The notes beneath the pieces were generated by a model that saw only the letters and a program-made list of their open reading frames with translations, was not told the DNA's origin and did no database searches. The position numbers and the translations under genes are program-made. DNA of 41,652 bases, taken from an uncultured Asticcacaulis sp. (GTDB taxonomy: Bacteria; Pseudomonadota; Alphaproteobacteria; Caulobacterales; Caulobacteraceae). Every line of letters begins with the position of its first letter. Within the stretch, counting starts at the first letter, position 1. The stretch is taken from assembly GCA_936940865.1 (NCBI GenBank), contig CAKZJB010000126.1, forward strand, positions 1 to 41,652, read 5' to 3'. Below are positions 1 to 41,652 of the stretch, one piece after another.

Positions 1-90
1 GTGCGCTCGGCGGCCGGAAGTGTCTCGGTCCCGTCCTCGCCGGTTTCTGTCTCGGCATCGGGCTCGGCCGGTGCGGGCTCGATGCAGTAG
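1..90 (+). CDS. possible 3' end of a CDS entering from the left edge
   Basis: A plus-strand frame is open from base 1 and stops at TAG 88-90. It encodes about 29 Ser/Ala/Val-rich residues with no recognisable motif. The only support is position: a good intrinsic terminator facing plus lies 40 nt downstream, so some plus-strand transcription unit should end here. A second plus frame stops at 101-103, and the minus strand is also open with similar third-position GC, so frame and strand are not secure. Confidence 0.2.
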   Translation: MRSAAGSVSVPSSPVSVSASGSAGAGSMQ

Positions 91-129
91 TCCGGAGTGG
101 TAATTCCGAGAGGTCCACAACGCGAACTG

Positions 130-169
130 ACGGGTGCCTTGCCCCTTGCTCTGGCACCCGTCTTTTTTT
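130..169 (+). terminator. intrinsic terminator facing plus
   Basis: A perfect 9-bp stem (ACGGGTGCC, 130-138, paired with GGCACCCGT, 153-161) with a 14-nt loop is followed by an unbroken T-run (163-169). The T-run is on the plus strand, so it ends a transcript coming from the left edge. The stop codon of the convergent GH16 gene (TTA, 168-170) lies inside this T-run. Confidence 0.8.
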
Positions 170-1208
170 ATGCCGTCCGCCAGGCGCGGACATAGTCGAT
201 GAACATGTCGATGGGGCCGGTCGCCACGCCGGCTTCGGCGGGGATGAGTTGCAGGCTTACCAGCATGAACATGGCCACGTCGAATTCGGGCAGAAGCGGA
301 ATACGCTTATACTCCACGCGGTCGTAATAGATGATGATCCATTTGTCGGTGATCTGGACGCCGTGCGTATGCCATTGGCCGTCGCCGAGGCTGCCGACGG
401 TGCTGTAGCAGCCCGCGTTCCACGGCGAAACCAGCAAGGCATTGGCGGGAGGCTTCGCGGCCGGACGCAGATGCAGGGTGGAATGGTGGCCGCGCGGATC
501 CTGTCCCGGATAGAATTCGATGACGTCGATTTCGGCCTTGGTCTTTGTCGGGTCGGTGAAGAAGGTCTTGCTGTACAGCCAGAAGGCCGGCCACGCGCCC
601 ATTGTCCCCTTCACGGGCATCTTGCAGCGGATTTCGAAATAGCCGCGGCGCTGCGAAAAGCCGGAGCCCGCATAGTCGCAGGTCTGCATATGGCCGGTCT
701 GCCAGGCGCCGTCGACCTGTTCGCAGCGAATGCGCAACGACCGGTCGACGATGGCGAAGGGACTGACCTTGTCGAGCGGGCTGGCGAAACGCGCCGCGCC
801 GCTGGTGGCGTGGATCGGTGCGTACCAGGGACCGCCGGCGCCGTTGACCGTAACCTGGCGCAGCGAGTCCGGGCTGGAAAAACCGGTGTCGAAGGTCTTT
901 GCGAAACGGCTGATATCGAGCGCGGGGCCGATGGCCTCGGTCCAGGTGGTGGCGTTGAGGCGCGCCTGGTTGGCGGCGATCGCCGTGGTCAGGGTCGATG
1001 CCGACGCCGTCGCCCCGGAGGATGACGACGCGCTGGCAACGGCCGCGCCGGTCGGCACGATACGGGGCGTGGTGGTCGCGCTGACCGAAGGGGAGATGGA
1101 CGGGCCGCCGCTGTCACCGCCGCAGGCGCTGAGAAACGGGGCGGCCAGGGACGCGCCGGCAAGGCCCAGAAAGCCGCGGCGCGAAGACATGGAACTCTTG
1201 ACTGACAT
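168..1208 (-). CDS. GH16-family glycoside hydrolase, predicted Tat-exported lipoprotein
   Basis: This is a predicted beta-glucanase/galactanase-type enzyme of family GH16, about 346 residues. The N-terminus has a twin-arginine motif (SRRGF, residues 9-13) and a hydrophobic stretch ending in a lipobox (LSAC, Cys29), so it is probably Tat-exported and lipid-anchored. A low-complexity Ser/Thr/Ala linker covers roughly residues 35-75. The catalytic signature ExDxxE is present as EIDVIE (E226, D228, E231), after the GAWPAFWLY strand typical of GH16. The start at 1208 is chosen because it places the RR motif near the N-terminus; 1190 and 1250 are alternatives and none has a strong Shine-Dalgarno. 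Substrate cannot be read from the sequence. The gene stands alone. Confidence 0.85.
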   Translation of the reverse strand: MSVKSSMSSRRGFLGLAGASLAAPFLSACGGDSGGPSISPSVSATTTPRIVPTGAAVASASSSSGATASASTLTTAIAANQARLNATTWTEAIGPALDISRFAKTFDTGFSSPDSLRQVTVNGAGGPWYAPIHATSGAARFASPLDKVSPFAIVDRSLRIRCEQVDGAWQTGHMQTCDYAGSGFSQRRGYFEIRCKMPVKGTMGAWPAFWLYSKTFFTDPTKTKAEIDVIEFYPGQDPRGHHSTLHLRPAAKPPANALLVSPWNAGCYSTVGSLGDGQWHTHGVQITDKWIIIYYDRVEYKRIPLLPEFDVAMFMLVSLQLIPAEAGVATGPIDMFIDYVRAWRTA

Positions 1209-1489
1209 GGTACTCGTACACAAAACGGACAGGGCGGGCCGTCCGGACACTGGGGGACAGGCGCGGCAGCCGGAACCGCCGTGCAGGTTGGTATTGCGGG
1301 AGAGGTGGCCTGTGCGCCTGGGCCGGCGTCAGGAAAGCCGCGGCCGCGTCCGGTTCGCCCTGACCGGTCGTGGCGGCGTGAGCCTTTTTGTCTCAAAGGC
1401 CTTTTCGATGGGAAAGGTAACCGGCGGCCATTAAGGCGCCATAAAAAAACGGAGTGAATCGTCCGTTATGCACTTTTAGGGGGATTTTT
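1209..1489. other. intergenic region, no gene seen
   Basis: These 280 bp are GC-rich at the GH16 side and become AT-rich near 1440-1490. I see no RNA gene and no clear sigma-70 promoter. The GH16 promoter should lie in the right half. A weak minus-strand terminator (1442-1467) is listed separately. Confidence 0.5.
1442..1467 (-). terminator. weak intrinsic terminator facing minus
   Basis: On the minus strand AACGGA-8nt-TCCGTT forms a 6-bp stem followed by a T-run (the A-run at 1443-1449 on plus). It lies about 155 nt beyond the stop of the secreted Ser-rich protein gene and would end that transcript. The stem is short. Confidence 0.4.
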
Positions 1490-1657
1490 ATGGCCGCGAA
1501 TTCGCCTGTGGGCGTAGTCATGCGCGGCCACGGCCGACGATGGCATCGATGGCGCCACCGGGCGCGCAATTGCCCCGGCGGCCGATTATTGGAATGCGTA
1601 ACCGGTCGCGAAGCTGCGGCGTTTATCCGCCGTTGCCGTGATCGATCAACCGGTTAA
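1490..1657 (+). CDS. possible small Arg-rich protein (55 aa)
   Basis: An ATG at 1490 follows a purine-rich AGGGGG with good spacing, and the frame runs 55 codons to TAA 1655-1657. The product is Arg/His-rich with no known motif and overlaps the 3' end of the convergent gene by 35 nt. It may be a chance open frame. The ribosome-binding site is the only positive sign. Confidence 0.15.
   Translation: MAANSPVGVVMRGHGRRWHRWRHRARNCPGGRLLECVTGREAAAFIRRCRDRSTG
1619..1653. repeat. diverged direct repeat, copy A1
   Basis: This 35-nt stretch spans the stop codon and last codons of the secreted Ser-rich gene. It matches 7037-7071 at 29 of 35 positions in the same orientation. In both copies the minus-strand reading ends in the pattern RL-(I/V)-x-HG-x-x-G-stop. 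Confidence 0.6.
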
Positions 1658-2048
1658 GCCGGTCGACTTCGCAGAGGTCGTAGTCGTTGGCCGCGCGGGA
1701 AAAGCGGTTCAGCGTGTCGATATAGGCGTTCGTTTCGCTGATCGACTTGCGAAGCTGAGCGTTGTGCGTCTCCACGGCGGCATTGTAGCGGTCGAGCACG
1801 GCCCTGGAGCAGGTCGACATGCGCGTGGTGAGGTTCAGGCACGACGGCGCGACAGGCTTTGGCGGCAGTGTCGGCGACCACGACGGCGGCGCGACCGGCG
1901 CGGTGCAGGTGCCGGCCGGGGCGCTGCTACTACTGCTGCTTTCGCTGCTGCTGGCGGCGGTCGTGTTGGCCGCGGCGGCCGGTTTGTCCTGAGCCATGGC
2001 GGCGCCGGCCGCCAGGGCCAGCATTGCCGCCGCAATCAATATCTTCAT
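1623..2048 (-). CDS. secreted Ser-rich protein of unknown function
   Basis: This 141-residue protein has a clear Sec signal peptide (MKILIAAAMLALAAGAAMA, likely cut near residue 19). A low-complexity Ala/Ser-rich linker of about 25 residues follows, then a C-terminal half with four cysteines (TCTAP, SCLN, TCSR, LCEV contexts) that could form disulfides in the periplasm. The start at 2048 is set by a strong Shine-Dalgarno (GGAGGGGG) five bases upstream. I do not recognise the family. Its last codons reappear, diverged, at 7037-7071 (see repeats), so a relative may once have stood there. Confidence 0.7.
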   Translation of the reverse strand: MKILIAAAMLALAAGAAMAQDKPAAAANTTAASSSESSSSSSAPAGTCTAPVAPPSWSPTLPPKPVAPSCLNLTTRMSTCSRAVLDRYNAAVETHNAQLRKSISETNAYIDTLNRFSRAANDYDLCEVDRLNRLIDHGNGG

Positions 2049-2461
2049 GTCCCCCTCCGTAAACAGGCCCAATGTTATACCCGTCGGCGTCGCCATTGCA
2101 ACCGGCGGCCCGGCGCGCGCTCCGGGGCGGATTTGAGGCGGTTATCAAATATCGGAATAGGATCCGGCCCGATCATGTAATTGATAACCTGTCCCCGAAA
2201 TGCCCAACAATTGGTCACTTGACGGCGATAGCTCCTGCTCAACCTCCCAAGGGCCTTCCCTGGCCGCTGGTTCCGCCCGCAATGCCGAGGCGGCCTGGAT
2301 TTTGCCGCCGGAAACGCCCGCTGCCCGGACCTGATGAGACGCCTTTTCCGCGCCCCCCTTTCCTGGCGACCGGCCTGCCAGGCCCGGGTAGCGAAAGCGT
2401 AGACTTGCCTGAAGCGCGAACCATGGTTAACCTCACGTCCAGCTTGCCAGGGGGGACGGCC
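2049..2461. other. divergent intergenic region with inverted repeat
   Basis: This 413-bp gap separates two divergently transcribed secreted-protein genes. It contains a perfect 9-bp inverted repeat (GGTTATCAA 2140-2148, TTGATAACC 2181-2189) about 95-140 nt upstream of the minus gene, possibly an operator. The right arm lies inside repeat copy A2 (2173-2204). Bases 2205-2420 are GC-rich with no convincing gene; an ATG at 2423 in frame with the downstream gene is a poorer start than 2462. Confidence 0.5.
2173..2204. repeat. diverged direct repeat, copy A2
   Basis: This segment matches 7168-7198 at about 27 of 32 positions with one gap, including the identical 15-mer ATTGATAACCTGTCC. A1-A2 and B1-B2 occur in the same order, about 520 bp apart here and about 100 bp apart at 7.0-7.2 kb. 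Confidence 0.6.
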
Positions 2462-3253
2462 GTGAAATACCACGCACTCGCGACAGCTTTCGCTTTCTTT
2501 TGCCTTGCGTCACCGGTCCACGGTCAAACCGCTTCGCCCGCTGAACGCTTCCAAAACGCCGTGACCTGGCTCGATAGCCGATTTGGCCCGGAAGACGAGT
2601 ACCGCGCCCCTCCGGCGGTTGACGCCGATGCCGCCGAAAAATTCCAGGATTTGGTATCATCCATGGAGGTCTACGGATCCGAAGACTTTCCGGCGAGCGA
2701 ACAGAGCTATCTGTCCGTGTGCGTGCCGCTTACAAAACTCACGGCGCGTTATGCCAATGCCGGAGCCGCCGCCATACCCGGTATCCGCGAGAATACACCT
2801 GCGGCCAGCGCTCAACTGTCGCATTTACAGGACAGGAATGTTCTGGCTTATCAAGATGAGACAACGATCCTGACGGCGCTCGATGTGGTCTGCATGGCCT
2901 TGCATACGCAGGTTTTTACGGAAGATTGGGAGGCAATGTCTGCCGCCACCCGTTCGACATTTGCCGCGGACATCAGGGGGATGCAACACGGCGCCATGGT
3001 TATGTTGGATGGTCTGGCTATTATCGCCGACAATCAGGCCATTTCGCGCCACAACCAGGATATCGCCGTCGCAGCCCTTTCCGGATACGCCGACGTCTAT
3101 GCGTCCATCCTGACCGTGCCTGACAGAAAAGCGCTTCTTGCCGCGATCCGGAAGAACGCGCCCGGGCTCGCCAAACAATATCCCGCGCAATTCGCCGCGA
3201 TATCGAAGGCGTTTGCCAGGACCGACTGCGCCGGCCTGTGCACGGTTCGCTGA
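2462..3253 (+). CDS. secreted protein of unknown function (263 aa)
   Basis: The chosen start is GTG 2462, preceded by AGGGGGGA about 5 nt upstream. It gives a textbook Sec signal peptide of about 22 residues ending near SPVHGQ. The mature protein looks largely alpha-helical, with charged amphipathic segments and four cysteines (two mid-protein in SVCVP and DVVCM contexts, two at the C-terminus in DCAGLC). I recognise no family or catalytic motif. The ATG at 2423 would put 13 extra residues before the signal peptide. It precedes the ABC exporter by about 250 bp and is probably a separate unit. Confidence 0.7.
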   Translation: MKYHALATAFAFFCLASPVHGQTASPAERFQNAVTWLDSRFGPEDEYRAPPAVDADAAEKFQDLVSSMEVYGSEDFPASEQSYLSVCVPLTKLTARYANAGAAAIPGIRENTPAASAQLSHLQDRNVLAYQDETTILTALDVVCMALHTQVFTEDWEAMSAATRSTFAADIRGMQHGAMVMLDGLAIIADNQAISRHNQDIAVAALSGYADVYASILTVPDRKALLAAIRKNAPGLAKQYPAQFAAISKAFARTDCAGLCTVR

Positions 3254-3500
3254 CCATTTGAAAACGGCGTACACGGGCATTTCGCGGACAGGTTACGAAA
3301 TGCAGACTTAAGGCCGTTTGCCAAAGCCCGCCCGGACAGGAAGGCAAACCTATGCGTCCGAGCCTCTCCCTCACTCCAGACATATGGCCGAACTATTTAT
3401 TTTCAAGACTGGTTTCACTGCCCGGCTTGGACTAGCTTCCCGCGTTATCTGATAACAGGCGCGCATCTCGACGTGCCGGCGCAAAGACGGGGAGCCCAAC

Positions 3501-5255
3501 GTGGTCGACACGCCGAAAAGTCCGCCGAAGCCGCAGCGGCCGCGCATGCCCAGCCTGCTGCCCCTGCTCAAGCCCTACAAGGGCCAGATGGCGCTGCTTT
3601 TGCTGCTGACCGCCGCGGGCAATGCGCTTAACCTCATCGTGCCCAAAGTGGCCGCCGACGCGATCGACGCCTTCACCGCCGGGCGCCTGAACCTCGATGC
3701 CTCGCTGGTCGCCCTGGCGGCGCTGGCGCTTGGCACCTTCGTGTTCGGCAACCTGCAGAACGTGGTGCAGACCATCGCGTCGGAACGCGTGGCGCGGGAC
3801 CTGCGCACCCAACTTTCCGGGGTCGTCTCGCAGCAAACCTACGCCGCCATCGAAACGATGACGCCCGCGAAGCTGCTGACCAATTTCACCTCCGACGTCG
3901 ACGCCATCAAGACCTTCGTCGCCCAGGCCGCGCCGACGCTGATCTCGTCGGTGTTCGTGATCATAGGCGCCAGCGCCCTCCTGCTGTGGCTGAACTGGAA
4001 GCTGGCCCTGCCGGTGCTGGCGACACTGCCCCTGATCGCGGCGAGCTTCTTCGTAATCATGGGCCGGGTGCGCAAGCTGTTCGGCCAGATCCAGTGCATG
4101 GTCGACGTGATGAACCGCGTGCTGACCGAAACCATCGTCGGCGCCCCGCTTATCCGCCTGGTCCACACCGAGGCGCGCGAGACGGCGCGTTTCACCGAGG
4201 CGGCGGAGAACTCACGCGCGATCGGCATGAAGATCCTGCGCCAGTTCGCGTCGATGATCCCGATGATCACCTTCCTGACCAATGTGGCCGTGCTGATCAT
4301 CCTCAGCCTGGGCGGCCATTTCGTCATTACGGGCGGGATGACCATCGGCCAGCTTTCGGCCTTCCTGTCTTACCTGATCATACTGGTCTTCCCGATCATC
4401 GTCATCGGCTTTACCTCCATGTCGATCAGCCAGGCCCAGGCTTCGTACATGCGTATCGGCGCCGTGCTGAACGCGCCGCCGCCGCCTGCGCGGGGCGAAA
4501 CGGCCCTGCCGCTGACCGGCGCCGTCGAGGTCAAGGACCTTGTCCTGGCCTATGGCGAGCGCAAGGTGCTGAAAGGGGTGTCGTTCGACATCGCGCCGCG
4601 TTCGCGCACGGCGATCGTGGGGCCGACGGCGGCGGGCAAGTCGCAACTGCTCTATGCGATGACGGGCCTGCTGGCGCCGACCTCGGGGCAGGTGCTCTAC
4701 GACGGACGGCCGATCGACGACTATACGCGGGACAGCCTCTACGCCCAGATCGCCTTTGTTTTCCAGGACTCGCAACTGTTCAACCTGACTTTGCGCGAAA
4801 ACATCGCCTTCAACGCCCGGGTCGACGAGGCGCAGTTGAACAAGGCGATCGAGACGGCCGAACTGCAGGGCTTCATCAGCAGCCTGCCGCAAGGGCTGGA
4901 GACGGTCGCCGCCGAACGCGGCCTGTCGCTGTCGGGCGGGCAGAAGCAAAGGATCATGCTTGCCCGCGCCCTGGCGCTGAACCCCAGGGTGCTGTTCCTC
5001 GACGATTTCACCGCCCGGGTCGACATGACGACCGAAGCCCGCATCCTGGCCAATGTGCGCAGAAACTATCCCGACCTGACGCTGATCTCGATCACCCAGA
5101 AGATCGCGCCGGTCGAGGACTTCGACCAGATCGTGCTGCTGATGGAGGGCGAGGTGCTGGCTGTCGGCACGCACGAGGAACTGGCCCATTCCAGCCCCGA
5201 ATACGGCCAGATCCTGCGCTCGCAGCGCTCAACCGAAACCTACGAGGCGGTGTGA
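3501..5255 (+). CDS. ABC exporter half-transporter with degenerate NBD (subunit 1)
   Basis: This 584-residue protein has an N-terminal six-helix exporter membrane domain (about residues 25-315) and a C-terminal nucleotide-binding domain (about 340-575). The Walker A is GPTAAGKS (374-381), the Q-loop Gln is 422 and the signature LSGGQ (477-481) is canonical. Walker B reads VLFLDD, with Asp502 where the catalytic Glu belongs, and the switch position has Gln533 (ITQK) instead of His. This is the known pattern of the degenerate subunit of heterodimeric exporters such as TM287/288 and BmrCD. GTG 3501 follows GGGGAG at good spacing. Its stop overlaps the next gene's start (TGATG), so the two are translationally coupled. 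Substrate is unknown; lipid, drug or peptide are all possible. Confidence 0.9.
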   Translation: MVDTPKSPPKPQRPRMPSLLPLLKPYKGQMALLLLLTAAGNALNLIVPKVAADAIDAFTAGRLNLDASLVALAALALGTFVFGNLQNVVQTIASERVARDLRTQLSGVVSQQTYAAIETMTPAKLLTNFTSDVDAIKTFVAQAAPTLISSVFVIIGASALLLWLNWKLALPVLATLPLIAASFFVIMGRVRKLFGQIQCMVDVMNRVLTETIVGAPLIRLVHTEARETARFTEAAENSRAIGMKILRQFASMIPMITFLTNVAVLIILSLGGHFVITGGMTIGQLSAFLSYLIILVFPIIVIGFTSMSISQAQASYMRIGAVLNAPPPPARGETALPLTGAVEVKDLVLAYGERKVLKGVSFDIAPRSRTAIVGPTAAGKSQLLYAMTGLLAPTSGQVLYDGRPIDDYTRDSLYAQIAFVFQDSQLFNLTLRENIAFNARVDEAQLNKAIETAELQGFISSLPQGLETVAAERGLSLSGGQKQRIMLARALALNPRVLFLDDFTARVDMTTEARILANVRRNYPDLTLISITQKIAPVEDFDQIVLLMEGEVLAVGTHEELAHSSPEYGQILRSQRSTETYEAV

Positions 5256-7027
5256 TGGACTATACCCTCAAAGCCGCCGCGGCCGGCGAGAGCCGCGAAT
5301 CCCTAGGCTCAGCCTGGCGGGCGCTGAAGCCCCTGCTGGGTGACGAACGCGCCCACATCGCCGTCGCCGTGGCCTGCGTGATCGTCAGCACCGCCGCGAA
5401 CCTGCTGGGGCCGGTAATGACAGCGCGCATTATCGACACCGCGATCAAGCACGGCGACTACGGCCTCCTGCTGCGCGACGCCGGCATTCTCGCCGCCGTC
5501 TATCTCGTGGGGCTGGGGGCCATGTATCTGCAGACCCTGCGCATGGGCACGGTCGGGCGCAACGTTCTGTTCAAGCTGCGCGGCCGCCTGTTCGACAAGC
5601 TGTCAAGCCTGCCCATCGCCTTCTTCGCCCAGAACCGCGCCGGCGACCTGATTTCGCGGGTGAACAGCGACACCGACAAGATCAACCAGTTCTTTTCCCA
5701 GGCCCTGATGCAGATGTTCGGCAGCCTGTTCCGGGTGACGGGGGCGGGCATCCTGCTGCTGGTACTCAACTGGCGGATGGGGCTGATCGCGCTCCTGCCG
5801 GCCGTGGCCATGCTGATCCTGACCCGGATCCTGTCGCCCTGGGTGAAGCACGCCAACCGCAAGAGTCTTGAGAGCCTTGGCGCGCTGTCCGGCGACGTCT
5901 CGGAAAGCCTGGCCAACTTCCAGGTGATCGTGGCCTTCAACCGGGTCGACTACTTCCGTGAAAAGTTCGATGCGGCCAACCGGCGCAACTACCGCGCTTC
6001 GGTGACGTCCGGCGTGGCGTCGGGCCTGTTCGCGCCGCTGTACACCCTGGCCGGCAGCGCCGGATCGATCCTGGTGCTGGGGCTTGGGGTGTGGCTTATC
6101 CTGCACGGCCAGCTCAGCGTCGGCCTGCTGGTCGGGTACCTGCTCTACGTGTCGTCCTTCTACGACCCGCTGCGGCAGCTGGCGACGGTGTGGTCCAGCC
6201 TGCAGACCATGATGGCGGCCATGGACCGGGTGTCCGAGGTGCTGAAGCTGGAAACCAATCTCGTTGAGATTCCGCCGGCCGCCGGCAAGGCCGCCCGGCA
6301 GCCGGGCGTGCTTCTGGCGTTCGAGGATGTCGGCTTCGCCTATGGGGGCGGAAAGCCGGTGCTCGACAAGGTCGACCTGACGCTGGAACGCGGCCGGACC
6401 TATGCCCTGGTGGGGCCGACCGGTGGGGGCAAGACCACCACGGCCATGCTGATGGCGCGGCTTTACGATCCGACCGAGGGGACGGTCTATCTGGAAGGCC
6501 GGGACATCCGCACCTTCACCGCCGCCGAGCGGGCGGCCAGGATCGGCTTCATCCTGCAGGACCCGTTCCTGCTGGCCGGCACGATCCGCGACAATATCGT
6601 CTACGGCCACCCCGATCTCAGCGACATAAGCACGGACGCCCTGACGGAGCGCATGAACGCCCGGGGCCTGTCTGGCTTCCTGGCGCGCTTCGGTGAAAGC
6701 GGCCTCGATACGCCGGTCAAGGGCTCAGGCGACGGCCTGTCATTGGGCCAGAAGCAGTTGGTGGCCTTCTTGCGGGCTGTGATGCGCGAACCGGAGATTC
6801 TGATCCTGGACGAGGCCACCGCCAATATCGACACCGTCACCGAGCAGATGCTGGAAGGGGTGCTGGCCAGGCTGCCAGAGACCACCACCAAGGTGATCAT
6901 CGCCCACCGGCTGAACACCATCCAGAATGCCGACGAGATATTCTTTGTCGGCGGCGGCGCCGTCACCGCCGCCGGGTCTATGGCGCGGGCCATGGACATG
7001 CTGCTGGGGCATGAGCGGACGTCTTAG
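5255..7027 (+). CDS. ABC exporter half-transporter, catalytic partner (subunit 2)
   Basis: This 590-residue exporter half has membrane helices over about 30-310 and an NBD over about 352-575. Walker A is GPTGGGKT (387-394), Walker B is ILILDEATANID with the catalytic Glu520, and the switch His551 (IIAHRL) is intact. Its signature is LSLGQ (495-499), deviating from LSGGQ. Paired with subunit 1, one ATP site has all canonical residues (this Walker A/B/His plus the partner's LSGGQ). The other combines this weak signature with the partner's D502/Q533. ATG 5255 shares its A with the upstream TGA. Confidence 0.92.
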   Translation: MDYTLKAAAAGESRESLGSAWRALKPLLGDERAHIAVAVACVIVSTAANLLGPVMTARIIDTAIKHGDYGLLLRDAGILAAVYLVGLGAMYLQTLRMGTVGRNVLFKLRGRLFDKLSSLPIAFFAQNRAGDLISRVNSDTDKINQFFSQALMQMFGSLFRVTGAGILLLVLNWRMGLIALLPAVAMLILTRILSPWVKHANRKSLESLGALSGDVSESLANFQVIVAFNRVDYFREKFDAANRRNYRASVTSGVASGLFAPLYTLAGSAGSILVLGLGVWLILHGQLSVGLLVGYLLYVSSFYDPLRQLATVWSSLQTMMAAMDRVSEVLKLETNLVEIPPAAGKAARQPGVLLAFEDVGFAYGGGKPVLDKVDLTLERGRTYALVGPTGGGKTTTAMLMARLYDPTEGTVYLEGRDIRTFTAAERAARIGFILQDPFLLAGTIRDNIVYGHPDLSDISTDALTERMNARGLSGFLARFGESGLDTPVKGSGDGLSLGQKQLVAFLRAVMREPEILILDEATANIDTVTEQMLEGVLARLPETTTKVIIAHRLNTIQNADEIFFVGGGAVTAAGSMARAMDMLLGHERTS

Positions 7028-7036
7028 GCGTCCGGC

Positions 7037-7198
7037 GCGTTTATCCCGCCTTGCCGTGACCGACCAGCCGGCGGGCAGGGACGGTCTGAGGTAATTTAGC
7101 ACCACGGCGTTGTTGAGCTGATGGGAATAGGGCTCCTGTCCCTCTATTCCCGATCTCTCCTCTCCGGTCATGCCATTGATAACCTGTCCTGAAATTCC
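7037..7198. repeat. diverged repeat copies B1 and B2 in the gap after the ABC exporter
   Basis: B1 (7037-7071) matches 1619-1653 and B2 (7168-7198) matches 2173-2204, in the same order and orientation. Between them is a perfect 8-bp inverted repeat (GGGAATAG 7123-7130, CTATTCCC 7144-7151). Reading minus, B1 still encodes RLVGHGKAG-stop, like the end of the Ser-rich protein, but no intact gene remains. The arrangement fits a decayed or deleted relative of the 1.6-2.2 kb locus. Nothing else is evident in 7028-7326 apart from the promoter expected for the next gene. Confidence 0.5.
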
Positions 7199-7326
7199 TC
7201 CGGACCTTCGCCACCTGAGCGGCGCCGATACGAATGGACTTGCCGCCCACCGCAAAAACGACGATAACGAACGCGGGCGAAGGCTGAACGACACAGGCTA
7301 CCGGGGGAGCGACACCGGAGGTTGCC

Positions 7327-7806
7327 ATGGCAATCGTGATGGAAAGACAGCGCAGTGCTCAGATACTGCTGGTCGAGGACAATCGCGGGGACGCCCTGCT
7401 GACCCGCAGAGCCTTTGGACGCGCGAAGGCGCCGAACGAGATCACGGTCGCCTCGACAGCGGAAATAGGGCTCAGCATTTTACGAAACGAAGACGAGCAT
7501 GCGGAAACGCAGCGCCCGGACATCGTCCTGCTGGACCTCAATCTTCCGGCCATGAACGGCCACGACTTTCTGGCCGCGGTCAAGGACGATCCCAAGCTGC
7601 GGCAAATTCCTGTGATCATCCTGTCCAGCTCGAACGCCGGCAACGACGTGACGACCAGCTATCGCCGCCACGCCAACGGCTATATCACCAAGCCGCTGAC
7701 GCCGGGCGGATACGATGAGATCGTCACCAAGATCGAAGACTACTGGTTCGGCCTGATGCAATTGCCGCCGGATGGACAAGACCAACCGGGCAAACGTCTG
7801 TCCTGA
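7327..7806 (+). CDS. single-domain response regulator, Rcp1 type
   Basis: This 159-residue protein is a lone receiver domain of the Rcp1/CheY-like class that usually partners with phytochrome or other HWE/histidine kinases. The acidic pair is E17-D18 (LLVEDN), the phosphoacceptor is Asp70 (IVLLDLNLP), the switch Ser is about 100 (IILSSS), and the conserved Lys is 122 (YITKPL). The C-terminal EDYWFGLMQLP stretch is typical of Rcp1 relatives. There is no output domain. GGAGG sits six bases before ATG 7327. No kinase gene is adjacent, so the partner must be elsewhere. Confidence 0.85.
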   Translation: MAIVMERQRSAQILLVEDNRGDALLTRRAFGRAKAPNEITVASTAEIGLSILRNEDEHAETQRPDIVLLDLNLPAMNGHDFLAAVKDDPKLRQIPVIILSSSNAGNDVTTSYRRHANGYITKPLTPGGYDEIVTKIEDYWFGLMQLPPDGQDQPGKRLS

Positions 7807-7861
7807 GGCCGGAATTCAGGATTACGGTGACAGGTCGCGCCATACGCCTCCCGCGCAATGT

Positions 7862-10800
7862 CTACTCCACCACCACGCGGTTATTCAGTTGCGTAATCTC
7901 CTTCGCACCCTGCGGCGTCACGATCCGCACCGCCGAGCCCGGCGCCAGGACGCCTTTGAATTTCAGCGTCACCGTCGCCGTATGCGGATTGAGGTCGGCG
8001 GCAGAGGGCAGGGCGGGGGCCATTGTCCGCGCCAGTTCACGGCCTGAGGCGTCTTCCAGCACCACCGCCGACGCGGGCGCGTCCCTGGTCCCCAGGCTGT
8101 GCACGGTGACGGAGAGACTGTTCCGGCCCATCGTCACGTCGTCGCGGCCGATGCCAAGGTCCGCGCGCTGGGCCGGATCGTCGCCCGGTGTTTCCAGCGT
8201 GAATTCCCAGGTCTGTTCCTTGCCCGGCGCAAAGGTCAGGTCGGTCGCGGTGGTGCGTTCCAGCGCGATATGGCGTTCGCCGTCGGGGCCGGTGACCTTC
8301 CATTGGCCGCCCGTGATCTCCCAGCCGGTCATGACGGCGTGTATGGCCGCGTTCGACAGGTTATAGGCCGTGACCTTGAAATGTTTGGCGCTGGGCTCCG
8401 ATACCAGGATGCCGACGTCTTCGGCGGCGCGCGGCGCGTCAAACCGCCAGCTGACCAGGTGGCCCGGCACGGTCTGGTTCCGCGTCAGCGCCATGCCGCC
8501 CAGCCGCGTCCGCTGCAGCGTATTTTCCGGCATCTCGACGCGGTCGGACCACCAGTGGGCGTCGGTATAGAGCCACATGTGCTGGTCTTCGAAGGCGATC
8601 TCGCTGGCATAGAGCTTTTCGAGATATGCCCTGTCGCCGGTCGTGTCCCAGGCATAATAGAGCGCCCACGGATCGCCGGCTTCGGCGCGGGCCTTGACCT
8701 TCGGCGCGATCTGCTCGCGGAGGCCGAGCGCCGCCGAGGCGTCGCCATTGATGAAGCTGAGGCCCGTCAGCGAGCCGCGCACGACCTGGTTGCGGATCGG
8801 CGCCAGGTATTTGTCGTCGCCGGTCCAGCGCCACGACTCCCAGAAGATCTGGATCATGGCGTTGTTGGCGCGGGTATCGCCCTTCAGGTCGCCGCGCGCC
8901 TTGCCGGTGGTGGCCTGCAATTCCTCCGGATAGGTCATCGAGCCATCGGCATTCTTCGTCGCCTTGGCCAGGTAGGTGTCGGCCAGGGATGTCACGGTCT
9001 GGCGGAGCGTCGGGTTGGCGTTGAAGTCGCCCAGCAGCGTGCCGGGATGCAGGATCAGCGGCGAATAGGCGTGGCTCCAGTTCCACGGCGCGTCCAGCGA
9101 CACGTCGGTGCCCGAGAAATAGCGGCTGATGACATAGGTGTGGCCGTCCACGCCCTTTTGCACGATGCGCGGATAGGCGCGCGCTGTCGCCATCAGGCGC
9201 TCGACCACCTTGGGGTCGCCATAGTCGCTGTACATGGACTCCGACATGGCGTTGATGCCCTCCTCATAGGAGTGCAGTTCGTCGGTCTTGATGGTGCCCA
9301 GCCCATTGGTGATCATGCCGTTCTTGAACACGGCGTCGGTCAGCGCGCCCAGCGAGGCCTTGAGCTTGTCCGGCTCGTCGCCCATCAGCGCCAGGGGCGG
9401 CCATTGCTGCGTCAGGTCGTCGTCGTCGGAAATGCCGCCGCCGAAGTCGCCATAGGGCACCTGGCGGTTGTCGATCCACCAGTCGACGAAGGTGCGCACG
9501 CGCTTCAGGTCCTGGGTTTGCAGGTACGCCCAGGCGGGGACGCCATCGGGGATCTTCGGCGCGGCCTCGGGCAGCGGCCCCTGGTCGGGGTGCATTTCGG
9601 CCCACATTTCGCGGCCGTGGACGTTTTCGGGGTCGACCTTGAGCAGGTCCTTCAGCTCGTCGTTGAGGCGCACGAAGCGCGACAGGCGCTTGGACTGGGT
9701 GTGCTCCTCGACCAGGAAGGCCAGGTTGTCGCGCGCCTCTGCAAACCGGTCGGCGATGTGTTCGGGCAGGGCGTCCTTGTACGGCTTGAACTTCAGCCGG
9801 ATGGCCATGCCGTCGACCTGCCGGGCGTCGAAGTCGGCGGTGGCGCCGGCGATGGTCAGGTAGAGGCTCCTGCCGTCCGGCAGGATGCGGTCGCGCGTGT
9901 CGAGGAAGACGGTGCGCGCCTCATTGGGTTTCACCGAAACCGTGACGTTCAGCAGGTCGCGCCCCGGCCACAGCGGGTCCTTCACCGCGATATTGAGCGG
10001 ATAAAGCCCGTCCGGCCCGGCCTTGACCTTCAAGGGCGGGATATCGAGGGCGATGCCGTCGAGCCCGGCATTTATGCTTTCCCAGCCGTATTCGTACATG
10101 TTGACCGGCCGGGCGTCGCGCCACTGGCGCAGGTCTTCCGGGATCAGGATATGGACGATGGGCAGACCGGCGGCAGGCGCCGCAGCCGGCTTCGACGGCG
10201 CGGTCAGCGGCAGGGCGACCACGGTCGCGCGCTCGTCGGATGGGTAGCGGCCGGCGACGAAGGCTTTCAGTTCGTCGATCGACGGGTATTCGTTGATGTC
10301 GGCCGTGGCCCTGACCTTATAGGTCAGGGTCTGTTCGTCGGGTTCGGCCCCGGCGGTGACGTTATAGGCCGCCAGTTCCTGGATCGGCGTTTCCTGCACG
10401 ACGTTTTCGAAGCGAAGGGCGCCGCCGTTGAGCGTGTTGAAGTCATAGGTGTTGCGCTCGACGCCCTGCGGCCGCGTGGCCAGCAACAGGTCCTTCGCGC
10501 CGGCTTTCTGGTAGCTGAGCGTGCCGTAGGCCGCGCCCTGGAATTCGACGTGGTTGAACGGCTCGTCCGGCAGGGTGAAGGTGATGGCCTTGCCGCCTTC
10601 GACATAGACGTTCCAGTCGGGCAGCTCGAAATAGTCGTGGCGGCCGGGCAGGCGGGAGCGGTTATAGACGCCCGGCCACGTCGTTTCGGCCATGCCGTCC
10701 GAGCCGAGCGACATGCGTTCCTTGAGATCGAACTGGTCGGTGAACTCCACTTTCCGGATTCGGGTGGCGGGCGCGGTGAGCGCGACGGGGGCGGTCTTGT

Positions 10801-11617
10801 TGTCGAAGCCGAAGCGATGCGCCCATGCGGTATCCGTCGTGGTGCGGGCGGGCGAGGGCGCGGCGGGGGCGGCGCCGGCGGCCAGTTGCGCGACCTCGGC
10901 GTCGCTCAGCGCATGGTCATAGATACGGATATCGTCGATGTCGCCGCCCCGGATGAACGGGTACATCGAATGGACCTGATGCGGCGAGATGATACGGCTA
11001 TGCGGCCCGAACTGGTCGAGGCCGGCATCGAGCACGGCGGGCCCGGCCTTTGTGGCGACGCGTTTGCCGTTAAGATAGAGGACGACACCGCCGGCCTCGT
11101 CCCAACTGAAGGTGATCAGCGTCCAGTCGCTGGCGGCGGGCAGGCTGGCCAGCCTGGTCGAGACGCGCAGGCGCGACAGGTTGTTGTCGGTGACGAAGGC
11201 GTCATAGCCATGGCCGTTCCAGTCGATGCGCAGCCACACCATGTCCCAACTGGTATGATCGGCATAGGCGACGCGGAAGATGGGGAACTGCGTCGGGCCC
11301 AGCGGGTCGCGCGCCCGCCAGTAGAAGCTCAAGGTTCCGCGCTCGGCGTAGATGTTGCCGGGCGCCATCCAGGTCAGTTGCTGCGTGCCCTGGGCCTGGA
11401 TATAGGCGCCGCGTGCGCTGTCATGCTGGATCGACACATTGGAGGCGAAGTTGGGCGCGGCCTGGCCACGGGCGACGTCGGCAGTCAGCCCCTTGTCGCC
11501 TGAGACATGGAACAGCAGGCCGCCGTCCTCCGCATGGGCGGCGCCTGCCAGCGACAGGCCCAGGGACAAACCGAGCGCGGTAAAGACACACAGGCGGGCG
11601 CGGGACGAGAAGGACAT
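7862..11617 (-). CDS. large secreted LamG-domain protein, putative carbohydrate-active enzyme
   Basis: This 1251-residue protein begins with a Sec signal peptide (about 28 residues, ending AAHAED). Residues 30-240 form a concanavalin-like LamG domain (strands such as WTLITFSWDEAGGVVLYLNG and DDIRIYDHALSDAEV). A beta-rich middle part follows. The region around 650-1050 is Trp/Asp/Tyr-rich and helical, with a striking PYGDFGGGISDDDDL motif near residue 725. Its helical layout and aromatic/acidic residues resemble alpha/alpha-toroid polysaccharide lyases or glycosidases, but I cannot assign a family. The C-terminal ~200 residues look like beta-sandwich modules. It ends 56 bp from the convergent response regulator. 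AGGGAG precedes the ATG. It probably acts on extracellular polysaccharide. Confidence 0.7.
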   Translation of the reverse strand: MSFSSRARLCVFTALGLSLGLSLAGAAHAEDGGLLFHVSGDKGLTADVARGQAAPNFASNVSIQHDSARGAYIQAQGTQQLTWMAPGNIYAERGTLSFYWRARDPLGPTQFPIFRVAYADHTSWDMVWLRIDWNGHGYDAFVTDNNLSRLRVSTRLASLPAASDWTLITFSWDEAGGVVLYLNGKRVATKAGPAVLDAGLDQFGPHSRIISPHQVHSMYPFIRGGDIDDIRIYDHALSDAEVAQLAAGAAPAAPSPARTTTDTAWAHRFGFDNKTAPVALTAPATRIRKVEFTDQFDLKERMSLGSDGMAETTWPGVYNRSRLPGRHDYFELPDWNVYVEGGKAITFTLPDEPFNHVEFQGAAYGTLSYQKAGAKDLLLATRPQGVERNTYDFNTLNGGALRFENVVQETPIQELAAYNVTAGAEPDEQTLTYKVRATADINEYPSIDELKAFVAGRYPSDERATVVALPLTAPSKPAAAPAAGLPIVHILIPEDLRQWRDARPVNMYEYGWESINAGLDGIALDIPPLKVKAGPDGLYPLNIAVKDPLWPGRDLLNVTVSVKPNEARTVFLDTRDRILPDGRSLYLTIAGATADFDARQVDGMAIRLKFKPYKDALPEHIADRFAEARDNLAFLVEEHTQSKRLSRFVRLNDELKDLLKVDPENVHGREMWAEMHPDQGPLPEAAPKIPDGVPAWAYLQTQDLKRVRTFVDWWIDNRQVPYGDFGGGISDDDDLTQQWPPLALMGDEPDKLKASLGALTDAVFKNGMITNGLGTIKTDELHSYEEGINAMSESMYSDYGDPKVVERLMATARAYPRIVQKGVDGHTYVISRYFSGTDVSLDAPWNWSHAYSPLILHPGTLLGDFNANPTLRQTVTSLADTYLAKATKNADGSMTYPEELQATTGKARGDLKGDTRANNAMIQIFWESWRWTGDDKYLAPIRNQVVRGSLTGLSFINGDASAALGLREQIAPKVKARAEAGDPWALYYAWDTTGDRAYLEKLYASEIAFEDQHMWLYTDAHWWSDRVEMPENTLQRTRLGGMALTRNQTVPGHLVSWRFDAPRAAEDVGILVSEPSAKHFKVTAYNLSNAAIHAVMTGWEITGGQWKVTGPDGERHIALERTTATDLTFAPGKEQTWEFTLETPGDDPAQRADLGIGRDDVTMGRNSLSVTVHSLGTRDAPASAVVLEDASGRELARTMAPALPSAADLNPHTATVTLKFKGVLAPGSAVRIVTPQGAKEITQLNNRVVVE

Positions 11618-11734
11618 GACGGCAACTCCCTGCGCGCGTTTATGATCAGCCTTGCGCGATTTTGCGCGCAGCTAAGCCCTATCGAGCCGGTGTGTCAATT
11701 GCGACATGTGGGGGAGGGATAGGAGAGCTGGCCT

Positions 11735-12937
11735 TTATGCCTTTCGAAACGACGCCGTTTCCGGTTCGTAAATGTAGTCGGTGATCGACCCATCTCGTAT
11801 CTTTGCCACCGCATCGTCAATGACGTGCAACGGCACCAGGAACCATTCCCGCGGCTGGACCGGATTGCCGAAGCGATCGGGAATCGTCAGGTCCAGGGCG
11901 GCAAGACGAAAGACCTTGTGGATCAGGGCCTCCAGCCGCTTGCGGTTGATGTTCGCAAGCGCGTAGGTGGCGACGACCTCGACCCCGGCCAGCAGATAGG
12001 TCGAGTCCTTTTCGGCATTGGCGATACGCGCCTCGACGCTGCCGCCGGTCACGCCGATCTTGTGGATCAGACTGCGGTGTTCGGAAATGAATGGATGGTT
12101 CGACTGGCTGCGCAGCACGTAGATAGTGCCACTCCTGATATCGCCCTCGTCATCTTCGAATCCAAACAGCGGACCTGCGGACGGCTCTGTGATGCGGCGG
12201 CCTGCCTCGTCCTTGTAAAGCGCGCGTTGCAGCGACCTGCGCAACAGATTGCTTTCGGTCCCGTTCGAATAAATCACCCTCAGCCGCGCATCGGTTTCGC
12301 CATTCGGCGCGCGTATGGGCTCGCCCTCATCGGCGATCAGGGCGATTTGTCCGCCCAGTATGAAGAACTGGCCCTTCACCATGTCCGACTTCACCATGCC
12401 CAGATCGCGGACAAATGGACGGGTTTCGCGCGCGCCGGCCCGCAACTCGTCCTCGACCTGGTCGAACAGAGGTTTGAAATCGGCAAAATCGATGCAGCGC
12501 TCCCGCGTTGCGATCTCCTCGGCGGCGCGCTTGTCCTCGCGCGACGGAACGTGCCGCAAGATGGTTATGTCGTCATCGCCGTCACCCTCGGCCGTCACCC
12601 CAAGGTCTGCCAGCAAGTCATCGTCGTCCATATCGGCCGGTGTCGTGTTGAGCGCATCGGCCGACCCATCCAGCAGGCCGTAACGGTCCAGCGGGGCCAG
12701 CAAGTCATGAAACTGCGAAAGCTGGCGCAGGCGGTCGAGCCGAACCGCATACAGCCGCTCGAAAATATCGCGCTCTTCGCCGTGCTGCGGGGCGCGGCCA
12801 TGGTCCTCACGAAACCTCAGAATGTCTTCGAAGCCGGCAATAACCCGTTCTTCTTCCGGGGTGTGCGACCGTGCAGGTCTATGCTCGACCTCGACCCCCA
12901 GTTCGGCCAGCAATTCGTCATCTGTCAGTTCAGCCAT
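11735..12937 (-). CDS. GIY-YIG/T5orf172-like nuclease-family protein, last gene of the defence-like operon
   Basis: This 400-residue protein is the fifth and last gene of the operon. The C-terminal third (about 268-390) looks like a GIY-YIG/T5orf172 domain: GTIYVLRS (from 270), KIGVT (293-297), Arg304 and a Glu at about 336 (RLEALIH) in the expected order. The N-terminal part is acidic and carries two copies of a short motif, DDELLAELGV (about 6-15) and DDDLLADLGV (about 105-114). The middle has a CIDFADFKPLFDQV segment I associate with helicase-linked GIY-YIG proteins. ATG 12937 is preferred to 12985 because it overlaps the helicase stop by 8 nt, matching the other coupled junctions. A nuclease role is inferred from the fold. 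Confidence 0.75.
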   Translation of the reverse strand: MAELTDDELLAELGVEVEHRPARSHTPEEERVIAGFEDILRFREDHGRAPQHGEERDIFERLYAVRLDRLRQLSQFHDLLAPLDRYGLLDGSADALNTTPADMDDDDLLADLGVTAEGDGDDDITILRHVPSREDKRAAEEIATRERCIDFADFKPLFDQVEDELRAGARETRPFVRDLGMVKSDMVKGQFFILGGQIALIADEGEPIRAPNGETDARLRVIYSNGTESNLLRRSLQRALYKDEAGRRITEPSAGPLFGFEDDEGDIRSGTIYVLRSQSNHPFISEHRSLIHKIGVTGGSVEARIANAEKDSTYLLAGVEVVATYALANINRKRLEALIHKVFRLAALDLTIPDRFGNPVQPREWFLVPLHVIDDAVAKIRDGSITDYIYEPETASFRKA

Positions 12938-15017
12938 TGGACGCCTGTGCGCGGAAACGGGCAAGGGCGGCAACGCCTTCCGCAAGACGTTTTTCCCACG
13001 GGTCCTGGGCGTTGATGTCGGGAAGCCGGCCGCGCTGGATCTTAAAGTCTCGCGCCTTCAATGCCAATGCCCTGGCCTCGTCATACGGTATATTGACCTT
13101 CTTTTTCGCGATGGCGGAAGCCACCTGCTTCAGCGTCGATTCGTTCATTGCCTTGGCCAGGATGGAATAGGCCGCTTCGAACGGATTGATGCTGTCGATC
13201 ATGTCGATATCGAGGTCGCGGACGTCCATGGCAATCTTGCGCACGCCTTCAAGCAGGGCCAGGTTGGCCTTGATCTCGCCGCCGCTGCCGGCGTCACCGC
13301 CGCCGGCCAGCTGCTTGGCGCGCTGGGTGAGGTTGAGCGCCGCGATGGCGTGTTGCCGGACCGCCTCCTGATCCTCGTCGGTCAGCTCGGGATAGCGGTC
13401 GCGCACGATCTTGCCCATGCGGACCAGGGTCAGGTCCTGGGCGATGGTGTCCCCGTCGACCTGTTTGCCGTCGAACAGGCCTTTTTCCAGCGCCGGCTTG
13501 TCCTGAATGAAGGCGGTGATGACCTCGTTCAGGTCTTCCTTGCAGATACGGCTGGCCTCTGGGCTTTTGGGCGTCACCAGTCCCTTGATTTCAAAGTGGA
13601 ACTGCCCGGTCTCTTCACTAAAGCCGACATTGGTGCGACCGGGCTGATAGCCGCCTTCGTATTCATAACCCTCCATCGGCCCGTTGTTCTTCGGCGTGAA
13701 GTTGAACTTGGGCGCCAGCACCTGTTCCATGAGCAGGCTGGCGGCAATGGCTTTCAGGGTGTCGTTGATCGCGTCGGCCACCATGCCCTCGGACGCATGG
13801 GGTTCGGCGATCAGATTGGTGAAGGATGAGGTTTCCTTGCCCGGCGCATCGCGGGTGGCGCGGCCGATGATCTGGATGATTTCCGTCAGGCTTGAGCGAT
13901 AGCCGACCGTCAGGGCGTGTTCGCACCAGATCCAGTCGAAGCCTTCCTTGGCCATGCCCAGCGCAATGATGATATCGACATGATCGCGGTTATTGCGTTG
14001 CGACGGGTCTTTCAGTGACGCCAGTACCTTGCCGCGTCTCAGGGCGTCCGTGTCGTCCACCAAATCGGCAATCTTCAAAATCCGTCCGTCCGGCAAGGCG
14101 ACAAGGTGAAAACCGGTTTCGGGATCGACGCCCTTCCATTCCCCCAGATAGTCGATGATCTCTTCGACCTCCTTGACCTTGTCCTTCGTGCTTTCGCGCG
14201 AATTGACCGAAGGAATATGGACGATGGTCTTTTTCGCCGGATCGAGCACCGCCTCGATCGCTTCAAGATAGCGGCCGGAATAGAAGAAATAGCCGATGTT
14301 CAGCGATTTCAGATATTCATAGCCGTTGAGCTGCTCGAAATAGGTATAGGTCACGGTCTCGAACCGCGCCTCGTCTTCGGGCGTCAGCACCGGGGCGGCA
14401 TCGCCGCGGAAATAGCTGCCGGTCATGGCAACGATATGCGTCTTGTCGCGCTGGATGAAGGCCCGCAGCTGGTTGCCCAGTATGCTGTCTTCGCTGGCCG
14501 AGACATGGTGGAATTCGTCGACGGCGATCAGGCGGCCGTCGAACGCTTCGATGCCCAGTTGTTCGACCGCAAAGCGGAAGGTGGCGTGGGTGCACACCAG
14601 GACCTTGTCGTCGCCGTCAAGGAAGTGGCCGACGGCGCGCACCTTGGACGGGTCGGCGCGTTCCTCGTCCGGTCCTGGGGCGTTGCACAGGTTCCATTGC
14701 GGCTTGACGGTCCAGTCGGCCCAGAAACCGTATTTCGACAGGGGTTCGTCGGCGAAGCTGCCGCCGATCGACTTTTCCGGCACGACGATCAGCGCCTGTT
14801 TGATCCCCTGCTTGTGCAGCTTGTCCAATGCGATGAACATCAAGGCTCGCGACTTGCCCGACGCCGGCGGCGACTTGATCAGCAGATATTGCTCACCGCG
14901 CTTGGCATAGGCGCGCGCCTGCATGACCCGCATGCCCAGTTCGTTCGCCTTGGCAGAGGCGCCGGTGCGGGCGGTGGTAAAGGATACCGCCGGGATCGGT
15001 TTCTTGGGCTCCGTCAT
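12930..15017 (-). CDS. DEAD/DEAH-box (SF2) helicase, Res-subunit-like
   Basis: This 695-residue protein has the SF2 motifs in order: Walker A PPASGKS (50-56), motif II DEFHH (167-171), motif III TGS (199-201), and motif VI QIIGRATR (382-389). It resembles the helicase core of type III restriction (Res) subunits. The region after residue 450 is helical and charged, and I see no PD-(D/E)xK nuclease motif, so cleavage would have to come from a partner. It starts by ATGA overlap with the gene before it and ends by an 8-nt overlap with the GIY-YIG gene after it. It probably translocates on or unwinds DNA within a restriction-type complex. Confidence 0.85.
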   Translation of the reverse strand: MTEPKKPIPAVSFTTARTGASAKANELGMRVMQARAYAKRGEQYLLIKSPPASGKSRALMFIALDKLHKQGIKQALIVVPEKSIGGSFADEPLSKYGFWADWTVKPQWNLCNAPGPDEERADPSKVRAVGHFLDGDDKVLVCTHATFRFAVEQLGIEAFDGRLIAVDEFHHVSASEDSILGNQLRAFIQRDKTHIVAMTGSYFRGDAAPVLTPEDEARFETVTYTYFEQLNGYEYLKSLNIGYFFYSGRYLEAIEAVLDPAKKTIVHIPSVNSRESTKDKVKEVEEIIDYLGEWKGVDPETGFHLVALPDGRILKIADLVDDTDALRRGKVLASLKDPSQRNNRDHVDIIIALGMAKEGFDWIWCEHALTVGYRSSLTEIIQIIGRATRDAPGKETSSFTNLIAEPHASEGMVADAINDTLKAIAASLLMEQVLAPKFNFTPKNNGPMEGYEYEGGYQPGRTNVGFSEETGQFHFEIKGLVTPKSPEASRICKEDLNEVITAFIQDKPALEKGLFDGKQVDGDTIAQDLTLVRMGKIVRDRYPELTDEDQEAVRQHAIAALNLTQRAKQLAGGGDAGSGGEIKANLALLEGVRKIAMDVRDLDIDMIDSINPFEAAYSILAKAMNESTLKQVASAIAKKKVNIPYDEARALALKARDFKIQRGRLPDINAQDPWEKRLAEGVAALARFRAQASNG

Positions 15018-16210
15018 CGTTTTCCCCTCTGTTTGTACCCCAGCGCGGCGCTGCGGCCCTTGGCCCAGGCCTTAGCGATTTCGTCAGGCGTCGCCGCATA
15101 AAATTCGCCGCCCAAATGATGACCGGTTTTCGCCAGATGGTCTTTCATGGCGCTTTCACCACATTCCGCCGCTTCAAAGGTGGGATAGGGCTCATGTCCG
15201 TCCTCCCGCGTGGTCCGTGCGGCCGTCCAGGTAAAGGCGCCTCGTGGCATGGCCTTGCGAAACGCCTCAAGACGGGTTTGCGGACTGAGTGACAGGCCGA
15301 TCTTGTAGATGCGCTGACCATTGGCGGGCCGGCCCAGATAGGCGGACACATCGCCGCAAAGCTCAAGGACATAGAGTTCCTTTGGCGTGTCGACGGGTTC
15401 ACCCGGGACGACATATCCCATGCGTCGGGCGGGACCGGCTCTGACCTTGTTGCGGCCGTTGTCGTCGCTGCCCTTGCCTGGATAAGTGATTTCCGGATCG
15501 CGCACGGGCTCGCCGCCGAACACCGGGACCTCAACGTAGGGAATGTGACGCAGCTTTTCGATAAGGGCGGGCTGGATCACCTCTCCACTGGCGGCAACCG
15601 ACCGGGCGCGCGGGGCAAGGGTAGGGTCGAACTCGTCGATCTCAGGTCGGAATTCGGGGAGGAACTCGTACGCCTTTATCGCTTTCAGCGAATACACCCA
15701 CTTTTCGGGATTGAGGCCGTGGTGGCCTTCGGTGGTGAATTCGTCGCGATGTCCGGCAATGTGTGAAACCAGATAGAAGCCCGTCACTCTTCCCCTGGTC
15801 AGTTCAGGGGCATCGACGGCGTTCTTTGTGACATAGACCACCATGATGAACGGGTCGGTTGTTTCTCGCACAACGGAGTCGCGCCGGCCTGGCAGGGTGA
15901 AGCCGACCGTGCCCCAGGTTTCCGGCTTCCAGCCCCAGAATGAGGTGAGCATGACCGTATAGTCGCCGGACCAGGGATCGAAACCGTTTTGAGAGTGGTT
16001 GGGTATGCCGTTTTCATGCGCGTCTACGAAGGCGGCGACGCTGCCGTACGTCTGGACGACCTTGCTTGATGCGATTTGGCTGATGACATAACCATCCGTC
16101 GACCAGCCATAATGGTCAAACATCTCTTGCAGGCCCCCGTAATGCTTTGCCGCAATGTCATTGACTGCGGCCTTGTCCCAGCCCGGACCTCTCGTTGGAG
16201 CTTTCATCAT
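15014..16210 (-). CDS. protein with C-terminal GIY-YIG-like domain and unknown N-terminal domain
   Basis: This 398-residue protein is the third gene of the operon. Residues 278-372 look like a divergent GIY-YIG/T5orf172 nuclease domain: LYVLE (279-283), YKIG (302-305), Arg313 within SPQTRLEAF, Glu352 within GESAMKDHL, and a GGEFY motif (367-371). The first ~230 residues form a Trp-rich domain (WSGDYTVMLTSFWGWKPETW) that I do not recognise; it could be a DNA- or modification-reading domain. Both ends overlap neighbours by ATGA. A second in-frame ATG lies immediately after the first. Function is inferred from fold and context only. Confidence 0.65.
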   Translation of the reverse strand: MMKAPTRGPGWDKAAVNDIAAKHYGGLQEMFDHYGWSTDGYVISQIASSKVVQTYGSVAAFVDAHENGIPNHSQNGFDPWSGDYTVMLTSFWGWKPETWGTVGFTLPGRRDSVVRETTDPFIMVVYVTKNAVDAPELTRGRVTGFYLVSHIAGHRDEFTTEGHHGLNPEKWVYSLKAIKAYEFLPEFRPEIDEFDPTLAPRARSVAASGEVIQPALIEKLRHIPYVEVPVFGGEPVRDPEITYPGKGSDDNGRNKVRAGPARRMGYVVPGEPVDTPKELYVLELCGDVSAYLGRPANGQRIYKIGLSLSPQTRLEAFRKAMPRGAFTWTAARTTREDGHEPYPTFEAAECGESAMKDHLAKTGHHLGGEFYAATPDEIAKAWAKGRSAALGYKQRGKR

Positions 16211-17241
16211 ATTTCCCTTTTTGCGCCCTTAGGGTTGCGTGAAAGCTTTACTGTTTGCTCTATCTGGTTGAGTTCGGCAAGGTCTTCGGCGTCGGCCCGG
16301 ACGGCGTCTTCCTTTTTGCGCCGAGCGTCGAAGTCGGCGTAGATTTCGTTGACCCTGGCTTCCATCTGGGCGTGGCTGATGCGTCCCTTGGTTTGCAGGA
16401 TCGGCTTGTCATTGAATTCCAGCAGCCGGTCGACATTGGATTGCCAGTAGGCGAGGGTCAGGTCCTTGCGGTCCTTGACGCGCAGTTCGGCGGTTTCGAG
16501 GAAGATGACGGTCAGCCGGTTCAGGCTGTCGACTTCATCCGCCGTCAGGTAGTTCTTGGCGGTGACGATGTCGCCCTTGCGGACGACCGTGCCCTTCCAA
16601 GATGTCAGGTTCATATTGGGGGCGCCGGCATCGGCGCGCGACAGAATGATTTCCGCCGCCGTCATGCCCGTAATGGCGAACAGCAGCTTGTTCTGCGTCT
16701 CGGCAAAGAACATCTGCGTCGCCTTGTCGGTCGGATCGTAATCGGACGACAGGGCCAGGAGGTCGCGCACCTTTTGATAAAAGCGCAGTTCCGAGGCTCG
16801 GATATCGCGGATGCGTTCCAGCAGTTCGTCGAAATAGTCCGCCCGGCCGCCGCCGTTCTTCAGGCGGTCGTCATCGATGACGAAGCCCTTGATCAGGTAT
16901 TGCTTAAGATGCGTATTCGCCCATTTCCGGAACTCGGTGCCGCGCGCGCTGCGGACGCGGAAGCCGATGGCCAGGATCATGTCCAGGGCATAGAAGGCGA
17001 CCGGATAATTTTTGCCGTCGGCGGCAGTTGTCAAGTAATCCTTGACAACTGAATCTGCCGATAATTCCTTTTCCTTCAATATGTTGGATATGTGAAGACT
17101 GATGTTCTGCTTGGAGGTGGCAAAAAGCTCCGCTAACTGGCTCTGGTTCATCCACACATTGCCGTCGCGCGCGAACAGGGCGACCGAGGCCTTGCCGTCG
17201 CGCGTGTTGTAGATGATCAGGTTCTGTTCCCCGTCGCTCAT
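16207..17241 (-). CDS. RhuM-family protein
   Basis: This 344-residue protein belongs to the virulence RhuM family named from Salmonella SPI-3. The N-terminus has a winged-helix-like segment (WMNQSQLAELFATSKQNIS), followed by the conserved core with GFRVRSARGTEFRKWAN and, further on, FFAETQNKLLFAITGMTAAEI. The C-terminal 70 residues are charged and helical. RhuM genes often sit inside restriction-modification operons in defence islands, and their molecular role is not established. Here it lies between the methyltransferase and the nuclease/helicase genes, with ATGA overlaps on both sides, so it is produced with them. Confidence 0.88.
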   Translation of the reverse strand: MSDGEQNLIIYNTRDGKASVALFARDGNVWMNQSQLAELFATSKQNISLHISNILKEKELSADSVVKDYLTTAADGKNYPVAFYALDMILAIGFRVRSARGTEFRKWANTHLKQYLIKGFVIDDDRLKNGGGRADYFDELLERIRDIRASELRFYQKVRDLLALSSDYDPTDKATQMFFAETQNKLLFAITGMTAAEIILSRADAGAPNMNLTSWKGTVVRKGDIVTAKNYLTADEVDSLNRLTVIFLETAELRVKDRKDLTLAYWQSNVDRLLEFNDKPILQTKGRISHAQMEARVNEIYADFDARRKKEDAVRADAEDLAELNQIEQTVKLSRNPKGAKREI

Positions 17242-20039
17242 GCGCTGGCCTTGCCGGGCTTGGACTTGGCGGCGGTCATGCGCGTATAGAGCTCGAACAG
17301 GTGTTCCAGCCGCTCGGTATCGTTGCGGAAGCGTCGTCCGATATAGATGCGCTCCAGCGTCTCATCGTTGCGTTCGTGGGCCTCGCGCAGGTTCTGCGGC
17401 ATGGTTTCCGGATCGTAGAGATCGGCAATCGTGGCCGGATAGTGTGCCTCACGCGCCAGCAGGATATCCTCGGCCCGGCGGGTCAGTTCGGCCTTGTCGT
17501 CCTCTGTCAGTTTGGGGACGGGGAAGGTGTTCCAGCAAAGTGTGTTAGTAAATCTGTAGTCAGTCCTCATTCGGGCGCAAACGGCTGCTACCCACGAAAT
17601 CATCAATTTTGAAACAACTATACTAAAAACCCAGGTATCTTTACATGGCATTCCAAAGGCAAGGTTGGAAATGGCTACCTCCGGCGGTAGTATTCCAGAA
17701 GGTAAATATTCTCGGTTCTCAGAACTCGTAACTGGAACGCAAATTATTGGGGTCTTCGGTAGCGGCTTTCGCTCATCGAATCGATACGACCAATCAGCCG
17801 CGCGCCTAGTGGCCGCTTTCGTACTCGTTAGTCTAAATGAGCGTACTTTTTCTATGCGGTCTCTCAGAAAAGGTATCGATAGCACTTGGTGGCTGTCATT
17901 ATCTTCTATCCATATGCAGTATCGAATTTCACCTCTTATCAATTCTAGCGAACCGGCAAATCTACGCACAAATTTTTTTATTTGCACTGCTGTTAATTTT
18001 CCTCTTTTTATATCTATCCTTTCTAAAAGAAGATGTCCCCCGTCTGTGGGGGAGTTACCGCGGTCGAATTCAGGCAATCCTGAAATTTGGAACCTCGATG
18101 GTTCGACGATAGTATTTTTTCCGGAGATTAAGTACGCGTTGATATAAGGAGTATGCCGCACGATCGAATTGTCGTGCTCGTTCAACTCGAAGAGGCGACG
18201 GTATCCGCTGCTCGCAATAGCAATGCCAACAATCACCACAGTGACGCCGGCGTTGTAACTAGCGAGATTTTTCCATGTGAAAGAAGTGTGGGCAAAAGCG
18301 ATTTCATGCCCGGTTTCGAAAATTAACGGCCAGAGGATCGGTACTTGCTGTCCTTGACAAATAGAGTTGGTGGACACGAAGGCGGCCGAGGCATTGTTTT
18401 GAGTGCCATAGTCGGCTGCTTTCATGAACCATCCAGCTACGTAGTCGAGCGATTTCCAGTTTGGTGTTCGGTGTTCAAAAATGCTTTGAAGATCGGCCTT
18501 TTGTTCCGCTGCCTGCCACTTTGAGCCAAGGTACGGCGGATTGCCACAGATATAGGTTTCGCCACCTTCATTCTCGAATTCGATCCTAGCTTGGTCAAGC
18601 GGTGCGCCAAACAGGTCGTCACCCCATATCTTCGCATCCGATTTGTTACCCTGTGGCGGGCAGATGCTTAGCCAATCGAGCCGCAGCGCATTGCCGCAAA
18701 CGATCCAGTTTTCCGCATTGAGCGGCAGGAACTCCGCCAAGGCTTCCTTCTGACCGCGATAGAGGACATCGCATTGATATTCGGCGATGATCAGGGCCAG
18801 GCGAGCGATTTCCGCCGGAAAGTCGCGCAGTTCGATACCGCGAAAATTGGTCAGCGGGATATCCGAGCGCCGGTCGGCTTCGCCGCGCCGTAGATTGATC
18901 TCGGCCTCGATCTCGCGCATCTGCTTATAGGCGATGACCAGGAAGTTGCCCGATCCGCAGGCCGGATCGAAGACGCGGATACGCGCCATGCGGTTGCGCA
19001 GGTTCAAAAGCTTGCGGCCATTGGTGCCGGCCTCTTCCAGCTTTTCCCGCAGGTCGTCGAGAAACAGCGGGTTCAGCACCTTCAGGATATTGGGTACGCT
19101 GGTATAGTGCATGCCCAGCGCGCCGCGTTCGTCGTCGTCGGCGACGGCCTGGATCATGCTGCCGAAAATATCGGGATTGATACGCCGCCAGTTCAGATTG
19201 CCGATGCTGATCAGATAGGACCGCGCCAGCCGGCTGAAGACGGGAACATCTAGGCTGCCGGAAAACAGCCCGCCATTGACATAGGGAAAGGCGTCCGCCC
19301 ACGGGCGAATATCGGCGGCCCTGCGGTAACGGCCGTCCGGCGCGCCATTGTGCCGGGTCGGCGTGTTCATCGCCAGGAAGATGTGCGCGATTACCTCATG
19401 CGTATTCGAGGAGTCGTCGGCGCTCATCTGCTGCACCGTATGGGTGAACAGGCCTTCGCCGTGGAAAATGTCGGTGTCTTCGGCGAAGAAGCAGAAGATC
19501 AGCCGCGCCATGAAATGGTTCATGTCCGGCCGGCGCTCGGCCTTGGCCCAGTCCGGGTTGCTGTTCAGCAACTCGACATAGAGACGGTTGAGGCGGCCCG
19601 TCGCCTTGATATCGAAACTGCTTTCCTTGATTTCCTTGACCGTGCTGATCCCGGCCAGCGGCAGGAAAACGCCGAAGCGATCCGGAAAACTCGCATAGTC
19701 GGTATCGACAATGACGCCTTCGGCGAGGTCCTCCGCCTGGAAACGCTTGCCGTCGGTCGCCAGGATGAAGCGCGCCTTGGCCGTGGCCGTTTTCGGGCTG
19801 TCGCGCAGGGCGCCGAGCGTAGCGTCGACCTCGCCCTCGGCGCAGACCTTGATGTGGATATGGTTGCGTTGCAGCACCGCGCCTGGCACGTCGGAGGCCG
19901 CGCCCGCGCCGGCCCTCAGCTTCTTGAGCGTCGTTTCCTTGTTGCCGTAGGCGCGCAGGAAGGCGAAGGGAAACTCTTGCGGATCAAAGGGCTGGGCCGC
20001 CAGTTCGGATACCGCCTGTTCGATTTCAACCGCGTTCAT
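17238..20039 (-). CDS. MmeI-like class I DNA (adenine-N6) methyltransferase
   Basis: This 933-residue first gene of the operon is a gamma-type DNA methyltransferase. The SAM motif is FDPACGSGNF (357-366) and the catalytic motif IV is NPPY (500-503), typical of adenine-N6 enzymes. A helical spacer containing FMARLIFCFFAEDTDIF precedes the methylase core, as in the MmeI family. I do not see the D...ExK nuclease motif that N-termini of type IIL enzymes carry, so restriction may be in trans. Roughly residues 466-833 (17540-18640), covering the presumed target-recognition domain, are much more AT-rich than the flanks, yet the frame is intact. ATG 20039 is preferred over an upstream in-frame start because the conserved-looking sequence begins there. 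Confidence 0.88.
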   Translation of the reverse strand: MNAVEIEQAVSELAAQPFDPQEFPFAFLRAYGNKETTLKKLRAGAGAASDVPGAVLQRNHIHIKVCAEGEVDATLGALRDSPKTATAKARFILATDGKRFQAEDLAEGVIVDTDYASFPDRFGVFLPLAGISTVKEIKESSFDIKATGRLNRLYVELLNSNPDWAKAERRPDMNHFMARLIFCFFAEDTDIFHGEGLFTHTVQQMSADDSSNTHEVIAHIFLAMNTPTRHNGAPDGRYRRAADIRPWADAFPYVNGGLFSGSLDVPVFSRLARSYLISIGNLNWRRINPDIFGSMIQAVADDDERGALGMHYTSVPNILKVLNPLFLDDLREKLEEAGTNGRKLLNLRNRMARIRVFDPACGSGNFLVIAYKQMREIEAEINLRRGEADRRSDIPLTNFRGIELRDFPAEIARLALIIAEYQCDVLYRGQKEALAEFLPLNAENWIVCGNALRLDWLSICPPQGNKSDAKIWGDDLFGAPLDQARIEFENEGGETYICGNPPYLGSKWQAAEQKADLQSIFEHRTPNWKSLDYVAGWFMKAADYGTQNNASAAFVSTNSICQGQQVPILWPLIFETGHEIAFAHTSFTWKNLASYNAGVTVVIVGIAIASSGYRRLFELNEHDNSIVRHTPYINAYLISGKNTIVEPSRFQISGLPEFDRGNSPTDGGHLLLERIDIKRGKLTAVQIKKFVRRFAGSLELIRGEIRYCIWIEDNDSHQVLSIPFLRDRIEKVRSFRLTSTKAATRRAADWSYRFDERKPLPKTPIICVPVTSSENREYLPSGILPPEVAISNLAFGMPCKDTWVFSIVVSKLMISWVAAVCARMRTDYRFTNTLCWNTFPVPKLTEDDKAELTRRAEDILLAREAHYPATIADLYDPETMPQNLREAHERNDETLERIYIGRRFRNDTERLEHLFELYTRMTAAKSKPGKASA

Positions 20040-20149
20040 GCCGCCTTTACCCCGATGGTCTTTCTTCCGACATCGGTAGAACACGCAACCTGATTTGTCA
20101 CGTTCGGCTCGCGTCGCGCGGGCATATTTTCAGGTGATTTTCGGGGCCG

Positions 20150-20542
20150 TCACTCCGCCTTCAACGTCTTCAGATACGCAATAATCGCCTTGCGGTCGCC
20201 GACCTTGCTGAAGTTCATCGGCATGGTGGTGCCGCCGTAGACGCCGGTCGGCTTGCGCAGCAGGTCGTCGAGGCGCTTTTCCGTCCAGCGGTCGCCGTGC
20301 GCGCCCGCGTCGCGCAGCGCCGCCGTATACTGATAACCCTGGACAGAGCCGACCGTGCGGCCGACCACGCCGAACAGGGCCGGGCCGTTGTCGTTCAGCA
20401 TGTGCTCGCTGTCGTCGTGGCACAGGGCGCAGTGGGTCTGAAAGATCAGCTTGCCCTTCTGGGCCTGGTCCAGGCTGCCGGCCCCGGCCGGTGCGGCCGC
20501 CATGGCTGCCGCCGCGAACAGGGCGATGACTGAAATCCGCAT
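20150..20542 (-). CDS. small periplasmic class I cytochrome c
   Basis: This 130-residue protein has a Sec signal peptide (MRISVIALFAAAAMAAAPAGA), one haem-binding CALCH motif and a likely distal Met ligand in TTMPMNF. The C-terminus follows the class I fold (DRKAIIAYLKTL). It is probably a soluble electron carrier, a good candidate donor to the cbb3 oxidase. GAGGAGA precedes ATG 20542. The FixK box at 20625-20638 is centred about 89 bp upstream of the ATG, so expression is expected under low oxygen. Another possible role is in an export or detoxification pathway. Confidence 0.9.
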   Translation of the reverse strand: MRISVIALFAAAAMAAAPAGAGSLDQAQKGKLIFQTHCALCHDDSEHMLNDNGPALFGVVGRTVGSVQGYQYTAALRDAGAHGDRWTEKRLDDLLRKPTGVYGGTTMPMNFSKVGDRKAIIAYLKTLKAE

Positions 20543-20624
20543 GCGTGTCTCCTCGGTTTTTTTCAGCGCAAACGCCGCATGGCTCGCCGTATGGGCATCA
20601 TGAACGATCGCCGGCCGCGGGCAA

Positions 20625-20638
20625 TTGACCGCGATCAA
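20625..20638 (-). promoter_or_regulatory. FNR/FixK box for cytochrome c
   Basis: TTGAC-CGCG-ATCAA. With a class II layout (box centred at -41.5) the start site would fall near 20590, giving a leader of about 48 nt for the minus-strand cytochrome gene. Confidence 0.75.
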
Positions 20639-20671
20639 AAGTCGCATGCCGTCGCGCGGGCGGGCCGGCAA

Positions 20672-20685
20672 TTGACCAGAGTCAA
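20672..20685 (+). promoter_or_regulatory. FNR/FixK box for the universal stress protein gene
   Basis: TTGAC-CAGA-GTCAA, a perfect dyad. It lies 47 bp from the preceding box, so the two boxes appear to serve the two divergent genes. The predicted start site is near 20720, 24 nt before ATG 20744. Confidence 0.75.
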
Positions 20686-20743
20686 GGCGGCCGAGTCGGA
20701 AGCGGGTAGGGTCGATCGGTGTCAACCTCCCGTGGAGACTGCC

Positions 20744-21634
20744 ATGTCCATCAAATCCATCCTGACCGTCTTCGGCGGAAACGACCACGAACTGAACGCC
20801 CTGGACTCGGCGCTGGCGCTGGGCCACATCTGCCGGGGCCTGGTGCGCATCCTGCACGTCGCGGCGCCGCCGGTGCTGTCGGACTTTTCCGGCCTCGGGA
20901 TCTACGGCGCCCTGGCCTATCCGGACGCGGCGACGATCGAGGCGCTCGACGAAGCCGAAGCCGCCCTTGCCGCCCGCGCCGGCGGGCTGGCCCGGACCGC
21001 CTGCACGCGCATGGGCGCCGTGCTGCACCCGGACGGCAGCGAGATGGTCATGGGGCAGTTCCAGGCCACGTTCCGCCTGGTGACCGGCGATCTCAGGACC
21101 CATGTGGCCGAACAGGCCGCCTTTGCCGACCTGGTCGTGACCGGGTACGACAACCGGCCCGACGGGGACCTGGACGTCATCCTGGCGGGCCTGTTCGAAG
21201 GCGGCCGCCCCGTCCTGGCCCTGCCGAGGGAGCCCGCGGCGGCCCTGCCGGCAACCGGATTCGCGCGGACGGTCGCTTTCGCCTGGGACGGCAGCCTGGC
21301 CAGTTCGCGCGCCTTGCGTGAGGCGGTGCCGCACATGCTGCACGCCCAGACCGTATACGTAATCCACGCCGGCGGCGGGGACGCGGCCAGCGACGACGCC
21401 CGGCGCGACCTGATGACCTATCTGCGCTGCCATTGCATCGCGGCCACCTATGTGGGCGTCGACCCCGGCCGCGCCGGCGTTGCCGAGACCCTGCTGGCCG
21501 AGGCCCGACGCGTGAAGGCCGACGTGCTGGCCATGGGCGCCTACGGCCACGGGCATATCAGCGAAATGCTGCTGGGCGGCGTTACCGACCATGTGCTCAA
21601 GCACGCGGACCTGCCGCTGCTGCTGGTGCACTGA
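20744..21634 (+). CDS. tandem-domain universal stress protein
   Basis: This 296-residue protein consists of two UspA-like domains (about 1-150 and 158-296). The second keeps the ATP-binding loop pattern G-x2-G-x9-G: GAYGHGHISEMLLGG, followed by VTDHVLKHADLPLLLVH, the family's usual C-terminus. The first domain lacks a clear ATP loop. Such proteins are commonly induced during oxygen limitation, which fits the FixK box upstream. It is followed within 20 nt by the reductase gene and then chaB, and all three are probably co-transcribed. Confidence 0.9.
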   Translation: MSIKSILTVFGGNDHELNALDSALALGHICRGLVRILHVAAPPVLSDFSGLGIYGALAYPDAATIEALDEAEAALAARAGGLARTACTRMGAVLHPDGSEMVMGQFQATFRLVTGDLRTHVAEQAAFADLVVTGYDNRPDGDLDVILAGLFEGGRPVLALPREPAAALPATGFARTVAFAWDGSLASSRALREAVPHMLHAQTVYVIHAGGGDAASDDARRDLMTYLRCHCIAATYVGVDPGRAGVAETLLAEARRVKADVLAMGAYGHGHISEMLLGGVTDHVLKHADLPLLLVH

Positions 21635-21651
21635 CCCCGTGGAGCGCGGCC

Positions 21652-22230
21652 GTGAAAAAGATCCTGATCATCAACGGCAATCCGGCCCTGCAGCGCGAGA
21701 GCTTTTCCGAAGCGCTGTGCAACGCCTATGGCGAGGCCGCGCGCCAGGCCGGGCACGAGGTGCGGACGCTCAAGATCGCGACGCTCGACTTCGATCCGAT
21801 CCTGCACGAAGGCTATCACGGCGGCCAGGCGGCCGAGGCGCACATCGTGGCGGCGCGGGACTTCGTGCGCTGGGCGGAGCACGCGGTGATCGTCTATCCC
21901 CTGTGGCAGTTCGGCGTTCCGGCGCTGCTCAAGGGATTTTGCGAGCGCGTCTTCGTGCCGGACTTCGCCTATTCGGTGACAGCCGGAAATCCGCTGCAGG
22001 CCGCGCTTCTGAAAGGGCGGTCGGTGCGCCTGGTCCAGACCATGGGCATGCCGGCCTTCCTCTACGCCACGGTCTTCGGCGGCCATGGCTGCAAGGCGTT
22101 CCGGAGCCTGTTCAGGTTTTGCGGTTTCAGGCCCGTCCGCGCCACCCTGCTGGGCATGGTCGAGGGGCCGGATCGGGTGCGCCGGGGGCATCTGGCGCGG
22201 ATTCGGGCGCTCGGCGCGGCCGGGCTTTGA
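21652..22230 (+). CDS. flavodoxin-fold NAD(P)H:quinone oxidoreductase-like protein
   Basis: This 192-residue protein has the flavodoxin-like fold of the NQO/MdaB/KefF family. The FMN-phosphate-binding start is KKILIINGNP, a central YPLWQFGVPALLKGF segment matches the flavin-site loop, and a C-terminal region carries GMPAFLYATVFGGHG. It probably carries out two-electron reduction of quinones or electrophiles in the cytoplasm. GTG 21652 is used, with GGAG about 8 nt upstream; no ATG gives the full beta-1 strand. It sits in the FixK-controlled stress-protein operon. Confidence 0.82.
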   Translation: MKKILIINGNPALQRESFSEALCNAYGEAARQAGHEVRTLKIATLDFDPILHEGYHGGQAAEAHIVAARDFVRWAEHAVIVYPLWQFGVPALLKGFCERVFVPDFAYSVTAGNPLQAALLKGRSVRLVQTMGMPAFLYATVFGGHGCKAFRSLFRFCGFRPVRATLLGMVEGPDRVRRGHLARIRALGAAGL

Positions 22231-22248
22231 TTTTACAGGAGATATCGT

Positions 22249-22611
22249 ATGGTGAAACGTCCCGGTCCTGCTGAAAAACAGCCGACGCATGATTATGAAC
22301 GCGTTGCCGGCGGCGACGGCTGCGAACTGGGGGTCTGCCTGCCGCCGGAAACGGCGCCGGCGGCAGGCGAGCGGCCGCCGGCCTATGGGTCGAACGACGA
22401 TCTGCCTGCCGATGTGCGCGAAGCCCTGCCTTTTCCCGTGCAGACCCTGTACCGCGAAGCCTATAACCAGGCCTGGAGCCGCGCCATGAGCCCGGTTCGC
22501 CGGGGATTCACCCCGCGCCATGACGAGGCGGCGGCGCGCGCCGCCTGGAGGGCCGTGCGGCGGCAATATGTCCAGCACGGCACGACCTGGGTGCGGCGCA
22601 AGCCCGGCTGA
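22249..22611 (+). CDS. ChaB-like protein
   Basis: This 120-residue protein has a disordered Pro/Ala/Gly-rich first third, then a ChaB-type fold. The run YGSNDDLPADVREALP and the helix QTLYREAYNQAW are family hallmarks, and the C-terminus has AWRAVRRQYV and TWVRRKPG. ChaB was named as a regulator of the ChaA cation antiporter in E. coli, but its role in alphaproteobacteria is unclear. AGGAG precedes the ATG, and it lies 18 nt after the reductase gene, so it is probably the last gene of that operon. Confidence 0.85.
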   Translation: MVKRPGPAEKQPTHDYERVAGGDGCELGVCLPPETAPAAGERPPAYGSNDDLPADVREALPFPVQTLYREAYNQAWSRAMSPVRRGFTPRHDEAAARAAWRAVRRQYVQHGTTWVRRKPG

Positions 22612-22629
22612 AGACGTTTATGCGTCGTT

Positions 22630-22749
22630 TGGGCAAAAGAGGCGGCCAGTGCGGCGTGGAGGCGTGCCGCACTGGCCAAAGCTGGCGAACCTGGGGAAGC
22701 CCGCCGTCGAAGACGGCCGGAGACAGGGGGATTGTATCCGGCGCCCGAT
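22630..22749 (-). ncRNA. candidate low-oxygen small RNA
   Basis: A perfect FixK box (22783-22796) has no protein gene in either direction at promoter distance. On the minus strand the class II geometry predicts a start near 22748, with a weak -10 (TACCGT, 22756-22761). The ~115-nt transcript would hold a C-rich 5' part (ATCCCCCTG), a small GCCGT/ACGGC hairpin with a CUUCG-type loop, and a 12-bp GC-rich hairpin whose 10-nt loop contains CCTCC, then CTCTTTTG. Anti-Shine-Dalgarno CCTCC loops are known in alphaproteobacterial sRNAs. There is no experimental support. Confidence 0.45.
22631..22677 (-). terminator. strong hairpin with T-tract facing minus
   Basis: GGCCAGTGCGGC (22644-22655) and GCCGCACTGGCC (22666-22677) form a perfect 12-bp stem. 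On the minus strand it is followed by GCCTCTTTTG. On the plus side no T-run follows, so minus is the better orientation. It might also help end the chaB transcript, 32 nt upstream. Confidence 0.6.
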
Positions 22750-22782
22750 AAGGTAACGGTAGCCCGGAAACCGGGGAAGAGT

Positions 22783-22796
22783 TTGATTAAAATCAA
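22783..22796. promoter_or_regulatory. perfect FNR/FixK box without an adjacent protein gene
   Basis: TTGAT-TAAA-ATCAA, with the dyad extending to GTTTGAT/ATCAAAC. It is the best consensus match of the nine boxes here. It could drive the minus-strand sRNA candidate or a plus-strand transcript carrying the leader-like element at 22826-22880. Confidence 0.8.
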
Positions 22797-22825
22797 ACTT
22801 TGACTCCATATCGGCGGCGATGGAG

Positions 22826-22880
22826 TTTGACCGGGTCGCCGCTGGTAAAGGCGCCAGTCTTTTCGTACCTGCCCGCCGCC
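22826..22880 (+). repeat. leader-like repeated element, copy 1
   Basis: About 55 bp are shared with the hemN leader (31262-31325), including the identical cores GGCGCCAGTCTTTTCGT and TGCCCGCCGCC. Within it CTGGT-AAAGGC-GCCAG (22842-22857) forms a small hairpin followed by TCTTTTCGT. Its 5' edge is about 37 bp from the FixK box centre. In hemN the distance is about 43 bp. Confidence 0.55.
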
Positions 22881-22896
22881 GTCTTGTCGCCAAAGC

Positions 22897-22921
22897 GCGA
22901 AGCGTCAGGACAACGCTTCGC
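22897..22921 (-). terminator. possible terminator hairpin downstream of the phasin gene
   Basis: GCGAAGCG (22897-22904) and CGCTTCGC (22914-22921) pair over 8 bp with a 9-nt loop, 73 nt past the phasin stop. The minus-strand 3' flank is GCTTTGG, only a short T-tract. Confidence 0.35.
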
Positions 22922-22993
22922 GGGCGGCGAGCGATGAGGCGTTCGAGATGGAAAAAGATCGATGCCAACGGTCACTCTTTATGGCCGCCGGTG

Positions 22994-23440
22994 TCAGTCG
23001 GCCATCGCCCGGAACAGGCGTTCAGGGGCGTCGGCCGCGCGCGCCACGACCGGCTCGAAGGTCTTGGACCAGGCGCCGTAAAGGTTCGACCACATGGCGA
23101 TATTGGCCTCGAGCAGTTTGTTCGCCGCTTCGGAGCTTTTCTTCTGGAGCGCGGCCATGTCGGCCGGCGTCCGGCAGGCCATGCTGTCGCCGGCCAGTTC
23201 GGCGAAGGTCGCAGCGGCGCCGGTGCAGGCGTCCATGTAGGAGCGGCCGAGATCGGCGACAAGATGCGAAGCGCGCGTGCCGGATTGCATCGCCGCCGTC
23301 AGCGTGTCGCTGCAGCAGGATACGGTTTCGCGGGCGATCTGATCGAAGCTTTCGCCCGACCACTCGATCGCCTGGGTGATTTCATCGCGGGCGGTATCGG
23401 TTTTGGCGGCTTTGACGCGGGTGGCTGAGGAATCGGGCAT
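22994..23440 (-). CDS. phasin family protein
   Basis: This 148-residue helical protein matches the phasin family that coats polyhydroxyalkanoate granules. A long amphipathic first helix (AIEWSGESFDQIARETV) is followed by a second helical block (MAALQKKSSEAANKLLEANIAMWSNL) and the usual WSKTFEPVVARA-like end. Two adjacent cysteines (SCCSD) are unusual. The start at 23440 has GGAGA upstream. A FixK box 60 nt upstream predicts low-oxygen induction, when carbon is stored. Downstream are only the presumed terminator and the sRNA region. Confidence 0.85.
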   Translation of the reverse strand: MPDSSATRVKAAKTDTARDEITQAIEWSGESFDQIARETVSCCSDTLTAAMQSGTRASHLVADLGRSYMDACTGAAATFAELAGDSMACRTPADMAALQKKSSEAANKLLEANIAMWSNLYGAWSKTFEPVVARAADAPERLFRAMAD

Positions 23441-23499
23441 GGGAAGTCTCCTTGTTGCGGTTGTAATGGCCATTATGTCGCCTGGCGGCGGGCGCAAGT

Positions 23500-23513
23500 T
23501 TGATCCCGGTCAA
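23500..23513 (-). promoter_or_regulatory. FNR/FixK box for the phasin gene
   Basis: TTGAT-CCCG-GTCAA. It overlaps the ackA stop codon (TGA at 23510-23512, minus). A -10-like CATAAT on the minus strand (23472-23477) is correctly spaced, giving a start near 23465 and a leader of about 25 nt. Confidence 0.75.
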
Positions 23514-24625
23514 GCCGGCGCCGCCAAAACGGCCGCGACCTCGGCGGCCATGGCGCGCTCCTCGTTGGCGGGCAGGACCAGCACTTCGAATGGCGGCAGG
23601 AAGGCCAGGCGATCGAGAATCATCCGGCGCACCGGTTCGGCGTTTTCCCCGATGCCCCCCGTGAAGACCACGCCGTCCAGCCCGCCCAGCGACACGGCCA
23701 TGCCGGCGATCGCCTGGGCCGTCTTGTGGGCGAAATATTCAAGCGCGAAGCGGGCGCGGGGATCGGGACTGGCCAGAAGCGTGCGGACGTCGTTGCTGAT
23801 TCCCGACAGCCCCTTCAGGCCCGAGTCCTCGTAGAGCAGGCGTTCGACGGCATCGGCCGTCAGGCCCAGGGTTTTCTGCATGTGCAGGATGGCGCCGGGG
23901 TCGATGGCGCCGCTGCGGGTGCCCATGGGCAGGCCGTCGAGCGCCGTCAGGCTCATGGTGGTGTCGACGCTCTGGCCGTTGCGCATGGCGCAAAGGCTGG
24001 CGCCGTTGCCGAGATGGGCGGCGGCGACACGGCCGGCAAAAAGCCCGGGATGGTCGCGCCGGAGACAGTCGGCGATCCAGGCATAGGACAGCCCGTGATA
24101 GCCGTAGCGCCGCACGCCCTTGTCCGTCACACTGTCCGGCAGGGCCATGCGCGCGGCCAGCGGCCCCAGGTGGGCATGGAATGCGGTGTCGAAGCAGCCG
24201 AACTGGCGCAGCCGGGGGTGGGCCCGCCAAAGGGCCCTGACTGCAGCCAGGTTGTGCGGCTGGTGCTGGGGCGCCAGGGGGATATAGGCGGCCAGGTCGT
24301 CGACCGTTTCCGGCAAAAGCTCGGCGGCGCGGTCGCGGCCGCCGCCATGGACGATGCGATGCGCCGCCGCGCCGATTCGCCGGCCCTGGGCCGCGCGGTC
24401 CAGCCAGCCGAGGACGAAGGCCAGCGCCTCGTCGATTCCGGTGTTCGCCGGCAGGGCCTGGCTTTCGTCGCGGCTCGTTTCCTGCCAGTGGACCTGGAAT
24501 TCCGGTTGTCCGCCCAGCCCGGTCACCTTGCCGCCCAGAATATAGGGCAGGTCGGGCGACAGGCCGAACAGGCGGAATTTGAGGCTGGACGATCCTGCGT
24601 TCAGGGTCAGCAGGGCCGGGTTCAT
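23510..24625 (-). CDS. ackA: acetate (or propionate/butyrate) kinase
   Basis: This 371-residue cytoplasmic enzyme converts acyl phosphate plus ADP to the acid plus ATP. ASKHA-family motifs are clear: LTLNAGSSSLKF at the N-terminus, HRIVHGGG, FDTAFHAHLGPLA, GYHGLSYAW, HLGNGASLCA, GMGTRSG-like (PMGTRSGAIDPG), and VFTGGIGENAEPVR. The length is slightly below E. coli AckA. The start at 24625 overlaps the upstream phosphotransacetylase stop (ATGA), so the pair is coupled for substrate-level ATP formation. Confidence 0.93.
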   Translation of the reverse strand: MNPALLTLNAGSSSLKFRLFGLSPDLPYILGGKVTGLGGQPEFQVHWQETSRDESQALPANTGIDEALAFVLGWLDRAAQGRRIGAAAHRIVHGGGRDRAAELLPETVDDLAAYIPLAPQHQPHNLAAVRALWRAHPRLRQFGCFDTAFHAHLGPLAARMALPDSVTDKGVRRYGYHGLSYAWIADCLRRDHPGLFAGRVAAAHLGNGASLCAMRNGQSVDTTMSLTALDGLPMGTRSGAIDPGAILHMQKTLGLTADAVERLLYEDSGLKGLSGISNDVRTLLASPDPRARFALEYFAHKTAQAIAGMAVSLGGLDGVVFTGGIGENAEPVRRMILDRLAFLPPFEVLVLPANEERAMAAEVAAVLAAPA

Positions 24626-25575
24626 TTGATATCCCCGCGATTGCGCGCCTGGACGAGATAGAGGGCGGCGACGCAGGACAGCAGGCGCGTATGCAGCGAA
24701 TCGGCGCGGCTGGTCAGGATGATCGGCACGCGCGCCCCCAGGACGATGCCGGCGGCGTTGGCGTGGCCAAGATAGATCAACTGCTTGGCCAGGGCATTGC
24801 CGGTTTCGATATTGGGCACGACGACGATATCCACGTCGCCGGAGACCTCTGAGACGATGCCCTTGTCGAGCGCCGCCTGGCGGCTGACGATGTTGTCGTA
24901 GGCCAGGGGGCCGTCGAGGATCGCCCCGGTGATCTGGCCGCGATCGGCCATCTTGCACAGGGCCGCCGCGTCGATGGTCGACGGCATCGACTGCATCACG
25001 GTTTCGACGGCGGACAGGATCGCCACCTTCGGCGTGCGGTCGCGGCCGAACAGGCTGCGCCACAGGCCGATGGCGTTGCGGCAGATGTCGGCCTTGGCCG
25101 AAAGGTCAGGGGCGATGTTGATCGCCGCGTCGGTGATGATCAGCGGCTTGTGGTAGGTGGGAACGTCCAGCACATAGGCGTGGCTGATGCGGCTTTCGGT
25201 GCGCAGTCCGGACTGGGCGTCGACCACGGGGTGCAGCAGTTCGTCCGAGTGGAGCGCGCCCTTCATCAGCGCCCCGACCTTGCCGGCCGCCGCCAGGGCG
25301 ACCGCCGTGGCGGCGGCGGCATGGCTGTGTTCGGCGTCCACGATGTCCCAGTCGCCGGTACTGGCGCCTTCGGTCGCCGTGAATTCGGCGATGGCGCGCA
25401 GGATGCGCTGCTTCGGCCCGACCAGGATCGGACGGATCAGGCCTTCGTCGGCGGCCTCGACCGCGGCCCGGATCGAGTTGGCGTCGACCGGGTGGACGAC
25501 CGCGACATCCAGCCGGGGCAGGGCTTTGGCGCCCTGCATGATGGCCTGGTAATGATCTGTGGCTGAATCGTTCAT
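24622..25575 (-). CDS. phosphate acetyl/butyryltransferase family enzyme
   Basis: This 317-residue enzyme belongs to the PTA_PTB family and should convert acyl-CoA plus phosphate to acyl phosphate, feeding the following acetate kinase. Features include RPILVGP near the N-terminus, KGALHSDELLHPV, LIITDAAINIAPDL, and VVPNIETGNALAKQL with a glycine-rich end. It is the short single-domain form without a DRTGG domain. From sequence alone acetyl- and butyryl-transferase cannot be told apart. ATG 25575 begins only 12 nt after the fixK stop, so fixK, this gene and ackA probably form one operon. Confidence 0.88.
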   Translation of the reverse strand: MNDSATDHYQAIMQGAKALPRLDVAVVHPVDANSIRAAVEAADEGLIRPILVGPKQRILRAIAEFTATEGASTGDWDIVDAEHSHAAAATAVALAAAGKVGALMKGALHSDELLHPVVDAQSGLRTESRISHAYVLDVPTYHKPLIITDAAINIAPDLSAKADICRNAIGLWRSLFGRDRTPKVAILSAVETVMQSMPSTIDAAALCKMADRGQITGAILDGPLAYDNIVSRQAALDKGIVSEVSGDVDIVVVPNIETGNALAKQLIYLGHANAAGIVLGARVPIILTSRADSLHTRLLSCVAALYLVQARNRGDIK

Positions 25576-25586
25576 GCCGCGGCCTG

Positions 25587-26204
25587 TCAGGCCGTCATGT
25601 CTTCGAGCTGGTCCCAATGCAGCACGTCGACATGGCGCGTCGAGGCCAGCCGGATGACGCCCTGTTCCCGAAGCCTTGTGAAGACGCGCGACACGGTTTC
25701 GATGGTCAGGCCCAGATAGTCGGCGATGTCGAGCCGCGACATGGGCAGGTCGATCGAATCGACGTCGCGCGTGCCCTGGCGCTCGGCGATCTCGAGCAGG
25801 AAGGCGGCGACCCGGCCCGACGCGTCGTTGCGCCCGACGGTCAGCAGGTGATCGTGCGCCCGCGTCAGCGAAGTCAGGGCCAGCTTCAGCAGTTCCTGGG
25901 ACAGCTCGGCTTCGCTGCCCGGCCGCAACAGCTTGAGGGCGACCGTGTTGACGGCGTCGGCGAAGAAGTGGCGCTCCGTGCCGGCCTCGAAACCGAAGAT
26001 TTCGCCCGGCATGTGGAAGGCGCAGATCTGCCGACGGCCGTCGGCCAGCAGCCGGTAGACGCGGACGACGCCGACCGCCACCTGGTAAAGGGTACCGGCC
26101 CGGTCGCCTTCGGCATAGATTTCGTCGCCCGCGGAAAAGGTCAGGGCGGGACCGCTGAGCAGGGTGTCCATGCGGCTGGCGGCGTGGGGGGCGGCGTCGA
26201 ACAT
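25587..26204 (-). CDS. fixK: FixK-type CRP/FNR transcription regulator
   Basis: This 205-residue protein has a cyclic-nucleotide-like sensor fold (about 15-120) and a C-terminal winged helix (about 145-200). The recognition region MSRLDIADYLGLTIETVSRVF contains the E-xx-SR pattern that reads TTGA half-sites. The N-terminus lacks the four-cysteine iron-sulphur cluster of FNR, so it is a FixK type whose level, not oxygen sensitivity, carries the signal. GGAGAGAG precedes ATG 26204. A FixJ-like site lies about 80 nt upstream. The nine boxes in this window are its expected targets. Confidence 0.88.
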   Translation of the reverse strand: MFDAAPHAASRMDTLLSGPALTFSAGDEIYAEGDRAGTLYQVAVGVVRVYRLLADGRRQICAFHMPGEIFGFEAGTERHFFADAVNTVALKLLRPGSEAELSQELLKLALTSLTRAHDHLLTVGRNDASGRVAAFLLEIAERQGTRDVDSIDLPMSRLDIADYLGLTIETVSRVFTRLREQGVIRLASTRHVDVLHWDQLEDMTA

Positions 26205-26268
26205 GACTCTCTCCGGAACTGATGGGAAAGTCATGCTCTGAAAGGCCGGGACGCGGAATCCGGTCTTG

Positions 26269-26290
26269 TCCCTAAGGGATTCTACGTATT
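26269..26290 (-). promoter_or_regulatory. probable FixJ-binding site upstream of fixK
   Basis: On the minus strand ATACGTAG (26282-26289) resembles the rhizobial FixJ core GTA(A/C)GTAG. Directly adjacent is the dyad TCCCTTAGGGA (26269-26279). Together they sit 65-85 nt upstream of the fixK ATG, in the 3' flank of the FixT-like gene. The match is by eye. Confidence 0.5.
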
Positions 26291-26294
26291 GCGG

Positions 26295-26663
26295 CTATTC
26301 GTCGCGCTTTGCCATGTTCCGGGGCGTCTTCCGGATTACGGCCTGCACGGCGTCGATCAGGGTCCGGTCGAGCAGCGGTTTGCGTACGACGGTGGCCGAG
26401 GGCAGCCGCCGCGCCAGATCGGTCTTGTTGGTCAGCAGGACGACCCCAAAACCCAGCGCGCTCAGCCGCTGGTCGCCGTGGAAAGGCCGCGGCAGGCTGG
26501 CTTCGTCGACGATGACGATGTCCGCGTCGGGCATGTATTCCGGCGGCCAGGTGGCGCAGCTTTCCACGGCAAATCCCTCGGCCGCCAGCAGGAAGGCGAG
26601 CGAATGCCTGAGGTCTGCGTCGAGGGCGGAAACCAGAACGGGGCGGGCGGGAGCTTCGAACAT
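26295..26663 (-). CDS. FixT-like degenerate single-domain receiver
   Basis: This 122-residue receiver domain without an output domain lies between fixJ and fixK. Asp53 (IVIVDEASLP) and Lys95 (VVRKPLLD) are kept, but the acidic pair that binds Mg2+ is replaced by Ala13-Leu14, so phosphorylation may be weak or absent. Helix 1 (RHSLAFLLAAEGFAV) closely mirrors that of the adjacent FixJ ([15 protein letters not shown]), suggesting origin by duplication of the FixJ receiver. In Caulobacter the small receiver FixT inhibits FixL, and a FixK box upstream here would close the same negative loop. That function is inferred. Confidence 0.7.
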   Translation of the reverse strand: MFEAPARPVLVSALDADLRHSLAFLLAAEGFAVESCATWPPEYMPDADIVIVDEASLPRPFHGDQRLSALGFGVVLLTNKTDLARRLPSATVVRKPLLDRTLIDAVQAVIRKTPRNMAKRDE

Positions 26664-26697
26664 CGCGCGACCCTAACCCGAACGGGGAGAGAGCGAA

Positions 26698-26711
26698 TTG
26701 ACGGCCGTCAA
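26698..26711 (-). promoter_or_regulatory. FNR/FixK box for the FixT-like gene
   Basis: TTGAC-GGCC-GTCAA, a perfect dyad overlapping the fixJ stop codon. Its centre is 41-42 bp from the A of the FixT-like ATG (26663), so a class II start would coincide with the start codon. A -10-like TTAGGG lies at the right distance and no Shine-Dalgarno is visible. Confidence 0.75.
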
Positions 26712-27322
26712 TTCCGCGCGGCGTCGACCAGCAGGGTCATGCGCACAAGATCGGGCAGGCTTTTCGCCTGCATCTTGTTCATGATGCTGGCGCGGTGGAC
26801 TTCGACGGTGCGCGGGCTGATTTCCAGGTCGTAGGCGATGGTCTTGTTCGGGAGACCGGCGACGATTCCCGTCAGGATTTCGTGCTCGCGCGCGGTGAGT
26901 TGGGCAAGGCGGGCCCGCACCTCATCCGACGCCGGTCCGGCTTCCGCGCGCGGCTGCACCCGCTCGCAGGCCCTTCGGATGGCTTCGATCAGCACCTCGT
27001 CGGCGAACGGCTTTTCGATGAAATCGCTGGCGCCGGCCTTCATGGCGGCGACGGCCATGGGCACGTCGCCATGGCCGGTGATGACGACGGCCGGAATGAT
27101 CCAGCCCCGGCTGCTGATGGCCTCGAGAAGTTCGACGCCGTTCATCTCGGGCATCCGGAGGTCGGTGACGAGGCAGATCGCGGCGGGGTCGCCGACGGCG
27201 TCCAGGAAGGCCGGGCCGCTCTCGTGCGCGCGCACGGCGAAGCCGGCCGTCATCAGAAGGAAGGCCAGCGAATTGCGTACGGGCGCCTCGTCATCGACGA
27301 TATGGATAACCGGATCAGTCAT
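26708..27322 (-). CDS. fixJ: FixJ response regulator
   Basis: This 204-residue protein has a receiver (1-120: acidic pair D10-D11, phosphoacceptor Asp54, Thr82, Lys104) and a LuxR-type helix-turn-helix (about 140-200: [34 protein letters not shown]). This is the classical FixJ layout. When phosphorylated by FixL under low oxygen it should activate fixK. Its start overlaps the fixL stop by 8 nt, so the two are coupled. Confidence 0.95.
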
Positions 27323-28877
27323 TCTTAATCTCGCCGGCCGGAAGCTGTTCGGCCGAGTCCGTCACCACAGGTAAGGTAAAACGGAAGGTCGCGCCACCAT
27401 CGGCATTGCGATTTACGCCGATTTCTCCGTCGTGGGCCTCGATGATTCGCTTCGAAATCGCCAGGCCGATGCCCATCCCGCCGGGCTTGCTGGTCACGAA
27501 CGGATTGAACAGCTGATGGGCGACGTCGTCGCTGATTCCGGGGCCGGTATCGGCCACTTCGACGGCGATCGCGGCCGGGCCGGCATCGAGGGTCATTATG
27601 GTCAGCTGGCGCCGCGAGCTGTCGCGCATGGCTTCGCCGGCGTTGCGGATCAGATTGATCAGCACCTGCTGAATCTGCACACGGTCGACGAAGACCGCAT
27701 CCGCACGGGCGCGATAGTTGAAAACCGCGCGGATGCCTTTTTCGCGTGATCCGGCCAGGGCCAGGGCCGCCGCTTCCTCGACGACGGAGCGCAGGCTTTC
27801 CGGCTTCATCTCGGCCACCCCGTGGGTCGCCGATTCGCGCAGGTGATGGATGATCTTGCCGGCGCGCAGGGACTGCTTCGCGGTTTCCTCCAGCGCGGTG
27901 CGCAACAGCGGGGCGGTATCGAACTCGGCGTTCTGCAGGAGCCGCACGCCCCCCTGGACGTAGTTGGCGATGGCAGACAGGGGCTGGTTGAGTTCATGCG
28001 CCAGGGTCGAGGCCATCTCGCCGAGTTCGTTGAGGCGCGAAAGCCGGGCGACTTCGCCGTGCAGCTGTTCCAGCTGCGCCTCGGCATCGGCGCGCTCGGT
28101 CAGGTCGCGGATGAAGCCGGTGAAATAGACGCCGTCGTGCGAGCGCATCTCGCCGACGGCCAGGGTGATGGGAAAGGTCGAGCCGTCGCGGCGCTGGGCG
28201 GCCACCACACGGCCCTTGCCGATGATGCGTTTCTCGCCCGTTTCCGCATAGCGTTGCAGGTAGCCGTCATGCTCGCTCCTGTAGGGTTCGGGCATGAGCA
28301 TCCTGACATTTTGGCCCCTGACCTCGGCCTCGGTGTAGCCGAACTGCCGTTCGGCCTCGGCATTGAACGAGATGATGCGGCCCTTGTCGTCGATGACCAG
28401 GGCGGCGTCGGGCGCGGTGCGCAGGATCTGCCGTATCTGTTCCTCGCGCTGGTCGCGCTGCCGCTCGGCCAGCAACTTGCCGTGCCACGACCAGCGCACC
28501 AGTTCGCCCATCCAGGATATCAGCCCGCCGGTCACCGCATAGACAAAGACGAGGCTGGCGGTTTCGCCGGCGCCGTGACTGGGCGCCAGTACGGCGGCCA
28601 GCAGCATCGACAGGCTGGCGGCCAGCAGTCCGGGGCCCAGGCCGCCAAGGACGGAACTGGCCAGGATGGCGGGAACGATCAGGGCGAAGGCGATCCGCGC
28701 CCCGGATACCGGCCCCAGCCATTCACGGATCGCAAACGCCAGCACGCAACTGACGAGCGCGAAGACATAGCTGGGCCAACCGGCGTAGCGCCCGTTCAGC
28801 ACATCATCGTAGAACCGCCCCTCGCGAGGGTGCAGGTTGCCGAAAACGTCTTTCAAGCCGCGACTCTCCGCCTTCAT
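27315..28877 (-). CDS. fixL: FixL oxygen-sensing haem histidine kinase
   Basis: This 520-residue membrane kinase has four predicted helices in the first ~120 residues, then a PAS domain with the FixL haem-pocket signature ([15 protein letters not shown], proximal His203; [13 protein letters not shown] with the conserved Arg residues). The His-kinase core follows: H-box [11 protein letters not shown] (His294), N-box [10 protein letters not shown], and G-boxes DTGPGIS and GMGIGLAIS. Haem-bound O2 should switch the kinase off. ATG 28877 is preferred to the TTG at 28913, although neither has a strong ribosome site. It is the first gene of fixLJ. Confidence 0.95.
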
Positions 28878-28927
28878 TGCCGTGCAGTGTACCTGTGTCT
28901 TCCTCAAAGACAACAGCCCGCCGCGCG

Positions 28928-28958
28928 AAGAGGCCGGACGGGATGCGTCCGGCCTCTT
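28928..28958. terminator. 12-bp hairpin between ompW and fixL
   Basis: AAGAGGCCGGAC (28928-28939) and GTCCGGCCTCTT (28947-28958) pair perfectly with a 7-nt loop, 29 nt past the ompW stop. The A/T ends of the arms give a minimal T-tract. It most likely ends the ompW transcript before fixL. Confidence 0.55.
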
Positions 28959-28986
28959 GATCGGGACGTTTCGGCGGCCGGGGCGG

Positions 28987-29646
28987 TCAGAACCGGTAGG
29001 CCAGCCCGACGGAGGCGACGGTCGGGTCGAGCCTGACCTTCGAGGTCAGGGCGCCGCCGTTGATCGTCGCGTCCGTCTTGTAGAAGACCTTCTTGACGTC
29101 GAGATTGAGCGCCCAGTGCCCTTTCAGCGCGACATCGACGCCGGCCTGCAGCGCCGTGCCGCCGCCGTTCCTGAGGCGCACGGTGAAGCCGTTCTTATCC
29201 TTGCCGCTGTACCAGTCCATGAAGTTGAGGCCGGCGCCGACATAGGGACTGACCTTTCCGGCCGGATTGAAATGGTATTGCAGGGCCACGACGGGCGGCA
29301 GGACCCAGGTGTCATGGACCTCGACGTCGGTAGACGGGCCGACGGCCTTGATCTTGTGCTTCGACGTACCCAGGATCGCTTCGACGGCGACATGGTCGGT
29401 GAAGAAATAGCTGAAGCCGAGCGTCGGTACGGTGTCGTTGTTGACATCGACATGCAGGCCCGAGGCGGCGCCGGCGGACGTAACGATGTCGCCTTTTTCC
29501 GCGGGAGCGACGCTGGTGATCCGGGTCGTGACGGCGAACAGTCCGGCGTGCTTGGGCACGAATCCGGTGTCGGCGGCATGGACCGCGCCGGCGGTCGCAG
29601 CGGCGAAGATGGCGAGCGGCAGGGCAAGGGTGGAGGTCCGTATCAT
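28987..29646 (-). CDS. ompW: OmpW-family outer membrane protein
   Basis: This 219-residue protein has a Sec signal peptide (cut near AVHAAD, residue 25) and an eight-stranded barrel ending in the aromatic signature YRF. Family features include [22 protein letters not shown] and [16 protein letters not shown]. OmpW barrels conduct hydrophobic or small compounds and are often induced by FNR-type regulators in anaerobiosis, in keeping with the FixK box upstream. GGAGA lies 8 nt before the ATG. Confidence 0.93.
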
Positions 29647-29720
29647 CTTTTCGTCTCCGTTTATGTGCAGTTGCGAAGGCGCAACGGGAGGCGGTTTAAG
29701 TCCGCGCCGCCATGGCCCGT

Positions 29721-29734
29721 TTGACTTCGATCAA
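29721..29734 (-). promoter_or_regulatory. FNR/FixK box for ompW
   Basis: TTGAC-TTCG-ATCAA. Class II spacing gives a start near 29686 and a leader of about 40 nt before the minus-strand ompW ATG. Confidence 0.75.
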
Positions 29735-29772
29735 TTGCGACATTTCGCCCATCCGGCAGGCGGTTCGCGCCT

Positions 29773-29786
29773 TTGACCGGGGTCAA
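29773..29786 (+). promoter_or_regulatory. FNR/FixK box for the DUF4010-type gene
   Basis: TTGAC-CGGG-GTCAA. It is 52 bp from the ompW box, again as a divergent pair. The predicted plus start site is near 29821, leaving a leader of about 90 nt before GTG 29912. Confidence 0.7.
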
Positions 29787-29911
29787 TGCATGCGCGACCC
29801 CTTGCTTCATCCTAAGGACATGGAGACCCAGGCCATGCCGATCACAGCGCCGATCACGGCGATTGCCTCAGCCAGATGCGGCGCCTTGCCGCGCCGCCGT
29901 CGGAGGATCGG

Positions 29912-31183
29912 GTGACGATCGGCGGCGGCTATATCGGGATCGTCCTTGCCCTGGCGCTGGGATTGCTTGTCGGCGTCGAGCGGGGCTGGTCGCGGCGGGA
30001 CGATCCCGACGGGTCGCGGGTCGCGGGCATCCGCACATTCGGTCTTCTGGGGCTGGCCGGAGGGGTCGCCGGAGAGGCTCTTCGCGTCACGCCCGCTCTT
30101 TCCGTCATCCTGCTCGGTGGAGGCGCCGCCGTCATCGTCGCCGGATATCTCCGCAGCTCGCGGTCCGGCCTGGATATCAGCGCCACGGCGGCGATAGTGG
30201 GCGTCGTCACGCTCGGGATCGGCCTTCTCGCCACGACCGGGCAGGGCGTTCTGGCCTGTGTCGTCGCGGCGATGACCACGCTCATCCTGTCGTCGCGGCG
30301 CCAGCTGCATGCCTGGCTCGGGACGCTGAACGAGGCGGAAGTCCAGGCCCTGGCCCGCTTTGCCCTGATTACCCTGGCTGTCCTGCCCATCCTGCCGGAT
30401 CGTGACATGGGGCCGCTGCTGGCCTGGAATCCGCGCAGGATCTGGATGGTCGTCGTCTTCGTTTCGGGGGTCTCGTTCGCCGGATACATCGCCGTCCGCC
30501 GGTTGGGACCGTCGCGGGGCATTGTCCTGTCGGCCGCGGCCGGCGCCATCGTGTCTTCGACGGCCGTGACGGCTGCGCTTGCCGGCCGCCTGCGGCGGCA
30601 TGACGGGCCCGCGGATCTCCTGGCTTCGGCTGTCGCTGCCGCCTCGGCGATCATGTTCATGCGCGTGCAGATCCTGACGGCCGTGCTGGCGCCCTTCGCC
30701 TTTCCGGCCCTGGCCCTGTTGTCGTTGCCGGCGACGGCCCTGGCGGTCGGCTGGGCCTCATGGCTGCTGTGGCGCGCCAGGGGGGCGGCGGCGGCGTCTG
30801 AAGGGCAACCCATCCGCAACCCGTTCGACCTGGGCCCTGCCTTCGCGCTTGCAGCGCTGGTCGCCATGCTTTCGCTCGCGGCGCGCTGGCTGCAGCAGGG
30901 CTTCGGCCAGGTGGGGCTTGGGACCGTCCTGGCCCTGTCCGGGCTGGTCGACGTCGATTCCGCGATCATGACCATGAACGGCCTGCCGCCGGGGACGCTT
31001 GAGCCCCGTGCGGCCGGGCTGATCCTTTCGGTTCCCGTGATGCTGAACACCCTGGTCAAGGCCGGCATAACCATAAGCGTCGCGGGCTGGCGGGCCGGAT
31101 GGCGGGCGGCGCTGCCTCTCGTTCTGAGTGTCGGCGCCTGCCTGGCGGCCGCTGCCGCCGGCTGGCTGGCTGGGTGGTTGTGA
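29912..31183 (+). CDS. MgtC/DUF4010-family membrane protein
   Basis: This ~423-residue integral membrane protein has about a dozen hydrophobic segments. The N-terminal part is MgtC/SapB-like (LALGLLVGVERGW followed by RTFGLLGLAGGVAG), and the C-terminal part is DUF4010-like (VDVDSAIMTMNGL, LNTLVKAGITISVAGW). Function is not established; a transport or envelope-stress role is usually suggested. GTG 29912 is chosen because GGAGG lies 5 nt upstream and the hydrophobic domain starts at once; ATG 29876 would add 12 residues. A FixK box upstream suggests low-oxygen expression. Confidence 0.8.
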   Translation: MTIGGGYIGIVLALALGLLVGVERGWSRRDDPDGSRVAGIRTFGLLGLAGGVAGEALRVTPALSVILLGGGAAVIVAGYLRSSRSGLDISATAAIVGVVTLGIGLLATTGQGVLACVVAAMTTLILSSRRQLHAWLGTLNEAEVQALARFALITLAVLPILPDRDMGPLLAWNPRRIWMVVVFVSGVSFAGYIAVRRLGPSRGIVLSAAAGAIVSSTAVTAALAGRLRRHDGPADLLASAVAAASAIMFMRVQILTAVLAPFAFPALALLSLPATALAVGWASWLLWRARGAAAASEGQPIRNPFDLGPAFALAALVAMLSLAARWLQQGFGQVGLGTVLALSGLVDVDSAIMTMNGLPPGTLEPRAAGLILSVPVMLNTLVKAGITISVAGWRAGWRAALPLVLSVGACLAAAAAGWLAGWL

Positions 31184-31212
31184 CCGGTCGTCAGGTGAGG
31201 GCGTCCGCCGAC

Positions 31213-31226
31213 TTGACGCCGATCAA
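31213..31226 (+). promoter_or_regulatory. FNR/FixK box and promoter for hemN
   Basis: TTGAC-GCCG-ATCAA, with a -10-like TATATC at 31247-31252, 30 bp from the box centre. This is the best complete class II promoter in the window, and the start should be near 31260. Confidence 0.8.
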
Positions 31227-31261
31227 TTGCGAAAGTGCGTCCAGTCTATATCACCAACCCC

Positions 31262-31325
31262 GATTGACTTGGACTCGCCCCCCGTTGGCAAGGGCGCCAG
31301 TCTTTTCGTTCTTTGCCCGCCGCCC
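31262..31325 (+). repeat. leader-like repeated element, copy 2 (hemN 5' leader)
   Basis: This element matches 22826-22880. TTGGC-AAGGGC-GCCAG (31285-31300) forms a 5-bp hairpin followed by TCTTTTCGTTCTTT. Against copy 1 the stem differs at two positions but still pairs (G-C and G-T changes), and the loop length is the same. It starts about at the predicted hemN transcription start. Confidence 0.55.
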
Positions 31326-31359
31326 ATGCGGCGTCTGAGCCTCGGCCAGGAGAATAAGG

Positions 31360-32730
31360 ATGGACACTCTGAAATCGTGGCAGGACCGCGATATGCTGCA
31401 TTGGCTCGGCAAGGAGGCGCCGCGCTATACCAGCTATCCGTCGGCCCATCATTTCGAGGCCCTGGACGCGGACACCCATGCGGGCTGGCTCGGCACCCTT
31501 ACGCCCGGCCAGAGCCTGGGTCTCTATGTCCATGTTCCCTTTTGCGAACAGATGTGCTGGTTCTGCGGCTGCAATACCCAGATCACCAAACGGTCCGAAC
31601 CGGTCGAAGCCTATGTCGGCAACCTGATCGCCGAAATCGCCATGGTCGGCGCGACCCTGGGTTTCCGCCCCCGGGTACACAGCCTGCATTTCGGCGGCGG
31701 CTCGCCCGGCATCGTCGCGCCCGACACCATGGCGCGGCTGTTCGACGCCCTGCACGAAGCCTTCGATATCGGGGCGGGCGCCGAAGTGTCGATCGAACTC
31801 GATCCGCGCCGCCTGACGGCGGAGAAGGCCGACGCCTATGCGCGCCTGGGCTTCAACCGCATAAGCCTGGGCGTGCAGGATACGCAAGGGCCGGTCCAGG
31901 CGGCCATCAACCGCATCCAGCCTGTCGGCCTGATTGCCGATTGCATGGCCATGTTGCGCGATCGCGGCCTGGACGCCATCGGCATCGACCTGGTCTATGG
32001 CTTGCCGAAGCAGACCGCCGCCAGCCTGGAGGCGACCCTTGCCGATGTCGCCCGGCTCGATCCGCACCGCATCAGCGCCTTTTCCTACGCGCACGTGCCC
32101 TGGGTGAAGAAGCACCAGCGGCTCCTCGACGAATCGAGCCTGCCGGACATGCGGGACAAGGTGCGGCAGTACCTGCAGATCGATGCCGGCCTCCACGCGA
32201 TCGGCTATGTCGGCATCGGCATGGACCATTTCGCCAAGCCCGGCGACGGGCTTGCCCTGGCGGCGGCGAAGGGAACCCTGCGCCGCAATTTCATGGGCTA
32301 TACCGATATGCCAAACGACCGCCTGATCGGGCTCGGCGCGTCGTCGATCAGCGAACTCGACCAGGGGCTGGCGCAGAACATCCCCCAGGCGACGTCGTAC
32401 GAAACCATCCTCGGCCGCGGCCAGTTGCCGATCGTCCGCGGCTGGCGGTACCGCGGCGACGACCGGGTGCGCCGCGACGTCATCGCCGGCCTGATGTGTG
32501 ATTTCACCGCCGACGTGGGCGCCGTCGCCGTCAGGCACGGCCTGCCGGAAACCTATTTCGACGCCGACATCGCGCGCCTGGGCGATTTTGTCGCAGCCGG
32601 CATCGTCACCGTCGCCGGCCGTACCGTGACGTTCGACGCCCCCTTGAAAATGCTGGTGCGCTCGGTGGCCTGCATCTTCGACCGCTACGCCTCGGGCGAA
32701 GGCGGGAACCGGTATTCCCGGGTGGCGTAA
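31360..32730 (+). CDS. hemN: oxygen-independent coproporphyrinogen III oxidase
   Basis: This 456-residue radical SAM enzyme decarboxylates coproporphyrinogen III to protoporphyrinogen IX without O2, supplying haem when oxygen is scarce. The [4Fe-4S] motif is CEQMCWFCGC (Cys62, 66, 69, 71), preceded by YVHVPF. HFGGGSPG, ELDPRRL and RISLGVQD follow in the order expected for HemN. The N-terminal RYTSYPSA stretch is typical of true HemN rather than HemW. AGGAGAATAAGG precedes the ATG. It is under a FixK promoter with an unusual leader. Confidence 0.95.
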   Translation: MDTLKSWQDRDMLHWLGKEAPRYTSYPSAHHFEALDADTHAGWLGTLTPGQSLGLYVHVPFCEQMCWFCGCNTQITKRSEPVEAYVGNLIAEIAMVGATLGFRPRVHSLHFGGGSPGIVAPDTMARLFDALHEAFDIGAGAEVSIELDPRRLTAEKADAYARLGFNRISLGVQDTQGPVQAAINRIQPVGLIADCMAMLRDRGLDAIGIDLVYGLPKQTAASLEATLADVARLDPHRISAFSYAHVPWVKKHQRLLDESSLPDMRDKVRQYLQIDAGLHAIGYVGIGMDHFAKPGDGLALAAAKGTLRRNFMGYTDMPNDRLIGLGASSISELDQGLAQNIPQATSYETILGRGQLPIVRGWRYRGDDRVRRDVIAGLMCDFTADVGAVAVRHGLPETYFDADIARLGDFVAAGIVTVAGRTVTFDAPLKMLVRSVACIFDRYASGEGGNRYSRVA

Positions 32731-32818
32731 GAGGCTGGAGCCAGGCGAAGCAGACGGAAGGGGGGAACCGCATGAGACGACAAGCGCCAAGGCTTGCCCT
32801 CGGGAACCGGGCCACCGT

Positions 32819-32832
32819 TTGATCGGCGTCAA
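32819..32832 (+). promoter_or_regulatory. FNR/FixK box upstream of the UreH-like gene and ccoNOQP
   Basis: TTGAT-CGGC-GTCAA. The predicted start is near 32867, 42 nt before ATG 32909. No separate box is visible directly before ccoN, so this is probably the promoter of the whole cbb3 cluster. Confidence 0.8.
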
Positions 32833-32908
32833 ATACGTGCGGACCGCTTTGTGGTTTCTTTGTGGCAGGACAAAGCCGGTCCAGCCTTCCCGTATCTGAA
32901 GAGTCTTC

Positions 32909-33682
32909 ATGTCGTGGATCGCCCGGCGGCTGATCCCGAAGGACGATCGCTTTACCCTGATGACTCAGTCGTGGACGCATATCTGTGGGCTTGCCGGGTT
33001 TCCGCCCGCGTCGTGGCCAATCGTGCCGGCCCTGCTGCTGGCGGGCCTGGGCGGCAGCGTGACCCATTGCCTGACCATGTGTTCGGTCTTCGTCCTGGGG
33101 CAGCAGCCCAATGGCCTGTCGCCGTGGGCGCGGCTGCTCCTGCCCTATCATGCCGGCCGCGCCACCACCTATGCCGGCCTGGGGGCGCTTTCGGGCGCGG
33201 GCTTCGGCCTGTTCGCGGCGACCGGCGTCTTTCCGCTGATCCGCCATCTTGTCCTGGGGCTGGCCGCTGTCCTTTTCATCGCCATCCTGGCCGAGCGGCT
33301 GCTGGCCCTGGCGGGGATGCGCCTGCCGCTGCGCATCGGCGTGGGCGCCGGCTGCGCGCTCAAGGCAGCGGGCGGAGCCGGCCGCGTCAAAGCGCCGCTG
33401 CGACGTTACGCGCTGGGCCTGGCGATGGGTTTTCTGCCATGTCCGCTGGTGCTGGCTGCATTGGCCGCGGCCGGCACGACCGCCAGTCCGCTGACCGGCG
33501 GCCTGGCCATGCTGGCCTTCGGGCTGGGCACCACGCCGGCCCTGGCCGGCCTCGCCTTCGTCAAGGGCAACCTTCTGAATTCAAGCCCCAGGGTCCGCGA
33601 CGGCCTGACCCTGGCGGCCCTGGCATTAAACAGCGTCATCCTCCTGACCCTCGCGGTCGGGCCGGGTACCACGGGAGCATAA
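32909..33682 (+). CDS. UreH_2/SafE-like membrane protein linked to cbb3 oxidase
   Basis: This ~257-residue protein has about six hydrophobic segments. The motif [18 protein letters not shown] with two Cys, then [17 protein letters not shown] and later [12 protein letters not shown], is the pattern of UreH_2-type metal transporters (the sulfite exporter TauE/SafE annotation group). It precedes ccoN by 5 nt, so a role in metal, probably copper, handling for oxidase assembly is plausible but inferred. ATG 32909 leaves a charged 17-residue head; ATG 32960 is an alternative start. Confidence 0.75.
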
Positions 33683-33687
33683 CGAAT

Positions 33688-35172
33688 ATGGACACAGTTC
33701 CGCTGAGCATGGAGACGGCCGGTCCCGTCCCGGCGCCGCCGTCGGCGGCGCCGCGCTACGATGAGACCATCATCAAATACTTCACCATCGCGTCGATGGT
33801 CTGGGCCATCGCCGGCTTCGCCGTCGGCCTGCTGCTGGCGCTGCAACTGGCGTTTCCGGTGTTCAATCTCGAACCCTGGCTGAACTTCGGCCGCCTGCGG
33901 CCGCTGCACACCTCGGCGGTCATCTTCGCCTTCGGCGGCAACATCCTGTTCGCCACATCGTACCATGTCGTGCAGCGGACCTGTCATACCAAACTGTTCA
34001 GCGTCAGGATGGCGTGGTTCCATTTCTGGGGCTACCAGGCCTTCATCCTGATGGCGGGGCTGGGCTACCTGTTCGGCGTCACCCAGGGCAAGGAGTATGC
34101 CGAGCCCGAATGGTACGCCGACCTGTGGCTGACCGTCGTCTGGGTCGTCTACCTCATCAACTACCTGATGACGCTGACGATGCGGAAGGAAAAGCACATC
34201 TATGTCGCCAACTGGTTCTTCCTGGGCTTCATCGTCACGGTCGCCATCCTGCACCTGGTCAACGGCCTGTCGATCCCGATCTCGCCGCTGAGCGTCAAGA
34301 GCTATACGGTCATGGGCGGCGTCCAGTCGGCCCTGACCCAGTGGTGGTACGGCCACAACGCCGTGGGCTTCTTCCTGACGGCCGGCTTCTTGGGCATGAT
34401 GTACTACTACGTCCCCAAGCAGGCCAACCGGCCGGTCTATTCCTACCGCCTGTCGATCATCCACTTCTGGTCGCTGATCTTCATCTACATCTGGGCGGGG
34501 CCGCACCACCTGCTTTACACATCGCTGCCCGACTGGGCGCAGACGCTCGGCATGACCTTCTCGATCATGCTGTGGATGCCGTCGTGGGGCGGGATGATCA
34601 ACGGCATCATGACCCTGTCGGGCGCCTGGCACAAGCTGCGCGACGATCCGATCCTGCAGTTCATGATCATCGCCTTGAGCTTCTACGGCATGTCGACCTT
34701 CGAGGGTCCGCTGATGTCGATCAAGACGGTCAACTCGCTGTCGCACTACACCAACTGGACCATCGGCCATGTCCATGCCGGGGCTTTGGGCTGGGTCGCC
34801 TATATCAGCTTCGGCGCGATCTACTACCTGGTGCCGCACCTGTGGAAGAAGCCGGCCATGTATTCCACCAGGCTGATCAGCCTGCACCTGTGGATATCGA
34901 CCGTCGGCATCGTCGCCTACATCGCGTCCATGTGGGTCGCCGGCATCATGCAGGGCCTGATGTGGCGCGCCTACGACAAGATGGGTTTCCTGACCTATTC
35001 CTTCGTCGAGGTCGTCCAGGCCATGCACCCCTATTACATCATCCGCGCGGCGGGCGGAGCCCTGTTCCTCGCGGGCGCCCTGATCATGGTCTTCAACATC
35101 TGGAAGACCATCCAGCAGCCCGGCACCGCGCCCGATACCGCTGTTCAGCCCGCGCTCGCGGCGGCCGAATAA
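33688..35172 (+). CDS. ccoN: cbb3-type cytochrome c oxidase subunit I
   Basis: This 494-residue catalytic subunit reduces O2 to water with high affinity in the inner membrane. All metal ligands are visible: H74 (LHTSAV) and H363 for low-spin haem b, H223 (WYGHNAVGF) with H273-H274 ([10 protein letters not shown]) for CuB, and H361 for haem b3 in [21 protein letters not shown] carries the tyrosine region characteristic of cbb3 enzymes. It is first in the classical NOQP order, 10 nt before ccoO. Confidence 0.97.
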
Positions 35173-35182
35173 GGAGCGTCCC

Positions 35183-35953
35183 ATGCTGGAAAGTCACAAG
35201 AAACTCGAACGCAATTCGATCCTGCTCCTGATCTTCGCCGTCATCGCGGTGTCTGTCGGCGGCATCGTCGAGATCGTGCCCCTGTTCCGCGTCCAGACCA
35301 CGATCGAGCCGGTCAAGGGCCTGCGCCCGCTGACGCCGCTCGAACTGGCGGGCGAGGACATCTATATCCGCGAGGGCTGCAATGTCTGCCATTCGCAGCA
35401 GATCCGCCCCCTGCGCGACGAGGTCCAGCGCTACGGCCACTACAGTCTGGCGGCCGAGAGCATGTACGACCACCCCTTCGTCTGGGGATCGGAACGCACG
35501 GGGCCGGACCTGGCGCGCGTCGGCGGCAAGTATTCCAACACCTGGCACATGGAGCACCTGACCGATCCGCGCTCTGTCGTGCCGGAATCGATCATGCCGC
35601 GCTATGACTTCCTGGCCCGCCAGGGGCTCAGGACCTGGGACCTGCCCGACAAGATGCGCACCCTGCGCACGGTCGGCGTGCCCTATACCCAGGACGACAT
35701 CGATAACGCGCTGGTCGACGTCCAGGCCCAGACCATGCCCGACGAAGACCCCAGCGGCCTGCAGAAACGCTATGGGCCCAAGGTCGTGCCGCAGGACTAC
35801 GGCAGCCACGATCCCGGCGGTCCGACCGAAATGGACGCGCTGATCGCTTATCTGCAGCAACTGGGCACCCAGGTCGATTTCACCGCCTACGACCCGGACT
35901 ACGAACTGCACAAGAGCGTGGCCCCAGGGGCGGCGAAGGGAGGGGCCAAATGA
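35183..35953 (+). CDS. ccoO: cbb3-type oxidase subunit II (monohaem cytochrome c)
   Basis: This 256-residue membrane-anchored cytochrome has an N-terminal helix (about 12-35) and one CNVCH haem site (Cys66, Cys69, His70), with a likely Met ligand in [26 protein letters not shown] is strongly conserved in FixO/CcoO. It passes electrons from CcoP to CcoN. GGAG lies before ATG 35183 and its stop overlaps ccoQ by ATGA. Confidence 0.97.
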
Positions 35954-36099
35954 ACACCACCCCCATCGGAATCGCGGTCCTGGTCGCATTCACCCTGAGC
36001 TTCGTGGCGATCTGCGTCTGGGCGTTGTGGCCCGCCAATCGCCAGAAAATGAAGGCCCACGGCCTGATCCCCCTCAACGAGGACGTCGACAATGGCTAA
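35950..36099 (+). CDS. ccoQ: cbb3-type oxidase small subunit CcoQ/FixQ
   Basis: This 49-residue protein has a single transmembrane helix (about 6-27, [20 protein letters not shown]) followed by a short polar tail. Position between ccoO and ccoP, length and topology identify it as CcoQ, which stabilises the oxidase complex. It overlaps ccoO by 4 nt and ccoP by 8 nt. Confidence 0.9.
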
Positions 36100-36991
36100 C
36101 AAGACCCCCAAGGGCAGACACCCCGGCGCCGAACACGACGAGATTTCCGGCGTCCAGACGACGGGCCACGAGTGGGACGGCCTGAAAGAGCTCGACAATC
36201 CGGCGCCGCGCTGGTGGCTGATCGTGTGGATCATCTCCATCCTTTTCGCGGTCGGCTACTGGATCGTCTTTCCGGCCTGGCCGACGCCTGCCGGCCACAC
36301 CAAGGGCGTCGCAGGCTGGACGGAATATTCCAAGCTGAAGGCCGAGCAAAAGGAAATCGACCAGCGCCAGGGCACCTACCTGTCGAAGCTGCACACCATG
36401 AGCTTCGACCAGATTCGCGCGGACCCGGCGGAATATGCCTTCGCCAAGGCCGGCGGCGCCGTGGTGTTCAAGGAAAACTGCGCGGCGTGCCACGGCACGG
36501 GCGGGGAAGGCCGAAAGGGCTATCCCAACCTGAACGACGACGACTGGCTGTTCGGCGGCAGGATCGACGACATCTACCACACCATTCAGGTGGGGTCGCG
36601 CTCGACCGATCCCGACACCCACGCCACCATGATGCCGGCCTTCGGCAAGAGCGGCATCCTGACGCCCGCCCAGATCGACGACGCGGCGACCTATGTGGTG
36701 CAGCTTCAGCACGGCACGCCGGCCATGCCGACGCCAGCGTGGACGCGCGGCCAGGCGGTCTTCGCCGCCAACTGCGCGTCGTGCCACGGCGAAGGCGGCG
36801 GCGGAAACCGCGACCTGGGCGCGCCGCGCCTCAACGATGCCATCTGGCTCTATGGCGGCGACAAGGCGACCGTGATCGAGACGATCACCAATGCCCGCGC
36901 CGGCGTCATGCCGACCTGGAAGCATCGCCTGAGCCAGGACAACCAGCGCATGGTCGCCATTTACGTCCACAGCCTCGGCGGGGGTGAGTAG
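36092..36991 (+). CDS. ccoP: cbb3-type oxidase subunit III (dihaem cytochrome c)
   Basis: This 299-residue protein has an N-terminal polar segment and one membrane helix (about 41-61), then two cytochrome c domains with CAACH (130-134) and CASCH (228-232). Axial Met candidates are in TMMPAFG and GVMPTW. DGLKELDNPAPRWWL before the helix is a CcoP hallmark. It accepts electrons from periplasmic cytochrome c or the bc1 complex and feeds CcoO. Confidence 0.97.
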   Translation: MANKTPKGRHPGAEHDEISGVQTTGHEWDGLKELDNPAPRWWLIVWIISILFAVGYWIVFPAWPTPAGHTKGVAGWTEYSKLKAEQKEIDQRQGTYLSKLHTMSFDQIRADPAEYAFAKAGGAVVFKENCAACHGTGGEGRKGYPNLNDDDWLFGGRIDDIYHTIQVGSRSTDPDTHATMMPAFGKSGILTPAQIDDAATYVVQLQHGTPAMPTPAWTRGQAVFAANCASCHGEGGGGNRDLGAPRLNDAIWLYGGDKATVIETITNARAGVMPTWKHRLSQDNQRMVAIYVHSLGGGE

Positions 36992-36996
36992 GTCCC

Positions 36997-38409
36997 GTGA
37001 TCCAGTTGTTTGAGAAGGCGGAAAAGATCTATCCCCGCCGCGTCTACGGCCATTTCCGGAACCTGAAGTGGCTGGCGATGATCGTCCTTCTCGGTATCTA
37101 CTATGCGGCGCCGTGGCTGCGTTATAACCGCGGCCCGCATGTTCCCGACCAGGCCATACTGATCGACCTGACCGGCCAGCGCGGCTATTTCTTCGGCATC
37201 GAGATCTGGCCGCAGGAAGTCTATCTGCTGGTCGGCATCCTGATCCTGGCGGCGATCGGCCTGTTCTTCGCCACCTCGCTGCTGGGCCGGGTGTGGTGCG
37301 GCTATGCCTGCCCCCAAACCGTATGGACCGACCTGTTCGTCTGGGTCGAGCGCTTCGTGCAGGGCGACCGCAATGCCAGGAAGCGCCTCGACGAGTCCGG
37401 GTGGACGTTCGAGAAGATCTGGAAGAAGGGCCTGACCCATCTGATCTGGCTCCTGATCGGACTTATGACCGGCGGCGCCTGGGTCTTCTACTTCAACGAC
37501 GCGCCGGGCCTGCTCGACGATATCGTCCACCTCAGCGTGCCGTGGAGCGTGCTGGGCTGGATCGTGGCGCTGACCTTTTCGACCTATTTCATGGCCGGGT
37601 TCGCGCGCGAAAACATCTGCAAGTACGCCTGCCCCTACGCCCGTTTCCAGTCGGCCATGTTCGACAAGGACACGCTGATCATCAGTTACGCGACGGAGCG
37701 CGGCGAGCCGCGCGGCAAGCACAAGCAGGGCGAAAGCTGGGACGGCAAGGGCCACTGCATCGACTGCCTGTCGTGCGTCGTCGTCTGTCCCATGGGCATA
37801 GATATCCGCAACGGACTGCAATACGACTGCATCGGCTGCGGCCTGTGCATCGACGCCTGCAACAGCGTGATGGACAAGATCGGCCTGCCGCGTGCCTTGA
37901 TCCACTACGACACGGAAAACAACCAGCAGGCCCGCACTGCCGCCAAGGCCGCGGGCGTGCCGGCACCGAAAGGGCGGATGAAATGGATCCGGCCGCGCAC
38001 CGTCTTCTACGCCGCGATCATGTCTCTGGTCGGCGCGCTGATGCTGGGCGCCATCCTTTTGCGCACCGAGACCGACGTCAATGTCATCCATAACCGGTCG
38101 CCGCTCTATGTACGGCTGTCGAGCGGGGAAATCCGCAACAACTACCAGATCAAGGTGCTCAACAAGACGCACTTCGACCGCAGCTATACCTTCAGCGTCG
38201 CGGGGCTCAACCCCAGGGCCGTAACCCTGCTGGGCGCATCGGATGCCCAGGTGAAGACCTTCGTGGTGCCCGCCAACACCGTCGGGGAATTCCGCGTCGA
38301 ACTGGTGGTCGCCCCCTCGGGAACGGGGCGCGTGCCCGTGACCTTCCTGCTCAAGGACCAGCAAACCGGAAAGGTGGCCAGACATGCCAGCTATTTCATC
38401 CAGCCCTGA
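36997..38409 (+). CDS. ccoG: CcoG/FixG copper-reductase-type iron-sulphur protein
   Basis: This 470-residue membrane protein has five predicted helices and two ferredoxin-type clusters (Cys254-257-260-264 and Cys278-281-284-288), plus membrane-embedded WCGYACPQ and KYACPYARFQ motifs. A C-terminal periplasmic Ig-like domain covers about 365-470. It belongs to the CcoG family, shown in Rhodobacter to reduce Cu(II) for cbb3 assembly. It starts with GTG 5 nt after ccoP and overlaps ccoH by 26 nt. Confidence 0.93.
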   Translation: MIQLFEKAEKIYPRRVYGHFRNLKWLAMIVLLGIYYAAPWLRYNRGPHVPDQAILIDLTGQRGYFFGIEIWPQEVYLLVGILILAAIGLFFATSLLGRVWCGYACPQTVWTDLFVWVERFVQGDRNARKRLDESGWTFEKIWKKGLTHLIWLLIGLMTGGAWVFYFNDAPGLLDDIVHLSVPWSVLGWIVALTFSTYFMAGFARENICKYACPYARFQSAMFDKDTLIISYATERGEPRGKHKQGESWDGKGHCIDCLSCVVVCPMGIDIRNGLQYDCIGCGLCIDACNSVMDKIGLPRALIHYDTENNQQARTAAKAAGVPAPKGRMKWIRPRTVFYAAIMSLVGALMLGAILLRTETDVNVIHNRSPLYVRLSSGEIRNNYQIKVLNKTHFDRSYTFSVAGLNPRAVTLLGASDAQVKTFVVPANTVGEFRVELVVAPSGTGRVPVTFLLKDQQTGKVARHASYFIQP

Positions 38410-38893
38410 GGCCGGCCTGTCCCGGGCCGAAATCGACCGCCGGCGCGGCCGCATCGTGCCGTGGGTCATCGCCGCCTTTTATCTTACCTTCATGTCGACC
38501 CTTATCGCCTTCGTCGTCATCGCCTACCAGCATCCGCCGAGCGACGTAACCGAGGAGGCTTATGAAAAGGGACTCGATTACAATACGGCCATCGACAAGG
38601 GCCAGGCCCAGGCGCGGCTGGGCTGGACCTCGTCCCTGTCGGTCGACGGCAAGGTCATGACCTTCGTGCTCAGGGATGCGGCTGGGCAGGGGCTCGACGG
38701 CGCCGTGGCACGGGTCTGGTTCGTCCATCCCGACCGGTCGGGCCTCGATCGCTCGGTGGAACTGGTGGGCGCCGGCCACGGACACTACACCGCCCGGCTG
38801 GCCTTGCCCGCCACCGGCCAGTGGGACATTCACATCACCGCCGAGGTCAAGGGGCAGCAGTACCAGCTGGCTCAGCCGATGGAGATCGACTGA
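38384..38893 (+). CDS. ccoH: CcoH/FixH cbb3 oxidase assembly protein
   Basis: This 169-residue protein has a single N-terminal helix (about 24-47) and a periplasmic FixH beta domain. EEAYEKGLDYNTAIDKGQAQ is the family signature, and the end has GHYTARLALPATGQWDIHI. It is needed for late steps of cbb3 maturation. The start overlaps ccoG. After its stop the cluster is interrupted by a palindromic element. Confidence 0.93.
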   Translation: MPAISSSPEAGLSRAEIDRRRGRIVPWVIAAFYLTFMSTLIAFVVIAYQHPPSDVTEEAYEKGLDYNTAIDKGQAQARLGWTSSLSVDGKVMTFVLRDAAGQGLDGAVARVWFVHPDRSGLDRSVELVGAGHGHYTARLALPATGQWDIHITAEVKGQQYQLAQPMEID

Positions 38894-38956
38894 TCATGTT
38901 CGGCGCCCGACTCTTAGTGAGATCAGATATCGGATCAAGCCTGTGCACGCGGCCTT

Positions 38957-39136
38957 AAGATACCCCACCACCGCACCTCATTCGCTGCGCTCATTCGAGC
39001 GGTCCCCCTCCCCATCGCGTCGCGACGGGGAGGTGCAAGGTATTTGCGTTTTCCTGCGCCTCCCCGTTCGGAACGAATGGGGAGGGGGACCGCACGAGGC
39101 GCCGTCAGGCGACGAGATGTGGTGGTGGGGTATCTT
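38957..39136. mobile_element. MITE/REP-like palindromic element
   Basis: This 180-bp element has perfect 16-bp terminal inverted repeats (AAGATACCCCACCACC at 38957-38972, its complement at 39121-39136). A second perfect inner pair follows (GCGGTCCCCCTCCCCAT at 38999-39015 and 39077-39093), with further pairing of CGACGGGGAGG and CCTCCCCGTTCG-type segments inside. There is no coding capacity. It sits between ccoH and ccoS and would make a very stable RNA fold. I see no clear target-site duplication. Similar palindromes are common between genes in Caulobacter relatives. Confidence 0.75.
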
Positions 39137-39176
39137 GCTTTCGACAGCTCGTAGCGCGCTAAAAAGCCGGGCGGAA

Positions 39177-39195
39177 TTTGCAATGACATTGCAAA
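39177..39195. repeat. 9-bp perfect inverted repeat just before ccoS
   Basis: TTTGCAATG-A-CATTGCAAA ends 10 nt before the ccoS ATG. It could be an operator, or an RNA hairpin affecting translation. It does not match the FixK box. Confidence 0.4.
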
Positions 39196-39205
39196 GGCAC
39201 TGACC

Positions 39206-39355
39206 ATGGCCATCTTCCTCGTCCTTGTTCCGCTCGCCTTCCTGCTCGGTCTTGTCGGCCTCGGCGCCTTCATGTGGGCGCTCAAGGACGACCAGTTCGA
39301 CGATCTCGACCGCCACGCCGCCGAAATCCTGCGTGAGGACGGCGAGGGGCAATGA
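39206..39355 (+). CDS. ccoS: CcoS cbb3 oxidase assembly protein (first copy)
   Basis: This 49-residue protein has one transmembrane helix (AIFLVLVPLAFLLGLVGLGA) followed by FMWALKDDQFDDLDRHAAEIL, the CcoS signature. CcoS is required for cofactor insertion into cbb3. Its stop overlaps the ccoI start by ATGA. It lies before ccoI rather than after it as in the usual GHIS order, and a second relative follows ccoI. Confidence 0.88.
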   Translation: MAIFLVLVPLAFLLGLVGLGAFMWALKDDQFDDLDRHAAEILREDGEGQ

Positions 39356-41538
39356 GCGGGACAGTCGATTACAGCTGTTTCGCGCGCGGCGACGACGACC
39401 GCCTTTCCCTCTATCTCCAGGTCGAGGGCATGCGCTGCGCCAGTTGCGCCTGGCGGATCGAACAGGCCCTGCAGGCGCATCCCGGTGTCGAGGCGCGCAT
39501 CAACTTCTCGACCGAGCGCCTTCGCCTGTCGTGGCCCAGGGCCGAGGGCGCGCAGGCCGCCAACGATTACGCCCATGAGGTCGAGGCCCTGGGCTTTCAC
39601 GTCGCGCCGTTCGACGCCGACAGCCGCATGCAGCAATCCCGGGCCGAAGAGCGCTTCCTGCTGGGGTGCCTGGCCGTGGCGGGGTTCGCGACCCTGGCCG
39701 TCATGCTGTTCACCGACCCCCTGTGGTTCCTGTCCGAGGCGCAGTTGAACGGCCCGACGCGCGACCTGATGCACTGGGCGACGGGCCTGATCGCGATGCC
39801 GGCGACCCTGTGGTGCGGGAGGCCCTTTTTCAGGTCGGCCCTGTCGGCCCTGAGCCACGGCCGCACCAATATGGACGTGCCGATCTCGCTGGCCGTGCTG
39901 CTGGCCAACGCCATGTCGCTGTTCGAAACCATCCGCCACGGGCGCTATGTTTATTTCGACGCCTCGGTCATGCTGCTCTTCTTCCTGCTGATCGGGCGCT
40001 ATCTCGACCTCAAGGCGCGGGGGCGGGCGCGGGCCGCCGCCGAAGGCCTGCTGGCCATGCTGGAAGGCACGGCGACGGTCCTGCGCGACGGCGCCACAGT
40101 GGCGTTACGCATCCGCGACATCCGGCTGGGCGAGGTCCTGCTGGTGGCGCCCGGGGAAAAGATCGCGGCCGACGGCATCGTGTCCGACGGCCAGTCCGAG
40201 GTCGACACCCACCTGGTGACCGGCGAGACCCTGCCGCGCCCGGTCAAGGCCGGCGACACGGTCTATGCCGGCATGATCAACACTTCTGCGCCTCTGCGCG
40301 TCATGGTCAGCGCGGCCGCCGACGACAGCCTGCTCAGCGAAATCGTCTCGCTGATGGAAAAGGCCGAACAGTCGCAATCGCCCTATGTGCGGTTCGCCGA
40401 CCGGGTGGCGGGACTTTACGCGCCCGTGGTCCACGGCCTGGCGCTGGCGACCTTTTTCGGCTGGATGGCGTGGGGCTATGTCGCGCACCGCCCGGTGACC
40501 TGGGAGGACGCCCTGCTCAACGCCATGGCGGTGCTGATCATCACCTGCCCCTGCGCGCTCGGGCTGGCTGTGCCAGTGGCGCAGGTGGTCGCCGCCGGCG
40601 CGATGATGCGGCGTGGAATATTGGTGAAGGACGGCTCCGCTCTGGAACGTCTGGCCGAAGCCGACCGCGTCCGTTTCGACAAGACCGGCACGCTGACCCT
40701 CGGTCGTCCCGAACTGGTCGGGGACATGCCCCTGTCGGCCGAGGAGCAGCCACTGGCGCTGGCGCTTGCCCGGGCTAGCCGCCACCCCTTGTCGATTGCG
40801 CTCGCGCGCCGGCTCGAAACGCACGGCGTGATCGCCGCCGATCTCGGCCGGATCGTCGAATATCCGGGCAAGGGCGTCGAGGCGCGACTGGCCGGAAGAA
40901 CGATCCGCCTCGGCAGCCCGGCGTGGATCGGTTGCGCGGCGGCTGGCGAGGACCTCGCCTGCGCCTTCGCCGTCGACGACCGGCCTCCGCAGCTGCTGCG
41001 GTTCAGCGACCGCACCCGCCCCGAGGCCAAGGCGAGCGTGCGGCGACTCGAAGCGCAAGGGCTCGAATGCGCCATCCTGTCCGGCGACCGGCGCGCAGCG
41101 GTCGCACCGGTAGCGGCCGAACTCGGCCTGACCGCCGCCGTCGGGCTGTCCCCGGCAGAAAAGGTCGACGCGATCCACCGGCAGGCCGCGATCGGCCATC
41201 GCGTGCTGATGGTCGGCGACGGACTGAACGACGGCCCCGCGCTGGCTGCCGGCCATGTGTCGATCGCCCCGGCCTCGGCCAGCGATGTCGGACAGATGGC
41301 GGCCGACCTCGTGTTTCTCGGCGACTCGCTGGCCCCCGTTCCGACCGCTATTGACGCCGCGCGGCGCACGATGCGCGTCGTCCGACAGAATTTCGTCCTC
41401 GCGATCGGTTACAACATGCTGGCGGTACCGCTCGCGCTGGCCGGCATGGTAACGCCGCTGGTGGCCGCCATCGCGATGTCGACATCGTCGATCATCGTCG
41501 TGGCGAACGCGCTGCGGCTCCGGAGGATCGGCGCATGA
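39352..41538 (+). CDS. ccoI: CcoI/FixI copper-transporting P1B-type ATPase
   Basis: This 728-residue ATPase supplies copper for the CcoN active site. An N-terminal heavy-metal domain carries GMRCASC (Cys29, Cys32). The catalytic motifs are TGE (290-292), the intramembrane CPC (399-401), phosphorylation-site DKTGTLT (Asp443), HP (478-479) and GDGLND (622-627). About eight helices are predicted. It is coupled to ccoS on both sides by ATGA overlaps. Confidence 0.95.
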   Translation: MSGTVDYSCFARGDDDRLSLYLQVEGMRCASCAWRIEQALQAHPGVEARINFSTERLRLSWPRAEGAQAANDYAHEVEALGFHVAPFDADSRMQQSRAEERFLLGCLAVAGFATLAVMLFTDPLWFLSEAQLNGPTRDLMHWATGLIAMPATLWCGRPFFRSALSALSHGRTNMDVPISLAVLLANAMSLFETIRHGRYVYFDASVMLLFFLLIGRYLDLKARGRARAAAEGLLAMLEGTATVLRDGATVALRIRDIRLGEVLLVAPGEKIAADGIVSDGQSEVDTHLVTGETLPRPVKAGDTVYAGMINTSAPLRVMVSAAADDSLLSEIVSLMEKAEQSQSPYVRFADRVAGLYAPVVHGLALATFFGWMAWGYVAHRPVTWEDALLNAMAVLIITCPCALGLAVPVAQVVAAGAMMRRGILVKDGSALERLAEADRVRFDKTGTLTLGRPELVGDMPLSAEEQPLALALARASRHPLSIALARRLETHGVIAADLGRIVEYPGKGVEARLAGRTIRLGSPAWIGCAAAGEDLACAFAVDDRPPQLLRFSDRTRPEAKASVRRLEAQGLECAILSGDRRAAVAPVAAELGLTAAVGLSPAEKVDAIHRQAAIGHRVLMVGDGLNDGPALAAGHVSIAPASASDVGQMAADLVFLGDSLAPVPTAIDAARRTMRVVRQNFVLAIGYNMLAVPLALAGMVTPLVAAIAMSTSSIIVVANALRLRRIGA

Positions 41539-41652
41539 ACGGAATTGCCTTCCTCATCCCGATCGCACTTGGCCTCGGACTCGCCGGTCTCTTTGCCTTC
41601 CATTGGGCGCTCCGCGTGGGGCAGTTCGACGATCCGGAAGGCGCGGCAATCC
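41535..41652 (+). CDS. second CcoS-like protein, truncated by the window edge
   Basis: The visible 39 residues start with a hydrophobic helix (IAFLIPIALGLGLAGLFAF) and continue HWALRVGQFDDPEGAAI, matching the CcoS pattern of helix, WALRxGQ(F/Y)DD and EGAA. It lies in the usual ccoS place after ccoI, overlapping it by ATGA. It is diverged from the first copy (39206-39355), so it is not a recent tandem duplicate. Confidence 0.8.
   Translation, partial: MNGIAFLIPIALGLGLAGLFAFHWALRVGQFDDPEGAAI

Follow-up and report, generated by a model that had tools for sequence, protein, structure and literature searches.

The operon on the minus strand at positions 11,735–20,039 of the window, a 41,652-nt stretch of DNA from an uncultured Asticcacaulis sp., is an intact copy of the known though poorly understood three-gene DnmA-YeeB-YeeC cluster, a DNA-methylation defence system, with two extra genes. 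ORF calling revealed five open minus-strand frames with successive overlaps of 4, 4, 4, and 8 nt. The core consists of a methyltransferase (MTase) of the DnmA/YeeA type (17,238–20,039; 933 aa, ATG start), an SF2 helicase/translocase of the YeeB type (12,930–15,017; 695 aa), and a YeeC-type protein (11,735–12,937; 400 aa from its ATG) with a C-terminal T5orf172/GIY-YIG nuclease domain, and the order and strand of these three genes are those of DnmA-YeeB-YeeC. The cargo, a RhuM family protein (16,207–17,241; 344 aa) and a GIY-YIG-like protein encoded by the third gene and termed ORF C (15,014–16,210; 398 aa), occupies the slot between dnmA and yeeB (15,018–17,237, minus strand, delimited by locus comparison). 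We consider it probable that the operon is an intact ATP-dependent restriction-modification (R-M) system whose two-gene insert serves as an exchangeable second line. The original prediction had named five overlapping minus-strand genes encoding an NPPY MmeI-type MTase, a RhuM protein, a DEFHH helicase, and two proteins with GIY-YIG-like C-termini; all of this was confirmed far beyond chance by the open frames, the Pfam matches, the conserved motifs, and, for the third gene, the GIY-YIG-type residues and predicted fold. Its further claim of an undescribed system is right only in part and does not hold for the core, as the trio is the published DnmA-YeeB-YeeC, and a type I-like split R-M mechanism, its nuclease encoded by a gene of its own, is already suggested for it in print.

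All five MmeI Pfam domains were detected in the MTase (MmeI_Mtase, 1.4e-119), and the NPPY catalytic motif of an adenine methyltransferase was located at 18,531–18,542 on the minus strand. Residues 53–70 (GAVLQRNHIHIKVCAEGE; 19,830–19,883, minus strand) line up with the stretch that forms the D-x9-E-x-K nuclease motif in classical MmeI enzymes, but have Q, A, and G in place of D, E, and K, respectively. For this alignment, 9 of 104 rows that were partial or of another type were dropped beforehand, leaving 95 MmeI-type MTases. D-x9-E-x-K was kept in 11 of them, while D and K were missing from the window MTase and 83 others; 35 of these 84 motif-less rows have E in the E column, and none has D or K. 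Judged from its sequence, the MTase is thus an N6-adenine methyltransferase of the MmeI family that includes a target-recognition domain (TRD) and has lost the nuclease motif. This agrees with the proposal that the nuclease had left the MTase chain, as the N-terminal nuclease motif that was looked for is absent. Pfam found no Methylase_S domain (HsdS) in the five proteins, the TRD being fused within the MTase.

The proposed partnership of the MTase with a separate helicase and a GIY-YIG protein also stood, these being the usual partners across the loci of relatives. Conversely, neither YeeB nor YeeC was found at any of 13 examined loci with a nuclease-bearing MmeI. Of 65 MmeI_N match places, 34 were examined besides the window, with most of the long ones (1150–1250 aa) omitted. 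Two partial DnmA-like frames of this set, L152 and L153, were too short to enter the row count. Nothing was seen beside the frame on the 3.9 kb contig of L152, and in L153 the cut MTase frame was followed by pieces of YeeC, without YeeB. The best PADLOC profile of the window MTase, PDLC03598 ('REase_MTase_IIG', 920 bits), would suit an ordinary type IIG/IIL enzyme whose neighbors have nothing to do with it. However, PDLC03598 was also the top profile for the four nuclease-free DnmA-like and the four nuclease-bearing MmeI proteins tested, and with the nuclease motif missing from the MTase, a single type IIG enzyme was rejected as extremely improbable.

The helicase matched ResIII (9.7e-6), with DEFHH as motif II (14,505–14,519, minus strand), and its GKS, DEFHH, TGS, and QIIGR-TR motifs were kept in all 98 aligned rows, window included. 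It was assigned to YeeB through the annotation of a plasmid protein to which it is 67.6% identical. YeeC follows directly and matched T5orf172 (1.4e-12), and its GIY-YIG domain was placed by Pfam and alignment at residues 270–380 (11,798–12,130, minus strand). Y273, KIG293–295, and R304 were present in 91 of 91 aligned rows and E336 in 89, again counting the window. Relatives of the helicase number at least 7,999, and among 385 genomes of the class it was found in 17, the window's own included. Plasmid records matching the helicase amounted to 264, of which 113 hold less than 80% of it and 74 are from Acinetobacter; according to PMC9258068, Acinetobacter Tn2006 and Tn2009 contain fragments named yeeA/yeeB/yeeC.

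The residues bear on a reading of the locus as a relic, in which an orphan methyltransferase regulates genes and the helicase and nuclease are inactive. That conclusion was drawn for the Bacillus subtilis locus in PMC9973331, where YeeB and YeeC are reported without short C-terminal stretches; methylation by the B. subtilis DnmA homologue is shown in print. For the window's copy, however, a relic is improbable: the five frames are open, the ATPase and nuclease residues are intact and nearly invariant in 91–98 rows, and a phenotype of the Vibrio crassostreae copy is cited in the same paper. Reports of phage restriction by the trio are mixed, as stated there.

Among 93 other loci, the slot between dnmA and yeeB held no gene in 47 and was occupied in 46. 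The sample is weighted toward close relatives, as 80 of 96 loci were chosen as top hits of the window helicase; the remaining 16 came from an even draw of the 385 genomes of the class. The slot counts omit L159, a duplicate of L065, and L002, L041, and L076, which are without dnmA in the contig. The contents formed 18 sequence clusters, including YhcG, RhuM, Fic, GmrSD_N, and BrnT, and OLD-like and SLFN_AlbA_2 proteins were further cargo. RhuM was found in 6 and ORF C in 5 of the 93 loci, and the two together in none. RhuM and ORF C are therefore not core genes but occupants of a variable slot.

Overlaps of 4–8 nt running through all five genes, and an R and an E retained in both GIY-YIG proteins, speak for a five-subunit machine, a single complex of the MTase, RhuM, the helicase, and the two GIY-YIG proteins, each of the latter cutting one strand. 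The original prediction had leaned to such a multi-subunit system, which is very unlikely; what the slot contains in other loci led to its rejection as the main reading. Moreover, four genomes have relatives of ORF C without YeeB, and type I R-M operons, too, can contain RhuM.

No description of the dnmA-yeeB slot was found in the literature searched, subscription papers and preprints lying largely outside it. The nearest mention, in PMC9973331, is a remark on an 'Uncharacterized' family up- or downstream of dnmA that might, in some bacteria, belong to the locus as well. We put at even chances the broader proposal of a dedicated plug-in site at the junction of dnmA and yeeB. The constant three-gene core of a widespread split restriction system would then carry, between MTase and translocase, a swapped and translationally coupled second-line immune module (a modification-dependent nuclease, a guardian toxin, or another effector); some modules, RhuM at least, would also follow the MTase gene in type I R-M operons; and ORF C would stand for a family of PUA-GIY-YIG nucleases directed at what its host operon misses, phage DNA that carries modified bases.

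ORF C had nothing above cut-off in Pfam, NCBIfam, or PADLOC, its best Pfam trace being T5orf172 at 0.18. AlphaFold2 predicted a helical N-terminal module (residues 1–66; 16,013–16,210), a PUA-superfamily (EVE/ASCH/YTH-like) domain (residues 83–240; 15,491–15,964), and a GIY-YIG/T5orf172 nuclease domain (residues 277–390; 15,041–15,382), all on the minus strand. The last was also supported by alignment, with Y280, K303, G305, R313, and E352 invariant. At other dnmA-yeeB loci, the helical module stands as a free small ORF. EVE (PF01878) was above cut-off in none of the 39 family members, one reaching E 0.052; ORF C shares the fold superfamily with EVE, not the Pfam family. On this architecture of a putative reader plus a nuclease, ORF C is a predicted modification-dependent (type IV) endonuclease that probably cuts phage DNA bearing chemical modifications. 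The two GIY-YIG proteins thus look like different parts, YeeC the core nuclease and ORF C a modification-dependent cargo nuclease. RhuM matched PF13310 (2.1e-104; 348.8 bits, cut-off 33.7) and is the PADLOC candidate PDC-S05; its N-terminus is possibly a winged-helix DNA-binding domain.

The same insert might instead act as a guardian, with RhuM and ORF C held inactive while the core works and halting the infected cell, in the manner of PrrC, once a phage inhibitor has disabled the core. The slot inside the operon with its overlapping starts, the Fic, BrnT RNase toxin, OLD-like, and SLFN_AlbA_2 cargo elsewhere, and the precedents of PrrC and PARIS, given in a 2025 review (PMC12707154), are in agreement with this. 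However, the PUA domain of ORF C favors a base reader, and some other cargo is type IV-like (GmrSD_N) or consists of plain nucleases, making a guardian role rather unlikely.

Under the preferred reading of a core R-M system with a second line, DnmA, whose domains were observed, would recognize a short asymmetric site and presumably methylate its adenine. Where the site is unmethylated, YeeB, the SF2 helicase, would be recruited and use ATP to travel along the DNA, and YeeC, the GIY-YIG protein, would do the cutting. If a single strand is methylated, replication yields one daughter duplex free of methylation, and cutting therefore probably requires two sites that face opposite ways and are connected by translocation, as is the case for type III and type ISP enzymes. 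In ORF C, the predicted PUA-superfamily domain would read a modified base and the GIY-YIG domain would cut, and its target may therefore be phage DNA whose modification conceals DnmA sites. RhuM may be a second accessory factor, possibly DNA-binding.

DnmA-YeeB-YeeC is widespread, and in the published work consulted, the copy whose tests are described in detail is that of B. subtilis, judged defunct. Intact copies with a variable slot open two questions to testing: how an MmeI enzyme that lacks a nuclease passes the task on to a helicase and a GIY-YIG nuclease encoded by other genes, and whether swappable backup modules against phages that modify their DNA or inhibit restriction are a part of R-M operons. 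Because PDLC03598, the best profile for the window MTase, also takes true type IIG enzymes, surveys relying on it may score the locus as a lone type IIG gene and overlook the helicase, nuclease, and cargo.

Among known systems, PADLOC 2.0 holds no exact match to the five-gene set, whereas the core is known in print under its gene names. The predicted unlikeness to type I, type IIL, BREX, and DISARM was upheld for the five genes, which have no HsdS and no nuclease site in the MTase; the signature partners PglZ, BrxC, DrmA, and DrmB did not appear among the PADLOC matches listed (the best 25 of 27 for the MTase, the best 25 of 39 for RhuM, and all for the other three proteins), where the only related hits were weak ones, DrmMI and PglX to the MTase and PbeA (0.0013) to the helicase. 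With type I and type III/ISP systems, the operon shares an SF2 translocase plus MTase and ATP-dependent R-M, and with type I operons also RhuM as cargo; it differs in being without HsdS and in having a separate GIY-YIG nuclease protein. In types I–III, the nuclease is a fused PD-(D/E)XK domain. Like MmeI and type IIL enzymes, the window MTase has, along its full length, the MTase domain, helical spacer, TRD, and C-terminal domains, but its nuclease motif is gone and the helicase and nuclease are separate genes. VcaM4I-like EVE/PUA-fused type IV endonucleases also combine a PUA-superfamily reader and a nuclease in one chain, whereas ORF C joins a divergent PUA to GIY-YIG, adds the N-terminal helical module, and escapes the Pfam and PADLOC cut-offs. 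PrrC in the EcoprrI type IC operon is likewise an accessory gene embedded in an R-M operon, but it is an anticodon nuclease and the window cargo belongs to other families. Closest is DnmA-YeeB-YeeC of B. subtilis and V. crassostreae, with the same nuclease-less MmeI-type MTase, SF2 helicase, and T5orf172/GIY-YIG protein in the same order and strand, to which the window adds RhuM and the PUA-GIY-YIG gene between the first two.

Five open reading frames on the minus strand make up the operon, namely a methyltransferase (MTase) of 933 aa with all five MmeI domains of Pfam (17238-20039), RhuM (16207-17241; PF13310), a third gene designated ORF C (15014-16210) whose sole Pfam match was T5orf172 with an E-value of 0.18, a ResIII helicase (12930-15017), and a YeeC-type protein (11735-12937) matching T5orf172 (1.4e-12) and MUG113. 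Consecutive frames overlapped by 4, 4, 4, and 8 nt. These frames, overlaps, and domains bear out the original prediction of five overlapping genes on this strand. The G+C content was 0.52-0.61 across 12001-20000 against 0.61-0.68 in the remaining 2 kb windows, which fits the expectation for acquired DNA. At 17001-19000, which takes in the target-recognition domain within the 3' part of the MTase gene, it fell to 0.52, below the rest of the operon, possibly reflecting exchange of that domain.

A set of 104 MmeI-type rows was collected from helicase-anchored loci and from Pfam MmeI_N regions in 385 genomes drawn evenly from the Alphaproteobacteria, and 95 rows were aligned after leaving out nine partial or different ones. 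The nuclease motif of classical MmeI enzymes, D-x9-E-x-K (DLFWPGVLLVEQK-like), had D, E, and K all kept in 11 of the 95. The other 84 (the window and 83 others) carried Q, L, or W at the D column and G, D, E, or S at the K column; E was present in its column in 35 of these, never together with D or K. The window MTase thus lacks D and K, as expected if it has no nuclease of its own. Across the fetched stretches (3.8-16 kb), none of the 13 nuclease-motif MmeI loci, two partial ones included, had a YeeB or YeeC match. YeeB lay downstream in 15 of the 16 full DnmA-like MTases of the MmeI_N set (window included), the remaining one being at a contig edge. The best PADLOC match was PDLC03598 'REase_MTase_IIG' for all four DnmA-like and all four true MmeI proteins tested, indicating that this model does not distinguish nuclease-free DnmA from nuclease-bearing MmeI; surveys of defence systems may therefore count too many type IIG enzymes and overlook the system made of several genes. 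One compared locus (L153, 702-2490), apparently decayed, contained a cut DnmA-like frame with YeeC pieces behind it and lacked a YeeB match.

Relatives of the window helicase number at least 7,999, and a search of the genome collection confirmed at least 557 stretches. The helicase matched 264 plasmid records, 151 of which cover at least 80% of its length. A plasmid protein 67.6% identical to it is annotated 'restriction/modification system component YeeB', and from this annotation the core trio was traced to Bacillus subtilis dnmA(yeeA)-yeeB-yeeC. According to two reports (PMC7261158, PMC9973331), the B. subtilis DnmA product is GACGm6AG, DnmA is one of the MmeI homologues without an endonuclease motif, with yeeB and yeeC adjoining, and a type I-like restriction-modification (R-M) system has already been proposed for the three genes. 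They also describe no restriction of transformation or of three phages by the B. subtilis trio, and increased sensitivity to some phages when dnmA or yeeB was deleted in Vibrio crassostreae. Relocation of the nuclease to a separate gene, as originally predicted, agrees with the loss of the MTase motif, but in substance this inference had already been made in print and is not new. The helicase GKS, DEFHH, TGS, and QIIGR-TR motifs were present in 98/98 aligned rows; in YeeC, Y273, KIG293-295, and R304 were kept in 91/91 rows and E336 and H340 in 89/91. Nothing in the sequence suggests that the window operon is a dead copy. The analysis established the domain content, the loss of the MmeI nuclease, the conserved helicase and GIY-YIG residues, the constant trio, and a variable slot between dnmA and yeeB. 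The operon is best read as a copy of a split R-M system that is widespread and already described in part.

The slot was examined in 96 other loci (the best 80 of at least 557 helicase stretches and 16 from the class genomes, one duplicate removed) and could be judged in 93. No recognisable gene was found in 47, 43 of which had dnmA and yeeB overlapping by 1, 4, or 8 nt. The slot was filled in 46, a count including L029, in which a 99 bp YhcG remnant within a 133 bp gap is apparently cargo mid-decay. Labelled inserts formed 18 sequence clusters. Of these, 12 could be named, either from a Pfam or PADLOC match of one representative or by likeness to window genes; three inserts had no label. The named cargo comprised YhcG (PDC-S02; 10 loci), RhuM (PDC-S05; 6), ORF C-like proteins (5), PDC-S67 (5), SLFN_AlbA_2 proteins with a RecG-like C-terminus (4), GmrSD_N (3), Fic (SoFic; 2), PDDEXK_4 (2), BrnT (2), PLD with weak DrmC similarity (2, the second member, L064, having no Pfam match of its own), OLD-like AAA + TOPRIM (1), and DUF3800 (1). 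In the sole OLD-like locus (L023, 12088-17000), no YeeC follows YeeB though the contig runs on; a frame of 637 aa without a YeeC match comes instead. Among 44 labelled cases (window included), dnmA overlapped the first cargo gene by 1, 4, or 8 nt in 35, and the last cargo gene overlapped yeeB in 23. No comparable insertion occurred at the yeeB-yeeC junction in 94 loci (median offset -8, maximum 161 bp). On a quick helicase tree (94 rows, no shuffled-label comparison), the empty or filled state changed at least 24 times, and RhuM, ORF C, and YhcG changed at least 7, 6, and 7 times, respectively; cargo therefore appears to have been repeatedly gained, lost, or swapped. The RhuM and ORF C pair, found in none of the 93 other loci, exposes this swappable cargo slot of a split R-M system.

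The AlphaFold2 model of ORF C, with an N-terminal helical module, a PUA-superfamily domain, and a GIY-YIG domain, suggests a seemingly new architecture for a modification-dependent nuclease. The N-terminal module of ~65 aa (PGWDAKAI..YG..MFEHHGWPERG..; window 16013-16210) also occurred on its own as a small ORF, either inside the slot or immediately ahead of yeeB, at four loci (L006 6075-6293, L011 9462-9719, L075 1159-1512, and L076 17-325); the two scanned copies had no Pfam match. It shares an open frame with ribosomal protein S9 in one genome (L088, 1375-2253); two others (L089 and L090, both 1498-2097, one of them scanned) have it in an open frame with a BrnA-like antitoxin.

RhuM was present in 30 of the 385 class genomes, including the window's own, and its flanks were listed for 19 loci. 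Type I HsdM preceded RhuM in L183, L188, and L192, with Methylase_S following directly or one gene on; a Methylase_S gene followed it in L194, and an integrase adjoined it in L196. RhuM occupied the dnmA-yeeB slot in the window, L189, and L191. From these positions, RhuM is an add-on shared by DnmA and type I systems, and it sits behind the MTase gene in either kind. Its medium-quality AlphaFold2 model gives only hints of a winged-helix N-terminus.

Slot cargo may act as a second layer of defence against phages that are modified or carry inhibitors, to judge by the families it belongs to and by the PrrC/PARIS and type IV cases covered in a review (PMC12707154). Within the trio, DnmA would recognise the site and place m6A on one strand, YeeB would translocate, and YeeC would cut the DNA. 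Because the complement of GACGAG lacks adenine, only one strand can carry the B. subtilis mark. One-strand modifiers must somehow spare the unmodified daughter, which type III and ISP enzymes do via a helicase-mediated two-site rule. Since the trio would combine a helicase with one-strand modification, the simplest prediction is that it would follow a two-site rule, as in type III and ISP enzymes.
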